DNA from: Candidatus Vecturithrix granuli
GTDB lineage: Bacteria > Moduliflexota > Moduliflexia > Moduliflexales > Moduliflexaceae
Assembly: GCA_000739535.1 (NCBI GenBank)
Contig: DF820465.1
Coordinates: forward strand, 468,506-513,389
Direction of reading: 5' to 3'
Length of the DNA stretch: 44,884 nucleotides
Below the pieces are notes generated by a model. That model searched no databases. It had not been told where the DNA came from and saw nothing but the letters and a program-made list of their open reading frames with translations. Shown here piece by piece: positions 1 to 44,884 of this stretch (positions are counted from its first letter, which is position 1; every line of letters starts with the position of its first letter). Position numbers and translations under genes: made by a program.

Positions 1-106
1 GCAACGCCCTGACAGGCGCGGCATCGGAGATGCCGGTACGACGACCGCGTCGCACTCCTGACCGCACCGTTGTCAAGGAGACATCACTTACCATTTAACC
101 ACTACC
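1..106. mobile_element. MITE-like element, right end only (cut by window edge)
   Basis: The right end reads inward from 106 as GGTAGTGGTTAAATG, sharing its first 15 bases with the left end of the complete element at 32850-32990. An arm ending in CGCACTCC (about 38-58) matches the arm of the palindrome at 13262-13332. The left half lies outside the window, so the target duplication cannot be tested. The element ends 7 bp from the ugpE-type stop codon and could act as a downstream hairpin for that operon. No coding capacity is seen. Confidence 0.6.
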
Positions 107-113
107 CCGGTTC

Positions 114-944
114 TTATTTCTCTTGCTGCATAGCGAAGCCTTTGACAAAACTGCGTTGAAGGAGCAGCAGCACGAGCAAGGGGGGAATCATGGTAATCAG
201 CGTACCAGCCATAATCACGTTCCATTCGGCGGCCTGCTCGACACTGGCTAACAGCATTTTGACGCCGATTTGCACCACGCGCATTTGGTTGGAGTTGGTG
301 ATGATGAGGGGCCAGAGGTATTGATTCCACATATACAGGAATTCAATCATAAACAAGGCGGTCATGTTGGTGCGTGAGAGGGGTGCAAGAATTTTTGTGA
401 GAAATCCGATCGGGCTGATCCCGTCAATTCTGGCAGCGTCGGCAAGCGAAACCGGGATGGTCAGGAAGAATTGACGAAACAGCAGCGTTCCGGTCGCGCT
501 CGCAAAGAAAGGAATAGTGAGGGCGTAATAGGTATCAACCCAGCCAAAGGTTTTCATTAGCTCAAAGGTTGGCACAATGCGGATCGGCAGCGGCAGCATG
601 TGGGTAATCAGGATAATCACAAAGAAAAAGTATTTCCCGCGAAAATCGCCGAAATAGGTAAAAGCAAAGGCGGAGGTGATGGAAAGCACGATTTTCCCCA
701 GAGCGACAGACACCGAAATAAACGCGCTGTTAAACAATAATCGTCCCATATTTACACTATGCCAGGCTTTTTGATAGTTCTCGATCATATTTGTGCCCGG
801 CAAGAATTTGGGGGGATAGGTAAACACATCTTGAAAGGTGTGCGTACTGACAATAAACGCAAATAACATAGGAAAGGCGATAATAAACACAGCCAGACTC
901 AAGAAGAGGTGAATAAAAATAGTAAATCCTTTGCTCTGTTTCAT
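114..944 (-). CDS. ugpE: ABC transporter inner-membrane permease, MalG/UgpE type
   Basis: A 276-residue polytopic membrane protein of the binding-protein-dependent permease family (MalG/UgpE branch). It should form half of the transmembrane channel that passes a sugar or glycerol-3-phosphate-type substrate. The cytoplasmic EAA loop that docks the ATPase is visible as LADAARIDGISPIGF at about residues 167-181, and six or so hydrophobic segments fit the family length (about 275-280). The ATG follows CTGGAG with about 8 nt spacing. It is the last gene of a ugpB-ugpA-ugpE order, starting 16 bp after ugpA. No ATPase gene is in the window, so a shared or distant UgpC/MsmK-like subunit is inferred. 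The substrate is not proven by the permease alone. Confidence 0.88.
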   Translation of the reverse strand: MKQSKGFTIFIHLFLSLAVFIIAFPMLFAFIVSTHTFQDVFTYPPKFLPGTNMIENYQKAWHSVNMGRLLFNSAFISVSVALGKIVLSITSAFAFTYFGDFRGKYFFFVIILITHMLPLPIRIVPTFELMKTFGWVDTYYALTIPFFASATGTLLFRQFFLTIPVSLADAARIDGISPIGFLTKILAPLSRTNMTALFMIEFLYMWNQYLWPLIITNSNQMRVVQIGVKMLLASVEQAAEWNVIMAGTLITMIPPLLVLLLLQRSFVKGFAMQQEK

Positions 945-960
945 GGCATCACTCCAGGAA

Positions 961-1842
961 TTATTGATAAAAGACCCATTTCTTTGAAAATCTGAATTGC
1001 AACAGCGTCAGTGCAGCGACAAAGACAAATAAAATAATTGACTGTGCGGCCGCATACCCGGTGCGCAGATTTCGGAAGCCGTCCAAATACAGACTATACA
1101 CCAGCAGTTCCGTTGCTCTGGCCGGCCCCCCTTGTGTCATAATATCAATCAGCCCAAACACTTCGAAAAACGCATAGAGGGAATTCATAATAAATAAAAA
1201 GAAGGTCATCGGAGAAATCAAGGGCACGGTAATGTGCCAAAAGCGGCCCAATGCCCCGGCGCCATCAATGTGCGAAGCTTCAATGATGTCATACTGGATC
1301 CCTTGCAGCCCGGAGAGAAAGAAAATGACATTATAACCGATCATCTTCCAGGTTGCCGCCGCGATAATCAGAATGATCGCCACGGTGCCATTCGTCCTCC
1401 AACTGGGCGTCAATCCGGTCAACTCTTTCATCACAAACGACGCAGCTCCGGTCGCCGGATCAAACAACATGGCCCAAATTGTTCCGGCCACTGCGGGTGA
1501 CAGCGCGTAAGGCCAGATTAAGGCCGTGCGGTAGAATCCGATACCTTTGATTTTCTGATTTGCAGCAATGGCCAATAACAAAGAGAGAAATATTCCGACA
1601 ATGACCACACTCAACGTAAAAATTATGGTCACTTTGAGGCTATTACGATAATCCGCAGAGCGGAAAAGCGTCGCAAAATTTTCCAGACCTTTAAAAATCC
1701 GCCGGTCGCCAAACGGTGAAATTCTGTAAAAACTCAAATGAATTGATTGCACTGAAGGCACAATCAAAAAGATAATCACAATCAACACGGAAGGCGCGAG
1801 CAGGAGATAAGCAATCCATTTTTCAGGGAATTTTGTTTGCAT
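961..1842 (-). CDS. ugpA: ABC transporter inner-membrane permease, MalF/UgpA type
   Basis: About 293 residues, with six predicted membrane segments and the EAA docking loop IIEASHIDGAGALGRFW in the C-terminal half. This is the MalF/UgpA partner of the downstream UgpE-like permease. I chose the ATG giving MQTKFPEKW because it matches the usual short N-terminus. A TTG twelve bases upstream (1854) has AGGA four bases before it and is a real alternative. Its ribosome site would lie in the arm of the stem-loop at 1856-1890, so ugpA translation may depend on that structure. It sits between ugpB and ugpE, all co-directional, clearly one operon. Substrate assignment comes from the UgpB-like binding protein. 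Confidence 0.87.
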   Translation of the reverse strand: MQTKFPEKWIAYLLLAPSVLIVIIFLIVPSVQSIHLSFYRISPFGDRRIFKGLENFATLFRSADYRNSLKVTIIFTLSVVIVGIFLSLLLAIAANQKIKGIGFYRTALIWPYALSPAVAGTIWAMLFDPATGAASFVMKELTGLTPSWRTNGTVAIILIIAAATWKMIGYNVIFFLSGLQGIQYDIIEASHIDGAGALGRFWHITVPLISPMTFFLFIMNSLYAFFEVFGLIDIMTQGGPARATELLVYSLYLDGFRNLRTGYAAAQSIILFVFVAALTLLQFRFSKKWVFYQ

Positions 1843-1855
1843 AACAAGGCGCAAA

Positions 1856-1890
1856 CATTCCTGAAAGGTCTCAAAGACCTTCCAGGAATG
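1856..1890 (-). promoter_or_regulatory. Intercistronic stem-loop between ugpB and ugpA
   Basis: CATTCCTGaAAGGTCT at the left pairs with AGACCTTcCAGGAATG at the right around a three-base loop: about 15 pairs with one mismatch. It lies in the 46-60 bp gap between ugpB and ugpA. Such intercistronic hairpins in transporter operons commonly protect the upstream mRNA so that binding protein is made in excess, as with malE. That role is inferred here. No U-run follows, so it is not a canonical terminator. Confidence 0.6.
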
Positions 1891-1901
1891 ACAGGGAATA
1901 G

Positions 1902-3215
1902 TTATTGATACAGTTCAGCGTATTCTTGCAAGACGCGGTTAGCTTCTTTGGCGGCTTCATCCAACGCCTCTTGCGGCGACATCTGGCCGCTGGTGGCTTT
2001 TTCGATAGCTGTGGTCACATATTGCCGGATTTCGGGAAAATTTCCCAACAACACGCCTTGCGATTCCACACGACGAACGCCGGTCAGGATTTGCATAAAG
2101 GCCGTGAGAAAATTCGGCTGCTCTGAAAACCAGCCCTGATCCATCAATTCGCGCACGGCCGTCACAGAGGTCGGGAAATACCCGGTGTCTTTATGCCATT
2201 GCACCGAAACATCCGGACGAGCCAGCCATTTATAGAATTCCCAGACCGCATCGTATTCTTCTTTGGTATGCCCTTTCATGGTCCAGAGCGTGGCCCCGCC
2301 AATCACAGAATTGCCGAGCGGATAGCCTTCGCCTTCAAATCTGGGTAAGAAGGTCGTGCCGACCTTAAATTTCGCAGCTTTGGAAATAGATTCGGCTGAG
2401 GAGGTTGATTGCTGCAACATGGCAATCTGTCCGGCCAGGAAAGCGTCATTGGCTTTATATTCAGCCCCGCCATAGTAAAACACGCCGGCTTTGGCCCATT
2501 CGGTCCATTTTGCTAACACTTTCACCCCAAATTCCTTGTTGAAAACGACTTCCGTCGCCCGTCCGCTGCGTCCATCATCGTTATTGGCAAAAAACTGCGC
2601 GTGCATGGCGTGCGCCTGCTCAAACTGCCAATCCGGCCATCCAAAAGAAATGCCATGCGGAGCAGCCCCGCTCTCCACGATTTTCTTGCCCATTTCCAAC
2701 ACTTCATCAAACGTACGCGGCGGTCGGTTCGGGTCCAATCCGGCCTTTTCAAACACATCTTTATTGTAATACAACATAGATGTGGACGAATTAAAGGGCA
2801 TGGAATAGAGCTTGCCCCCGACAGAATAGTAATCTAAAATCGGCCCAACAATGTTACCCCAGTCAATTTCCCCGGGCTTTTCCAATTCAAAGATCGGCAC
2901 AATCGCGCCGCTGTCCAGCATGGTTTGCGTGCCGACTTCATACACCTGCACGATGTGCGGAGCCTCGCCGGTTCTGACCGCAGCAATCGCTTTTGACAGG
3001 GTTTCCGCATAGGTCCCGGTGAATTGCGGTTCAATCTTAATATTCGGATAGGCTGCTTGAAATCCGTCAATAATTTTATTTACGGCTTCCATCCGGCTGG
3101 CGCTCATGGCGTGCCAGAAATTAATCGTCACCTGGTCAGCCGCAAATGCTGTAAACGACGTTAACAACATAACAACACACACAACGCTACTGAGAACAAC
3201 TTTGACTTTTGACAT
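1902..3215 (-). CDS. ugpB: ABC transporter periplasmic substrate-binding protein, UgpB-like
   Basis: A 437-residue extracytoplasmic solute-binding protein. The start ATG (MSKVKVV) is preceded by AAGGAGG at good spacing; a longer frame upstream lacks this. A Sec signal peptide covers residues 1 to about 26, ending near AFAA-DQ. The mature start (VTINFWHAMSASRMEAV), then IAAVRTGEAPHIVQVYEVG, resembles E. coli UgpB, the sn-glycerol-3-phosphate binding protein, more than maltose-binding proteins. It should capture substrate in the periplasm and deliver it to the two permeases encoded next. First gene of the operon; the 470 bp upstream holds hairpins but no convincing promoter. Family-level substrate choice (glycerol-3-phosphate or related) is likely but not certain. 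Confidence 0.88.
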   Translation of the reverse strand: MSKVKVVLSSVVCVVMLLTSFTAFAADQVTINFWHAMSASRMEAVNKIIDGFQAAYPNIKIEPQFTGTYAETLSKAIAAVRTGEAPHIVQVYEVGTQTMLDSGAIVPIFELEKPGEIDWGNIVGPILDYYSVGGKLYSMPFNSSTSMLYYNKDVFEKAGLDPNRPPRTFDEVLEMGKKIVESGAAPHGISFGWPDWQFEQAHAMHAQFFANNDDGRSGRATEVVFNKEFGVKVLAKWTEWAKAGVFYYGGAEYKANDAFLAGQIAMLQQSTSSAESISKAAKFKVGTTFLPRFEGEGYPLGNSVIGGATLWTMKGHTKEEYDAVWEFYKWLARPDVSVQWHKDTGYFPTSVTAVRELMDQGWFSEQPNFLTAFMQILTGVRRVESQGVLLGNFPEIRQYVTTAIEKATSGQMSPQEALDEAAKEANRVLQEYAELYQ

Positions 3216-3319
3216 ACAATACCCTCCTTGAAATGTGAATAATTCCTTTTGATACATAAAATCCCCCCTTATGTATCACTCTCAGAGTCCATGATGAACA
3301 AGAGAGGAAGTGAGGCATA

Positions 3320-3348
3320 GAAACCAGGTTTTTGTCAAACCCGGTTTC
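3320..3348. repeat. AAACCGGGTTT-type hairpin repeat, copy 1
   Basis: Near-perfect palindrome GAAACCaGG...CCGGTTTC with a short T/A-rich loop. It is the first of five dispersed copies (others at 10612, 13414, 16660 and 16946). It lies about 100 bp upstream of ugpB, not directly after a gene. Confidence 0.7.
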
Positions 3349-3525
3349 CTTTTCCCTCTCATTATTCAGGTCTGTTAATCAAAATTTACAATACTGTCAA
3401 GTAGAAAGACATACAGAAATGAGCATTTCACGACAAATTTTCGTGAGCGCAAGTTATTTTTCTTGACAGTGAATCTTATTAGATAGTGCATAAAGACCCG
3501 AACAACATCATTGGCCTATTTTTCT

Positions 3526-3664
3526 ACCACAAAGACTCAAAGGACGCAAACGACGCAAAGAAGGACGTTCCATCTTAAAGCGATTGTCGTGTTGAACATC
3601 TTGGAAATCTGATATTTTCCAGGATGTTCCTTTGCGTCGTTTGCGTCCTTTGAGTCTTTGTGGT
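3526..3664. repeat. Long inverted repeat with 35-bp arms
   Basis: The left arm 3526-3560 (starting ACCACAAAGACTCAAAGG) is the exact reverse complement of the right arm 3630-3664. An inner, imperfect pair (GAACATCTTGGAAAT with ATTTTCCAGGATGTTC) sits at about 3594-3629, so the region can fold into an extended cruciform. It ends 21 bp before the start of the flavodoxin-fold gene. No reading frame of its own. Similar CACAAAG-type repeats are known to be scattered in many environmental genomes. Confidence 0.75.
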
Positions 3665-3685
3665 TCATATAACATAAGGAAATCT

Positions 3686-5074
3686 ATGAAAATCACGGTA
3701 TTAAACGGCAGTCCCAAAGGGGACCAGAGCGTCACGATGCAATATGTGCATTTTTTACAGAAGAAATTTCCACAGCACGAACTCAAGATTGTGAATATTA
3801 CCCACAGAATTAATAAATTTGAAAAAGACGAACAGGCGTTTCAGGAGGTTATTACTGAGGTCGCATCGTCAGACGGCGTGTTGTGGGCATTTCCGTTGTA
3901 TGTCATGTTAGTTGCCGCCGGCTACAAACGGTTTATTGAATTGATCTGGGAACGCAAAGCCCAGGAAGCCTTCAAAGACAAATACGCAGCAATAATCGCC
4001 ACATCTATTCATTTTTACGATCATACCGCATTGAACTATATCCACGGAATTTGTGATGATCTGAATATGAAGTATGTGGATGCCTTTTCAGCGGAAATGC
4101 TCGATTTGACCCGAGAACCGCAGCGTCAAAAATTTCTCCTGTTTGCCGAAAATTACTTTGATGCCATTGAACACGCCCGCCCGACCTTCAAAGCGTATCC
4201 TCCGGTGAATGCCCAATCATTTACATACACGCCTGGCTCTTCGGAAACTCGTATTGACGCCGGAAACAAGAAAGTCATAATTGTGGCGGATATTGAAGAT
4301 GAGCAGAGCAATCTCGCCAAAATGGTTGCGCGTGTGCAGCAAGCCTTTTCCGGCAAAGCGGAGATACACAATCTGCGCCAACTCGACATGAAAGGCGGGT
4401 GCCTGGGTTGTATCCGATGCGGCTACGATAATACCTGCGTCTGGGAAGGCAAGGATGAATATATTGATTTTTATAGGAATACCGTTCAGACCGCTGACAT
4501 CCTGATTTTTGCGGGGAATATTCACGACCGCTATCTGTCGTCGCGCTGGAAAATGTTTTTTGACCGCAGTTTCTTCAACGGCCACGTTCCAACTTTAGGA
4601 GGGAAACAGATCGGCTGGATTCTTTCAGGACCGCTCAGCCAGCTTGCGAATCTGCGCCAGATTCTTGAAGCCTACACAGAATTGCAACCGGCTAATCTTG
4701 TGGATATTGTCAGCGATGAATGTGCGGATTCATCCCAGATTGATGCCCGGTTAGAAGCACTGGCCGCCAACCTGGTGCGCCTGACCGAAAAACAGTATGT
4801 GATGCCCACAACCTATCTCGGCGTCGGCGGCGCGAAAATCTTCCGCGACGGCATCTGGGGCCGCATGCGCATCGTCTTTCAGGCCGATTACAAATATTAC
4901 AAAGCGCACGGCGCGTTTGATGATTTTCCGCAAAAAGATTATGTCGGCCGTCTGCTGGCCCTGGTTGTGCCTCCTTTACTGAAAATCCCCGCTTTTAGAA
5001 AACGCGTCTATACGCAGGAAATGATCCCTGGCATGCTGCGACCCTATAAAAAAGTGCTGGAACAAGTTTCGTAA
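3686..5074 (+). CDS. Tandem flavodoxin-fold NAD(P)H-dependent FMN reductase-like protein
   Basis: A 462-residue protein made of two flavodoxin-like halves. The first (residues 1 to about 165) opens with KITVLNGSPKGDQS, the FMN phosphate-binding loop of NADPH-dependent FMN reductases. The second (about 195-370) opens with KVIIVADIEDEQSN and carries four cysteines, C239, C242, C245 and C251 (CLGCIRC...C), as in iron-sulfur flavoprotein-type reductases. A C-terminal tail of about 90 residues follows. The ATG at 3686 has AAGGA five bases upstream; earlier in-frame codons fall inside the inverted repeat. It probably acts as a cytoplasmic flavin-dependent oxidoreductase; the electron acceptor is unknown. 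It stands alone, convergent with the GNAT gene. Confidence 0.8.
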   Translation: MKITVLNGSPKGDQSVTMQYVHFLQKKFPQHELKIVNITHRINKFEKDEQAFQEVITEVASSDGVLWAFPLYVMLVAAGYKRFIELIWERKAQEAFKDKYAAIIATSIHFYDHTALNYIHGICDDLNMKYVDAFSAEMLDLTREPQRQKFLLFAENYFDAIEHARPTFKAYPPVNAQSFTYTPGSSETRIDAGNKKVIIVADIEDEQSNLAKMVARVQQAFSGKAEIHNLRQLDMKGGCLGCIRCGYDNTCVWEGKDEYIDFYRNTVQTADILIFAGNIHDRYLSSRWKMFFDRSFFNGHVPTLGGKQIGWILSGPLSQLANLRQILEAYTELQPANLVDIVSDECADSSQIDARLEALAANLVRLTEKQYVMPTTYLGVGGAKIFRDGIWGRMRIVFQADYKYYKAHGAFDDFPQKDYVGRLLALVVPPLLKIPAFRKRVYTQEMIPGMLRPYKKVLEQVS

Positions 5075-5094
5075 TACCTGAACTATCCATCCGG

Positions 5095-5130
5095 AAAAAA
5101 AGGCAGAGCGGTAATCGCCTTGCCTTTTTT
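5095..5130. terminator. Bidirectional intrinsic terminator
   Basis: AAAAAAGGCA ... TGCCTTTTTT: a GC-core stem with an A-run on one side and a T-run on the other. It lies 20 bp after the flavodoxin-fold gene and 23 bp after the convergent acetyltransferase gene, so it can end both transcripts. Confidence 0.8.
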
Positions 5131-5152
5131 ATGTCTGCTTGTGAAGAATCGC

Positions 5153-6034
5153 CTACGCCTGGGCCGTGATGGGATATTTGAAACTGCTTGCCATCGTGAA
5201 GGTTACCGGCTTGATGAACAGATAATCTTCAGACCACGTTTCAGCGACATCAGACTCAATATTGAGCAAATCCGGGGTGAAGTAAAACATAATCTTTCGA
5301 ATATCCTCCTCCTGGGCCAGATGACAGGCCAGAGTGTCAAAATCAACCGGATGGGTGGCGATGATGTCATAGAGATGTAAGGTTTCGTGATCCTGCCTGC
5401 ACATCACGATCACATCCTCTTCCTCGTAATAATACCAGGCGTCATGCAGAATGTTATAGCTGTAGAACGCCAGAATATGCTCCGCCTGTTCCACGCCGCA
5501 GACGAAAGACAGCGGTTGTCTTGCCTTAATCAGCCGATCAATGCTCCCTCTATCAGAGCTATTCCTTGGATTCATTTTCCTGAGACTTTTAGAGTGAGCT
5601 TTCCTTATATTCACTGTAAGCGCGAATTGCGTTTCACTCAGGGTTTTGAACCCGAAGCGAGGGTAAAACTCTGCGGCCTCTAGATTGGCAAACAGATAAA
5701 TCAGGTCATATTTAGTTTCATAAGCGTCAAGGACTATCTGCATCAAGGCTTTTGAAAGACCTTTGCGCTGATAGGCGGGATGGGTCATGACGGTTCCGAT
5801 TTGGAGGGCGTTCCTGCGCTGTCCCTCCAGGATGAGTGTCAATTTGCTGACTGACACATTGGCAACTACCTGGTCGTCATTTAGATAGGAGTAGCAAATA
5901 TAGCGGTCGTTCCAATGCCCATCCAGATACCACTGTTCAAAATCAATCCCGAAGGTCTCCCTGGCCAATTGGTTGAAACTGTGCCTGTATGGGAGAAAGT
6001 CCTTATAGTTATGAATCAATATCAGGTTATTCAT
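5153..6034 (-). CDS. GNAT family N-acetyltransferase with C-terminal extension
   Basis: A 293-residue protein. The N-terminal half holds a GNAT fold: the acetyl-CoA loop appears in VMTHPAYQRKGLSKALM, followed by FANLEAAEFYPRFGF typical of motif B. The C-terminal half, about 140 residues, resembles the second lobe of Eis/YkkB-like acetyltransferases. It should transfer an acetyl group from acetyl-CoA to an amine; the acceptor cannot be predicted. The start at MNNLILIH is preceded by AAGGAG six bases away; a TTG five codons upstream would overlap that site. Monocistronic, convergent with the flavoprotein gene. Confidence 0.82.
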   Translation of the reverse strand: MNNLILIHNYKDFLPYRHSFNQLARETFGIDFEQWYLDGHWNDRYICYSYLNDDQVVANVSVSKLTLILEGQRRNALQIGTVMTHPAYQRKGLSKALMQIVLDAYETKYDLIYLFANLEAAEFYPRFGFKTLSETQFALTVNIRKAHSKSLRKMNPRNSSDRGSIDRLIKARQPLSFVCGVEQAEHILAFYSYNILHDAWYYYEEEDVIVMCRQDHETLHLYDIIATHPVDFDTLACHLAQEEDIRKIMFYFTPDLLNIESDVAETWSEDYLFIKPVTFTMASSFKYPITAQA

Positions 6035-6188
6035 CCGTATCTCCTTCAAAGCGAAAACTACAAACCTGTCGCTCTAAATTTTTATGCGGTTACAGACTTT
6101 ACTTGACAAATCATAAGGTCTGTGGCGAACATATACGTCAAGAAATGTTTGTAAGAAGATGTCATGAGCTTGTGCTTGCCCGACCTCA

Positions 6189-6257
6189 TGAAACTACATG
6201 GATTTCACATAACCAGGGATAACAAATCCTTGCTTATGAGTCATCCTTGTAGTTTCA
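6189..6257. repeat. Inverted repeat (15-bp arms)
   Basis: TGAAACTACATGGAT (6189-6203) pairs with ATCCTTGTAGTTTCA (6243-6257) with one mismatch. It lies between the divergently placed acetyltransferase start and the gene remnant at 6275. No gene is seen in 6035-6274 apart from this structure. Confidence 0.65.
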
Positions 6258-6274
6258 AAAGAGGAATATAGACA

Positions 6275-6666
6275 ATGGAGTGCGGACAATGGAATCAGAA
6301 AGATTGGGATCGGCTGATTGCGCCGATTCAATTGGGTGACTGTATTTTGATGCTGGGACCGGATGCGACACTGGAACCGTACGAAGGACAGGTGCGTTCG
6401 CTGACCGAGATTCTGGCGCACAACCTGGCCGGGGAAATTCCGCCCGAAGAACTGAAAACATGGAATATTGATCCCTTCAATTGCGCACTACAATTTAGGC
6501 AATGCCCTTCATAAGCAGCAGAAGCGTGACGAATCTATTACCCACTACCGGAAAGCCATCGCGCTTGACCGGAAACTTGGCATAAAAAGTGGTGGAGTAA
6601 GAGGGTATTTACGTATACAGTAACTATCAGAAAGCCATCGCATTTGACTCAACTGATGTTGCTTAA
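6275..6666 (+). pseudogene. Decayed gene: unknown N-terminal module plus TPR fragments
   Basis: Three pieces in three frames. 6275-6514 encodes a start-like segment (IQLGDCILMLGPDATLEP ... RSLTEILAHNLAGEIPPEE) that resembles the opening of SIR2-like/STAND effector proteins; this resemblance is by eye only. From 6483, in the +1 frame, comes a clear tetratricopeptide stretch (AHYNLGNALHKQQKRDESI, HYRKAIALD) ending at a TAA at 6621. A third frame gives NYQKAIAFDSTDVA and a stop at 6664. The pieces read as the two ends of a longer repeat protein brought together by deletion and frameshift. It stops 30 bp before the caspase gene, whose signal peptide and ribosome site are intact. Confidence 0.65.
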
Positions 6667-6696
6667 AGCAGCACCGCCATTGAAGGAGGGGAATTT

Positions 6697-9600
6697 ATGA
6701 AACGCTTGATCATTGTTTTTGCGATTTGGATGATGAGCGCCGCGATGACAGCATTGGCAGATGAGCCGATGCTGGTGATTGATCCGCAGGGGCATTCGGC
6801 TCTGATTCAGGATCTGATTTTTACGCCGGATGGCGCACAATTGATTTCTGTGTCAGACGATAAAACCATCCGCGTATGGGATGCGGAGAGCGGCGATCTG
6901 CTCAGAACGCTGCGCGGATGGATGGGTGCGGGACCCGAAGGGGGATTAAATGCTGTGGCTCTGTCGTCGGATCCTCAATTCTTGTTTGTGGGTGGATTTC
7001 TGGATCGTTTCACCGGCGGGCGCAACGGCGATATTCGCATCCTTGCGTTTGAAACTGGCGAACAGATCGGCATCCTGCAAGGGCATAGCGACACGGTGAA
7101 TAAGCTCAGCATTTCAGGCGACGGCAGATGGATGGCAAGCGCGAGTTTTGACACAACTGTCAGGATTTGGGATCTTGACATGGTTCGTAAAAACGCTGCG
7201 CAGAAACCGTTCATCATTCAACCAACCCTGACGCTGCAAGGGCATGAGGCTGTTGTGCATGACGTGGCGTTTGCGCCTGACGGGCAGCAGCTTGTCTCGG
7301 CCTCCGAAGATCAGACGCTGCGTGTGTGGCAGCTTGCGAAAAATAAGGCCAGCGTCATCAGTTCAACCGTGCTTAAGCAACACAAGACAAAGGTGCATTG
7401 TGTGACGTATAGTCCGGACGGCAAATATTTCGCATCGGGCGATTTTCAGCATCAGGTGTTCTTATGGGATCACACGGGCAAGCTGCTGAAAAAAATTGAT
7501 ACCCTGGCCAATGAAGTGGAATCCCTCGCGTTTTCGCCGGACAGTGCGTTGCTTTTTGCCGGCAGCCGGGCTTCCGGAAAATTTTATCAGATTCCCACCG
7601 GCAAGCAGCAGCAAAGCTTTCCGCAGCAGGAACAGTCTTATTTTTATACCGCCCGATTCCATCCTACGCAAAACCTGATCGCCGCGGTTGACGGCGTTGC
7701 CCAGCAAATTTTATTGTATGATACTGTTTCAAAGCGTGTGAAAACGCAACTCGCCGGGAAAGGACAGTCCCTCTGGTCCCTCGCTTTTGGCAAGGGACTC
7801 ACAATTGCTTTTGGCCGCCAGAATACCGCGCCTTCAGGATTCGATCAACCGCCGCAAACCGCGCCGCAATATTTTCCGCTGGACCATGCGTTCAACCTTG
7901 CAGACATGACGTTTTATTATAATCCCCCATCTGAAAAGGAATTCAGCCGCGCTCAGACAACATTCCAGAGCAAGGCATTAAAACGAACCTCAGATTACAC
8001 TTTACAAATCCAGGGAGGCGCAACCATTGAAAATCGCCGGGGAACCTCAGGCGAAGGCAAAATCTGGTCTTATACCTTCACCCCTGACGGGAATGTCGCC
8101 GTCGGCGGGGATTTCGGCGTCAAACTTTACCGGCCAGACGGCTTAGTGTTGCGGGAATTGTTCGGCCATACCAGCGGCGTCTATGCTCTTGCCGTCTCGG
8201 AAGACGGACGTATTTTGGCGTCCGCAAGTCACGACCAGACGATCAAATTTTGGAATCTTGCTGACGAAGGCGTATTTCCCTCAGTGCTCGAATGGATGAC
8301 GGATCCCTCCTGGGCTGAATATCTCCAGGAAGAGGAATTAGAACAACTCGCCCGTAAAAACAGCCGCGCCGCCTGGGAAGCTATTATCAAGGAATTGCAG
8401 CAACGCGAAAAATTCCCATCAGTGTTGGAACATTTTACAGATCCGTCCTGGGCAAACTATTTTCGCGAGCAGGGTCTGGAGCGACTTGCCCTCGAAAACA
8501 GCCGCGCGGCCTGGGAAAGCATTATTAAGAAAATGAAGACTGCCAAAGATAACGATTATAAGCTGCTGCAAGAGGAACTCGATACCTTTGAGGAAGAGAA
8601 TTATAAAATCCTCCAGAAGGAATTGGAAGATGTCAGTCCCCGTATCGCCCCGTTAGCCACATTGTTTGTTGCCTCAGATAATGAATGGGTCTGCTGGACG
8701 CCCCAGGGCTATTATGCAGCTTCGGCCGGCGGCGAGAAATATATTGGCTGGCACATTAACCAGGGGCTTGACGCAGCGGCGCAATATCACCCGGTCTCCG
8801 TGTTCCGCAAGCAATTCCTGCACCCTGAACTCGTGCAACAGGTCCTCGTAACTGGCGGTTTTGAGCAGGCGCTGCGGGAAATCAATCGGGATGCGAAACA
8901 GGAAATCAGTAAAGTTGCTGTCACAGATATTCTGCCGCCAACAGTGCAATGGCTTACACCGCGCGAAAGGACAACGGACACAGACCAGGCCGCCATTCGG
9001 ATCAAGGTGAAAATTACTTCCGGCAGCGAGATTAGCGACATGAAAATTCTGGTGAATGGCAGAACCCAGGCAGCGCGGGGCTTATCAATGATTGCTGAAA
9101 CACCCCGGTCAGGCAGAGAACACGTGTTTGAGCAAGAAGTGACTTTGACTCCCGGCCAGAACACGATTACCGTATTTGCTTCGAATCAGCACGCCGGAGC
9201 AACCTCAGAAGAACGCAGTGTGAACTACCAGGAATCAGAGTGGATGAAGCCGAATCTGTATATGGTTTCAATCGGAATTTCCGACTACGAACGTCTGGAC
9301 TTACAATTGCAATTTGCCGATGATGACGCGCAGGCCATAAGCGAACTTTTCCGTTCCCAGACGGGTAAATTGTATCAGACCGTGAACATCAAGGAGTTAT
9401 ACAATACAGAAGCGACACGCGCGAACATTCTTGACGCCCTGGAATGGCTTGAAAAGCAAACCACACAGAAAGACGTGGCGGTGATGTTTGTTGCATCTCA
9501 CGGGGTCAATGATGAACGTGGCAATTTTTATCTGCTGCCCGCCGACGGCAACCCGGAAAAGTTGCGGCAAACCGGGGTTGATTGGGCGGATTTTCGAGAC

Positions 9601-10002
9601 ATTCTGGGCAATTTACCCTCAAAAGTACTCATGTTTCTGGATACCTGTCATAGCGGACAATTAGGCAAGAATTTGTTTACCTTGCGCGGGCAGGTGGATA
9701 ACACGGAGGCGATTCGCGAATTAGCGTCCGATGAAAACGGTGTGGTCATTCTGGCCGCTTCTACGGGCAAAGAGTTTTCAATGGAACATCCTGAATGGGG
9801 ACACGGCGCGTTTACCAAATCGTTGTTAAACGGGCTGCGAGACGGCAACGCGGATCTAAACGGCGATGGCGTTATCCACCTGAATGAATTGGACTATTAC
9901 GTGGCTGAACAGGTGAAAGCCTTGACCGGCGGCGCGCAGCACCCGACGACGCTGAAACCTTCAACCATCAGCCGTTTTCCGATTGTGCAGGTTGGGGAAT
10001 AA
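6697..10002 (+). CDS. Exported WD40-repeat protein with C-terminal caspase (peptidase C14) domain
   Basis: A 1101-residue protein starting after GGAGGGG. Residues 1-21 form a Sec signal peptide (cleavage near ALA-DEP), so it acts outside the cytoplasm. Residues about 30-535 hold WD40 blades (for example SDDKTIRVWDAESGDLLRTL). Two tandem copies of a roughly 45-residue unit (FPSVLEWMTDPSWAEY and FPSVLEHFTDPSWANY) follow, then a coiled coil, an unnamed domain (EWVCWTPQGYYAAS) and an Ig-like segment. The caspase fold begins near residue 850. The catalytic dyad is intact: His935 (VASHG) and Cys984 (LDTCHSG). It is expected to be a Lys/Arg-type cysteine protease like other bacterial metacaspase-like proteins. 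It is monocistronic. Substrates and trigger are unknown. Confidence 0.9.
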   Translation: MKRLIIVFAIWMMSAAMTALADEPMLVIDPQGHSALIQDLIFTPDGAQLISVSDDKTIRVWDAESGDLLRTLRGWMGAGPEGGLNAVALSSDPQFLFVGGFLDRFTGGRNGDIRILAFETGEQIGILQGHSDTVNKLSISGDGRWMASASFDTTVRIWDLDMVRKNAAQKPFIIQPTLTLQGHEAVVHDVAFAPDGQQLVSASEDQTLRVWQLAKNKASVISSTVLKQHKTKVHCVTYSPDGKYFASGDFQHQVFLWDHTGKLLKKIDTLANEVESLAFSPDSALLFAGSRASGKFYQIPTGKQQQSFPQQEQSYFYTARFHPTQNLIAAVDGVAQQILLYDTVSKRVKTQLAGKGQSLWSLAFGKGLTIAFGRQNTAPSGFDQPPQTAPQYFPLDHAFNLADMTFYYNPPSEKEFSRAQTTFQSKALKRTSDYTLQIQGGATIENRRGTSGEGKIWSYTFTPDGNVAVGGDFGVKLYRPDGLVLRELFGHTSGVYALAVSEDGRILASASHDQTIKFWNLADEGVFPSVLEWMTDPSWAEYLQEEELEQLARKNSRAAWEAIIKELQQREKFPSVLEHFTDPSWANYFREQGLERLALENSRAAWESIIKKMKTAKDNDYKLLQEELDTFEEENYKILQKELEDVSPRIAPLATLFVASDNEWVCWTPQGYYAASAGGEKYIGWHINQGLDAAAQYHPVSVFRKQFLHPELVQQVLVTGGFEQALREINRDAKQEISKVAVTDILPPTVQWLTPRERTTDTDQAAIRIKVKITSGSEISDMKILVNGRTQAARGLSMIAETPRSGREHVFEQEVTLTPGQNTITVFASNQHAGATSEERSVNYQESEWMKPNLYMVSIGISDYERLDLQLQFADDDAQAISELFRSQTGKLYQTVNIKELYNTEATRANILDALEWLEKQTTQKDVAVMFVASHGVNDERGNFYLLPADGNPEKLRQTGVDWADFRDILGNLPSKVLMFLDTCHSGQLGKNLFTLRGQVDNTEAIRELASDENGVVILAASTGKEFSMEHPEWGHGAFTKSLLNGLRDGNADLNGDGVIHLNELDYYVAEQVKALTGGAQHPTTLKPSTISRFPIVQVGE

Positions 10003-10052
10003 TAACAGCAAATCTGAAAATGGAAATGGCACAATGACGACGTCGCCTCTTA

Positions 10053-10168
10053 GAGACTGTTTTAAAAGTCCATATAACGGACATCTCAAGCCACGAAGAT
10101 CAGGAGTGCGAAAGCTCTGCTTTCGCCGCCAAAGCAGAGCTTTCGCACTCCACTTTTAAAACAGCCTC
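10053..10168. mobile_element. MITE, TNA-target family, copy 1 (116 bp)
   Basis: Ends GAGACTGTTTTAAAAGT and ACTTTTAAAACAGCCTC are inverted repeats with one mismatch. TTA lies directly on both sides (10050-10052 and 10169-10171), a 3-bp target duplication of the TNA type used by the IS1031 group of the IS5 family. Inside is a palindrome (10103-10151) with GGAGTGCGAAAGC ends. No transposase is encoded. The right-hand TTA is the stop codon (TAA on the minus strand) of the antitoxin relic. Confidence 0.8.
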
Positions 10169-10399
10169 TTACAAATTTGCCCACGCCATATCCTCCTCTG
10201 GTCGTTCCCGATCTCGCCTCAGAACAGGTTCAGAGGCGAATAACATCTCTTGTGATGAGGATGGGTGTTCTTGAACCTGGATAAGCGTGTCTCATTCAGC
10301 GAGATAGGAGACAAAATCATAGACAACTGCAAGTTTTTCAATTGAGAGTTGATAGAGATGATCATGAATTTGTGAAATGGTGACAGTTTCCATAATCAT
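10169..10399 (-). pseudogene. Antitoxin relic with an internal stop
   Basis: Reading from ATG 10393 (or 10399): METVTISQIHDHLYQLSI, EKLAVVYDFVSYLAE, then TGA at 10292. The same frame continues for 40 codons to LFASEPVLRRDRERPEED and AWANL, ending in TAA at 10169. Both halves resemble the short antitoxins (DUF2281-like style) whose tail is often DW..PEEDxAW. A single in-frame stop therefore breaks an otherwise complete gene of about 74 codons. No toxin gene follows; a MITE begins immediately after the stop codon. Family recognition is by eye. Confidence 0.55.
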
Positions 10400-10611
10400 T
10401 TCTTTTTATTGAAAAAATTTATAAAAAGACAAGCGTTACACACTTATATCAAATGTAATGAGTATCCCTCATTTCGTTAAGACAAAAACAGGGAGAAAGA
10501 AGCAATGTTGTCCGCCCTTGTACCTTAACTTCACACCGATTTGAATATATTTCCTCTCAAATGATGAAATAGCTCTCAACGACAGTATCATTCATGATGA
10601 TTGGCATTGCG

Positions 10612-10643
10612 AAAAACCGGGTTTTTCGAAAAACCCGGTTTTT
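10612..10643. repeat. AAACCGGGTTT-type hairpin repeat, copy 2 (possible terminator)
   Basis: Perfect palindrome AAAAACCGGGTTTTT-CG-AAAAACCCGGTTTTT. It starts 10 nt after the stop of the minus-strand lipoprotein gene and has T-rich arms, so it could end that transcript. In 10400-10611 I see no gene. Confidence 0.75.
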
Positions 10644-10652
10644 GTCACGGGA

Positions 10653-11141
10653 CTATTGTTTAAAAATCGCATCAATTTTGGCGGCGATTTGCTGAAGGAT
10701 TGCCTGTTCTTTGCCCTTTTCAGAGGCCGATGTCATGGCGTCAACGCCATGATAGTTCCAGGGTGCGCCACTGGTGACGAATACAACGAGCGAGTTGGGA
10801 TTGACCTGTTCGATAATCGCTTTCACGGTATCATTATGCTCCATGCCCATTTCGTTACGGTCAATAATCACCAGGGCGGTGTAGGCTGCCTGAGCGACCT
10901 GTTCGACGTTTTTGACATTCAGCACGGTGATAGCGCAGGTTGGCGCGTATCGTTCCACTAAGCCCTGAATGATCGCCTCTTTGAAATCGCTGGAACGCCC
11001 TTCAATCAACCCGATAAGTAAAGTCTGCTGCGCAGTCGAGTTCTCGATTTTGACCTCTTCAATATTGCGATGGCACCCACATACCAGACAAATTTCACAA
11101 AAAACAATCACATAAGCCAGACATTGTAACCATGTTTTCAT
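10653..11141 (-). CDS. Small putative lipoprotein, function unknown
   Basis: 162 residues. The N-terminus is a hydrophobic signal with a plausible lipobox at residues 20-23 (VCGC), so Cys23 would be lipidated. The body alternates beta strands and helices (LLIGLIEGRSSDF, ALVIIDRNEMG, SLVVFVTSGAPWNYHG), suggesting a small Rossmann-like or receiver-like fold, but I do not recognise a family. The ATG follows AAGAGGA. It reads away from the hairpin at 11160-11208 and is followed by the palindrome at 10612. No operon partner. Function should not be guessed. Confidence 0.7.
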   Translation of the reverse strand: MKTWLQCLAYVIVFCEICLVCGCHRNIEEVKIENSTAQQTLLIGLIEGRSSDFKEAIIQGLVERYAPTCAITVLNVKNVEQVAQAAYTALVIIDRNEMGMEHNDTVKAIIEQVNPNSLVVFVTSGAPWNYHGVDAMTSASEKGKEQAILQQIAAKIDAIFKQ

Positions 11142-11159
11142 GATCGTTCCTCTTGAACT

Positions 11160-11208
11160 GGAGTGTCAACGCTCTGTTTTGACAGCGAAAACAGAGCGCT
11201 CGTACTCC
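11160..11208. repeat. GGAGTG palindrome, stand-alone copy
   Basis: GGAGTGTCAACGCTCTGTTTT pairs imperfectly with AAAACAGAGCGCTCGTACTCC around a 7-base loop. It is related to the inner palindromes of the MITEs at 10103 and 21623, but no outer terminal repeat is visible here. It lies 19 bp upstream of the lipoprotein start. Confidence 0.65.
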
Positions 11209-11329
11209 TCGTGTTTCTGGATTAGCACGCTATTCGCGCAAAGGCGCAACAAGTTGAATTGACAACCAACCGTGTTATCATTCTCTGTATTTATCTATTA
11301 TTTTAGTGTTGCTAATTTCCTCATTTTCT

Positions 11330-11374
11330 GATAGAGCTATAAAATAGTGATGTACAACTCTTTATAACTCTATC
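11330..11374. repeat. Inverted repeat downstream of fhs
   Basis: GATAGAGCTATAAA (11330-11343) pairs with TTTATAACTCTATC (11361-11374) with one mismatch. It lies 58 bp beyond the fhs stop on the minus strand and could cap its 3' end, but no U-run follows. Confidence 0.5.
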
Positions 11375-11431
11375 TCGCTATGTGCGGCCTTAACATCTCA
11401 TTATATCCGTCACCACAAAGACATGCGGCGT

Positions 11432-13198
11432 CTAAAATAAGCCTTGCACTTTGCCGGTGGTCACATCTACATCAATATTGCGGAAGGCCGGGTCTGATGC
11501 GGTACCGGGCATTAATTTGATGGCACCGGCGACCGGCACGATAAAGCCTGCGCCGCCATAGATCAGAATATCCCGAATCGGCAGGGTCCAGCCTTTGGGG
11601 CGGCCTTTGATGTCCGGGTCGTGCGACAGGCTGAGATGGGTTTTCACCATGCAGGTACCAAGTTTGCTCAACTCCGGGTCGGTTTGAACCTTCCAAGCTT
11701 TGGCTTCAGCCTCAGGGGTATAAGACACACCGTCCGCGCCATAGACTTCAGTGGCAATCCGGGCAATCTGATCTTTCAAGGTCGTATCATCTTCGTACAG
11801 GAAACGAAAATGATGAGTTTCCTCACAGGCTTCAACCACGGCCTGCGCCAGATCGATCGCGCCCTCACCGCCCAGTTCCCAATGTTTGCTTATGGCCACC
11901 CGCGCTCCCAGAGCCTCGGCTCGTTCTTTGATGATGTGAACTTCGTCGTCAGTGTCGGTATAGAAATGATTAATACACACCACCGGAGCTATGCCGCTTT
12001 TTTTCACGGTTTCAATATGCGCCAGCAAGTTTTCAACCCCTTTTTCAACCAGGGCCGTATTTTTTTCAATATAGGCGGTATCCAATGGCTGTCCCGGCAC
12101 CACTTTCGGCCCGCCGCCGTGCATTTTCAGGGCGCGCACGGTCGTTACTATCACAGAACAATTTGGCACCAGGCCGCTGAAACGGCATTTCAAATTCCAG
12201 AATTTTTCAAATCCGATATCCGCGCCAAATCCGCTTTCGGTGACATGATAGTCCGCTAATTTTAAGCCGATCCGGTCGGCGATAATTGAGGATTGCCCAA
12301 TCGCAATATTGGCAAAAGGCCCGGCGTGAACCAGCACCGGCTGACCTTCAATGGTTTGCATCAGATTCGGATTAATGGCTTTGGTCATTAACGCGGTCAT
12401 GGCCCCATCCACTTCAAGGTCGTGCGTGGTAATCGGCCGGCCGGATTTATCGTAGGCCACCACGATTTTCGCCATGCGCGTACGCAGATCGCGCAAATCG
12501 TTGGCGACCGCGAGAATCGCCATGATTTCTGAGGAGACCGTGATTTGAAAGCCGCTTTTCATCATAAAGCCATCCATTTTACTGCCCAGGCCGATGATAA
12601 TATCGCGCAGGGCCTGGGCGCAAAAATCAATGGCCCAGCCCATGGCTGGATTGCGGGGATCAATGTTCAGACGCCGCAGGTTTTTCTTTGCAAGCATGTC
12701 ATCGGCGTAGTTGAACTCATGCTGGATACGGCTGGTTAACGCCACCATCGCCAGGTTGTGCGCGTTGGTAATGGCATCAATATCACCGGTCAACCCCAGA
12801 CTGAAATCGCTCAGAGGAATACACTGCGCCAATCCGCCGCCGGCGGCTGAGCCTTTGATGTTAAAGGTTGGACCGCCCGAGGGTTGGCGAATCGCGCCCA
12901 TCACGTTTTTTCCGATTTTGCCCAATCCTTGCACCAATCCCATTGACGTCGTGGTTTTGCCCTCGCCCAACGGCGTCGGCGTAATGGCAGTCACTTCGAT
13001 ATACTTGCCGTTCGGCTTGTCTTTGAGTCGATCCAGCACGCTCATGTAATCAATTTTGCCAACGTAATGCCCATAAGGAAAGAGTTCCTTCTCTTTCAAT
13101 CCCATTTCATCGCGAAGTTGGTACGCGGTTTTCATTGTGGCTTCTGCCGCCTCAGCAATTTCCCAGTCCTTCATTTTGGTCGGATCAAGCTTCGCCAT
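11432..13198 (-). CDS. fhs: Formate-tetrahydrofolate ligase
   Basis: A 588-residue ATP-dependent ligase that makes 10-formyl-tetrahydrofolate from formate, feeding one-carbon metabolism or the methyl branch of the Wood-Ljungdahl pathway. The ATP-binding loop TPLGEGKTT lies at residues 75-83; [19 protein letters not shown] and the C-terminal [17 protein letters not shown] are family hallmarks. The usual length is about 555-560, so this is a long variant, with extra residues around the [12 protein letters not shown]-terminus and near [16 protein letters not shown]. The ATG is preceded by GGGAGG; an upstream in-frame start has no better site. It is alone, without folD or formate dehydrogenase neighbours in the window. 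Confidence 0.96.
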
Positions 13199-13244
13199 AA
13201 AGTGCCTCCCTTTGCCCAAAAATTGATGAAAGAATTAAGTAATA

Positions 13245-13377
13245 GAGTTGTTGCGGAATAACAGGAGTGCGACGTGGTCGTCGCTGCGTCACCGCGACGC
13301 TGCTTTTTTGCGACGACCGCGTTGCACTCCTGCAATCGAATGTTTTTCAGGTCATACGGCTTATTGAGCAACAACTC
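13245..13377. mobile_element. MITE-like element with GAGTTGTTGC ends
   Basis: GAGTTGTTGC (13245-13254) and GCAACAACTC (13368-13377) form short terminal inverted repeats. They enclose a strong palindrome (13262-13332) whose arms read AGGAGTGCgACG...GGTCGTCGC, the same sequence type as in the partial element at 1-106. No clear target duplication is seen, so mobility is inferred. It lies upstream of fhs. Confidence 0.5.
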
Positions 13378-13413
13378 CAATGATGAATAGATTTCGTCAG
13401 TTTTGACAGGCCG

Positions 13414-13446
13414 AGAAACCGGGTTTTTTGGAAAAACCCGGTTTCT
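13414..13446. repeat. AAACCGGGTTT-type hairpin repeat, copy 3
   Basis: Palindrome AGAAACCGGG...CCCGGTTTCT with a T/A-rich centre, in the 477-bp gap between fhs and the cysteine hydrolase. Nothing else is seen in 13447-13675. Confidence 0.7.
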
Positions 13447-13675
13447 GATATACAAAAGTTTGTTTACAATGGGGATGGTTTGATCTGGTGTCAAGCAATT
13501 TTTTTTCCTGGATTTAAGGAATTTACTTGTAAAAACTGAGCGGTATGTCATGGTGAGTTATCATAATAAATAGTTGACAGCGCCGAAACATCTTTTGAAA
13601 AACGGTTTTTAGCTATCACGGACTTTTCAGAAAAGACTTCCCAGGATTTTCAGAGGCACGACAAGGAGGGAAAGC

Positions 13676-14203
13676 GTGAAATCAACGAACGCATTAGTCA
13701 TTATTGACGCTCAGGTAAACATGTTTGATGACCAGATGCCGGTCTTTGACGGAGATCGGGTGCTCATGAGGCTCACTCAATTAATAGAACAAGCACGTAG
13801 CGCCAGGATTCCCGTTATCTTTATCCGTAACAATGGAATAGAAGGCGATCCCGATGAGCCAGGAACAGCAGGATGGCAAATTCATCCGGCCCTGTCACCG
13901 CGATCAGAGAATCTCGTTATTGACAAAGATACACCTGATAGTTTTGACAGGACGAATCTGCAAGAAGCCTTGCACGCCCAGGGCATTAAACATCTTATCG
14001 TGGCGGGGATGCAAACAGAGATGTGTATCAATACCACATGCTTGCGTGCGAAAGAATTAGGCTACGAGGTAACTCTCGTCGCTGATGCCCACAGTACCTT
14101 TGATATGAAGGATATGACAGCCGAACAGGTCATCCTGCACTACAACACCACGTTACGAGCCATTGCAGAGATAAAGACAGCAAAGGAGGTTGTGTTCTCA
14201 TAA
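13676..14203 (+). CDS. Cysteine hydrolase, isochorismatase superfamily
   Basis: 175 residues, matching the family's usual size. The catalytic triad can be placed at Asp11 (VIIDAQ), Lys84 (VIDKDTPDSF) and Cys117 (GMQTEMCINTT), with the expected non-prolyl peptide before the nucleophile. Members hydrolyse amide or C-N bonds (nicotinamidase, N-carbamoylsarcosine amidase, biuret hydrolase types). The DxF-type pocket here does not single out a substrate. The start is GTG, with AAGGAGGG at ideal spacing. A Nif3-like gene follows 55 bp downstream and may be co-transcribed. Confidence 0.88.
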   Translation: MKSTNALVIIDAQVNMFDDQMPVFDGDRVLMRLTQLIEQARSARIPVIFIRNNGIEGDPDEPGTAGWQIHPALSPRSENLVIDKDTPDSFDRTNLQEALHAQGIKHLIVAGMQTEMCINTTCLRAKELGYEVTLVADAHSTFDMKDMTAEQVILHYNTTLRAIAEIKTAKEVVFS

Positions 14204-14258
14204 CCAGCGGCGCATAAAGGGAAAGAGTTGGGATTAACATTTTCATAAGGAGATTTGT

Positions 14259-15065
14259 ATGCTGCGAACCGATCTTGAACATTTTTTGAAAGAACTGTAT
14301 CACTACGAGAGATTTGAAGATTATTGTCAGAATGGGCTACAGGTTGAAGGCAAAGAAGAGATTCGGAAAATTGTGTTTGGCGTATCGTTTAATCTGCCCT
14401 TTTTGCAAAAGGCGATAGAAGCGCAGGCGGATGCCATCATTGTGCATCACGGAATTTTCGGAAAAAACTTTTTTACCGTGAAAGGAGTGTTAAAAGAGCG
14501 CGTTAAACCGCTCTTGCAGTATAACATTTCCCTGTTCGGAATTCATTTGCCTATGGATGCCCAGGAGCAGCACGGCAATAATGCGCAGTTATTATCTTAC
14601 CTTGACGCTGAGGTGCTCGAACCGTATGATCTCGGATTTATCGGTCAGAATACGCAGGAACATTCTTTGAGCCGCATTTTAGACATCTTTCATGAAAAAC
14701 TGCATCCGGCCGGCTATCAGATACCGCCGGTTGAGCGGTCGCTTGCTTCTATTCTGACACCGAAACAGCAGCATGGATTTGTGTTGTTTGATCATGGGCC
14801 GCAGATTCCCCGCAAAATCGCGATCATTTCCGGCGGGGCTGCCGGAAAATACCGATCGGAAGATTTACTGAGCAAAGGGGTGGATACCTATATCAGCGGC
14901 AGCGTAGATGAAGCGACTCCGGCCTGGTCGTATGAGACAAAGACGAATTTTATCAACCTGGGGCATTACTGGTCTGAAAAATCAGGTCCTCTGGCGTTGC
15001 AACAAGAAATTGCCCGGTTGTTTGACGTAAAAACCGAATTTATTGAAGTTGAAAACGTGATTTAA
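14259..15065 (+). CDS. Nif3-like dinuclear metal-centre protein
   Basis: 268 residues of the Nif3/YbgI (DUF34) family, which forms toroidal hexamers with a two-metal site. Metal-ligand motifs are visible: VHHGIFG (about residue 67-73), GIHLPMDAQEQHGN (about 95-108) and the C-terminal INLGHYWSEKSG. The family length is about 250-270. Cellular role is still debated (GTP cyclohydrolase-like or cofactor-related activities have been proposed). The ATG follows AAGGAG. It lies 55 bp after the cysteine hydrolase in the same direction. Confidence 0.9.
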   Translation: MLRTDLEHFLKELYHYERFEDYCQNGLQVEGKEEIRKIVFGVSFNLPFLQKAIEAQADAIIVHHGIFGKNFFTVKGVLKERVKPLLQYNISLFGIHLPMDAQEQHGNNAQLLSYLDAEVLEPYDLGFIGQNTQEHSLSRILDIFHEKLHPAGYQIPPVERSLASILTPKQQHGFVLFDHGPQIPRKIAIISGGAAGKYRSEDLLSKGVDTYISGSVDEATPAWSYETKTNFINLGHYWSEKSGPLALQQEIARLFDVKTEFIEVENVI

Positions 15066-15076
15066 CTACAGGAACA

Positions 15077-15153
15077 AACTACAGGAATTAAGAATAAACA
15101 AGAATAGAAGCAGGAAAAAACGATTTATGCTTATTTCTTAAATTCCTGTAGTT
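15077..15153. repeat. Inverted repeat after the Nif3-like gene
   Basis: AACTACAGGAATT (15077-15089) pairs exactly with AATTCCTGTAGTT (15141-15153), and the pairing continues inward with a bulge (AAGAATAA with TTATTTCTT). It fills the gap before the glycosidase gene. Confidence 0.65.
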
Positions 15154-15174
15154 CACTCCTGGAGTTGAAAATGT

Positions 15175-16650
15175 ATGAATATTCATACCCCGGAATGGGT
15201 AAAACATGCGGTGTTTTACCAGATTTTTCCCGATCGTTTTGCGCGCAGTCCGCGCACGCAGCATCCCAGGGGCATTACGTTCAAACCCTGGGGCAGTCCG
15301 CCGGAAGAACAGGGCTACCAGGGCGGCGACTTGCGCGGGATTGTTGATAAACTGGATTATCTGCAAAAACTCGGCGTCACAGCCCTGTATTTGAATCCGA
15401 TTTTTGCTTCGGCCTCAAACCATCGTTATCATACGTATGATTATTATCAGGTCGATCCTTTACTCGGCGGGAATGAGGCCTTACGCGAATTGTTAGACGC
15501 GGCCCACGCCCGCAAGATGCGTGTCGTGCTGGATGGGGTGTTTAATCACGCCAGCCGGGGGTTTTGGGCTTTTCATCATATTCTGGAAAATGGCGCGAAT
15601 TCCCCGTATCTGGACTGGTTTATTGTGTATGACTGGCCCTTGCGACCGTACTCAAGCGATAAAACACATCCGATGAATTATAAAGCCTGGTGGAATCTGC
15701 CGGCTTTACCGGAATTTAACACGGAAAATCCGGGAGTGCGCGACTATATTTTCAATATCGCCCGCCATTGGATTGAGTTTGGCATTGACGGCTGGCGGCT
15801 CGACGTGCCCTTTGAGATTAACGATGACAGTTTTTGGCAGGAATTCCGGCGCGTCGTCAAAACAGCGAATCCTGAAGCCTATCTGTGCGGCGAGGTCTGG
15901 TGGAATGCCCAACGCTGGCTGCAAGGCGACCAATTCGATGCGGTCATGAATTATCTGTTTATGGATGCGGCGCTGTGTTTTTTTGGCGCGAACACGCTGC
16001 GAACCGATTATAAGCGGGAGCATTTGAAATTACAGGGAATTGGCGCTGAAGAATTTGCCAGAGCCGTCGAGCACATGCACGGGTTGTATGATTGGCAGGT
16101 CAATCATGTGCAACTCAATCTGCTCGACAGCCACGATACGGCTCGTGCGCTCTGGATTTTAGGAGAAGATCTCAGCGCGTTGCGCTTGTGCGCCTTGTTT
16201 CAAATGACCATGCCTGGCGCGCCCTGCATCTATTACGGCGACGAAATCGGCCTTTCGGCCGGCGATGATCCGGCCTGCCGCGGCGCGTTTCCCTGGGAGA
16301 ATCAGAAGCTCTGGAATCATGATCTGCTCGGATTTTATCGCCAAATCACCGCCATGCACCATAAATATCCGGTGCTGCGAACCGGGACGTTTACGCCGCT
16401 GTTAGCGCGCGACAGGCTTTATGCGTTTCGCAGGCAACTCGATCAAAAACAGGCGATTGTCTTTTTCAATAGCGATACCAGAATAACCTCCCATACACTT
16501 GCGTTACAGAAACACGTTGAAGTGCGCGATATTTTGCAAGTCTGGCCCAGAACCGCGAATCGTCTGTATCAGATTCGCGGTCAATCGCTGGAATTGATGC
16601 TGCCGTCCCGGGAGGCGGTGGTGCTGGTCAACGATGTTGATCTGGTGTAA
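15175..16650 (+). CDS. GH13 alpha-glucosidase/cyclomaltodextrinase-like enzyme
   Basis: 491 residues with a (beta/alpha)8 GH13 catalytic domain starting almost at residue 1 (WVKHAVFYQIFPDRF). Catalytic residues are in place: nucleophile Asp210 (GWRLDVP), acid/base Glu240 (LCGEVW) and Asp321 (LLDSHDTAR). The conserved regions VFNHASRG and QGGDLRGI match the cyclomaltodextrinase/neopullulanase branch. The N-terminal CBM34 domain usual in that branch is absent, so this is a short form. It has no signal peptide, hence cytoplasmic hydrolysis of maltodextrins is likely. The ATG at 15175 follows CTGGAG; another ATG four bases upstream is in a different frame. Followed by a hairpin at 16660. Confidence 0.9.
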   Translation: MNIHTPEWVKHAVFYQIFPDRFARSPRTQHPRGITFKPWGSPPEEQGYQGGDLRGIVDKLDYLQKLGVTALYLNPIFASASNHRYHTYDYYQVDPLLGGNEALRELLDAAHARKMRVVLDGVFNHASRGFWAFHHILENGANSPYLDWFIVYDWPLRPYSSDKTHPMNYKAWWNLPALPEFNTENPGVRDYIFNIARHWIEFGIDGWRLDVPFEINDDSFWQEFRRVVKTANPEAYLCGEVWWNAQRWLQGDQFDAVMNYLFMDAALCFFGANTLRTDYKREHLKLQGIGAEEFARAVEHMHGLYDWQVNHVQLNLLDSHDTARALWILGEDLSALRLCALFQMTMPGAPCIYYGDEIGLSAGDDPACRGAFPWENQKLWNHDLLGFYRQITAMHHKYPVLRTGTFTPLLARDRLYAFRRQLDQKQAIVFFNSDTRITSHTLALQKHVEVRDILQVWPRTANRLYQIRGQSLELMLPSREAVVLVNDVDLV

Positions 16651-16659
16651 ATTTTAGCG

Positions 16660-16692
16660 AAAAACCGGGTTTTTTCAAAAAACCCGGTTTTT
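16660..16692. repeat. AAACCGGGTTT-type hairpin repeat, copy 4 (likely terminator)
   Basis: AAAAACCGGGTTTTTTC-AAAAAACCCGGTTTTT begins 10 nt after the GH13 stop codon and ends in a T-run, the form of an intrinsic terminator. Confidence 0.75.
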
Positions 16693-16945
16693 TCTTTGTG
16701 AACACCTTTTCTTCTGGTATGAAATACTTTGCATAAAATCCAGGTCTCGACAACAAAAACGCGGCAAAATTGACACTCCATCGCGTAAAATTCTACAAGC
16801 AAATATGCGCTGCATAAAATTTTTGCGCTCTCAAAACCTGCCATTTTCAACAGGGAGACACGGTTTTTCAATATTTTTCCCGTAAAATCATCTCCATTGG
16901 CACATATTATGAAAGAGAAAAGAGTATTGGTTTATAGTGAGACAG

Positions 16946-16978
16946 AGGAACCGGGTTTCTTCGAAAAACCCGGTTCCT
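16946..16978. repeat. AAACCGGGTTT-type hairpin repeat, copy 5
   Basis: AGGAACCGGGTTT...AAACCCGGTTCCT with a short centre. It lies in the intergenic stretch between the GH13 gene and the glycan locus. No gene is seen in 16693-16945 or 16979-17127. Confidence 0.7.
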
Positions 16979-17009
16979 TCCACTAAAGGTCGTATTGATA
17001 GAGTACGCG

Positions 17010-17115
17010 CATCTTCCAGAAAATAACAACGGATACAAGGAATCAACTGATTTTAGAGAAAAATTCGGCCATAATCCGTTTATTTCTTGCATCCGTTGTT
17101 GTTTTCTGGAAGATG
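17010..17115. repeat. Inverted repeat with 30-bp arms upstream of GT4
   Basis: 17010-17039 (CATCTTCCAGAAAATAACAA...) pairs with 17086-17115 with two mismatches. Its inner sequence (ACAACGGAT, ATCCGTT) resembles the repeat pair at 27104-27264. The right arm ends only 12 bp before the chosen start of the GT4 gene. Confidence 0.7.
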
Positions 17116-17127
17116 TACACAGGCATT

Positions 17128-18309
17128 ATGCAGAATATTCTGATTATCAATTACGAATTTCCGCCAGTTGGCGGCGGGGGCGGGGTTGCCACGTATTACA
17201 TTGCCCGCGAACTCTGCCGCAAGGGGTATGAGGTCAGCGTGCTTACGTCGCGTTTTGGATCCCAACGCTGGCGTGAAACCATCGAGAATATTCGCGTTTA
17301 TCGGGTGCCGGTGCTGCGAAAACGGCGTGATTATTGCAGTGTGCTGGAAATGGCGACGTTTATTTTGTCTTCAATTCCGATGTTATTCTTTTTATTATTG
17401 ACCTGTCATTATGATCTGATTCATATTTTCTTTGGCGTTCCCAGTGGCCCTCTGGGTTATCTGGCGAAAAAAATCTTCGGCGTGCCCTATTTGATTCGCA
17501 TGGGCGGCGGCGATGTTCCTGGATTTCGTCCGTTTCAATATAAGAAATTATACAAAATTCTAACGCCGTTTTTAAATATCCTCTGGCGTAATGCTGATTT
17601 TTTGGTTGCCAATAGCGACGGTTTGTGCAAGATGGCTTCGGGAGTATTTCCGGATTTGCCGATTTGCGTGATTCCGAATGGTGTGGATACACGCCGCTTT
17701 ACGAATGGTCATCGCCGTTCTCCTGCGCCAGTGGTCAGGATTTTATTTGTTTCGCGCTTGATCCGCAGGAAAGGACTGCAATTTTTGATTGAGGCGATTC
17801 CGCAGATCGCGCAACAGGCTAAATTCCCATTTGTTATCAAGGTTGTCGGCGACGGGCCGGATAAACAAGAATTTCTGCAACTAGTAAAAGAAAACAGAGT
17901 TGAGGAGCATATCCGCTTTTACGGCTATGTGGATCATGCTGACTTGCCGCACTATTACCTGGATGCTGATATATTTGTGCTGCCTTCTTTAGCTGAAGGT
18001 ATGCCGAACGTGGTGCTCGAAGCGATGGGCAGTGGCCTGCCAGTCGTCGCCACCCGTGTCGCGGGCAGCGAAGAATTGGTGCAGGATGGAGAAAACGGAT
18101 TTCTGGTAGATGCCAAAAATGTTGAGGCCTTAGCGCAGGCGTTAATTACCCTGATTAATCAGCCGGAATTACGGGAACAGATGAGCAAAGGAGCGAAAAT
18201 GATGGCGCGAAAATATACCTGGAACATTGTAACGGAGCACTACACTGCCCTTTATGAACAGATGGCAAGAGTCCATTGCCTGAGCGCGGAATTTCAGCGC
18301 ATGGCTTAG
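17128..18309 (+). CDS. Glycosyltransferase family 4 (GT-B fold)
   Basis: About 393 residues. The N-terminal lobe opens with NILIINYEFPPVGGGGGVA, the glycine loop of GT4 enzymes. The C-terminal lobe has LFVSRLIRRKG and the nucleotide-sugar site with Glu290 and Glu298 (EGMPNVVLE). It should be a retaining transferase adding a sugar from a nucleotide donor to a lipid-linked or polysaccharide acceptor at the inner membrane face. I start at MQNILI; an ATG five codons upstream lies in the arm of the preceding inverted repeat. Neither has a good ribosome site. First gene of the surface-glycan cluster, 48 bp before a methyltransferase. Confidence 0.88.
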   Translation: MQNILIINYEFPPVGGGGGVATYYIARELCRKGYEVSVLTSRFGSQRWRETIENIRVYRVPVLRKRRDYCSVLEMATFILSSIPMLFFLLLTCHYDLIHIFFGVPSGPLGYLAKKIFGVPYLIRMGGGDVPGFRPFQYKKLYKILTPFLNILWRNADFLVANSDGLCKMASGVFPDLPICVIPNGVDTRRFTNGHRRSPAPVVRILFVSRLIRRKGLQFLIEAIPQIAQQAKFPFVIKVVGDGPDKQEFLQLVKENRVEEHIRFYGYVDHADLPHYYLDADIFVLPSLAEGMPNVVLEAMGSGLPVVATRVAGSEELVQDGENGFLVDAKNVEALAQALITLINQPELREQMSKGAKMMARKYTWNIVTEHYTALYEQMARVHCLSAEFQRMA

Positions 18310-18357
18310 TGCGTCGGCCAGGTCTGACAAGTCGGACAGGTCAGACAATTTAAAAGA

Positions 18358-19392
18358 ATGAGAGAACCTTTCTTTTCCACCTTTCACCCGGCCGTCGAGC
18401 AGGTTTTACGCGGCTATACGGTGCAGCCTGAGAGCCAGTTCAGGCAAATGCTGCGGGATGAGTTGGCCGAAATTCCGCAGCCAATTCCTCACACAACGCC
18501 GCAAAACAGATCGTTACACGAACTCTATGAATTGCGCGCCTGTTATCTGGATTGGGAATTGGGCACCGGGTATCTGGGCTTTTTTGCGCAGAATGCGGGG
18601 ACGCGCTATACCTTTACCCGACGTCTTGAAGTTGTGCTGCGAATGCTCGCCCAGGTGTTACACCAGAAGCAGGGACACGCCAGCGCATTGCGGATTTTAG
18701 AAATCGGCTGCGGGGCCGGATTGCTCTGTTTGGAACTGGCGCGATCTGCCAAAATAGTCGTGGGGATTGATATTTCCCATTTTGTCCTGGACTTTGCGAA
18801 CAGAGTGAAAGACTATTTACATTGTGACAATGTCTTTTTTCAACAGGGAGATGCTGAACACCTGGCGTTCGATAATGATACCTTCGATGTTGTGATATGC
18901 AGCGAGGTGCTGGAACATTTGATCAAGCCACAGCAGGCATTGACAGAAATGCGGCGGGTTCTCAAAAAAGATGGCACGCTGATCTTGACAACGCCCTGTG
19001 CATTATCATTATCTGATCTGTGCATGAACCTGTTACGCCTGATTCGTCCATCAATTGAGTCGGAGAAGGATGTGCATTTTGATAAAAAAACCTATCTGGC
19101 TTTGCAGCGTCAGGGAAAACAGCCTGACGCAAAAACCTTTTTGCGGGTGCACACACGCTTTCATTACAATAACTTGCTGGCAATGATAAAAAATGCCGGC
19201 TTTGAAATGCAGCATGCGGTCGGTACAGTATTTGCCTTTCCTCCTCATTATCAGGTGTTTTATCGCTATTGCCCGGCGTTGCTGCTTCCGGCAATTCGAT
19301 TCATGGAAAACCTGTTAAACAGGATGTCCGTATTTCAACGAGTTGGAGCTGTCACGACCTGTTTCCGTTTAAAATCAGGAGACATCTCTTGA
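18358..19392 (+). CDS. Class I SAM-dependent methyltransferase
   Basis: 344 residues. After about 110 N-terminal residues comes a Methyltransf_11-type Rossmann domain: motif I EIGCGAGL (Glu115-Gly121), the acidic Asp138 (VVGIDIS) after strand 2, then FDVVICSEVLEHL and LKKDGTLILTTP. The long C-terminal part may bind the acceptor. In this cluster it probably methylates a sugar or lipid-linked intermediate. The short gap after GT4 holds a TCTGACAAGTCGGACAGG-type short tandem repeat and no ribosome site, so the exact start is less sure. The gene overlaps the next one by 4 nt. Confidence 0.82.
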   Translation: MREPFFSTFHPAVEQVLRGYTVQPESQFRQMLRDELAEIPQPIPHTTPQNRSLHELYELRACYLDWELGTGYLGFFAQNAGTRYTFTRRLEVVLRMLAQVLHQKQGHASALRILEIGCGAGLLCLELARSAKIVVGIDISHFVLDFANRVKDYLHCDNVFFQQGDAEHLAFDNDTFDVVICSEVLEHLIKPQQALTEMRRVLKKDGTLILTTPCALSLSDLCMNLLRLIRPSIESEKDVHFDKKTYLALQRQGKQPDAKTFLRVHTRFHYNNLLAMIKNAGFEMQHAVGTVFAFPPHYQVFYRYCPALLLPAIRFMENLLNRMSVFQRVGAVTTCFRLKSGDIS

Positions 19393-20480
19393 AGATATCC
19401 CCTCATTACCATCAGACAATGCAACAGAATATCAGCAAATCATTTTCATTGAAAACGTTCTTTCCCCAGTGGAATCCGACCAACCATATCATCAAACTGT
19501 TATCATTGGGGTTTGGAGTGATTTTACTCAGTTGGTTGATTTCACAGCTTGAATGGTCTGCAACTCTGGAAATTCTTCGGAATGTCCCTGTCTCATTACT
19601 TCTGGCTGGTTTCATGATCTACGGGTTAAGTTTTTATTTGCGGGCACTCAGATTACAATTGCTGCTGCCAGCGGGTATGAACACGAACCATCTCTTCCCA
19701 ATCGTTCTGATCCATTATATGGCCCTGAACTTGATCCCGGCTCGTTTAGGCGAGCTTTCCTATGTGTATCTCTTAAAACGGATCAATGGCGTTCCAACGG
19801 GCTATAGCATTTCCAATCTGTTGATCGCCAGGATTTTTGATCAATTTGCGATTGCTTTTCTCTTTCTGGTATCGGTTGCTGTAGTTGATCTGCCAACTCA
19901 ATGGTTACGGCTCGTGAGTCTGAGCGTCGGCATATTTTTCATTGTCACCTTGGTGCTGCTGATTGTCATTCTTGCGTACAAAGAACGGGTGCTGCACTGG
20001 ATACAGCAGATCGTCCGGAAATTGAAATGGCATGAACATCCTCTTATCTACAAGGTGATGCGAGAAATCGAGGGGATGGTCGCCGCATTTCGTGAAATCC
20101 AGGTCAAAGCACAGGCATTGCGCATCTTTGGACTTTCCGTGCTGATCTGGATCGGTATTTTTAGCCTCAATTATGTGTTGCTGGTGGCCTTTCACGTATC
20201 GCTTTCGTATATTGAGGTGATTCTGACCTCCACCTTTATTATTTTAATTGGTCTGCTGCCTCTGCGAGTATTCAGCATGATTGGCGTACATGAAACCACA
20301 TGGGTCTTTATTGCGCTTGCCCTGGGAATTTCTCGCAATGTTGCCATTACCGCTGCAATTGGAACCCATATTTTATTAACCTTCTATCTCTTTGTGTTCG
20401 GGGGATATGGGTTATGGCGACTCCAACGGCTCGAAAGAAAAAAAGTTCATGATACGACTATCCGAAACAAATCTGGTTGA
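19389..20480 (+). CDS. LPG-synthase-type (UPF0104/AglD-like) integral membrane protein
   Basis: About 363 residues with seven or more membrane segments. The motif region LIHYMALNLIPARLGELSYVYLLKRI matches the lysylphosphatidylglycerol synthase transmembrane/YbhN family. Members without a synthase domain sit in many polysaccharide and glycolipid clusters and are thought to flip or present lipid-linked sugars. I start at a TTG whose AGGAGA site is six bases upstream, overlapping the methyltransferase stop (TTGA). The next ATG (19419) has no site. It ends one base into the start of GT2, so four genes 17128-21595 are likely one coupled operon. Confidence 0.83.
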   Translation: MKISPHYHQTMQQNISKSFSLKTFFPQWNPTNHIIKLLSLGFGVILLSWLISQLEWSATLEILRNVPVSLLLAGFMIYGLSFYLRALRLQLLLPAGMNTNHLFPIVLIHYMALNLIPARLGELSYVYLLKRINGVPTGYSISNLLIARIFDQFAIAFLFLVSVAVVDLPTQWLRLVSLSVGIFFIVTLVLLIVILAYKERVLHWIQQIVRKLKWHEHPLIYKVMREIEGMVAAFREIQVKAQALRIFGLSVLIWIGIFSLNYVLLVAFHVSLSYIEVILTSTFIILIGLLPLRVFSMIGVHETTWVFIALALGISRNVAITAAIGTHILLTFYLFVFGGYGLWRLQRLERKKVHDTTIRNKSG

Positions 20481-21595
20481 TGAAACAGCATTCGCTTATG
20501 AAAAGAGTTGAAAATATATATCCTAAGGTGACTGTGGTACTTCCAACGTATAATTCGCAGAAATTTTTGGATCAGTGTCTTCCACCGCTTTTAAGTATGG
20601 ATTATGCCAACTATGATATTCTGGTGGTTGATGATTGTTCAGGAGATAGTACGGTCGAACATCTGCGGCAATATTACCCGAAAATTAAAGTGATTCAACT
20701 TCAACAGCGTTCTGGTCATAGCGCAGCGTGTAATACAGGCATCCTGGCTACAGATGCGCGCTATGTGTATATTGTGGAACATCATACGATTGTCACCAAA
20801 ACCGCCTTACTAGAATTAGTCGCGACAATGCTGGATCACCCCAAAACAGCCATTTGTTATTCGAAACAATTAAATATGTATAATGAGCGCGAAATTGTTG
20901 TGGAAGGGAAACGTTATGCTCATTATATCGTCAATCAACAGTGCGAACGAACCCCGTTTAAGGAAGCCTGCTCTTCTGAAACCGAAACGCCTGTGGATGT
21001 CACCTCTGCCGGAACATTTTCATTTCTGCTCGATAAAGAACAATTCAGCACGATCGGCTACTTTGATGAAGATTATTTTATTCATATTAACGATTACGAA
21101 TTCACATTTCGCGCGAAGGCTGCCGGATTAAAGTGTTACTATGTTCCGGCTTCTGTCAGCTATCATAAAAGTTTTGTGAGTACGGCAAGCGACTATAATT
21201 TTCGCGGTGGGAAAAAATACCCCGATTGTCGAACATTTTTTATTGCCCGGAATCGCTGGCTGCTGATCCTGTCCTATTACTCATGGAAAACAATCCTTGT
21301 GCTGAGTCCTGCATTTTTTCTTTATGAATTAGGACTTGTAGGGTTTGTCATTCGGCGAAACGTGTGGAAATCCTATCTGAAAGCGCTCGCGTGGCTGCTC
21401 ACGCATCCGGTCCTGATTCTTGAAAAACGTCGGCGCATTCAGCAGCTTAAACGCCTTAACGATGCCTCCTTACTTGTGGCAGGAGATCTTAATTTTGTGC
21501 CTGGATTATCACAATCAACGCTAGAACGTGTGATCATTCAGTCTTTAACCACATTTTTAACAACCTATTGGAATTGTGTAAAAACATTTCTCTAA
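20480..21595 (+). CDS. Glycosyltransferase family 2 with altered DXD region
   Basis: 371 residues. The GT-A fold starts KVTVVLPTYNSQKFLDQ; Asp51-Asp52 (LVVDDCSGD) form the nucleotide site. At the position of the metal-binding DXD (usually xxNNDT or LDDD) this protein reads VEHHT (residues 99-103), so the metal ligand would be unusual. Later motifs (FDEDYFIHINDYEFTFRAK, corresponding to ED of the acceptor site) are intact, and a C-terminal hydrophobic stretch anchors it to the membrane. ATG overlaps the preceding stop. Its own stop TAA (21593-21595) is the target duplication of a MITE. Probably transfers sugar in glycan assembly. Confidence 0.86.
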   Translation: MKQHSLMKRVENIYPKVTVVLPTYNSQKFLDQCLPPLLSMDYANYDILVVDDCSGDSTVEHLRQYYPKIKVIQLQQRSGHSAACNTGILATDARYVYIVEHHTIVTKTALLELVATMLDHPKTAICYSKQLNMYNEREIVVEGKRYAHYIVNQQCERTPFKEACSSETETPVDVTSAGTFSFLLDKEQFSTIGYFDEDYFIHINDYEFTFRAKAAGLKCYYVPASVSYHKSFVSTASDYNFRGGKKYPDCRTFFIARNRWLLILSYYSWKTILVLSPAFFLYELGLVGFVIRRNVWKSYLKALAWLLTHPVLILEKRRRIQQLKRLNDASLLVAGDLNFVPGLSQSTLERVIIQSLTTFLTTYWNCVKTFL

Positions 21596-21720
21596 GAAGC
21601 TGTTTTAAAAGTTTGCAGGTGAGGAGTGCGAAAGCTCTGCTTTCGCTGTCAAAGCAGAGCTTTGACACTCCTGTTCACCTCTCTCGAAATGCCCGTTGCA
21701 TGGACTTTTAAAACAGCTTC
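21596..21720. mobile_element. MITE, TNA-target family, copy 2 (125 bp)
   Basis: Ends GAAGCTGTTTTAAAAGT and ACTTTTAAAACAGCTTC are perfect inverted repeats. TAA flanks both sides (21593-21595, 21721-21723). It is homologous to copy 1 in the opposite orientation, including the region TCCATGCAACGGGCAT next to one end. The inner palindrome (21623-21671) has GGAGTGCGAAAGC arms. The left TAA is the stop codon of the GT2 gene, so the insertion left the protein unchanged. No transposase inside. Confidence 0.85.
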
Positions 21721-21761
21721 TAACAGAGAGAAGTTCATAAAAAGGATAGATAGATAGCATC

Positions 21762-22826
21762 ATGATAGAGTATATCACGGCATTAAGCCAGGTCATTCGG
21801 AAGCCTCTTGTCATGAGGCACACTCCGATTCATATTCAGTTGGAACCGACGACATTTTGCAATTTGAATTGCAAAATGTGCGGGCGATCCAAGTATTTCA
21901 GTTCTTCACAGCATTTGGGACTTGAACAGTTTTCGAGGATCTTGAAACAGATTCAGCCGAAAAAGATCACTTTGAGCGGCGTCGGAGAACCTTTCATGAA
22001 TCCTGATCTGCCTGAAATGGTCCGCCTGGCGAAAGCGCAGGGATGTTCGGTGAATACGACCACGAATTGTACGCTCTTGACCCCGGAACTTTGCGACCGG
22101 ATCGTTCAAAGCGGGTTAGATCTGGTGAAAATTTCGCTTGATAGCGCGACCTCTGAAACGTATCGCACCATTCGGGGAGAAGATCGTTTTGAACAGGTGC
22201 TTGACGGCGTTCGGACCCTAACAGCCGCCAAAAAACGTCTGGGAAGGTCAAAGCCGTTTATACGGTTCAATTATGTGATGTCGAAGGATAATTACCATGA
22301 AATCGGACAAACAGTGGAACTGGCGCATACACTTGGAGTGGATGCCATCTATTTTCAACCGTTGGAACTGGTAGGTATCGAAGAACGATATGACCTGCTG
22401 GTCGGCGATCTTCGCTACGAGGACTTCGAACGGGAAGTGGCGCAGGCTTTGCATCTCAGCCGTACATTGCGACTCAATACCAACTTGCATCGTATCGCCG
22501 CCATGTTGCCAACTTACTGGAAAAAATACCAGATGGACACGCGCCGGGAAGATGGCCGGATCTGTATTCTGCCCTGGTTTTCAGCTTATGTGACGGTCGA
22601 AGGATTCATTCGCCCCTGCTGTTCATTTTCTCAAACCATGAACGCTGATATGGGCAATATTTTTGAAACCGATATGCCTGACATCTGGAATGGAGAAAAA
22701 TATCAGCAATTCCGCAAATTGATTCGCAACGGAAAACGCCCGTATCCGATTTGCCAGAATTGCGTACCTCAAACCCTGCGGGATATTATGAGGTTATCAG
22801 ACATCCTGCCGGGATTTCTCAAGTAG
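21762..22826 (+). CDS. Radical SAM protein with SPASM-like C-terminus
   Basis: 354 residues. The cluster motif CxxxCxxC is Cys33-Cys37-Cys40 (FCNLNCKMC) and binds the [4Fe-4S] that cleaves SAM. GVGEPFMNPDL and ISLDSATSETYRTIRG are typical of the MoaA/SPASM group. The C-terminal part has more cysteines (RICILPWF, RPCCSF, PICQNC), which should hold an auxiliary cluster. Such enzymes in glycan loci often modify sugars or small molecules; the substrate is not evident. The ATG follows a weak AAGGA. It begins after the MITE, 19 bp ahead of the TylF-like gene. Confidence 0.88.
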   Translation: MIEYITALSQVIRKPLVMRHTPIHIQLEPTTFCNLNCKMCGRSKYFSSSQHLGLEQFSRILKQIQPKKITLSGVGEPFMNPDLPEMVRLAKAQGCSVNTTTNCTLLTPELCDRIVQSGLDLVKISLDSATSETYRTIRGEDRFEQVLDGVRTLTAAKKRLGRSKPFIRFNYVMSKDNYHEIGQTVELAHTLGVDAIYFQPLELVGIEERYDLLVGDLRYEDFEREVAQALHLSRTLRLNTNLHRIAAMLPTYWKKYQMDTRREDGRICILPWFSAYVTVEGFIRPCCSFSQTMNADMGNIFETDMPDIWNGEKYQQFRKLIRNGKRPYPICQNCVPQTLRDIMRLSDILPGFLK

Positions 22827-22844
22827 AAATGGAGGAAGTCATTC

Positions 22845-23591
22845 ATGAGTATCCAAACTCTTAAAAGCCTTGTCAAACGCAGTCCGGCTCTGACGCAAAT
22901 CTATTACATCCTGGAGCTTTTGCCGAGTATTCCGCCCAGGGATTTCATGCGATTTGCGAAGTTGCGTTTAATTTTTACGGTGAAACCGTATTCGGGGCTT
23001 TCTTATGCCAGATTGGCGCAAATATATAACCTTGCTCAACAGATAGAAGCGACAAACTTTTCCGGGGCCTTTGTTGAATGCGGGGTGTGGAATGGAGGCA
23101 GCGCAGCAATTATGGCTGAACTCGCCAAACACAACCGGGAAAGACACGTGTGGTTGTTTGATTCCTGGGAAGGATTGCCTCAACCGACACACGTTGACAT
23201 TTCTCGTGACGGCGAACCAGGGGAAAAGGGCACATCTTTCGGGTATCAAGAAAAAGTCGAGGAAATCTTGTTTCACAAGTTAGTCCTCGATCCCGTCAGG
23301 CAGCATCTTGTCAAAGGTTGGTTTCAGGATACAATTCCTTCAAAAAAGCCACAAATCGGCCCCATTGCGCTTTTACATTTGGATTGCGATTGGTATGAAT
23401 CAATAAAATTTTGTCTGAACGAACTCTATGATCAGGTGCTTGACGGCGGATATATTATTATTGATGATTATGGCTATTGGCAAGGTTGTAAGCAAGCTGT
23501 TGATGAATTTTTGCTGCAAAGAAATTTACAGATCCAGTTGAATTGGATTGACGATATTGGCATCTACTTTCAAAAGACCCCTTCGCGTTGA
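22845..23591 (+). CDS. TylF/MycF-family sugar O-methyltransferase
   Basis: 248 residues, the usual length. Features of the macrocin O-methyltransferase family are visible: SAM loop FVECGVWNGGSA with Glu78, LHLDCDWYES (Asp180, Asp182) and IIIDDYGYWQG (Asp207, Asp208) for Mg2+ and catalysis. Known members methylate deoxysugar hydroxyls. In this cluster it could cap or decorate a polysaccharide residue. The ATG follows GGAGG. Its stop overlaps the upstream region of the YfhO-like gene, so the two are probably translationally coupled. Confidence 0.88.
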   Translation: MSIQTLKSLVKRSPALTQIYYILELLPSIPPRDFMRFAKLRLIFTVKPYSGLSYARLAQIYNLAQQIEATNFSGAFVECGVWNGGSAAIMAELAKHNRERHVWLFDSWEGLPQPTHVDISRDGEPGEKGTSFGYQEKVEEILFHKLVLDPVRQHLVKGWFQDTIPSKKPQIGPIALLHLDCDWYESIKFCLNELYDQVLDGGYIIIDDYGYWQGCKQAVDEFLLQRNLQIQLNWIDDIGIYFQKTPSR

Positions 23592-23599
23592 GGATGAAC

Positions 23600-26500
23600 A
23601 TGTTCAAACAACCTTCTTCTACCTTTTTGACCGTCGCAGGCTTAACGTTGATTTGTGTGCTCTTTTTTAGTCAACTGCTGTTTTCGGGAGAAATTATTAA
23701 TGCAACCGATATTCTCACACAGCAGTATTTTTGGAGTTTTTTTATCCACGAAAATTTATTCACCGATCCCTGTTTTCAAACCTGGCTGCCCTATATTAAC
23801 GCCGGTACTCCGTTCAGCGGAGGCTTAGACCTGGTGTTTCAACCGGTTACTTTGCTGACCTTATTACTTTTCCCGGCGCATATCGCCATCAATTACGAAG
23901 TGGTGCTCTATCTGTTCTTCATGGGTGTGGGCATGTATCTCTATATGCGCGAACTGCGCCTGTCTCAGCTTTCGGCATTTCTGGCAGCTCTGTTCTTCAT
24001 GTTGAATGGCGAGATCGTGTCGTTGATCAACGCCGGACATGTCAATAAAATCGGCGCGATTTCCCCAACTCCTTTAGTTTTTTGGGCATTGGAACGCGCC
24101 TTGCGCCGTAAAACTCTTTCCGCGTTTCTGCTGACTGGCGCCGCGCTCGGCTTCCAATTCTGGCATAGTCACGTCCAGATTTCCTATTATATCTGTATTG
24201 CTGTCGGGATATATTTTGTGATGCGTGTCGGTTTGCTGTATCGCCAGCAGCGCGACCTGAAACAGTTTTCGCGTTTCATTGTTCTGGGAATTGTGATGGT
24301 GCTTGTGTTTCTGCTCCTTTCTGCCGTCAGATTTCTGCCGCTGATCTCCTTTGCGCAAGTGTCGGAACGCGCCGAAGGCGTGAGTTATGAATTCGCCACC
24401 AGTTGGTCTATGCCGCCGGAAGAACTTGTGACCTACATTATTCCCGGCTTTTTCGGGTTCCGGCGCGCCAATCATTACGAAGATGAGCAGAATGTGCTGG
24501 ATGTCCCCTATTGGGGACGCATGCCTTTTACGCAAACCGGACGCTATTTCGGAATTTTGCCGCTGTTATTGGTTGGCCTGGCCCTGTGTTTCGTCAGAAA
24601 CAAGCACGTGTTGACTCTGGGTGTGATCGCCCTGATCGTCTTGCTGCTCGGTATGGGGCAATACATCCCCATCTACAAATTGCTCTATGCCTACATTCCC
24701 GGGTTTAATATGTTCCGGGTGCCCCAGATGATCTTGTTCCTGTTCGCCTTTGCAACCTCAGCCTTAGCCGGATTCGGCGCGGAGTGGCTTATTATTGATT
24801 TGACGGAGCAGAAAGCCAGACGTCTGCGCCTCTTTGTGTTGGGAGGGATCATCCTCTTCTTGCTGTGCTGGCTGCTGACGATCTATCTTTCCCACGCCGA
24901 TCATGAGATGATTTCCGGATTCAAAGATGCTCTTTTACGAAAAGAGGCGACTCAGGAAATCGCGGTGCAGCGCTTCAAAAACATTTCCGCCGGGTTACTG
25001 CGCTTTGATGTGATCTTCGGTCTGTCACTTTTTGTGCTTGGCCTGCGATTAGCGGCCAACGTGCGCTTGCGCTGGTTTCTGGCAGCATTCCTTGCGCTGT
25101 ATCTGTTGGATATTGGCTGGTTTAATGCCAAATACATTGATACAATCTCTTTAGAAGGCTCTATTTATACCAGTGAGAATGACTCTATTCGTTATTTCAA
25201 AGAACATCCAGGGATGTACCGCATTCTGCAAGCTACAAATACGCCCGAGAGCTATGGAACGTTCAATAAATACCTGTATCATCATCTCTACAGCGTCTCC
25301 GGTTATGAAGCCGTAGGCGTGCAATATTACAACGAGTATCTGGAAAACATGATTCTGGGTTCGCCGCTGGTGGATCTGCTGAACGTGCGTTATATTATTG
25401 TATCCAAAGAAACGCAGATTAATGAAGAAACGCCCGAGGTCGGTAAACAGTTTGGGCCGTATAACGTTGTTATGAACGCCGATGCGGTTTTGCTGGAAAA
25501 TTCGCACTATCTTCCGCGCGCGTTTGCAGTCCATCAGGCTCAGGTACTGCCATCGAAGAACGCGATCTTCTCAACCTTACTTGATCCGAGCTTTGATCCG
25601 CGTGAAATTGTGCTCGTTGAGCGGGAATTACCGTCTGAATTTCTGGTAAAACGTTCCACGCAGCAAAGCGTCAGTTCCCGGCTTTCCAGGGTGGATATCA
25701 TAGAATATCGTCACCGGATAATCCGCCTCAAAGCCGAAATGGCTGACGACGGGTTCCTGGTGTTGAGCGAAAAATATTATCCTGGCTGGAAAGCCTTTGT
25801 TGATGGAAAGCAAACCGACATTTATAAAGCCAATTACACGTTCCAGGCGATTTATGCGCCCAAAGGTTCGCATGAGATCATCTTTACTTTTCAACCGACC
25901 CAATTTCAAACCGGGCTATGGATTACGGTGCTGACCGGCATTGGACTCTGTGGTTTCTTCATCTATGAAAAAAGAAGAGCCTCTTTCCCGGCTTGCAGTC
26001 TTCCTGGGGATGAATCCCCAGGCTGTATTCCTCCGCCCTTTCAGGGCGAAAAATCCACATCTGTCAGCCTCTTCCCAGACGGAGAATTGAGTTTGTCGAA
26101 GGGAGAAGAGGTGAAAGAGGAAACTCCCGTTCAAGAGCAGGTGAGTCAGGCGAAAAAAATGAGACATCCTGGCAATGTAATCAAGAATGTGTCGCTGATT
26201 GTCATCAGCGTCATTCTTGCAATCATTTTGATTGAAATCCTGATGCAGAATTCTGCCATGTTTCAGCATGGCGGAGATCTCGCGCCGCGCAATGATCCGA
26301 ATTTAACCTGGCAAAAGCCGGCCGGAATTACCCGCATCATGATTGTCGGCGATTCACTCACGTTTGGAGATGGAGTTAAAGCCACGGAAACTTATCCATA
26401 TCAGCTCAAAGAAAAACTCCATTCCCGGCTTGATGGGCAATTTCAAGTGGTAAATCTGGGAATCATGGAGCTGAATACTGATCAACAAGCGTTGATTCTC

Positions 26501-27109
26501 ACTCGCTCGAATCCCTACTTTGGCGAGCCAGTGCTGAAACTGGATCCGGATTTGGTCATTTTAACATTTTCAGTGGATGATATTGAAGGGAGACCGGATT
26601 CCCGAGAGCGTCCTGAAATAAACTTGTTGCCCCGGGATGTGCATCAATTCCTCTCCGATCGTTCTCGATTGTACCTTCTGCTCCATCGTACCTTCAATGA
26701 CGCGCTTTCCTCGACAGGTATCCGGCCTTCATACTCAGCATATCTGCAACGCCTGTATCGAGAGCATAGCCCGAAATGGCAGGAATTTCAGCAATCCCTC
26801 AATCTATTCATGGACACGGTGCAGCAAGCTCAGAAACCGATGCTGCTGGTGATCTTTCCTGCGCTCGAACACCTGGATGAAACCCATCCGTTTTTAGATT
26901 TATACGCTCACGTAAAAGACCTGGCAAGCGCCAAAGGGGTCGAAGTGCTCAACCTCTTTCCCGCATTTTATGGAAAAGACGCCTCAGCCCTGCGCGTCAG
27001 CCTGTTGAATAACCACCCGAATGCCCAGGCGTATGAGATTGCTGCCGAAGCGATCTATAACACGCTCATTGAAAAAAATCTGGTTACATTTCCCTTGTTT
27101 CGAGAATGA
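23600..27109 (+). CDS. YfhO-family membrane protein fused to an SGNH/GDSL hydrolase
   Basis: About 1169 residues. Residues 1 to about 790 form a YfhO-type protein: about a dozen membrane helices, an extracytoplasmic part (VLSEKYYPGWKAFVDG) and a last helix, as in GT-C-like proteins linked to glycosylation of surface polymers. A linker of about 60 residues follows (25975-26160), then one helix and an SGNH hydrolase with Ser919 (VGDSLTFGDG), which should remove O-acyl groups from a glycan. The usual GxND block reads SVDD, and the C-terminal His lies in LNNHPNAQ, so activity is plausible but not certain. The linker is encoded by palindromic, repeat-like DNA. Start at MFKQ has GAGGA upstream; two earlier starts are possible. 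Confidence 0.86.
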   Translation: MFKQPSSTFLTVAGLTLICVLFFSQLLFSGEIINATDILTQQYFWSFFIHENLFTDPCFQTWLPYINAGTPFSGGLDLVFQPVTLLTLLLFPAHIAINYEVVLYLFFMGVGMYLYMRELRLSQLSAFLAALFFMLNGEIVSLINAGHVNKIGAISPTPLVFWALERALRRKTLSAFLLTGAALGFQFWHSHVQISYYICIAVGIYFVMRVGLLYRQQRDLKQFSRFIVLGIVMVLVFLLLSAVRFLPLISFAQVSERAEGVSYEFATSWSMPPEELVTYIIPGFFGFRRANHYEDEQNVLDVPYWGRMPFTQTGRYFGILPLLLVGLALCFVRNKHVLTLGVIALIVLLLGMGQYIPIYKLLYAYIPGFNMFRVPQMILFLFAFATSALAGFGAEWLIIDLTEQKARRLRLFVLGGIILFLLCWLLTIYLSHADHEMISGFKDALLRKEATQEIAVQRFKNISAGLLRFDVIFGLSLFVLGLRLAANVRLRWFLAAFLALYLLDIGWFNAKYIDTISLEGSIYTSENDSIRYFKEHPGMYRILQATNTPESYGTFNKYLYHHLYSVSGYEAVGVQYYNEYLENMILGSPLVDLLNVRYIIVSKETQINEETPEVGKQFGPYNVVMNADAVLLENSHYLPRAFAVHQAQVLPSKNAIFSTLLDPSFDPREIVLVERELPSEFLVKRSTQQSVSSRLSRVDIIEYRHRIIRLKAEMADDGFLVLSEKYYPGWKAFVDGKQTDIYKANYTFQAIYAPKGSHEIIFTFQPTQFQTGLWITVLTGIGLCGFFIYEKRRASFPACSLPGDESPGCIPPPFQGEKSTSVSLFPDGELSLSKGEEVKEETPVQEQVSQAKKMRHPGNVIKNVSLIVISVILAIILIEILMQNSAMFQHGGDLAPRNDPNLTWQKPAGITRIMIVGDSLTFGDGVKATETYPYQLKEKLHSRLDGQFQVVNLGIMELNTDQQALILTRSNPYFGEPVLKLDPDLVILTFSVDDIEGRPDSRERPEINLLPRDVHQFLSDRSRLYLLLHRTFNDALSSTGIRPSYSAYLQRLYREHSPKWQEFQQSLNLFMDTVQQAQKPMLLVIFPALEHLDETHPFLDLYAHVKDLASAKGVEVLNLFPAFYGKDASALRVSLLNNHPNAQAYEIAAEAIYNTLIEKNLVTFPLFRE

Positions 27110-27264
27110 AACACTACAACAGATTCAAGAATGGAACGGATTAGCCGATTCATTCTCCGTTTAATTCTTTAATCCGCTGTGGTGCTTCGAGATGAAACAC
27201 TACAACGAATTGAAGAATGGAACGGATTTCTCCTTTTCATCCGTTTGATTCTTTAATCCGTTGT
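27104..27264. repeat. Tandem pair of ACAACGGAT-type inverted repeats (period 86 bp)
   Basis: ATGAAACACTACAAC occurs at 27106 and 27192. Each unit continues AAGAATGGAACGGAT and returns as ATCCGTTT.ATTCTTTAATCCG, making a long hairpin per unit. The first unit overlaps the stop codon of the YfhO-SGNH gene. Related to the repeat at 17010-17115. It fills the gap between two convergent genes and could act in termination. Confidence 0.75.
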
Positions 27265-27290
27265 TTCTTATGAGGAATCCATGTAATGAC

Positions 27291-28901
27291 TTATTTTCCG
27301 GATGCTTTACGTTGCAAAACCACAATCTCAGTGTCTTCATAGATAATCTCGTATGGAGAAGAAGGGGAAAACAATTTGATATGAAAGTCATGAATTTCCT
27401 GTGCTCTGCCAACATAAGGGCCTAATGCAAACTGTTGTTCTTCGAAGGTCGTTCCCGGTATTTTCCATGACCACCGGCCGGAAAGTTTGTTGTTAATGAT
27501 GACAAGTTCGGGCTGATAATATTGGAGCGCTTGTTCGTCAACGCCCCAGATTTTCTGAAACTTCGTAAAGTACGGGCTTTGATAGCTATAGGAATCAGCC
27601 AATATTGGAGTATCGGGGCTGAAGTGGTTTTCTATCCATGTAGTAGCCTGCATGTATTGGTGGTAATATTTCTGAGAAGCCCAATCCATAGAGTGAATGG
27701 TGTGCATCGTCAGCGGAAAGATGCAGAGCATACATCCCAGATAACAGCCCCATTGCCGGTGTTTTGTATGACATACTGTTTTAACAAGCTGAGAAAGACC
27801 GGTAAAGGCAAGCATGACGATAAATGGAAGCAGATGAAAAATATAGCGCGGCACTCGTGCATTTACGGTGAGCGCAAAGTAAAGAGAGACAATGCCGACG
27901 TATGCGCCCATACTGAAGAGCGTTCGATACAATGGCGTTCTGAGAAATTCTTGATATCTCGTTCTTTTTCGTATCATAACCACGACCAGAACAATCAATC
28001 CTATAACAACTAAGAGGCTGCCCCCGGTTTTGAATTCGGAATAGAACGTCGGAAACCAGAGTAACGGGTTGGTTGGTTCTATCCACCCTCTGGCGCCTGT
28101 AACGAGCTGCCCTTTACTATAGAGAATATCTTTAGACGCTTCCCCGAAATTCTTGATAATTGTAGGATTGGTGACGATCCAGGCTGCCAGAAAAAGAGCA
28201 AACATTCCGAATGCAACGCCAACCAGCTTACGATAATCTTTGAATAATATTTTACGCTGACGGTGGATATCATTGAGAAAGGCCAATGCTGAAGGCAGAA
28301 TGAGAAAGGGTAAGATAAAAATCCCTGAATATTTGGTACCAAAGGCGGCCCCTGCGATGATTGAGGCCAATAAGGCCTGAGAAAAACGATGACGACTCCA
28401 GGCGATGTATGCCGCCGCAGCAACTAACGCGGCTTGCAGCAGATCCGGATGGATATATTGCGCCCAATAGTATAAGTCTGGCGTGGAGGCCAGGAACCAG
28501 GCGGCATATAAAGCAAGCGTACTATTCTGACTGACCATCTTCGTGAGTTGATAGGTCAAAAACAGCAGGAGCACGTATGATTCTACCGAAATGAGGCGGC
28601 ATACGACCGCAATAAGGCGTTCATCTATTGCATAATTAAATCGTTCCAAAATTTTTATCAGATAAAATGCGACCGTATGGTAAAAATAGCCGTAGTTATA
28701 AAATCCCTGGGGGTCAACTCTGTTTTCAATGAGATTTCTCGCAAGAAGCTGGACAGCAAAGGGTTCATCCGCAGAAAACACGGATAAGACCGCCAGATTA
28801 TCGGTTCCATACTGAATATTGATGAACGCCGCCGTGACAAGCAGGAACAGAAAACAGTATATCAGGGCGTGAAACAATTTTTCCGGCAGGTGTACAGTCA
28901 T
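27291..28901 (-). CDS. GT39-like polytopic glycosyltransferase (GT-C)
   Basis: 536 residues with about ten membrane helices. An acidic residue in the first extracytoplasmic loop (SADEPFAVQLARN) followed by GFYNYGYFYHTVAF fits dolichyl-phosphate-mannose/ArnT-type GT-C transferases, which use polyprenyl-phosphate sugars at the outer membrane face of the inner membrane. The C-terminal segment (about 430-536) is a soluble domain with DTPILADSYSYQSPYF. Start has GGAGGAAAAG upstream. It is convergent with the glycan operon and divergent from the small gene pair at 28948, leaving only 46 bp for both promoters. Confidence 0.8.
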   Translation of the reverse strand: MTVHLPEKLFHALIYCFLFLLVTAAFINIQYGTDNLAVLSVFSADEPFAVQLLARNLIENRVDPQGFYNYGYFYHTVAFYLIKILERFNYAIDERLIAVVCRLISVESYVLLLFLTYQLTKMVSQNSTLALYAAWFLASTPDLYYWAQYIHPDLLQAALVAAAAYIAWSRHRFSQALLASIIAGAAFGTKYSGIFILPFLILPSALAFLNDIHRQRKILFKDYRKLVGVAFGMFALFLAAWIVTNPTIIKNFGEASKDILYSKGQLVTGARGWIEPTNPLLWFPTFYSEFKTGGSLLVVIGLIVLVVVMIRKRTRYQEFLRTPLYRTLFSMGAYVGIVSLYFALTVNARVPRYIFHLLPFIVMLAFTGLSQLVKTVCHTKHRQWGCYLGCMLCIFPLTMHTIHSMDWASQKYYHQYMQATTWIENHFSPDTPILADSYSYQSPYFTKFQKIWGVDEQALQYYQPELVIINNKLSGRWSWKIPGTTFEEQQFALGPYVGRAQEIHDFHIKLFSPSSPYEIIYEDTEIVVLQRKASGK

Positions 28902-28947
28902 CTTTTCCTCCTCAATTCATCTACACGTGAAATTTTTGAGATAGCCG

Positions 28948-29136
28948 ATGTGTATTGATGAATTAAAGAAAAGAATGAAAATAAAATCGTCAATCAAAAA
29001 ATCTCCGGATTCAAAAATTGACGATACACTTCAATGGGCAAAAGCTGAAAAACTATTTATAGACCAAAATCCAGCAAAATTTGAGAAAAAAGAGAGAAGG
29101 ATGTTTCGTGCTGAATTGCAAGGAGGAGAGATATGA
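28948..29136 (+). CDS. Small hypothetical protein, first of an overlapping pair
   Basis: 62 residues, highly charged (MKIKSSIKKSPDSKIDD, LQWAKAEKLFIDQNP). I do not recognise a family. A downstream ATG at residue 10 is an alternative start; neither has a strong ribosome site. It overlaps the following gene by 4 nt (ATGA), so the two are almost certainly co-translated. Two short genes with this coupling look like a regulatory or toxin-antitoxin-type module, but no motif supports that. Confidence 0.5.
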   Translation: MCIDELKKRMKIKSSIKKSPDSKIDDTLQWAKAEKLFIDQNPAKFEKKERRMFRAELQGGEI

Positions 29137-29417
29137 CTGTCAAAGAAGTGCTTATCATCATCAATAATCTTGATGTCTCAGGGGTACGAAGGAAATTGAG
29201 ATCCAAACATGCACTGATTCAGATTAATCGCAATGGCGAAATCGAAGGTATCTATCAGTATAAAAAGCTTCCCTCTGAAGCCCAACAACTTGCGGCCTTA
29301 AAAAAGCATCCCGGGACGATCCAACTCCCTGCATCAGAAGACACTTATCAGGATGAACGCGAGCTTCAACATGCCATTCAAAAGAGGATGTGGCTCTTTG
29401 ATCACATGAAACAATGA
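29133..29417 (+). CDS. Small hypothetical protein, second of an overlapping pair
   Basis: 94 residues, soluble, with a strong AAGGAGGAG site before the ATG. It begins with a possible helix-strand unit (VKEVLIIINNLDVSGVRRKL) and later HALIQINRNGEIEGIYQYKKL. The C-terminus is helical (ERELQHAIQKRMWLFDHM). No recognised family. Good ribosome site and the 4-nt overlap support it as a real gene. It lies between the GT39-like gene and the orphan Rhs tip. Confidence 0.6.
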   Translation: MTVKEVLIIINNLDVSGVRRKLRSKHALIQINRNGEIEGIYQYKKLPSEAQQLAALKKHPGTIQLPASEDTYQDERELQHAIQKRMWLFDHMKQ

Positions 29418-29518
29418 GACGCCGATATTTGTTTGGCTTTGTAGGGTGGGTATCTGTGCTACGTGTTTACCTACTGATTGATGTTCTTTGACATAATTGC
29501 GAAGGGGACGGCCTGGGT

Positions 29519-30706
29519 GTGGCGCAGCAGCAGGACGGCGTGTTCACCTGGATTCATTCGGATCACCTGCACAGCGCGACCGTGCTGACCGACGCCGACG
29601 GCCTCGACATCCGCCGCCTGGCCTACGCCGCCTTTGGGGAGGAAGCCGCAAACAGCGGCCCCGGTGCGGCCCCAACCTACACCTACACCGACAAAGAACG
29701 GGACAGCAGCGGCCTGCTGTACTACGGCGCGCGCTATTACGACCCAGCCCTGGCGCGCTTCATCACCGCCGACAGCGTGTATGACGCCGGCCCGCAAGGC
29801 CTGAACCGCTACTCCTACGCCCTGAACAATCCCATCCTCTACCGCGACCCGACGGGGCAGTTTATTAATGGGCCAGATGATGAGAATGATCCCCTCAGCT
29901 ATGGTGCTGTGACCGGTTCCCAGGAACAATTTCAGGATGGGACTGCCCTGATTCATGATGGTAGAGATGGTACAGCGGATCAAACCATACGGACATATCT
30001 GGCAGGCGGCTATGCTGCCTTTCCGCCTGCACCATCCATCTCTCATCTGCCGATGTCCTGGAATGTCGATTGCAGAATGCGTGGGCCTTTTGGCCCACAT
30101 GGTGGCATCATCGATCGTTTCATGTATAGTGGGTGGGCCGCTGGATTCGCAAATCAGTGGGAGCGTTCCGCTAGAGAAAGCCGCGACATTTTGTATGGGC
30201 TGGTGGAGCGTTATCCTTGCGCAGAGACCATCGCGTTGGCGACGATGATCACCACCTCGATAGATTTCGGTTCAGGATTGGTTGATACGCTCCGCTTAGG
30301 GGAAGGCATGGCCGAAGGAGGGTGGGGATATGGCAAAGATGTCCTGCGGGCAACTGTCATTGTGTCCCACAGTTTCAAAGTATTAAGAGGAATAGGAGTG
30401 CGTGGTGAATTTGGTTCTGGAAGATTTTATCAATGGAATGAATTCTTAGATTGGGCGTCGGAAAATAAAGGATACTTAAATAGTGCAATGACTCCTGGAT
30501 GGAATAACACATTTAAATTGATTCAAGGACTTCCAAAACCTTTGAAACAGGTTGGAATGATAGGGTTTAAAACCGCAAATTTAGCTCACTATGCCAGAGC
30601 AACAAAATTGTATGTTTATGGCGATGCGCTTTCTGGTTTCGGTAAATGGGAAAGATGGATCGTCAATTTTGTTGGAGGGATAATAGAGCATATTCCTGGA
30701 AAGTAG
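29519..30706 (+). CDS. Orphan Rhs C-terminal tip (core end plus possible toxin domain)
   Basis: 395 residues from a GTG. It starts inside the Rhs/YD core (TWIHSDHLHSATVLTD) and contains the hallmark end of the core: YTDKERDSSGLLYYGARYYD, then NPILYRDPTGQFI at about residue 105-118. The rest is a variable tip; residues about 300-395 (FYQWNEFLDWASENKGYL...) could be a toxin domain but match nothing I know. In-frame codons upstream to 29492 still look like core, then a stop, so the large N-terminal cage is missing. Composition changes from GC-rich (core) to AT-rich (tip), as in modular tip exchange. It may be a silent displaced tip or a dead fragment. Confidence 0.65.
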   Translation: MAQQQDGVFTWIHSDHLHSATVLTDADGLDIRRLAYAAFGEEAANSGPGAAPTYTYTDKERDSSGLLYYGARYYDPALARFITADSVYDAGPQGLNRYSYALNNPILYRDPTGQFINGPDDENDPLSYGAVTGSQEQFQDGTALIHDGRDGTADQTIRTYLAGGYAAFPPAPSISHLPMSWNVDCRMRGPFGPHGGIIDRFMYSGWAAGFANQWERSARESRDILYGLVERYPCAETIALATMITTSIDFGSGLVDTLRLGEGMAEGGWGYGKDVLRATVIVSHSFKVLRGIGVRGEFGSGRFYQWNEFLDWASENKGYLNSAMTPGWNNTFKLIQGLPKPLKQVGMIGFKTANLAHYARATKLYVYGDALSGFGKWERWIVNFVGGIIEHIPGK

Positions 30707-30744
30707 GAGGACTTTTCTTCTCAAAAAAATGAGGAGAATAATTC

Positions 30745-32049
30745 ATGAAAAGAAAAATACTCTCTGAAATATCTGTAAGTCAAATAACATCATCGTGGTT
30801 GGCCCATTCATTCATCGTCAGCCCAGACAACAAACGAGTAGCCTATATTGTCAAGAAAAACAGATGGGGGTTCATAGGTCGATATTCATTTGCAGTCATT
30901 GATAAAGATACAGGAAATCACTACTCTCGTGTTGCAAATATGCTTTTCAGCCCGGACAGTCAGCGAATTGCGTATCTGGCATCTACAGCCACAACGGCTT
31001 TTGCTATCATTGATGGACAAAAAGGGAAGCCCTATGATGAGATTTGGGAAGGTTTGACGTTCAGTCCCAATAGTCAAAGGATGGCCTATCCGGTTCGATT
31101 AGCTGATCAAAGCTTTGTGGTGATCGATGCAGAGGAAGAGAAATACTATGATGCGTTACTTACACCTCCGGTTTTTAGTCCGGATAGCCAATACATCGCG
31201 TATGGAGCCCGAACAGGTCATACAAGTTTTGTGGTTGTGAATGGGCAAGAAGGGAAACCGTATGTTGGTATTGATAAACCATGTTTTAGTCCGAAAAATC
31301 AACATGTAGCTTATGCAGCCAAAATCGCTCACAAATGGTGTATTGTAGTAGATGGACATGAGGGAACGCCATACGATAGTATTGTGGAACTTCAGTTTAG
31401 TCCGGACGGTGAGCAGATAGGGTATGCAGCGAGAATTGAGAACAAGTGGCTGTGTGTATTAGGAAAACAGGAAGGGAAGTTGTATGATAACATCGGTGGA
31501 CTCACGTTCAGTCCGAATAGTCAATGTGTCGCTTACGGAGCCAGAATTGGCAACAAATCGCTGATTGTGAGAAATAGACACGAAGGAATCCCTTGTGAGC
31601 AAATTTTAAAAGGGATCATTTTTAGTACTGATAGTCAACGGATGGCTTATAGGGGCCGGTTTAAGAAGAAGAGTTGTGTGATTGTCAATGATCGACAAGG
31701 AAGGCTGTATGACAATGTCGGCGATTTCATCTTTAGCCCGGATAGCCGACAAGTCGCGTATGGAGCAAGAATTGGTAAAAAGTTTTTTGTGGTTGTAGAT
31801 GAACAAGAAGGACAACGGTATGATGATGTTGGCCCGCTCGCGTTTAGTCCAGATAGCCAGCATCTTGCCTATCGGGCTCGAATAGGTAAGAAGGAATGTG
31901 TGGTGATCGATGACAATGAAGGAAAATCCTACGATGCCATTATTTACCAGGGCGGCGGCCGGATCGTGTTTGACGCGCCGGACCGACTGCATTATCTGGC
32001 GCAGGAAGGGAAGCATATCTTACTGGTGGAAGAACAGATCGTTGATTGA
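30745..32049 (+). CDS. Cytoplasmic beta-propeller repeat protein (PD40/TolB-like)
   Basis: 434 residues made of about eleven units of 37-42 residues with consensus FSPDSQxxAYxARxGxKxxVV followed by DGxEGxxYDxI. These are WD40-like PD40 blades, as in TolB-type propellers. No signal peptide or membrane segment is visible, so it is probably cytoplasmic. The ATG follows GAGGAGAATAATTC, 38 bp after the Rhs tip. Position right behind an Rhs tip is where an immunity gene is expected, but a propeller is not a known immunity type, so this is only a possibility. Base composition is AT-richer than neighbours. Confidence 0.75.
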   Translation: MKRKILSEISVSQITSSWLAHSFIVSPDNKRVAYIVKKNRWGFIGRYSFAVIDKDTGNHYSRVANMLFSPDSQRIAYLASTATTAFAIIDGQKGKPYDEIWEGLTFSPNSQRMAYPVRLADQSFVVIDAEEEKYYDALLTPPVFSPDSQYIAYGARTGHTSFVVVNGQEGKPYVGIDKPCFSPKNQHVAYAAKIAHKWCIVVDGHEGTPYDSIVELQFSPDGEQIGYAARIENKWLCVLGKQEGKLYDNIGGLTFSPNSQCVAYGARIGNKSLIVRNRHEGIPCEQILKGIIFSTDSQRMAYRGRFKKKSCVIVNDRQGRLYDNVGDFIFSPDSRQVAYGARIGKKFFVVVDEQEGQRYDDVGPLAFSPDSQHLAYRARIGKKECVVIDDNEGKSYDAIIYQGGGRIVFDAPDRLHYLAQEGKHILLVEEQIVD

Positions 32050-32085
32050 ACACCATCATTGAAACACCCATATACTCAGGAGGTT

Positions 32086-32394
32086 ATGATGCAACAGAAA
32101 CGTTTTATGTGTGGAACATTGGTTTTCGTGATTGTACTCCTGCTGCTGGCCGGTCAGCCGGCGGCGCAGGCCGAGGAAGTGACGCTGAGTGCGGCGTTTG
32201 CATCGCCCTCCGGCGCACGCGGCACGTTGGTGATGACGGTGGACGTGGCAGAACCAATAGGATATCCGGCTTTGCCTGCGCCGAGTGTAGCAAGTCCGCC
32301 AGCTACCCTGGTTCCGGAACCCGGCACGCTCGTCCTGGTTGGACTTGGATTATTGGGACTGGCATGGGGAAGGAAGAGGCGGCGAGCACGCTAA
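32086..32394 (+). CDS. Small PEP-CTERM sorted protein
   Basis: 102 residues. An N-terminal signal peptide (about residues 1-26, ending AAQA-EE) is followed by a short, Pro/Ala-rich body and a C-terminal tripartite signal: VPEPGTLVLVG, a hydrophobic helix, then RKRRRAR. This is the PEP-CTERM signal processed by exosortase in exopolysaccharide-producing Gram-negative bacteria. No exosortase is in the window. The body is very short for the class, so it may be a shrunken gene. The ATG follows AGGAGGTT; a second ATG follows directly. The nearby glycan locus fits the known link of PEP-CTERM proteins with EPS. Confidence 0.8.
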   Translation: MMQQKRFMCGTLVFVIVLLLLAGQPAAQAEEVTLSAAFASPSGARGTLVMTVDVAEPIGYPALPAPSVASPPATLVPEPGTLVLVGLGLLGLAWGRKRRRAR

Positions 32395-32481
32395 ACAATC
32401 AGAGGGACATTTCAGACAAATTTTCCCCTTGACATCTTTGGAAAGTTATAGTGAAGAATGAGGGTAGGAGGAATAGGTATT

Positions 32482-32739
32482 ATGGAAGCTGTATGTTCTA
32501 TTCAGACTGTCACGTCTGACTTTCTCATGATCACGGGTATGAGAAAATATTTTGGACAACAGGTGGAAATTATTATTCTCCCTCTTGAACAGCCTGAAAA
32601 GAAGCTTGAGAAGCCAAAGGAATCCATTGACGTCACACGTGTCAGAGGGTATCTTCATCAATATGCCAATCCCGCGTTGATTGAGCAGGAAAAGGACGCC
32701 TGGAAACTGGCGATGAAAGAGAAACATGCAATTCGTTGA
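32482..32739 (+). CDS. Probable antitoxin of a PIN-type toxin-antitoxin pair
   Basis: 85 residues: an N-terminal small strand-rich part (VCSIQTVTSDFLMITGMRKY, QQVEIIILPL) and a charged C-terminal helix region (RVRGYLHQYANPALIEQEKD). This layout is common for antitoxins that bind DNA with the N-terminus and the toxin with the tail. The start at MEAVCS lies behind AGGAGG; an ATG eight codons upstream is possible. It overlaps the PIN-domain remnant by 14 nt, the usual gene order of such pairs. Because the toxin is broken, it is now probably a solitary antitoxin. Family call is from context and by eye. Confidence 0.6.
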   Translation: MEAVCSIQTVTSDFLMITGMRKYFGQQVEIIILPLEQPEKKLEKPKESIDVTRVRGYLHQYANPALIEQEKDAWKLAMKEKHAIR

Positions 32740-33131
32740 CGCAAATAGGGCGTGTATCAAGCTGAACGGGAAGAAATTTGAAAAGGCATCTCAGGCTTGT
32801 TCAAGTATCCCAATATTCATATCACAGATGAAACTGTATTAAAAAAGGCGGTAGTGGTTAAATGTAATGACACAGAAGGTTATGGACACGCTCTCCGGAG
32901 TGCGCAAGCTCTGCTTGCGCGGCCAAAGCAGAGCTTTGGCACTCCGAAAAATGTCCATAACCTTGCATGTCAATACAGTTAACCACTACCAAAAAGGCAT
33001 TTCAGAGCTTTTCCGAGAAGAAGCTGGACTTTGTGGATGCATTGCTCATTGGATACAACAAGATACGCAAGGTAAAGGTGTTTAGTTTTGACAAAAAAGT
33101 CAATAAACTCCTCAACGAACCTGTCGAATAA
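32726..33131 (+). pseudogene. PIN-domain toxin, broken by frameshift, deletion and MITE
   Basis: Starts MQFVDANR, as PIN ribonucleases do (first acidic residue Asp5). After KKFEKASQ the frame shifts: LFKYPNIHITDETVLKKA is read from the next frame. The element at 32850-32990 then interrupts it. Behind the element the same frame resumes: AFQSFSEKKLDFVDALLIGY, then VKVFSFDKKVNKLL and TAA at 33129, with the expected FVDALL acidic site. About 10 residues near the start and roughly 40 in the middle seem missing compared with the family, so decay probably began before the insertion. Confidence 0.8.
32850..32990. mobile_element. MITE with GGTAGTGGTTAA ends (141 bp, 8-bp duplication)
   Basis: Terminal inverted repeats of 38 bp (32850-32887 and 32953-32990; 5 mismatches) beginning GGTAGTGGTTAA. 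AAAAAGGC lies on both sides (32842-32849, 32991-32998), an 8-bp target duplication. The inner palindrome (32896-32946) has arms CGGAGTGCGCAAGC and GCTTTGGCACTCCG, related to those in the other MITEs. No coding capacity. The transposase family that mobilised it is not clear; several with 8-bp duplications are possible. Confidence 0.85.
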
Positions 33132-33214
33132 CACATTTTCAGGCGGGGGAATGTGTTCCTCAGCGTATTGTGCCAGATTCACAAAGATTTTCTGCCTGCT
33201 GATGAGCAAAATTT

Positions 33215-34168
33215 ATGAATTCTCCGATAATTTCCGTAATTCTTCCCAGACGAAGTCAGGATTCTGCCGAACAGGCTATTCAGGCCATTTTGCAGTGCGA
33301 TTATCCGCAAGCGCAGCTTGAAATTCTGGAAGTGATCGGCGAAAACCCGTCGCAACAACGGAATCGCGCAGCGGCGGCCGCCAAAGGGGAGCTTCTCTAT
33401 TTTCTCGATAACGATTCCCTTGTGACGCCCGATCTGTTTTCTCGTATTGTACAGTACTATCAAGAAAAAGATGATTTGGCGGGAGTCGGCGGTCCCAACC
33501 TTACACCTGAAACCGATAGTTTTCTGCAAAAGTCCTTTGGCTATGCCCTGGCCTCGCCGTTTGCGCATTTTAAGATGGCGGCCCGCTACACATCAACTGG
33601 CAAGGTGCGCGAGACTGATGAAAAGGAATTGATTTTATGTAATTTGAGCGTACGCCGTGATATTTTTTTGCAGGAACACGGCTTGAATGAGAGCCTGTAT
33701 CCAAATGAGGAGAATGAATTTATCAATCGTCTGCTCAGGAAAGGATATCGGTTTCTTTACGATCCTGAGGCGGTGGTTTATCGTTCGCGCCGCACACGGA
33801 TTCGTGACTTTATCAAGCAATTTCTGCGCTACGGCAGGGGTCGGGTTGAACAAATGCAGGTGGAAGGGTTTTCCTGGAAATCGCTGTTGTTTCTCGCACC
33901 TCTGGGGCTGCTGGGCTATCTTGCGGGCTGTATTGGCTTGAGCCTGGTTATGATTCTGCCCTGGTGGGTATTTCTCCCAATTTGGTTGTATGGAGGGTTC
34001 GCGCTCTTTGCAGCTTTTCAGTCTGCGCTTCAGGCAAAAGAGTTCTGGCCTGCACTGCTGCTCCCGCTCTGGTCGTTTGCCATGCACCTGGCGTATGGCG
34101 CCGGGCTTGTCGTTGGATTTTGGCAATCATGCGCTCCGGCAATCCACAGCACATTTTCTCGGAAATAG
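33215..34168 (+). CDS. Glycosyltransferase family 2, membrane-anchored
   Basis: 317 residues. GT-A fold starting ISVILPRRSQDSAEQ; the metal site DXD is Asp65-Asn66-Asp67 (FLDNDS), and LYPNEENEFINRLLRKG corresponds to the ED acceptor motif. Two to three C-terminal membrane helices (from about residue 225) anchor it. It probably transfers a sugar to a membrane-linked acceptor. The ribosome site is weak and the start is not sharply defined. It stands apart from the main glycan cluster and its TAG stop overlaps the first base of a GGAGTG palindrome. Confidence 0.85.
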   Translation: MNSPIISVILPRRSQDSAEQAIQAILQCDYPQAQLEILEVIGENPSQQRNRAAAAAKGELLYFLDNDSLVTPDLFSRIVQYYQEKDDLAGVGGPNLTPETDSFLQKSFGYALASPFAHFKMAARYTSTGKVRETDEKELILCNLSVRRDIFLQEHGLNESLYPNEENEFINRLLRKGYRFLYDPEAVVYRSRRTRIRDFIKQFLRYGRGRVEQMQVEGFSWKSLLFLAPLGLLGYLAGCIGLSLVMILPWWVFLPIWLYGGFALFAAFQSALQAKEFWPALLLPLWSFAMHLAYGAGLVVGFWQSCAPAIHSTFSRK

Positions 34169-34258
34169 GAGTGCAAAAGTGAGATTTTTACTGCGAAAGC
34201 AGAGCTTTCGCACTCCAGCTTTCGCACTCCAGCTTTCACACTCCAGCTTTCACACTCC
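34168..34258. repeat. GGAGTG palindrome followed by four 14-bp tandem repeats
   Basis: GGAGTGC at 34168 pairs with GCACTCC ending at 34216 around a core TGCGAAAGCAGAGCTTTCGCA. The arm AGCTTTCGCACTCC is then repeated in tandem (34203, 34217, 34231, 34245), with two later copies carrying a G-to-A change. It lies between two convergent stop codons (TAG at 34166, TAA at 34269 on the minus strand). Confidence 0.8.
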
Positions 34259-34268
34259 AGAGGATGAT

Positions 34269-36452
34269 TTACTTGGTATAAACCCACAGTTCACACAGGT
34301 CATCAAAGCCTTTCAGCAGAAATTTACCGGCATAGCTGAATTTGGCGTGTTCAGCAGAAGACAGGCGATCCAGGGCATAGCGCGAAATGACGATCCGATT
34401 AGAAATCGGCAAGGACCGTTTGGGGGTTGCCGAATCGATTTGATCTTTCATTTGCACGCTTTCCATGCGGAAAACCCGGTGTACTTCAACCCCGAGCACG
34501 TCGCCTGCCGGGCCGGATTTCACCTGTCCCCAGTGTAACGCCATCCGCACCTGGATACCAGGATGAATCGGCGTTTTTAAAAAGGAAACAGCCAGGGCAA
34601 ACGCAGCGGGTGCGGTATTAAACACCGCCAGAAATCCATCGCCGGTTGATTTTAAAAAGATCAGATCCAGAGCTGAATCATGATTTTTGACACGTTTATA
34701 GATCGTCCCGATCATATTCGAAAAATAGGTATCGCCAACTTCGCGTAGATATTCCGAGGATTCTTTCATATCAAGGACAAGCAAAGCGACCTCTTTGCGA
34801 GACGCCTGGTGAATAATTGAATAAAAAAACGAATCGCGCTGAACCATGTCAGGCAGTTGCAGGGATTCCTGCCAGTTGTCGCTCAAAAAATCGGGCAGTG
34901 CATCTTTTTCTTTGATGCCAGAGGCTTCTGCCTTTTTAGGTTCGACAGGTTGGGGAGATTCAGGGGGAGATAGAGGTTTGTCCAATAATCCAGACTCCCG
35001 GAGCGCCTGGGTGAATTCATCGAGAAAAACCCGTGCATCAGCATAGCGCAGCCGCGCCAGCGCCTTACGCATTTCTTTTTCATCATAGGGCACTTCCGCT
35101 TCCTGGAGGGCATGATCGATGACCGCCGCGACGGGTTCAGGAATATCAGGGTTACGCCGTCGAATCGGGATGGCAGGATTTTTGACAATCACATTCATGT
35201 AGTCGGAAATTGAAGCAATCCGTTTATTCTGGCGACAGCGTTCGAACAGGGCGTCAAAGCCTTCCCTCACCCATTTTCCGGTGAGTAATTCATAAAATAC
35301 TGCCGCCACAGAAAACACGTCAGTCGCAGGGTTCAGGTAACGATAATGGGTAATTTGTTCACGCGGCCAATACATTGGCGTCCCCAACACATCGCCTGGT
35401 TTGGTAATATTGGTAAACCCTGCCGACTCAAAACTTTTAGAGATGCCAAAATCGGAAATTTTGGCGATCCACTGCGTTCCTGAGCGTTCGACTAAAATAT
35501 TTTGTGGTTTGAGATCACGGTGGACGATCCCGGTAAACACACTCTTTTCTCCTGTGGAGATTTCCATGGTAACTTTGGCATGATGGGCATAGGCTAATCC
35601 GTCAAGCGTTCCTAACATAATAGGAATGGCTTCTTCAAGCGGAATTGCGCCTTTTCTGGTTTGAATGAGCTGGTGCAGGTTCATTCCATCAACAAATTCC
35701 AGGACAAAATAAAAGGTATCAGATGTTCTCCCGTGGTCAAACAATTGCACAATATTTTGATGTTTCAATTGCTGCATGACCTCAATTTCACGCAGGAAGG
35801 CCGTGACGTTCTCCTGATCTGTCGCCATGTGGGGCAGCATGGTTTTAATCGCCACAATCTGACCGGTGGCAAGATTCCTCGCTTTATAGACAATTCCCAT
35901 GCCACCCCGATCGATCAGGTCTTCAATACGATAGCCTTGAATTTCAGGAGCATTGGGGACAACTTTCTGAGCATCCGCCGCTTCTTTCAGCATTTTTTTG
36001 AGAATCCCTGCATGATCAGTCTTTCTTTCAGATTGCTTCACAGGTTGAGAAGGAGGAGTATGAGATAGGGTGAGGTCTCTGGCGGGATGCCGCGAATCAG
36101 AAAGTCCGCTCAACGAAATTTGTAAATGGGTATCTCCTACAATAATTTCATCTCCATCTTTCAAATACACCTCTTTAATATCGTCGGGGGCTTGCATGAT
36201 TTCCGCCCGCACCGGTTTTTTTCCGCCATACCGAATCCCATTGACAATCGTACCGTTTTTGCTGTCAAGATCAGTAATTTTACACTCCGGAGGGGAAATC
36301 TCGAGCAGAAAATGTCGGCGTGAGACATAAGGATCAGAGGGTAAAGACACACGAGCATCAACTGATCGACCAAACAGGAAACGATCTGGCTTGTCAAAGG
36401 TGAAGCGCTGACCTTTTGCAGGTCCCGCTGTAATGGCAATATCTACCCGCAT
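34269..36452 (-). CDS. FHA domain - Ser/Thr kinase - class III nucleotide cyclase
   Basis: 727 residues. FHA domain at about 20-115: GRS (28-30), SRRH (44-47) and NG pairs for phospho-Thr binding. Kinase at about 174-470: Lys203 (AIKTM), catalytic HRDLKPQN with Asp313, DFG at 334-336; an extra loop of about 18 residues (KVTMEISTGEKSVFTG) precedes HRD, and the APE motif is replaced by WPREQ. C-terminal class III cyclase domain from about 553: metal Asp561 and Asp605, Lys601 fitting adenine. The transition-state Asn is His658, while Arg662 is kept. No membrane helix. The ribosome site is weak; an upstream TTG is less likely. Last gene of the island; paralogous to the gene at 42351. Confidence 0.87.
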   Translation of the reverse strand: MRVDIAITAGPAKGQRFTFDKPDRFLFGRSVDARVSLPSDPYVSRRHFLLEISPPECKITDLDSKNGTIVNGIRYGGKKPVRAEIMQAPDDIKEVYLKDGDEIIVGDTHLQISLSGLSDSRHPARDLTLSHTPPSQPVKQSERKTDHAGILKKMLKEAADAQKVVPNAPEIQGYRIEDLIDRGGMGIVYKARNLATGQIVAIKTMLPHMATDQENVTAFLREIEVMQQLKHQNIVQLFDHGRTSDTFYFVLEFVDGMNLHQLIQTRKGAIPLEEAIPIMLGTLDGLAYAHHAKVTMEISTGEKSVFTGIVHRDLKPQNILVERSGTQWIAKISDFGISKSFESAGFTNITKPGDVLGTPMYWPREQITHYRYLNPATDVFSVAAVFYELLTGKWVREGFDALFERCRQNKRIASISDYMNVIVKNPAIPIRRRNPDIPEPVAAVIDHALQEAEVPYDEKEMRKALARLRYADARVFLDEFTQALRESGLLDKPLSPPESPQPVEPKKAEASGIKEKDALPDFLSDNWQESLQLPDMVQRDSFFYSIIHQASRKEVALLVLDMKESSEYLREVGDTYFSNMIGTIYKRVKNHDSALDLIFLKSTGDGFLAVFNTAPAAFALAVSFLKTPIHPGIQVRMALHWGQVKSGPAGDVLGVEVHRVFRMESVQMKDQIDSATPKRSLPISNRIVISRYALDRLSSAEHAKFSYAGKFLLKGFDDLCELWVYTK

Positions 36453-36468
36453 AACGTACAAGTGACTG

Positions 36469-36543
36469 AAGTGACTAAAATTTGTAAGTGACTAAATTTC
36501 AAAAATCCTTCTCATACTTTGTCACTTGAAACTTTAGTCACTT
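36469..36543. repeat. Intercistronic inverted repeat
   Basis: 36469-36492 (AAGTGACTAAAATTTG...) pairs with 36521-36543 (ending TTTAGTCACTT) with few mismatches. It fills the gap between the giant WD40 kinase and the last FHA-kinase, and touches the stop codon of the former. It may stabilise or trim the transcript between the two genes. Confidence 0.65.
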
Positions 36544-39500
36544 TAGCCATTTCTTTTTCTGCTTTTGAACAATGATGTCAGACTGGAAAGAAAATGAGCA
36601 TCGTGCTGTTCATTTTCTCCAACAGCAAGACTTGTGCCGCTCGTATCTAATTCCCAATCGAGTTCACATAAACGCACTGAATGATCTTCGCTGCCTGAGA
36701 GCACAAACCGTCCATCGGGAGTGATTGCGACTGCAGACACTCCTTGTTTGTGCCATTTGAAGGTCCATAAACATTCCCCCCGGGCCAAATCCCAGAGTTT
36801 TACCGTTTTGTCCAGGCTGCCTGAAAGCGCAAAACGCCCGTCAGTGGTTATCGTGATCGAGGTGATTTCATGATCATGCCCTTTGAGCACAAGCAGACAT
36901 TTAGCGGTGGAAATTCTCCATAAACGCAAGGTCTGGTCGCCGCTAGCAGACAGAAGAAATCGCCCGTCAGGCGTCACGAGCACTTCTGTTACCCGCTGTT
37001 TATGTCCTTTCAACACGCGCAAACATTTGCCCGATGTTCGTTCCCAGAATCGAATCGTTCTGTCATCACTGGCGGAAATCACGATGCGTCTGTCAGGCGT
37101 CATGGTCACAGAGGTCACCCCGCGGCGATGGCCTTTAAGAATTTGAAGACATTCAGTAGTGGAAGGGTTCCAAAGCCGAACGGTGCCATCTTTGCTCCCT
37201 GAAAGAATAAAACGTCCATAGTTTGACATTGTGACGGCTGTGACTTCCTGTTCATGCCCTTCATACACCCGGAGGCAGTGAGCTGAAGCTAAATCCCACA
37301 ATCGCAAGGCTGCATCCTCGCTTCCAGAAATCACAAAACGGGCGTCAGGAGTAATTGCGACCGAGGTGACGGCTAACCAGTGTCCGTCAAAGAGGCGCAG
37401 ACATTTGCCCGTTTCAATATCCCACAACCGCAGCGTGGTATCCTGACTGCCCGAGATCGCCAGACGGCCATCGGGCGTTACCGCAACCGAGGTGACCCCT
37501 TTATGATGTTCTTCGCCCGTCCAGAGCAGCCAATCTCCTCTCAACGTGCTCCGTTGTAGCACTTTAGCAATCAACGCATTCAATTTCAAGGCTTCGGGTG
37601 CGCGTTCATAACCAGGAATAGAGCGAGCTTGAGCAAGGTAACGGTAAGCCACCGTTGCTTTCCCGTTTCTCCAGGCCGTTTTGGCCCAGGCCATCCGTTT
37701 CCGAAAGCGATCGGCAGACCATTGCAATTGCTCATGATTTTGCTGGCGGCATAACTGTAATGCGGCTTCATAGTGATAAGCTTCAGGAAGATCCAGGTTC
37801 CACACCCGTATGGTCGCATCACGACTCCCGGAAACGACAAATTGCCCTTCAGAGGAGACCATGAGTGCTGTCACCGCATCATGGTGCCCTTTGAAGGTTC
37901 GCAAGCACTTTGTCGTTGTAAAATCCCATAAGCGCACTGTTCCGTCATCACTCCCTGACACAATAAAATTCCGATCCGGGGTGAACGTTACGGCATTAAT
38001 TCGTTCGCGATGCCCTTCAAATACACGCAGACAACTGCCTGTCGAAAGATACCACAGGCGTAACGTGCTGTCTGCCCCGGCGGAAACCACAAAACGTCCA
38101 TCGGACGTAATGGCAACGGCTCGGATTTCTCCCCGATGCCCTTCATAGATTTTCACGCATTTTCCGGTAGTCAAATTCCATAAACGTACCGTCTGATCAC
38201 GACTTCCGGAAATCATGAATCGTCCGTCCGGAGACATTGCGACGGAAGTCACCCCATCCTGATGATCTTGATAGGTTTGCAGGCAGCGGGCCGTTTCTAG
38301 TTCCCACAAACGCAAGGTATGATCTTCACTCGCTGACACAGCAAGACGGCCATCAGGACTAATGCTCACTGAGGTCACATCCTTTTGATGCCCACTGAAA
38401 ATTCGAAGGCACTTTGTTGTTCCAAGTTCCCAAAGGGCAAGCGTTGCGTCCCGGCTTCCTGACAATGCAAACCGTCCGTCCGGCGTCACCGCGACGGTGG
38501 TGACATCTTTTCCATGTCCCTGATAGGTTTTGAGGCATCTTCCGGTTTTGAAATCCCACATTCTGAGGGTCATATCCTGACCCGCTGACACGACAAATCG
38601 TCCATTTAACGCGAGGGCTAACGACGTGATCGCATCTTTGTGCCCTTGCTCTTCCCAGAATGTCCAGACAAGTTCATGTTTTTCCAAATCCCAAATCCGT
38701 ACGGTGCCATCGCGACTGCCAGAAACCATTAGACGCCCGTCCGGAGTGACGCTTGTTCCCGTCACCCCGGCATGATGGCCTTCAAACATCCATACCGGTT
38801 GGTTTTTCTCCAAATCCCATAAGCAGAGATTGGTATCTTCACTGCCTGAAATCGCGAAGCGGCCATTCGGAGTGAACGCTATGCTTGTGACACTTTCATC
38901 GTGCGCTTTCAAGGTGCGTAACACCTGGCCGCTTTTCATATCCCAGACTCGCATCAGCGCATTTTGATTGCCATCAAGAGCGAATTGTCCATCAGGACTT
39001 ATCGTAAGTGCTGACACGGCCGACCAGTAAAATCCTAACACTTCTAGGGAAGAACCGTAATATTTTCTCTCTGTCAGCTTGCCTGTTGTGAGATCCCAGA
39101 GATATAAATTTTCTTCATCATGTCCTGTCAGGGCATACCGTCCATCTGGCGTAATTGCCAGGGCATTCAACCAGTTTTTAAATTTCTCGGAGGTCCAAAG
39201 GCAATTGCCGGTCATCAGATCCCACAGGCGCAGGGTTTTATCACGGCTACCTGAGACCACATGTCGTCCATTCGGAAGAATGGCGACGACATTGACCCAA
39301 TCAGTATGGCCACGTAAGGTGCGCAGATATTTTCCTGTTTTCAATTCCCAGACACGCAAAGTTTTGTCTCGACTCCCGGAAACCGCGATTTGCCCATCCA
39401 GGGTCACGGAGACCGTCAATACTTTATCTTCATGACCGCGAAGGGATCTGATCCATTCATGTGTCACTAAATCCCACAGGTGTAAGGTTTTATCTTCGCC

Positions 39501-41399
39501 GGCCGACACTGCATACCGTCCGTCTGATGTCACCGTAATCGCTGTCACCTCGCCTTGATGCCCACTTTGAAACGATCGAAAACAGCGTTGCCATTGAAAA
39601 AAAATCTGCCCGCTATGAATCCGGGTGTGGCTCTGGGCGAGAATATAGCGTTCAAGGCATTCAGAATCCCCTGGAATCAATTCCAGGGCTTTTTGATACG
39701 TTTCTTCAGCATCAGTATATTTTTCCTGAGTTAAGCGTGCATCCCCTAATGCTCGCCAAAGTGCCCCATTTTGTGCCAGTTCCGAATCTTCCAGGGCAGT
39801 GAGTAATTCTTCTTCAGCCTCATCAGCGGCTGTTCGTTCCAGATGAAGAAACCCTAGATATAAATTCGATCGTTTACTGACATGCTTGGCTTCTTCGACT
39901 TGTCTGACAACGTCATCATCGGTAATTTGCGCTTTCCGCCACAGGATCAGGTGTTTATTATAGACGGATTCTGGATGATAGGCATCCAGTTTTAAGGCCT
40001 CATTCCAGGATTCAAAAGCCTCTGGCTCTTTATCTAAATCAAGAAGGGACACGGCGCGGTTATTCAGAGCGTCTGACCGAAGATCGGCGGCCTGAGGCAC
40101 CATTCTGCGATAATGTTTTCCAACAATGTCGCGATAAATCTCAGCAAGCTCTTGCCGCAGATCGAGCATTTTTCCTGGTCGTTTTTCGGGATCTTTGGCA
40201 AGACATTTGAGAATCACCTGCGCCAATGGGCGTGGTATATTCTGATTAAATGTCAAAGGATCGGGAACTGGTGATGATAAATGACGCCCAATAATCACAT
40301 GAGCTGGTTCAGAATGACTGCCATCATCATAGGGTCGGCGTCCACAGCACATTTCAAACAGGATCACTCCTAAGCCATAAATATCGGCGCGGCTATCCGC
40401 ATATCTGGCCTGACCCCATTGCTCCGGCGCCCCGTATTCCGGCGTCCCCAATTCTGAGCCGGTCATTGTAATGGCAACGGCCGTATCATTTTTGGCGGTT
40501 TTTGTTTTCGGAGTTGGAATATCTGCCATCCCTTCCCGTTTCACAATCCCAAAATCCGTCACCAATAAATCGCCGGATTCGGTCAGTAACATGTTTCCGG
40601 GTTTGACATCGCGATGCACCTCAACTCCGCGTTCATGGGCATATCCTAACCCATCACAGGCCTGAATGACCAAATCAAGAATTTTATCCCATTGTCCGGG
40701 CGTCACCTTGCCCAGATTGATCCAATCTTTCAAGCTTCCCCCGCCAATATAATCCATGAACACACGGGGAACGCCGCCGAGTTCCCGCACATACCAACAC
40801 TGAACAATATTGGGATGCAAGCCTAAATCAACCCACGTTTGAGCTTCTCGGATAAACCGGGCTTTTGAGGCTTCGTCGGCAACCAGATATTCAAGGGGCA
40901 TTTTGACGGCCATGTCGAGTTTCCATTCCCGATGATAAATGCGATAGACAATGCCCATTCCGCCCTGTCCGATAATTTCTTTGACTTCAAAACGCCCATC
41001 AATGACATCACCGATTTCCCAATTGAGTTTGTCAACCAGTTCCCCGGTGCCTCCACCGATTGAGCGAGACAGCGTCATATCGGCCAAAGGACGCTTCCCT
41101 GAAAACACCCCTGTTCGACCTGTCTGTGTTCCCTCGTTCGTCCTTCCCGCTGTGAACGTCATCCGGCTTTGTTCAACCCCCTCTCTTTGGCGCACAGTGA
41201 ATGTCACTTGAGTTGGCGTGGTTTCTTGCCTTTGACCGGCTGTCAACGTTAGCTCCTGCTGAGACGGTTCACTCGCTCCTTTTGACATCGAGGTCTTCTC
41301 CCCTGCTCTGATTCCGTTCTTGTTTTTGGTCAACGTATGCTCATCAGAAGGTACATTTTCAGGTTCCTTCGCGGCAATGTGCTCATCTTTTTCTGGCAT
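36543..41399 (-). CDS. Ser/Thr kinase with TPRs and 21 WD40 blades
   Basis: 1618 residues. Residues 1-125: disordered, with repeated Thr clusters (LTLTAG, VTFTVRQ, MTFTAG). Kinase about 137-420: IGQGGMGIVY loop, Lys166, HRDVKPGN with Asp264, DFG at 282-284, GTPEYGAPEQ. TPR-like helices about 438-592. WD40 repeats follow from 613: fourteen, then a helical spacer of about 90 residues (near 1210-1300), then seven more. The count is 3 x 7, that is three seven-bladed propellers. It should be a cytoplasmic sensor or scaffold kinase that recruits partners through its propellers. The ATG follows AGAGGA. It is 48 bp behind the PP2C gene and in one direction with it. Confidence 0.92.
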   Translation of the reverse strand: MPEKDEHIAAKEPENVPSDEHTLTKNKNGIRAGEKTSMSKGASEPSQQELTLTAGQRQETTPTQVTFTVRQREGVEQSRMTFTAGRTNEGTQTGRTGVFSGKRPLADMTLSRSIGGGTGELVDKLNWEIGDVIDGRFEVKEIIGQGGMGIVYRIYHREWKLDMAVKMPLEYLVADEASKARFIREAQTWVDLGLHPNIVQCWYVRELGGVPRVFMDYIGGGSLKDWINLGKVTPGQWDKILDLVIQACDGLGYAHERGVEVHRDVKPGNMLLTESGDLLVTDFGIVKREGMADIPTPKTKTAKNDTAVAITMTGSELGTPEYGAPEQWGQARYADSRADIYGLGVILFEMCCGRRPYDDGSHSEPAHVIIGRHLSSPVPDPLTFNQNIPRPLAQVILKCLAKDPEKRPGKMLDLRQELAEIYRDIVGKHYRRMVPQAADLRSDALNNRAVSLLDLDKEPEAFESWNEALKLDAYHPESVYNKHLILWRKAQITDDDVVRQVEEAKHVSKRSNLYLGFLHLERTAADEAEEELLTALEDSELAQNGALWRALGDARLTQEKYTDAEETYQKALELIPGDSECLERYILAQSHTRIHSGQIFFQWQRCFRSFQSGHQGEVTAITVTSDGRYAVSAGEDKTLHLWDLVTHEWIRSLRGHEDKVLTVSVTLDGQIAVSGSRDKTLRVWELKTGKYLRTLRGHTDWVNVVAILPNGRHVVSGSRDKTLRLWDLMTGNCLWTSEKFKNWLNALAITPDGRYALTGHDEENLYLWDLTTGKLTERKYYGSSLEVLGFYWSAVSALTISPDGQFALDGNQNALMRVWDMKSGQVLRTLKAHDESVTSIAFTPNGRFAISGSEDTNLCLWDLEKNQPVWMFEGHHAGVTGTSVTPDGRLMVSGSRDGTVRIWDLEKHELVWTFWEEQGHKDAITSLALALNGRFVVSAGQDMTLRMWDFKTGRCLKTYQGHGKDVTTVAVTPDGRFALSGSRDATLALWELGTTKCLRIFSGHQKDVTSVSISPDGRLAVSASEDHTLRLWELETARCLQTYQDHQDGVTSVAMSPDGRFMISGSRDQTVRLWNLTTGKCVKIYEGHRGEIRAVAITSDGRFVVSAGADSTLRLWYLSTGSCLRVFEGHRERINAVTFTPDRNFIVSGSDDGTVRLWDFTTTKCLRTFKGHHDAVTALMVSSEGQFVVSGSRDATIRVWNLDLPEAYHYEAALQLCRQQNHEQLQWSADRFRKRMAWAKTAWRNGKATVAYRYLAQARSIPGYERAPEALKLNALIAKVLQRSTLRGDWLLWTGEEHHKGVTSVAVTPDGRLAISGSQDTTLRLWDIETGKCLRLFDGHWLAVTSVAITPDARFVISGSEDAALRLWDLASAHCLRVYEGHEQEVTAVTMSNYGRFILSGSKDGTVRLWNPSTTECLQILKGHRRGVTSVTMTPDRRIVISASDDRTIRFWERTSGKCLRVLKGHKQRVTEVLVTPDGRFLLSASGDQTLRLWRISTAKCLLVLKGHDHEITSITITTDGRFALSGSLDKTVKLWDLARGECLWTFKWHKQGVSAVAITPDGRFVLSGSEDHSVRLCELDWELDTSGTSLAVGENEQHDAHFLSSLTSLFKSRKRNG

Positions 41400-41447
41400 G
41401 ATATCCTCTTTTTTTATTTACACTGTTTCCAGGGATAACAAGAAGGT

Positions 41448-42191
41448 TTACAGATTGACAATATCTACCACAATGGCGGTAATGTTGTCCGTTCCATCCT
41501 GTTGTTTGGCTGTTGAAATTAACGCCTTACATATATCCCCAGGAGGAGAAGGCTGAAGAAGCAGGGTCAATAATTGGTGTTCAGATAGTCCTTTTGTCAG
41601 ACCATCTGAACACAGAAGCCAACGATCATCTTTCTGCACCGTATTCTTCCAGATTCCGGGGTGCAATTCTTCTTCTTTGCCAATATATTCTTCCAATGCG
41701 TGGCTCAAGGGATGTACTTTAGCCGTTTCTGGGCTGAGATGACCTGTACGAATCAATGCTGCTGCGATCGTTTGATCTTCAGTAATCTGAAGCAATTGGT
41801 TCTGGCGTAATACATACACCCGACTATCCCCAGCACACGCAATGTAAGCGAATTGATCCTGGAACAACAAGATCGCGACGGTTGAACCAAGTCCCCGAAC
41901 TTCAGGAAGGCTTTGGGATTGTTGATAGAGATCCTGGCTTAATTCACAGAGGGTTTCATGTAATGCTGCAACAATCGTTTCAGGGGTCGGATGTTCGTAT
42001 CGCGCTAACTTTTCCTGCAATATGAGGGGAATCAAGGTAATAACTGCCTTACTAGCAGTTTCACCGGCAGATCGTCCTCCCATCCCATCGGCAACGATGA
42101 ACAGGCCAGCGGCAGCATCACACAGCAGCGCATCTTCGTTATGTGTGCGCTTCGACCCCATATCTGTTAATCCTACAGCCAGAATAGTCAT
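41448..42191 (-). CDS. PP2C-family Ser/Thr protein phosphatase
   Basis: 247 residues, the usual size of bacterial PP2C (Stp/PrpC). All metal and core motifs are visible: KRTHNEDALL, VADGMGGRSAGE, GSTVAILLF, CAGDSRVYVLR, CSDGLTKGL and DGTDNITAIVV. It should remove phosphate from Ser/Thr of the kinases around it, as paired Stp enzymes do. I start at MTILAVG, where GAGGGG is four to five bases upstream; an ATG four codons earlier would overlap that site. A good sigma-70-type promoter lies at 42301-42329. It is followed by the giant WD40 kinase. Confidence 0.93.
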   Translation of the reverse strand: MTILAVGLTDMGSKRTHNEDALLCDAAAGLFIVADGMGGRSAGETASKAVITLIPLILQEKLARYEHPTPETIVAALHETLCELSQDLYQQSQSLPEVRGLGSTVAILLFQDQFAYIACAGDSRVYVLRQNQLLQITEDQTIAAALIRTGHLSPETAKVHPLSHALEEYIGKEEELHPGIWKNTVQKDDRWLLCSDGLTKGLSEHQLLTLLLQPSPPGDICKALISTAKQQDGTDNITAIVVDIVNL

Positions 42192-42300
42192 ATTTCCCCT
42201 CATTCATGTTTCAAAAATACGAAAGGTTCCAAAAAGATGTTCTCGATTGTTTTGACTCGATGTTCAAGGTTTTGAGTTGTACAGATCAATTTATAATTAC

Positions 42301-42329
42301 TTCATAGTAATCGTAGAAAAAATTGTCAA
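42301..42329 (-). promoter_or_regulatory. Sigma-70-type promoter upstream of the PP2C gene
   Basis: On the minus strand: TTGACA (42329-42324, perfect -35), a 17-bp spacer and TATGAA (42306-42301, 4 of 6 at -10). The start point would be near 42294, leaving a leader of about 100 nt to the phosphatase ATG. It would drive the PP2C gene and probably the WD40 kinase and the last FHA-kinase. This is a pattern match, not a proven promoter. Confidence 0.5.
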
Positions 42330-42350
42330 CAAATAACCATCTCATTCAAA

Positions 42351-44357
42351 TTACCTGGTAAAGTTCCAGAGTTCACAGGGGTTTTCAAAATTCTTTAATT
42401 TGAATACTCCTACGGATTTGAATTGACCCTGCAAAGAGACAGGAAGATGATGTAGTCCCGGCTTGCTAATCAGTATTCGATCGGCTTCCGGCAGAAGGGT
42501 AGCTCGATCTGTTTGTGCGATTCGATCCTCAATTTTTACCCCTTCAATACGCGCCGCTCGGTGCACTTCCGCTCCTAAGACATCGCCGTCGGGGCCGGTT
42601 CGCACATATCCCCAATGTAATGCCATCCTGATCCGCATATCGGCATGGATCGGCGTTTCTAAAAAAGAAGCAGCCAGGGAAAATGCCGCCGGCATAGTTT
42701 GAAACGCTAATAGAAATCCATCGCCTGTGCATTTCAAAAAAATGAGATCCAACGCTGAAGCGTGATTTTTTATTCTGCGATACATTTTGCCAACCAATGT
42801 ACTAAAGGAGGTATCACCTTTATCAAGGACATATTGGGTTGATTGTTCCAAATCTAACACAAGCAGCGCCACTTCTTTTTGTTTGGTTGGTGTGATAGTC
42901 GAATACACCACAGCTCCGGCGGTAGGAACGTCAACTCCAGATGGAGAAATTTTCCGAGATGGTGACGGCAGCGTTTTGTTTACTTGCGTCCTACTCCCGA
43001 TTTCTTTGAACGCCTGAACCAGGGCGTTGCGAAATTCTCCGGCATCACGGTAACGCAGATGCAGTAAAATTTCACGCATCTTTGACAAGCTCTGAGGGAT
43101 TTCAGTTTCGCGCAAGGCTCTGTCAATGACTTTTGCCAGCGGCGCAGGAATGTTCTGACGACGTTGGCGAATGGGAATGGTGGGGTTAGCAAGAATCACC
43201 TGTAAATATTCAGAAATTGATGGTTGTTCTCTCTGTTGGCTCATTTTGTAAAATAGTTCCTGAAACCCGTTGCGCACCCAATGGCCTGTTAACATTTCAT
43301 AAAAGACCGCTGCAATCGCAAACACATCACTTGCGGGAACAGGAAACGTATAATGAGTAATCTGTTCACGAGGCCAGTAGATGGGCGCTCGAAGAATCTG
43401 CTCCGGGGAAGTAATATTCGTGAATCCGGAAGATTCAAATCCTTTCGACAGGCCAAAATCGGTAATTTTCGCAAACCAGGCTCCTTTTTGGTGCGTTAAT
43501 AGAATATTTTGTGGTTTCAAATCCTGGTGCACAATGCCTCGAAAGACTTTGTCCTTACCTTGCGCAGTGCGCATAGTAATTTTCACGCGATGGGCATAGG
43601 CTAAACCATCAAGAATGCCAAGCATCAGAGGCGCCGCTTCTTCAAGCGTAAGAGATCCGCCTTTTGTTTCAAGGAATTGCACCAAATTCATGCCATCAAC
43701 ATATTCAACGATAAAATAAAAATCTCCTCCTGCCTGTCCATGGCGAAATAAACGCGCAATGTGCTCATGCTGAAGCTGGCTCAATACCTCAAGTTCCCTT
43801 TGAAACTGTCGAATGTTATGTGGTTCGAGAGCTGTTCGCGGAGAGACGATTTTCAGCGCAACCACGGCACCGGTGTGCTGCTCTCTGGCTTTATATACGA
43901 CCCCCATTTTGCCCTGACCAATCTTCTGCTCAATACGATAGCCTGGAATCTGCGGAACTCTCCCTGTCACCTGCGGGGCAGCCGGCACATTGGCAGGGAA
44001 CCCGAACGATTGCGCAATGGAAATATGTATACGCGTATCCCCCACAATAATCTCATCACGATCTTTCAAGTGAACTTCTTTGACCTCATTCGGAGCCTGT
44101 CGTATGCCTGGGATCGGGGGATTGCGTCCGCCATAACGCACCCCGTTCACAAACACGCCATTCTTACTATTCAGGTCTGTCAATTTGCAATCTGGTGGAG
44201 AAATTTCGAGCAGAAAGTGCTGACGCGACACATACGGATCATTTGGCAACGAAATATGAGCCTCTTCCGAACGACCGAAGAGAAAACAATCTGGTTTGTC
44301 AAATGTAAATTGTTGTCCTGCCGCAGGCCCGGCAGTCACCCGAAGTTCTACTTTCAT
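42351..44357 (-). CDS. FHA domain - Ser/Thr kinase-like - class III nucleotide cyclase (HQD variant)
   Basis: 668 residues, same architecture as the gene at 34269. FHA about 20-115 (GRS 28-30, SRQH 44-47, NG pairs). Kinase domain about 140-445: Lys169, DFG at 300-302, but the catalytic loop reads HQD (His277-Gln278-Asp279), so it lacks the Arg that usually needs activation-loop phosphorylation; the G-loop is GQGKMG. The same extra loop (KITMRTAQGKDKVFRG) precedes HQD. Cyclase domain from about 495: Asp502 and Asp546, Lys542, His599 in place of the catalytic Asn, Arg603 kept. Soluble. First gene of the island; the ribosome site is weak. Downstream is the PP2C promoter. Confidence 0.87.
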   Translation of the reverse strand: MKVELRVTAGPAAGQQFTFDKPDCFLFGRSEEAHISLPNDPYVSRQHFLLEISPPDCKLTDLNSKNGVFVNGVRYGGRNPPIPGIRQAPNEVKEVHLKDRDEIIVGDTRIHISIAQSFGFPANVPAAPQVTGRVPQIPGYRIEQKIGQGKMGVVYKAREQHTGAVVALKIVSPRTALEPHNIRQFQRELEVLSQLQHEHIARLFRHGQAGGDFYFIVEYVDGMNLVQFLETKGGSLTLEEAAPLMLGILDGLAYAHRVKITMRTAQGKDKVFRGIVHQDLKPQNILLTHQKGAWFAKITDFGLSKGFESSGFTNITSPEQILRAPIYWPREQITHYTFPVPASDVFAIAAVFYEMLTGHWVRNGFQELFYKMSQQREQPSISEYLQVILANPTIPIRQRRQNIPAPLAKVIDRALRETEIPQSLSKMREILLHLRYRDAGEFRNALVQAFKEIGSRTQVNKTLPSPSRKISPSGVDVPTAGAVVYSTITPTKQKEVALLVLDLEQSTQYVLDKGDTSFSTLVGKMYRRIKNHASALDLIFLKCTGDGFLLAFQTMPAAFSLAASFLETPIHADMRIRMALHWGYVRTGPDGDVLGAEVHRAARIEGVKIEDRIAQTDRATLLPEADRILISKPGLHHLPVSLQGQFKSVGVFKLKNFENPCELWNFTR

Positions 44358-44373
44358 GAAAATATCTGCACAC

Positions 44374-44429
44374 TTCGGCTCCGCTCAGTGTACGCCACAT
44401 GTCGAACGAAGTCGGGACAGGTGCATTGC
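44374..44429. repeat. CTTCGxCTCCGCTCAG-type inverted repeat
   Basis: ACTTCGGCTCCGCTCAG at the left and CGAACGAAGTCGGGAC at the right form an imperfect inverted repeat of a type widely dispersed in environmental genomes. It lies upstream of the FHA-kinase start. I see no gene in 44430-44545. Confidence 0.45.
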
Positions 44430-44545
44430 GCTCCCCTCTATACTTTTTTACTGTCCAAATTGTAACCCTATTTTCTCACTAGTTAAGACAATAAACCATT
44501 TATCAAGTCTAATTGTCGCCGTGAGAATTTTTCATAGGAGTTGTC

Positions 44546-44884
44546 ATGAACTCACGCTCACCCGACGCAATGAAAATACGATATACCGCGAAATTCCTTT
44601 TCGCGGCCATAGCAGGTGTATGCGCGAAAAGGAATTTCGCGCTACATTTTCAAAGGAGGTGGCATGAGCCACCAGTTCACTCGACGCAATGAAAATGAGA
44701 TGTACCGCGAAACTCCAGTTTCGCGGGCGGATGAATGGTGCGCGAAACTGGAGTCTCGCGCTACATTTTCAGCGGCGTGATGAAACGCTAAAGCTTTCAC
44801 TACAGACATAGATTTGTAAAGGAGTTATCATGAACGGGCGCTCACCCGACGCAATGAACATCAGATGTAGCGCGAAACTCCAGT
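44546..44884. repeat. REP-like palindrome array with conserved leaders (cut by window edge)
   Basis: Three units begin at 44546, 44664 and 44830. Each has AAAGGAG or AGGAG, then ATGA, then a segment ending in CGACGCAATGAA. Two complete units carry a palindrome: 44588-44605 with 44623-44640 (GCGAAATTCCTTTTCGCG) and 44707-44725 with 44741-44760 (GCGAAACTCCAGTTTCGCG, one mismatch), closed by GCGCTACATTTTCA. The third begins GTAGCGCGAAACTCCAGT and runs off the window. Such paired palindromes resemble REP/BIME arrays moved by REP-associated transposases; none is in view. Confidence 0.7.

Follow-up and report, generated by a model that had tools for sequence, protein, structure and literature searches.

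A five-gene Ser/Thr phosphorylation module with a predicted cyclic AMP output in Candidatus Vecturithrix granuli

Studies of bacteria usually treat Ser/Thr phosphorylation and cyclic nucleotide signalling as distinct pathways. Whether a single set of genes may join them is a question raised by a locus of Candidatus Vecturithrix granuli, found in a window of 44,884 nucleotides (the whole stretch of contig DF820465.1 that was analysed). An earlier note on this DNA described two proteins, hereafter FKC1 and FKC2, each fusing an FHA domain, a kinase and a class III cyclase, and flanking a PP2C phosphatase and a giant WD40 kinase (WDK_B). It proposed that Thr phosphorylation would thereby be tied to cyclic nucleotide production, with PP2C as reset. 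The organism is an uncultured filamentous bacterium, whose genome (UASB270) comprises 8,384,694 bp in 21 scaffolds.

The four open reading frames are all found at their positions on the minus strand (Table 1), with gaps as small as described (147, 48 and ~90 bp). However, a fifth member just past the window end had been overlooked. It encodes a second giant WD40 kinase of 1622 aa, WDK_A (L054:803-5671; G000:C19:513602-518470, G000 being the Ca. V. granuli genome), and the order of the unit is WDK_A - FKC1 - PP2C - WDK_B - FKC2. The spacing between FKC1 and WDK_A is ~740 bp and contains REP-like inverted repeats. A promoter scan did no better than chance. The FKC2 reading frame (730 aa) stands but its TTG 36461 start probably does not: ATG 36452 is most likely the start codon because it is in line with the starts of the other proteins in the alignment.

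Table 1. Features of the locus (positions in the window).
Feature	Position	Strand	Remarks
FKC1	42351..44357	-	668 aa; FHA + kinase + class III cyclase
FKC1 FHA domain	44010..44357	-	aa 1-116; pThr-binding G28 R29 S44 H47 N66 kept
FKC1 kinase domain	43110..43940	-	aa 140-416; K169, E188, D279, N284, D300 kept
FKC1 class III cyclase domain	42354..42890	-	~aa 490-668; metal D502, D546; base-specifying K542, D592; H599/R603
PP2C phosphatase	41448..42203	-	251 aa
WDK_B	36543..41399	-	1618 aa; kinase + TPR-like region + 21 WD40 repeats (14 + 7)
WDK_B kinase domain	40125..41012	-	aa 130-425
WDK_B WD40 repeats 1-14	37782..39539	-	aa 621-1206; two seven-bladed propellers
WDK_B WD40 repeats 15-21	36594..37487	-	aa 1305-1602; third propeller
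FKC2	34269..36452	-	727 aa from ATG 36452 (most likely start); FHA + kinase + class III cyclase
FKC2 kinase domain	35205..35933	-	HRD, DFG intact
FKC2 class III cyclase domain	34272..34805	-	profile searches + residue alignment
REP-like inverted repeats	44370..44884	.	between FKC1 and off-window WDK_A

Pfam finds FHA and Pkinase domains in both FKCs, in agreement with the fusion described. The FHA residues G-R, S-x-x-H and N, whose role in pThr binding is named in PMC1262709, are invariant in 9 aligned proteins. The Hanks kinase residues (Lys, Glu, HRD Asp, Asn and DFG Asp) are complete in both window FKCs, the HRD motif of FKC1 being replaced by HQD (non-RD). In FKC2, every checked catalytic residue is present, with the sole exception of a cyclase Asn replaced by His. 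Two family assignments were rejected for the FKCs, the PknB/PASTA kinases (NF033483, 180 and 141 bits against a curated cut-off of 450) and the TagH/Fha threonine phosphorylation pathway of T6SS (TagH, 18 and 20 bits against 120). The phosphatase between the FKCs is a PP2C (PF13672, 2e-12, 47.6 bits for a cut-off of 24); NF033484 also matches it (5.6e-58), its 196 bits being below the cut-off of 230. As for the 1618-residue kinase, Pfam reports Pkinase and 19 WD40 stretches, and a count of 21 repeats bears out its three propellers. WDK_A likewise has 21 repeats, or about three propellers.

Neither FKC matches PF00211 (Guanylate_cyc) at E 0.01; the cyclase was therefore established by profile, model and fold comparison. 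The NCBIfam LipJ model matches the cyclase part of both proteins (5e-6 and 8e-6), and an HMM profile of this part finds Rv1900c (8.9e-8) and Ma1120 (2e-6) in the PDB. The AlphaFold (AF2) model of the C-terminal domain has a pLDDT of 91; Foldseek matches it to 1ybt (E 3.6e-11), and VIA-align gives a Z of about 20 to Ma1120/Rv1900c. In the full-length FKC1 model, the cyclase part is poor because merely four alignment rows cover it, and the domain-only model was relied on instead. The cyclase fold claimed by the earlier note thus withstands the check, and the identification of the domains as such is nearly certain. Membership of the TOMM_kin_cyc family (TIGR03903) was rejected, at 129.5 and 116.1 bits for a cut-off of 705.75.

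The metal-binding Asp pair is present in both window FKCs, together with the ATP-specifying K-D pair, two residues conserved among adenylyl cyclases (PMC4215837). From the transition-state Asn-Arg pair, the Arg is kept and the Asn is replaced by His, as in Rv1900c. This pair is common in class III cyclases without strictly defining them, and Ma1120 is active with Ala in place of the canonical Asn. By sequence, model and fold, the C-terminal domain of the FKCs is a class III adenylyl cyclase, and synthesis of cAMP is predicted.

The neighbourhood is kept in a relative: in another KSB3 genus (G001, PDSJ01000011.1), all orthologues are found in the same order, gene for gene, including the fifth, with 58.5% identity between the two PP2Cs. 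In trees, the WDK and FKC duplications are older than the split of the two genera, the WD40 kinase having been duplicated jointly with the FHA-kinase, and the cyclase-less HSG2 (Desulfobacterales) lies outside; hence one cyclase fusion preceded the duplication. In G001, the kinase of FKC1 carries HRE, a K-to-S replacement and DFH next to an intact cyclase; FKC2 has an intact kinase and a cyclase without metal Asp1 (D to G), the sole loss among the FKCs. Judging from these residues, the pair is reciprocally degraded in this genome, in the FKC1 kinase and in the FKC2 cyclase metal ligand. This rests on one MAG contig and, the triple-fusion pair being known from two genomes only, constitutes a single case.

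The uneven catalytic sites, overlooked in the earlier note, invite another view of the fused cyclase, as a regulator rather than an output. It would bind ATP or another nucleotide and tune the attached kinase, within a kinase cascade equipped with a nucleotide-sensing domain. The Asn-to-His replacement and the missing Asp1 would fit such a role, and catalytically inactive cyclase domains do occur in vWA effector proteins (PMC7159879). Nevertheless, the metal and K-D residues are complete in 3/4 FKCs, and Ma1120 does not need the canonical Asn, so that this view appears unlikely. The same sites also lead to a tentative variant of the cAMP output, which we consider doubtful: FKC1 and FKC2, each partly dead and each making up for what its partner lacks, would form an obligate heterodimer assembled through pThr. 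The kinase would come from one subunit, and the metal-binding half of the single cyclase site from its partner; FHA-pThr binding would gate this heterodimer, and PP2C would reset it.

The four-gene set is real, but its description had also missed the wide spread of a cyclase-less counterpart. Other lineages, as well as a mobilizable plasmid of Nostoc, have an FHA-kinase/WD40-kinase module, in most cases accompanied by PP2C. The FHA-kinase fusion is common to all members. It may therefore be imagined that FHA and kinase work in cis only, as known FHA-kinases of cyanobacteria might suggest (PMC1262709, PMC2176072): the FHA domain would recognise the phosphorylated activation loop or linker of the same protein, the substrates of the WD40 kinases and of PP2C would be others, and the cyclase would merely be regulated by the kinase. 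We give this little credence, since in KSB3, HSG2, G027, G066, G337, G207, G267 and Nostoc a WD40 kinase adjoins either the FHA-kinase or the PP2C that goes with it, and since the two kinases were duplicated together. An anti-phage or conflict system with a cyclic nucleotide alarm could be suspected from the mobilizable plasmid and from PADLOC kinase models (PD-T4-6, mad6). It was set aside as very improbable: the PADLOC matches are confined to generic kinase or WD40 domains, and no effector gene, nuclease or receptor is seen in the module.

The same kinase module is linked to cyclases in several different ways. In KSB3, the cyclase is fused C-terminally to the FHA-kinase, and in G121, N-terminally. 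In G002/G003, FHA-GAF-cyclase and FHA-GAF-cyclase-PP2C genes neighbour the FHA-kinase, and a CHASE2-cyclase gene lies 70 bp downstream in G337. The latter adjacency could be due to chance, because cyclase genes of that length are found elsewhere in related genomes; the 63 cyclase matches in G121 likewise call for caution. Cyclases thus appear, from these arrangements, to have joined the module by several routes, which strengthens the functional reading. Other relatives of the FKC cyclase are an FHA-cyclase (G147) and HEAT-, TPR- or GAF-like-cyclases. No further FHA-kinase-cyclase in the same order was found in 385 genomes searched with the A2 cyclase profile, four genomes of the phylum, genome contigs and plasmids; nor was a description of the triple fusion found in the literature searched, which is weak evidence of absence. 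On the receiving side, cNMP-binding domains are encoded in 4/4 KSB3-phylum genomes examined. G000 has 18 other PF00211 and 19 cNMP_binding matches, none linked to the five-gene locus, so that the cAMP output need not be specific.

Taken as a whole, a five-gene Ser/Thr phosphorylation module with a cAMP output is a mechanism to which we give about even chances. The giant WD40/TPR kinases would act as input sensors and scaffolds, phosphorylating Thr residues on themselves or on partners. Through their FHA domains, FKC1 and FKC2 would read this phospho-Thr and be brought together. Active sites of class III cyclases arise between two catalytic domains; for this reason, such clustering may lead the C-terminal domains to cyclise ATP. 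The active form could be homodimers or an FKC1:FKC2 heterodimer, in which cyclisation would fall mainly to FKC1 and phosphorylation mainly to FKC2. Finally, PP2C would strip the phosphates and reset the switch. The link first proposed, from Thr phosphorylation to a cyclic nucleotide with PP2C as reset, gains support without being proven. Reader, writer and second-messenger synthase are held in one FKC chain, with an eraser and scaffold kinases adjacent, an organization which suggests that protein phosphorylation directly switches second-messenger production in Ca. V. granuli. A few soluble proteins would suffice to test a direct phospho-Thr to cAMP switch, and the FKC pair offers a natural case of paralogues splitting two catalytic activities.

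Several known systems share parts of this organization. FHA-kinases of cyanobacteria and Chloroflexus (PMC1262709; alr0548 and alr4954 in PMC2176072) have, like the FKCs, an N-terminal FHA domain and a Hanks kinase, but no cyclase; that of the Nostoc plasmid, 34% identical to FKC2, is partnered with a WD40 kinase. In most module relatives, zinc-ribbon CxxC pairs lie between the FHA and kinase domains; the window proteins lack them. Conversely, Myxococcus Pkn2 (PMC1262709), the kinase-GAF-CYCc protein Tery_2857 (PMC2176072) and TOMM_kin_cyc (TIGR03903) join a Ser/Thr kinase and a class III cyclase in one chain, whereas FHA is absent from their listed architectures and Pkn2, unlike the FKCs, has a TM segment. 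M. tuberculosis Rv1900c and M. avium Ma1120, the closest solved fold and sequence to the FKC cyclase, have no fused FHA or kinase, and the Lys kept in the FKCs aligns with Asn in Rv1900c. Long WD40 arrays like those of the WDKs are found in PkwA (PMC1262709) and in the WD40/TPR-tailed Ser/Thr kinases of Uabimicrobium (PMC11032199); in module relatives outside KSB3, no more than 14-15 repeats were detected, compared with 21 in WDK_A and WDK_B. Lastly, the unequal C1 and C2 halves of mammalian adenylyl cyclases offer a parallel to the proposed FKC1:FKC2 heterodimer.

The window occupies positions 468506-513389 of its contig (G000:C19). The genome carrying it, of 8,384,694 bp in 21 contigs, is that of UASB270, Candidatus Vecturithrix granuli, from the candidate phylum KSB3/Modulibacteria (PMC4312070). 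The four ORFs proposed in the earlier note as a signalling set are all found, all on the minus strand, but the set has a fifth member, WDK_A, overlooked because the window stops short of it. The unit is [WDK_A-FKC1]-PP2C-[WDK_B-FKC2], where the FKCs combine an FHA domain, a Hanks kinase and a C-terminal class III cyclase domain, and the WDKs are giant WD40 kinases.

Features of the five-gene unit, of the rest of the window and of related loci
Feature	Location	Length	Strand	Description
WDK_A	L054:803-5671, just upstream of window 44884	1622 aa		WD40/TPR kinase, fifth gene
WDK_A/FKC1 gap	window 44529-44884			REP-like inverted repeats (GCGCGAAACTGGAGTTTCGCGC type); direct repeats of 67-69 nt
FKC1		668 aa	minus	FHA-kinase-cyclase
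PP2C		251 aa	minus	phosphatase
WDK_B		1618 aa	minus	WD40 kinase
FKC2	from ATG 36452	727 aa	minus	FHA-kinase-cyclase
PD40/WD40-like protein	window 30745-32049	434 aa		repeated units (FSPDSQ..AY..RIG)
ORF	window 29519-30706	395 aa		resembles truncated RHS-repeat C-terminus plus tail; Pfam search without match
Caspase-like protein	window 6697-10002	1101 aa		N-terminal WD40 repeats, C-terminal Peptidase_C14 domain
Nostoc plasmid p057_E	L128:4158-9338			WD40 kinase and FHA-kinase, without cyclase
G121 chain	L127:8776-11463	895 aa		cyclase, middle region, FHA, zinc ribbons, kinase

The neighbourhood is kept in a relative. In KSB3 DOLJORAL78_50_49 (G001, contig PDSJ01000011.1), of the same family as V. 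granuli but of another genus, all five genes occur in the same order, with gaps of 149, 114, 47 and 23 bp. The flanking genes are not shared between the two genomes, which makes the five genes the unit; a search for a second copy of the locus within the V. granuli genome found none. In trees, WDK_A/WDK_B and FKC1/FKC2 group by gene rather than by genome, with full support at the WDK forks and 93/93 and 97/96 at the FKC1 and FKC2 forks. A WDK-FKC block was therefore doubled before the two KSB3 genera parted.

Pfam names the FHA and kinase domains of both FKCs and does not call a cyclase. A profile of the C-terminal domain of four FKCs (the KSB3 profile) matches the cyclases Rv1900c of M. tuberculosis (8.9e-8) and Ma1120 of M. 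avium (2e-6), and NCBIfam LipJ, of the Rv1900c type, matches the FKCs at 5e-6 and 8e-6. The cyclase fold suspected earlier is found in an AF2 model of the domain (pTM 0.89, mean pLDDT 91.3), whose best Foldseek matches are all class III cyclases; VIA-align superposes about 160 residues at 2.0-2.4 Å, with Z about 20. Three residues do not vary across a 12-member alignment: the Lys, the second metal Asp and the transition-state Arg. Both window FKCs have Asp at each of the two metal positions (D/D), as well as the K-D pair conserved in adenylyl cyclases (PMC4215837). His occupies the canonical Asn position, as in Rv1900c, and Ma1120 is active with Ala there (PMC4215837). On this evidence, we read the C-terminal domains as predicted adenylyl cyclases.

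As for the other parts, the pThr residues of the FHA domain are invariant in nine proteins. The FKC2 kinase is canonical; the FKC1 kinase, of the non-RD kind, reads HQD and so retains its catalytic Asp. The 21 WD40 repeats of WDK_B, in blocks of 14 and 7, make three seven-bladed propellers, as previously proposed; three relatives outside KSB3 have 14-15 repeats, and fewer are detected in those of G066 and Nostoc. The analysis establishes the domains, residues, gene order and ancestry of the module; we infer the enzyme activities of its proteins, what the FHA domains bind, gating by dimer formation, the reset role of PP2C and cAMP receptors. V. granuli encodes cNMP-binding proteins, none of them tied to the five-gene locus.

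With a profile of the FHA-kinase part searched against 385 genomes, a clear gap separates true members, matched over the full length with E at or below about 1e-105, from generic kinases, at about 1e-57 or above. Several members lack a cyclase: Desulfobacterales HSG2 and the Nostoc plasmid pair a WD40 kinase with an FHA-kinase, G027 and G066 have FHA-kinase, PP2C and WD40 kinase, and the FHA-kinases of G337, G207 and G267 are likewise cyclase-less. That of HSG2 ends exactly where the KSB3 linker and cyclase start. In most cyclase-less members, zinc-ribbon CxxC motifs lie between the FHA and kinase domains; the window FKCs have none. The Nostoc plasmid being mobilizable, the module is thus mobile.

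Cyclases became linked to the FHA-kinase module more than once. In KSB3 a C-terminal Rv1900c-like domain is fused to the FHA-kinase. G002/G003, from the same taxonomic order as the KSB3 pair, have two FHA-GAF-cyclase genes, one with PP2C fused; their cyclases belong to the ordinary PF00211 type, and the KSB3 profile did not match them. In G121, the N-terminal cyclase matches 3mr7 (1.6e-5) and the chain is a triple fusion in a domain order unlike that of KSB3. In G337, the WD40 kinase gene is followed after 70 bp by a CHASE2-cyclase gene. Since cyclases represent roughly 0.1-1% of genes in the compared genomes (estimated from match counts), four linkages among about eleven loci are more than chance, G121 and G337 being the weaker cases, the former with 63 PF00211 matches genome-wide. 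Of the evidence that phospho-Thr signalling is functionally tied to cyclic nucleotide output, this repeated linkage is the strongest. FHA-kinase, kinase-cyclase and kinase-WD40 fusions have each been described (PMC1262709, PMC2176072, PMC11032199). The triple fusion in pair form beside PP2C had seemed little described; within an open-access library we found no account of FHA, kinase and cyclase in one chain, nor of the five-gene unit WDK_A-FKC1-PP2C-WDK_B-FKC2.

Finally, the two FKCs may divide their labour. In G001, the FKC1 kinase reads HRE, DFH and SPQN (KPQN expected) and is therefore probably dead, with its cyclase residues complete; FKC2 has a complete kinase and Gly in place of the cyclase metal Asp1. 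The same trend is only hinted at in V. granuli, by the HQD of FKC1. One of the two FHA-GAF-cyclases of G002/G003 shows a similar asymmetry, with GG instead of the GD expected for the second metal motif. One clean case, that of G001, is not enough to prove such a division. Class III cyclases build their active sites at the interface of two catalytic domains, and in mammalian adenylyl cyclase the C1 and C2 halves are unequal. An FKC1:FKC2 heterodimer would retain one functional cyclase site.
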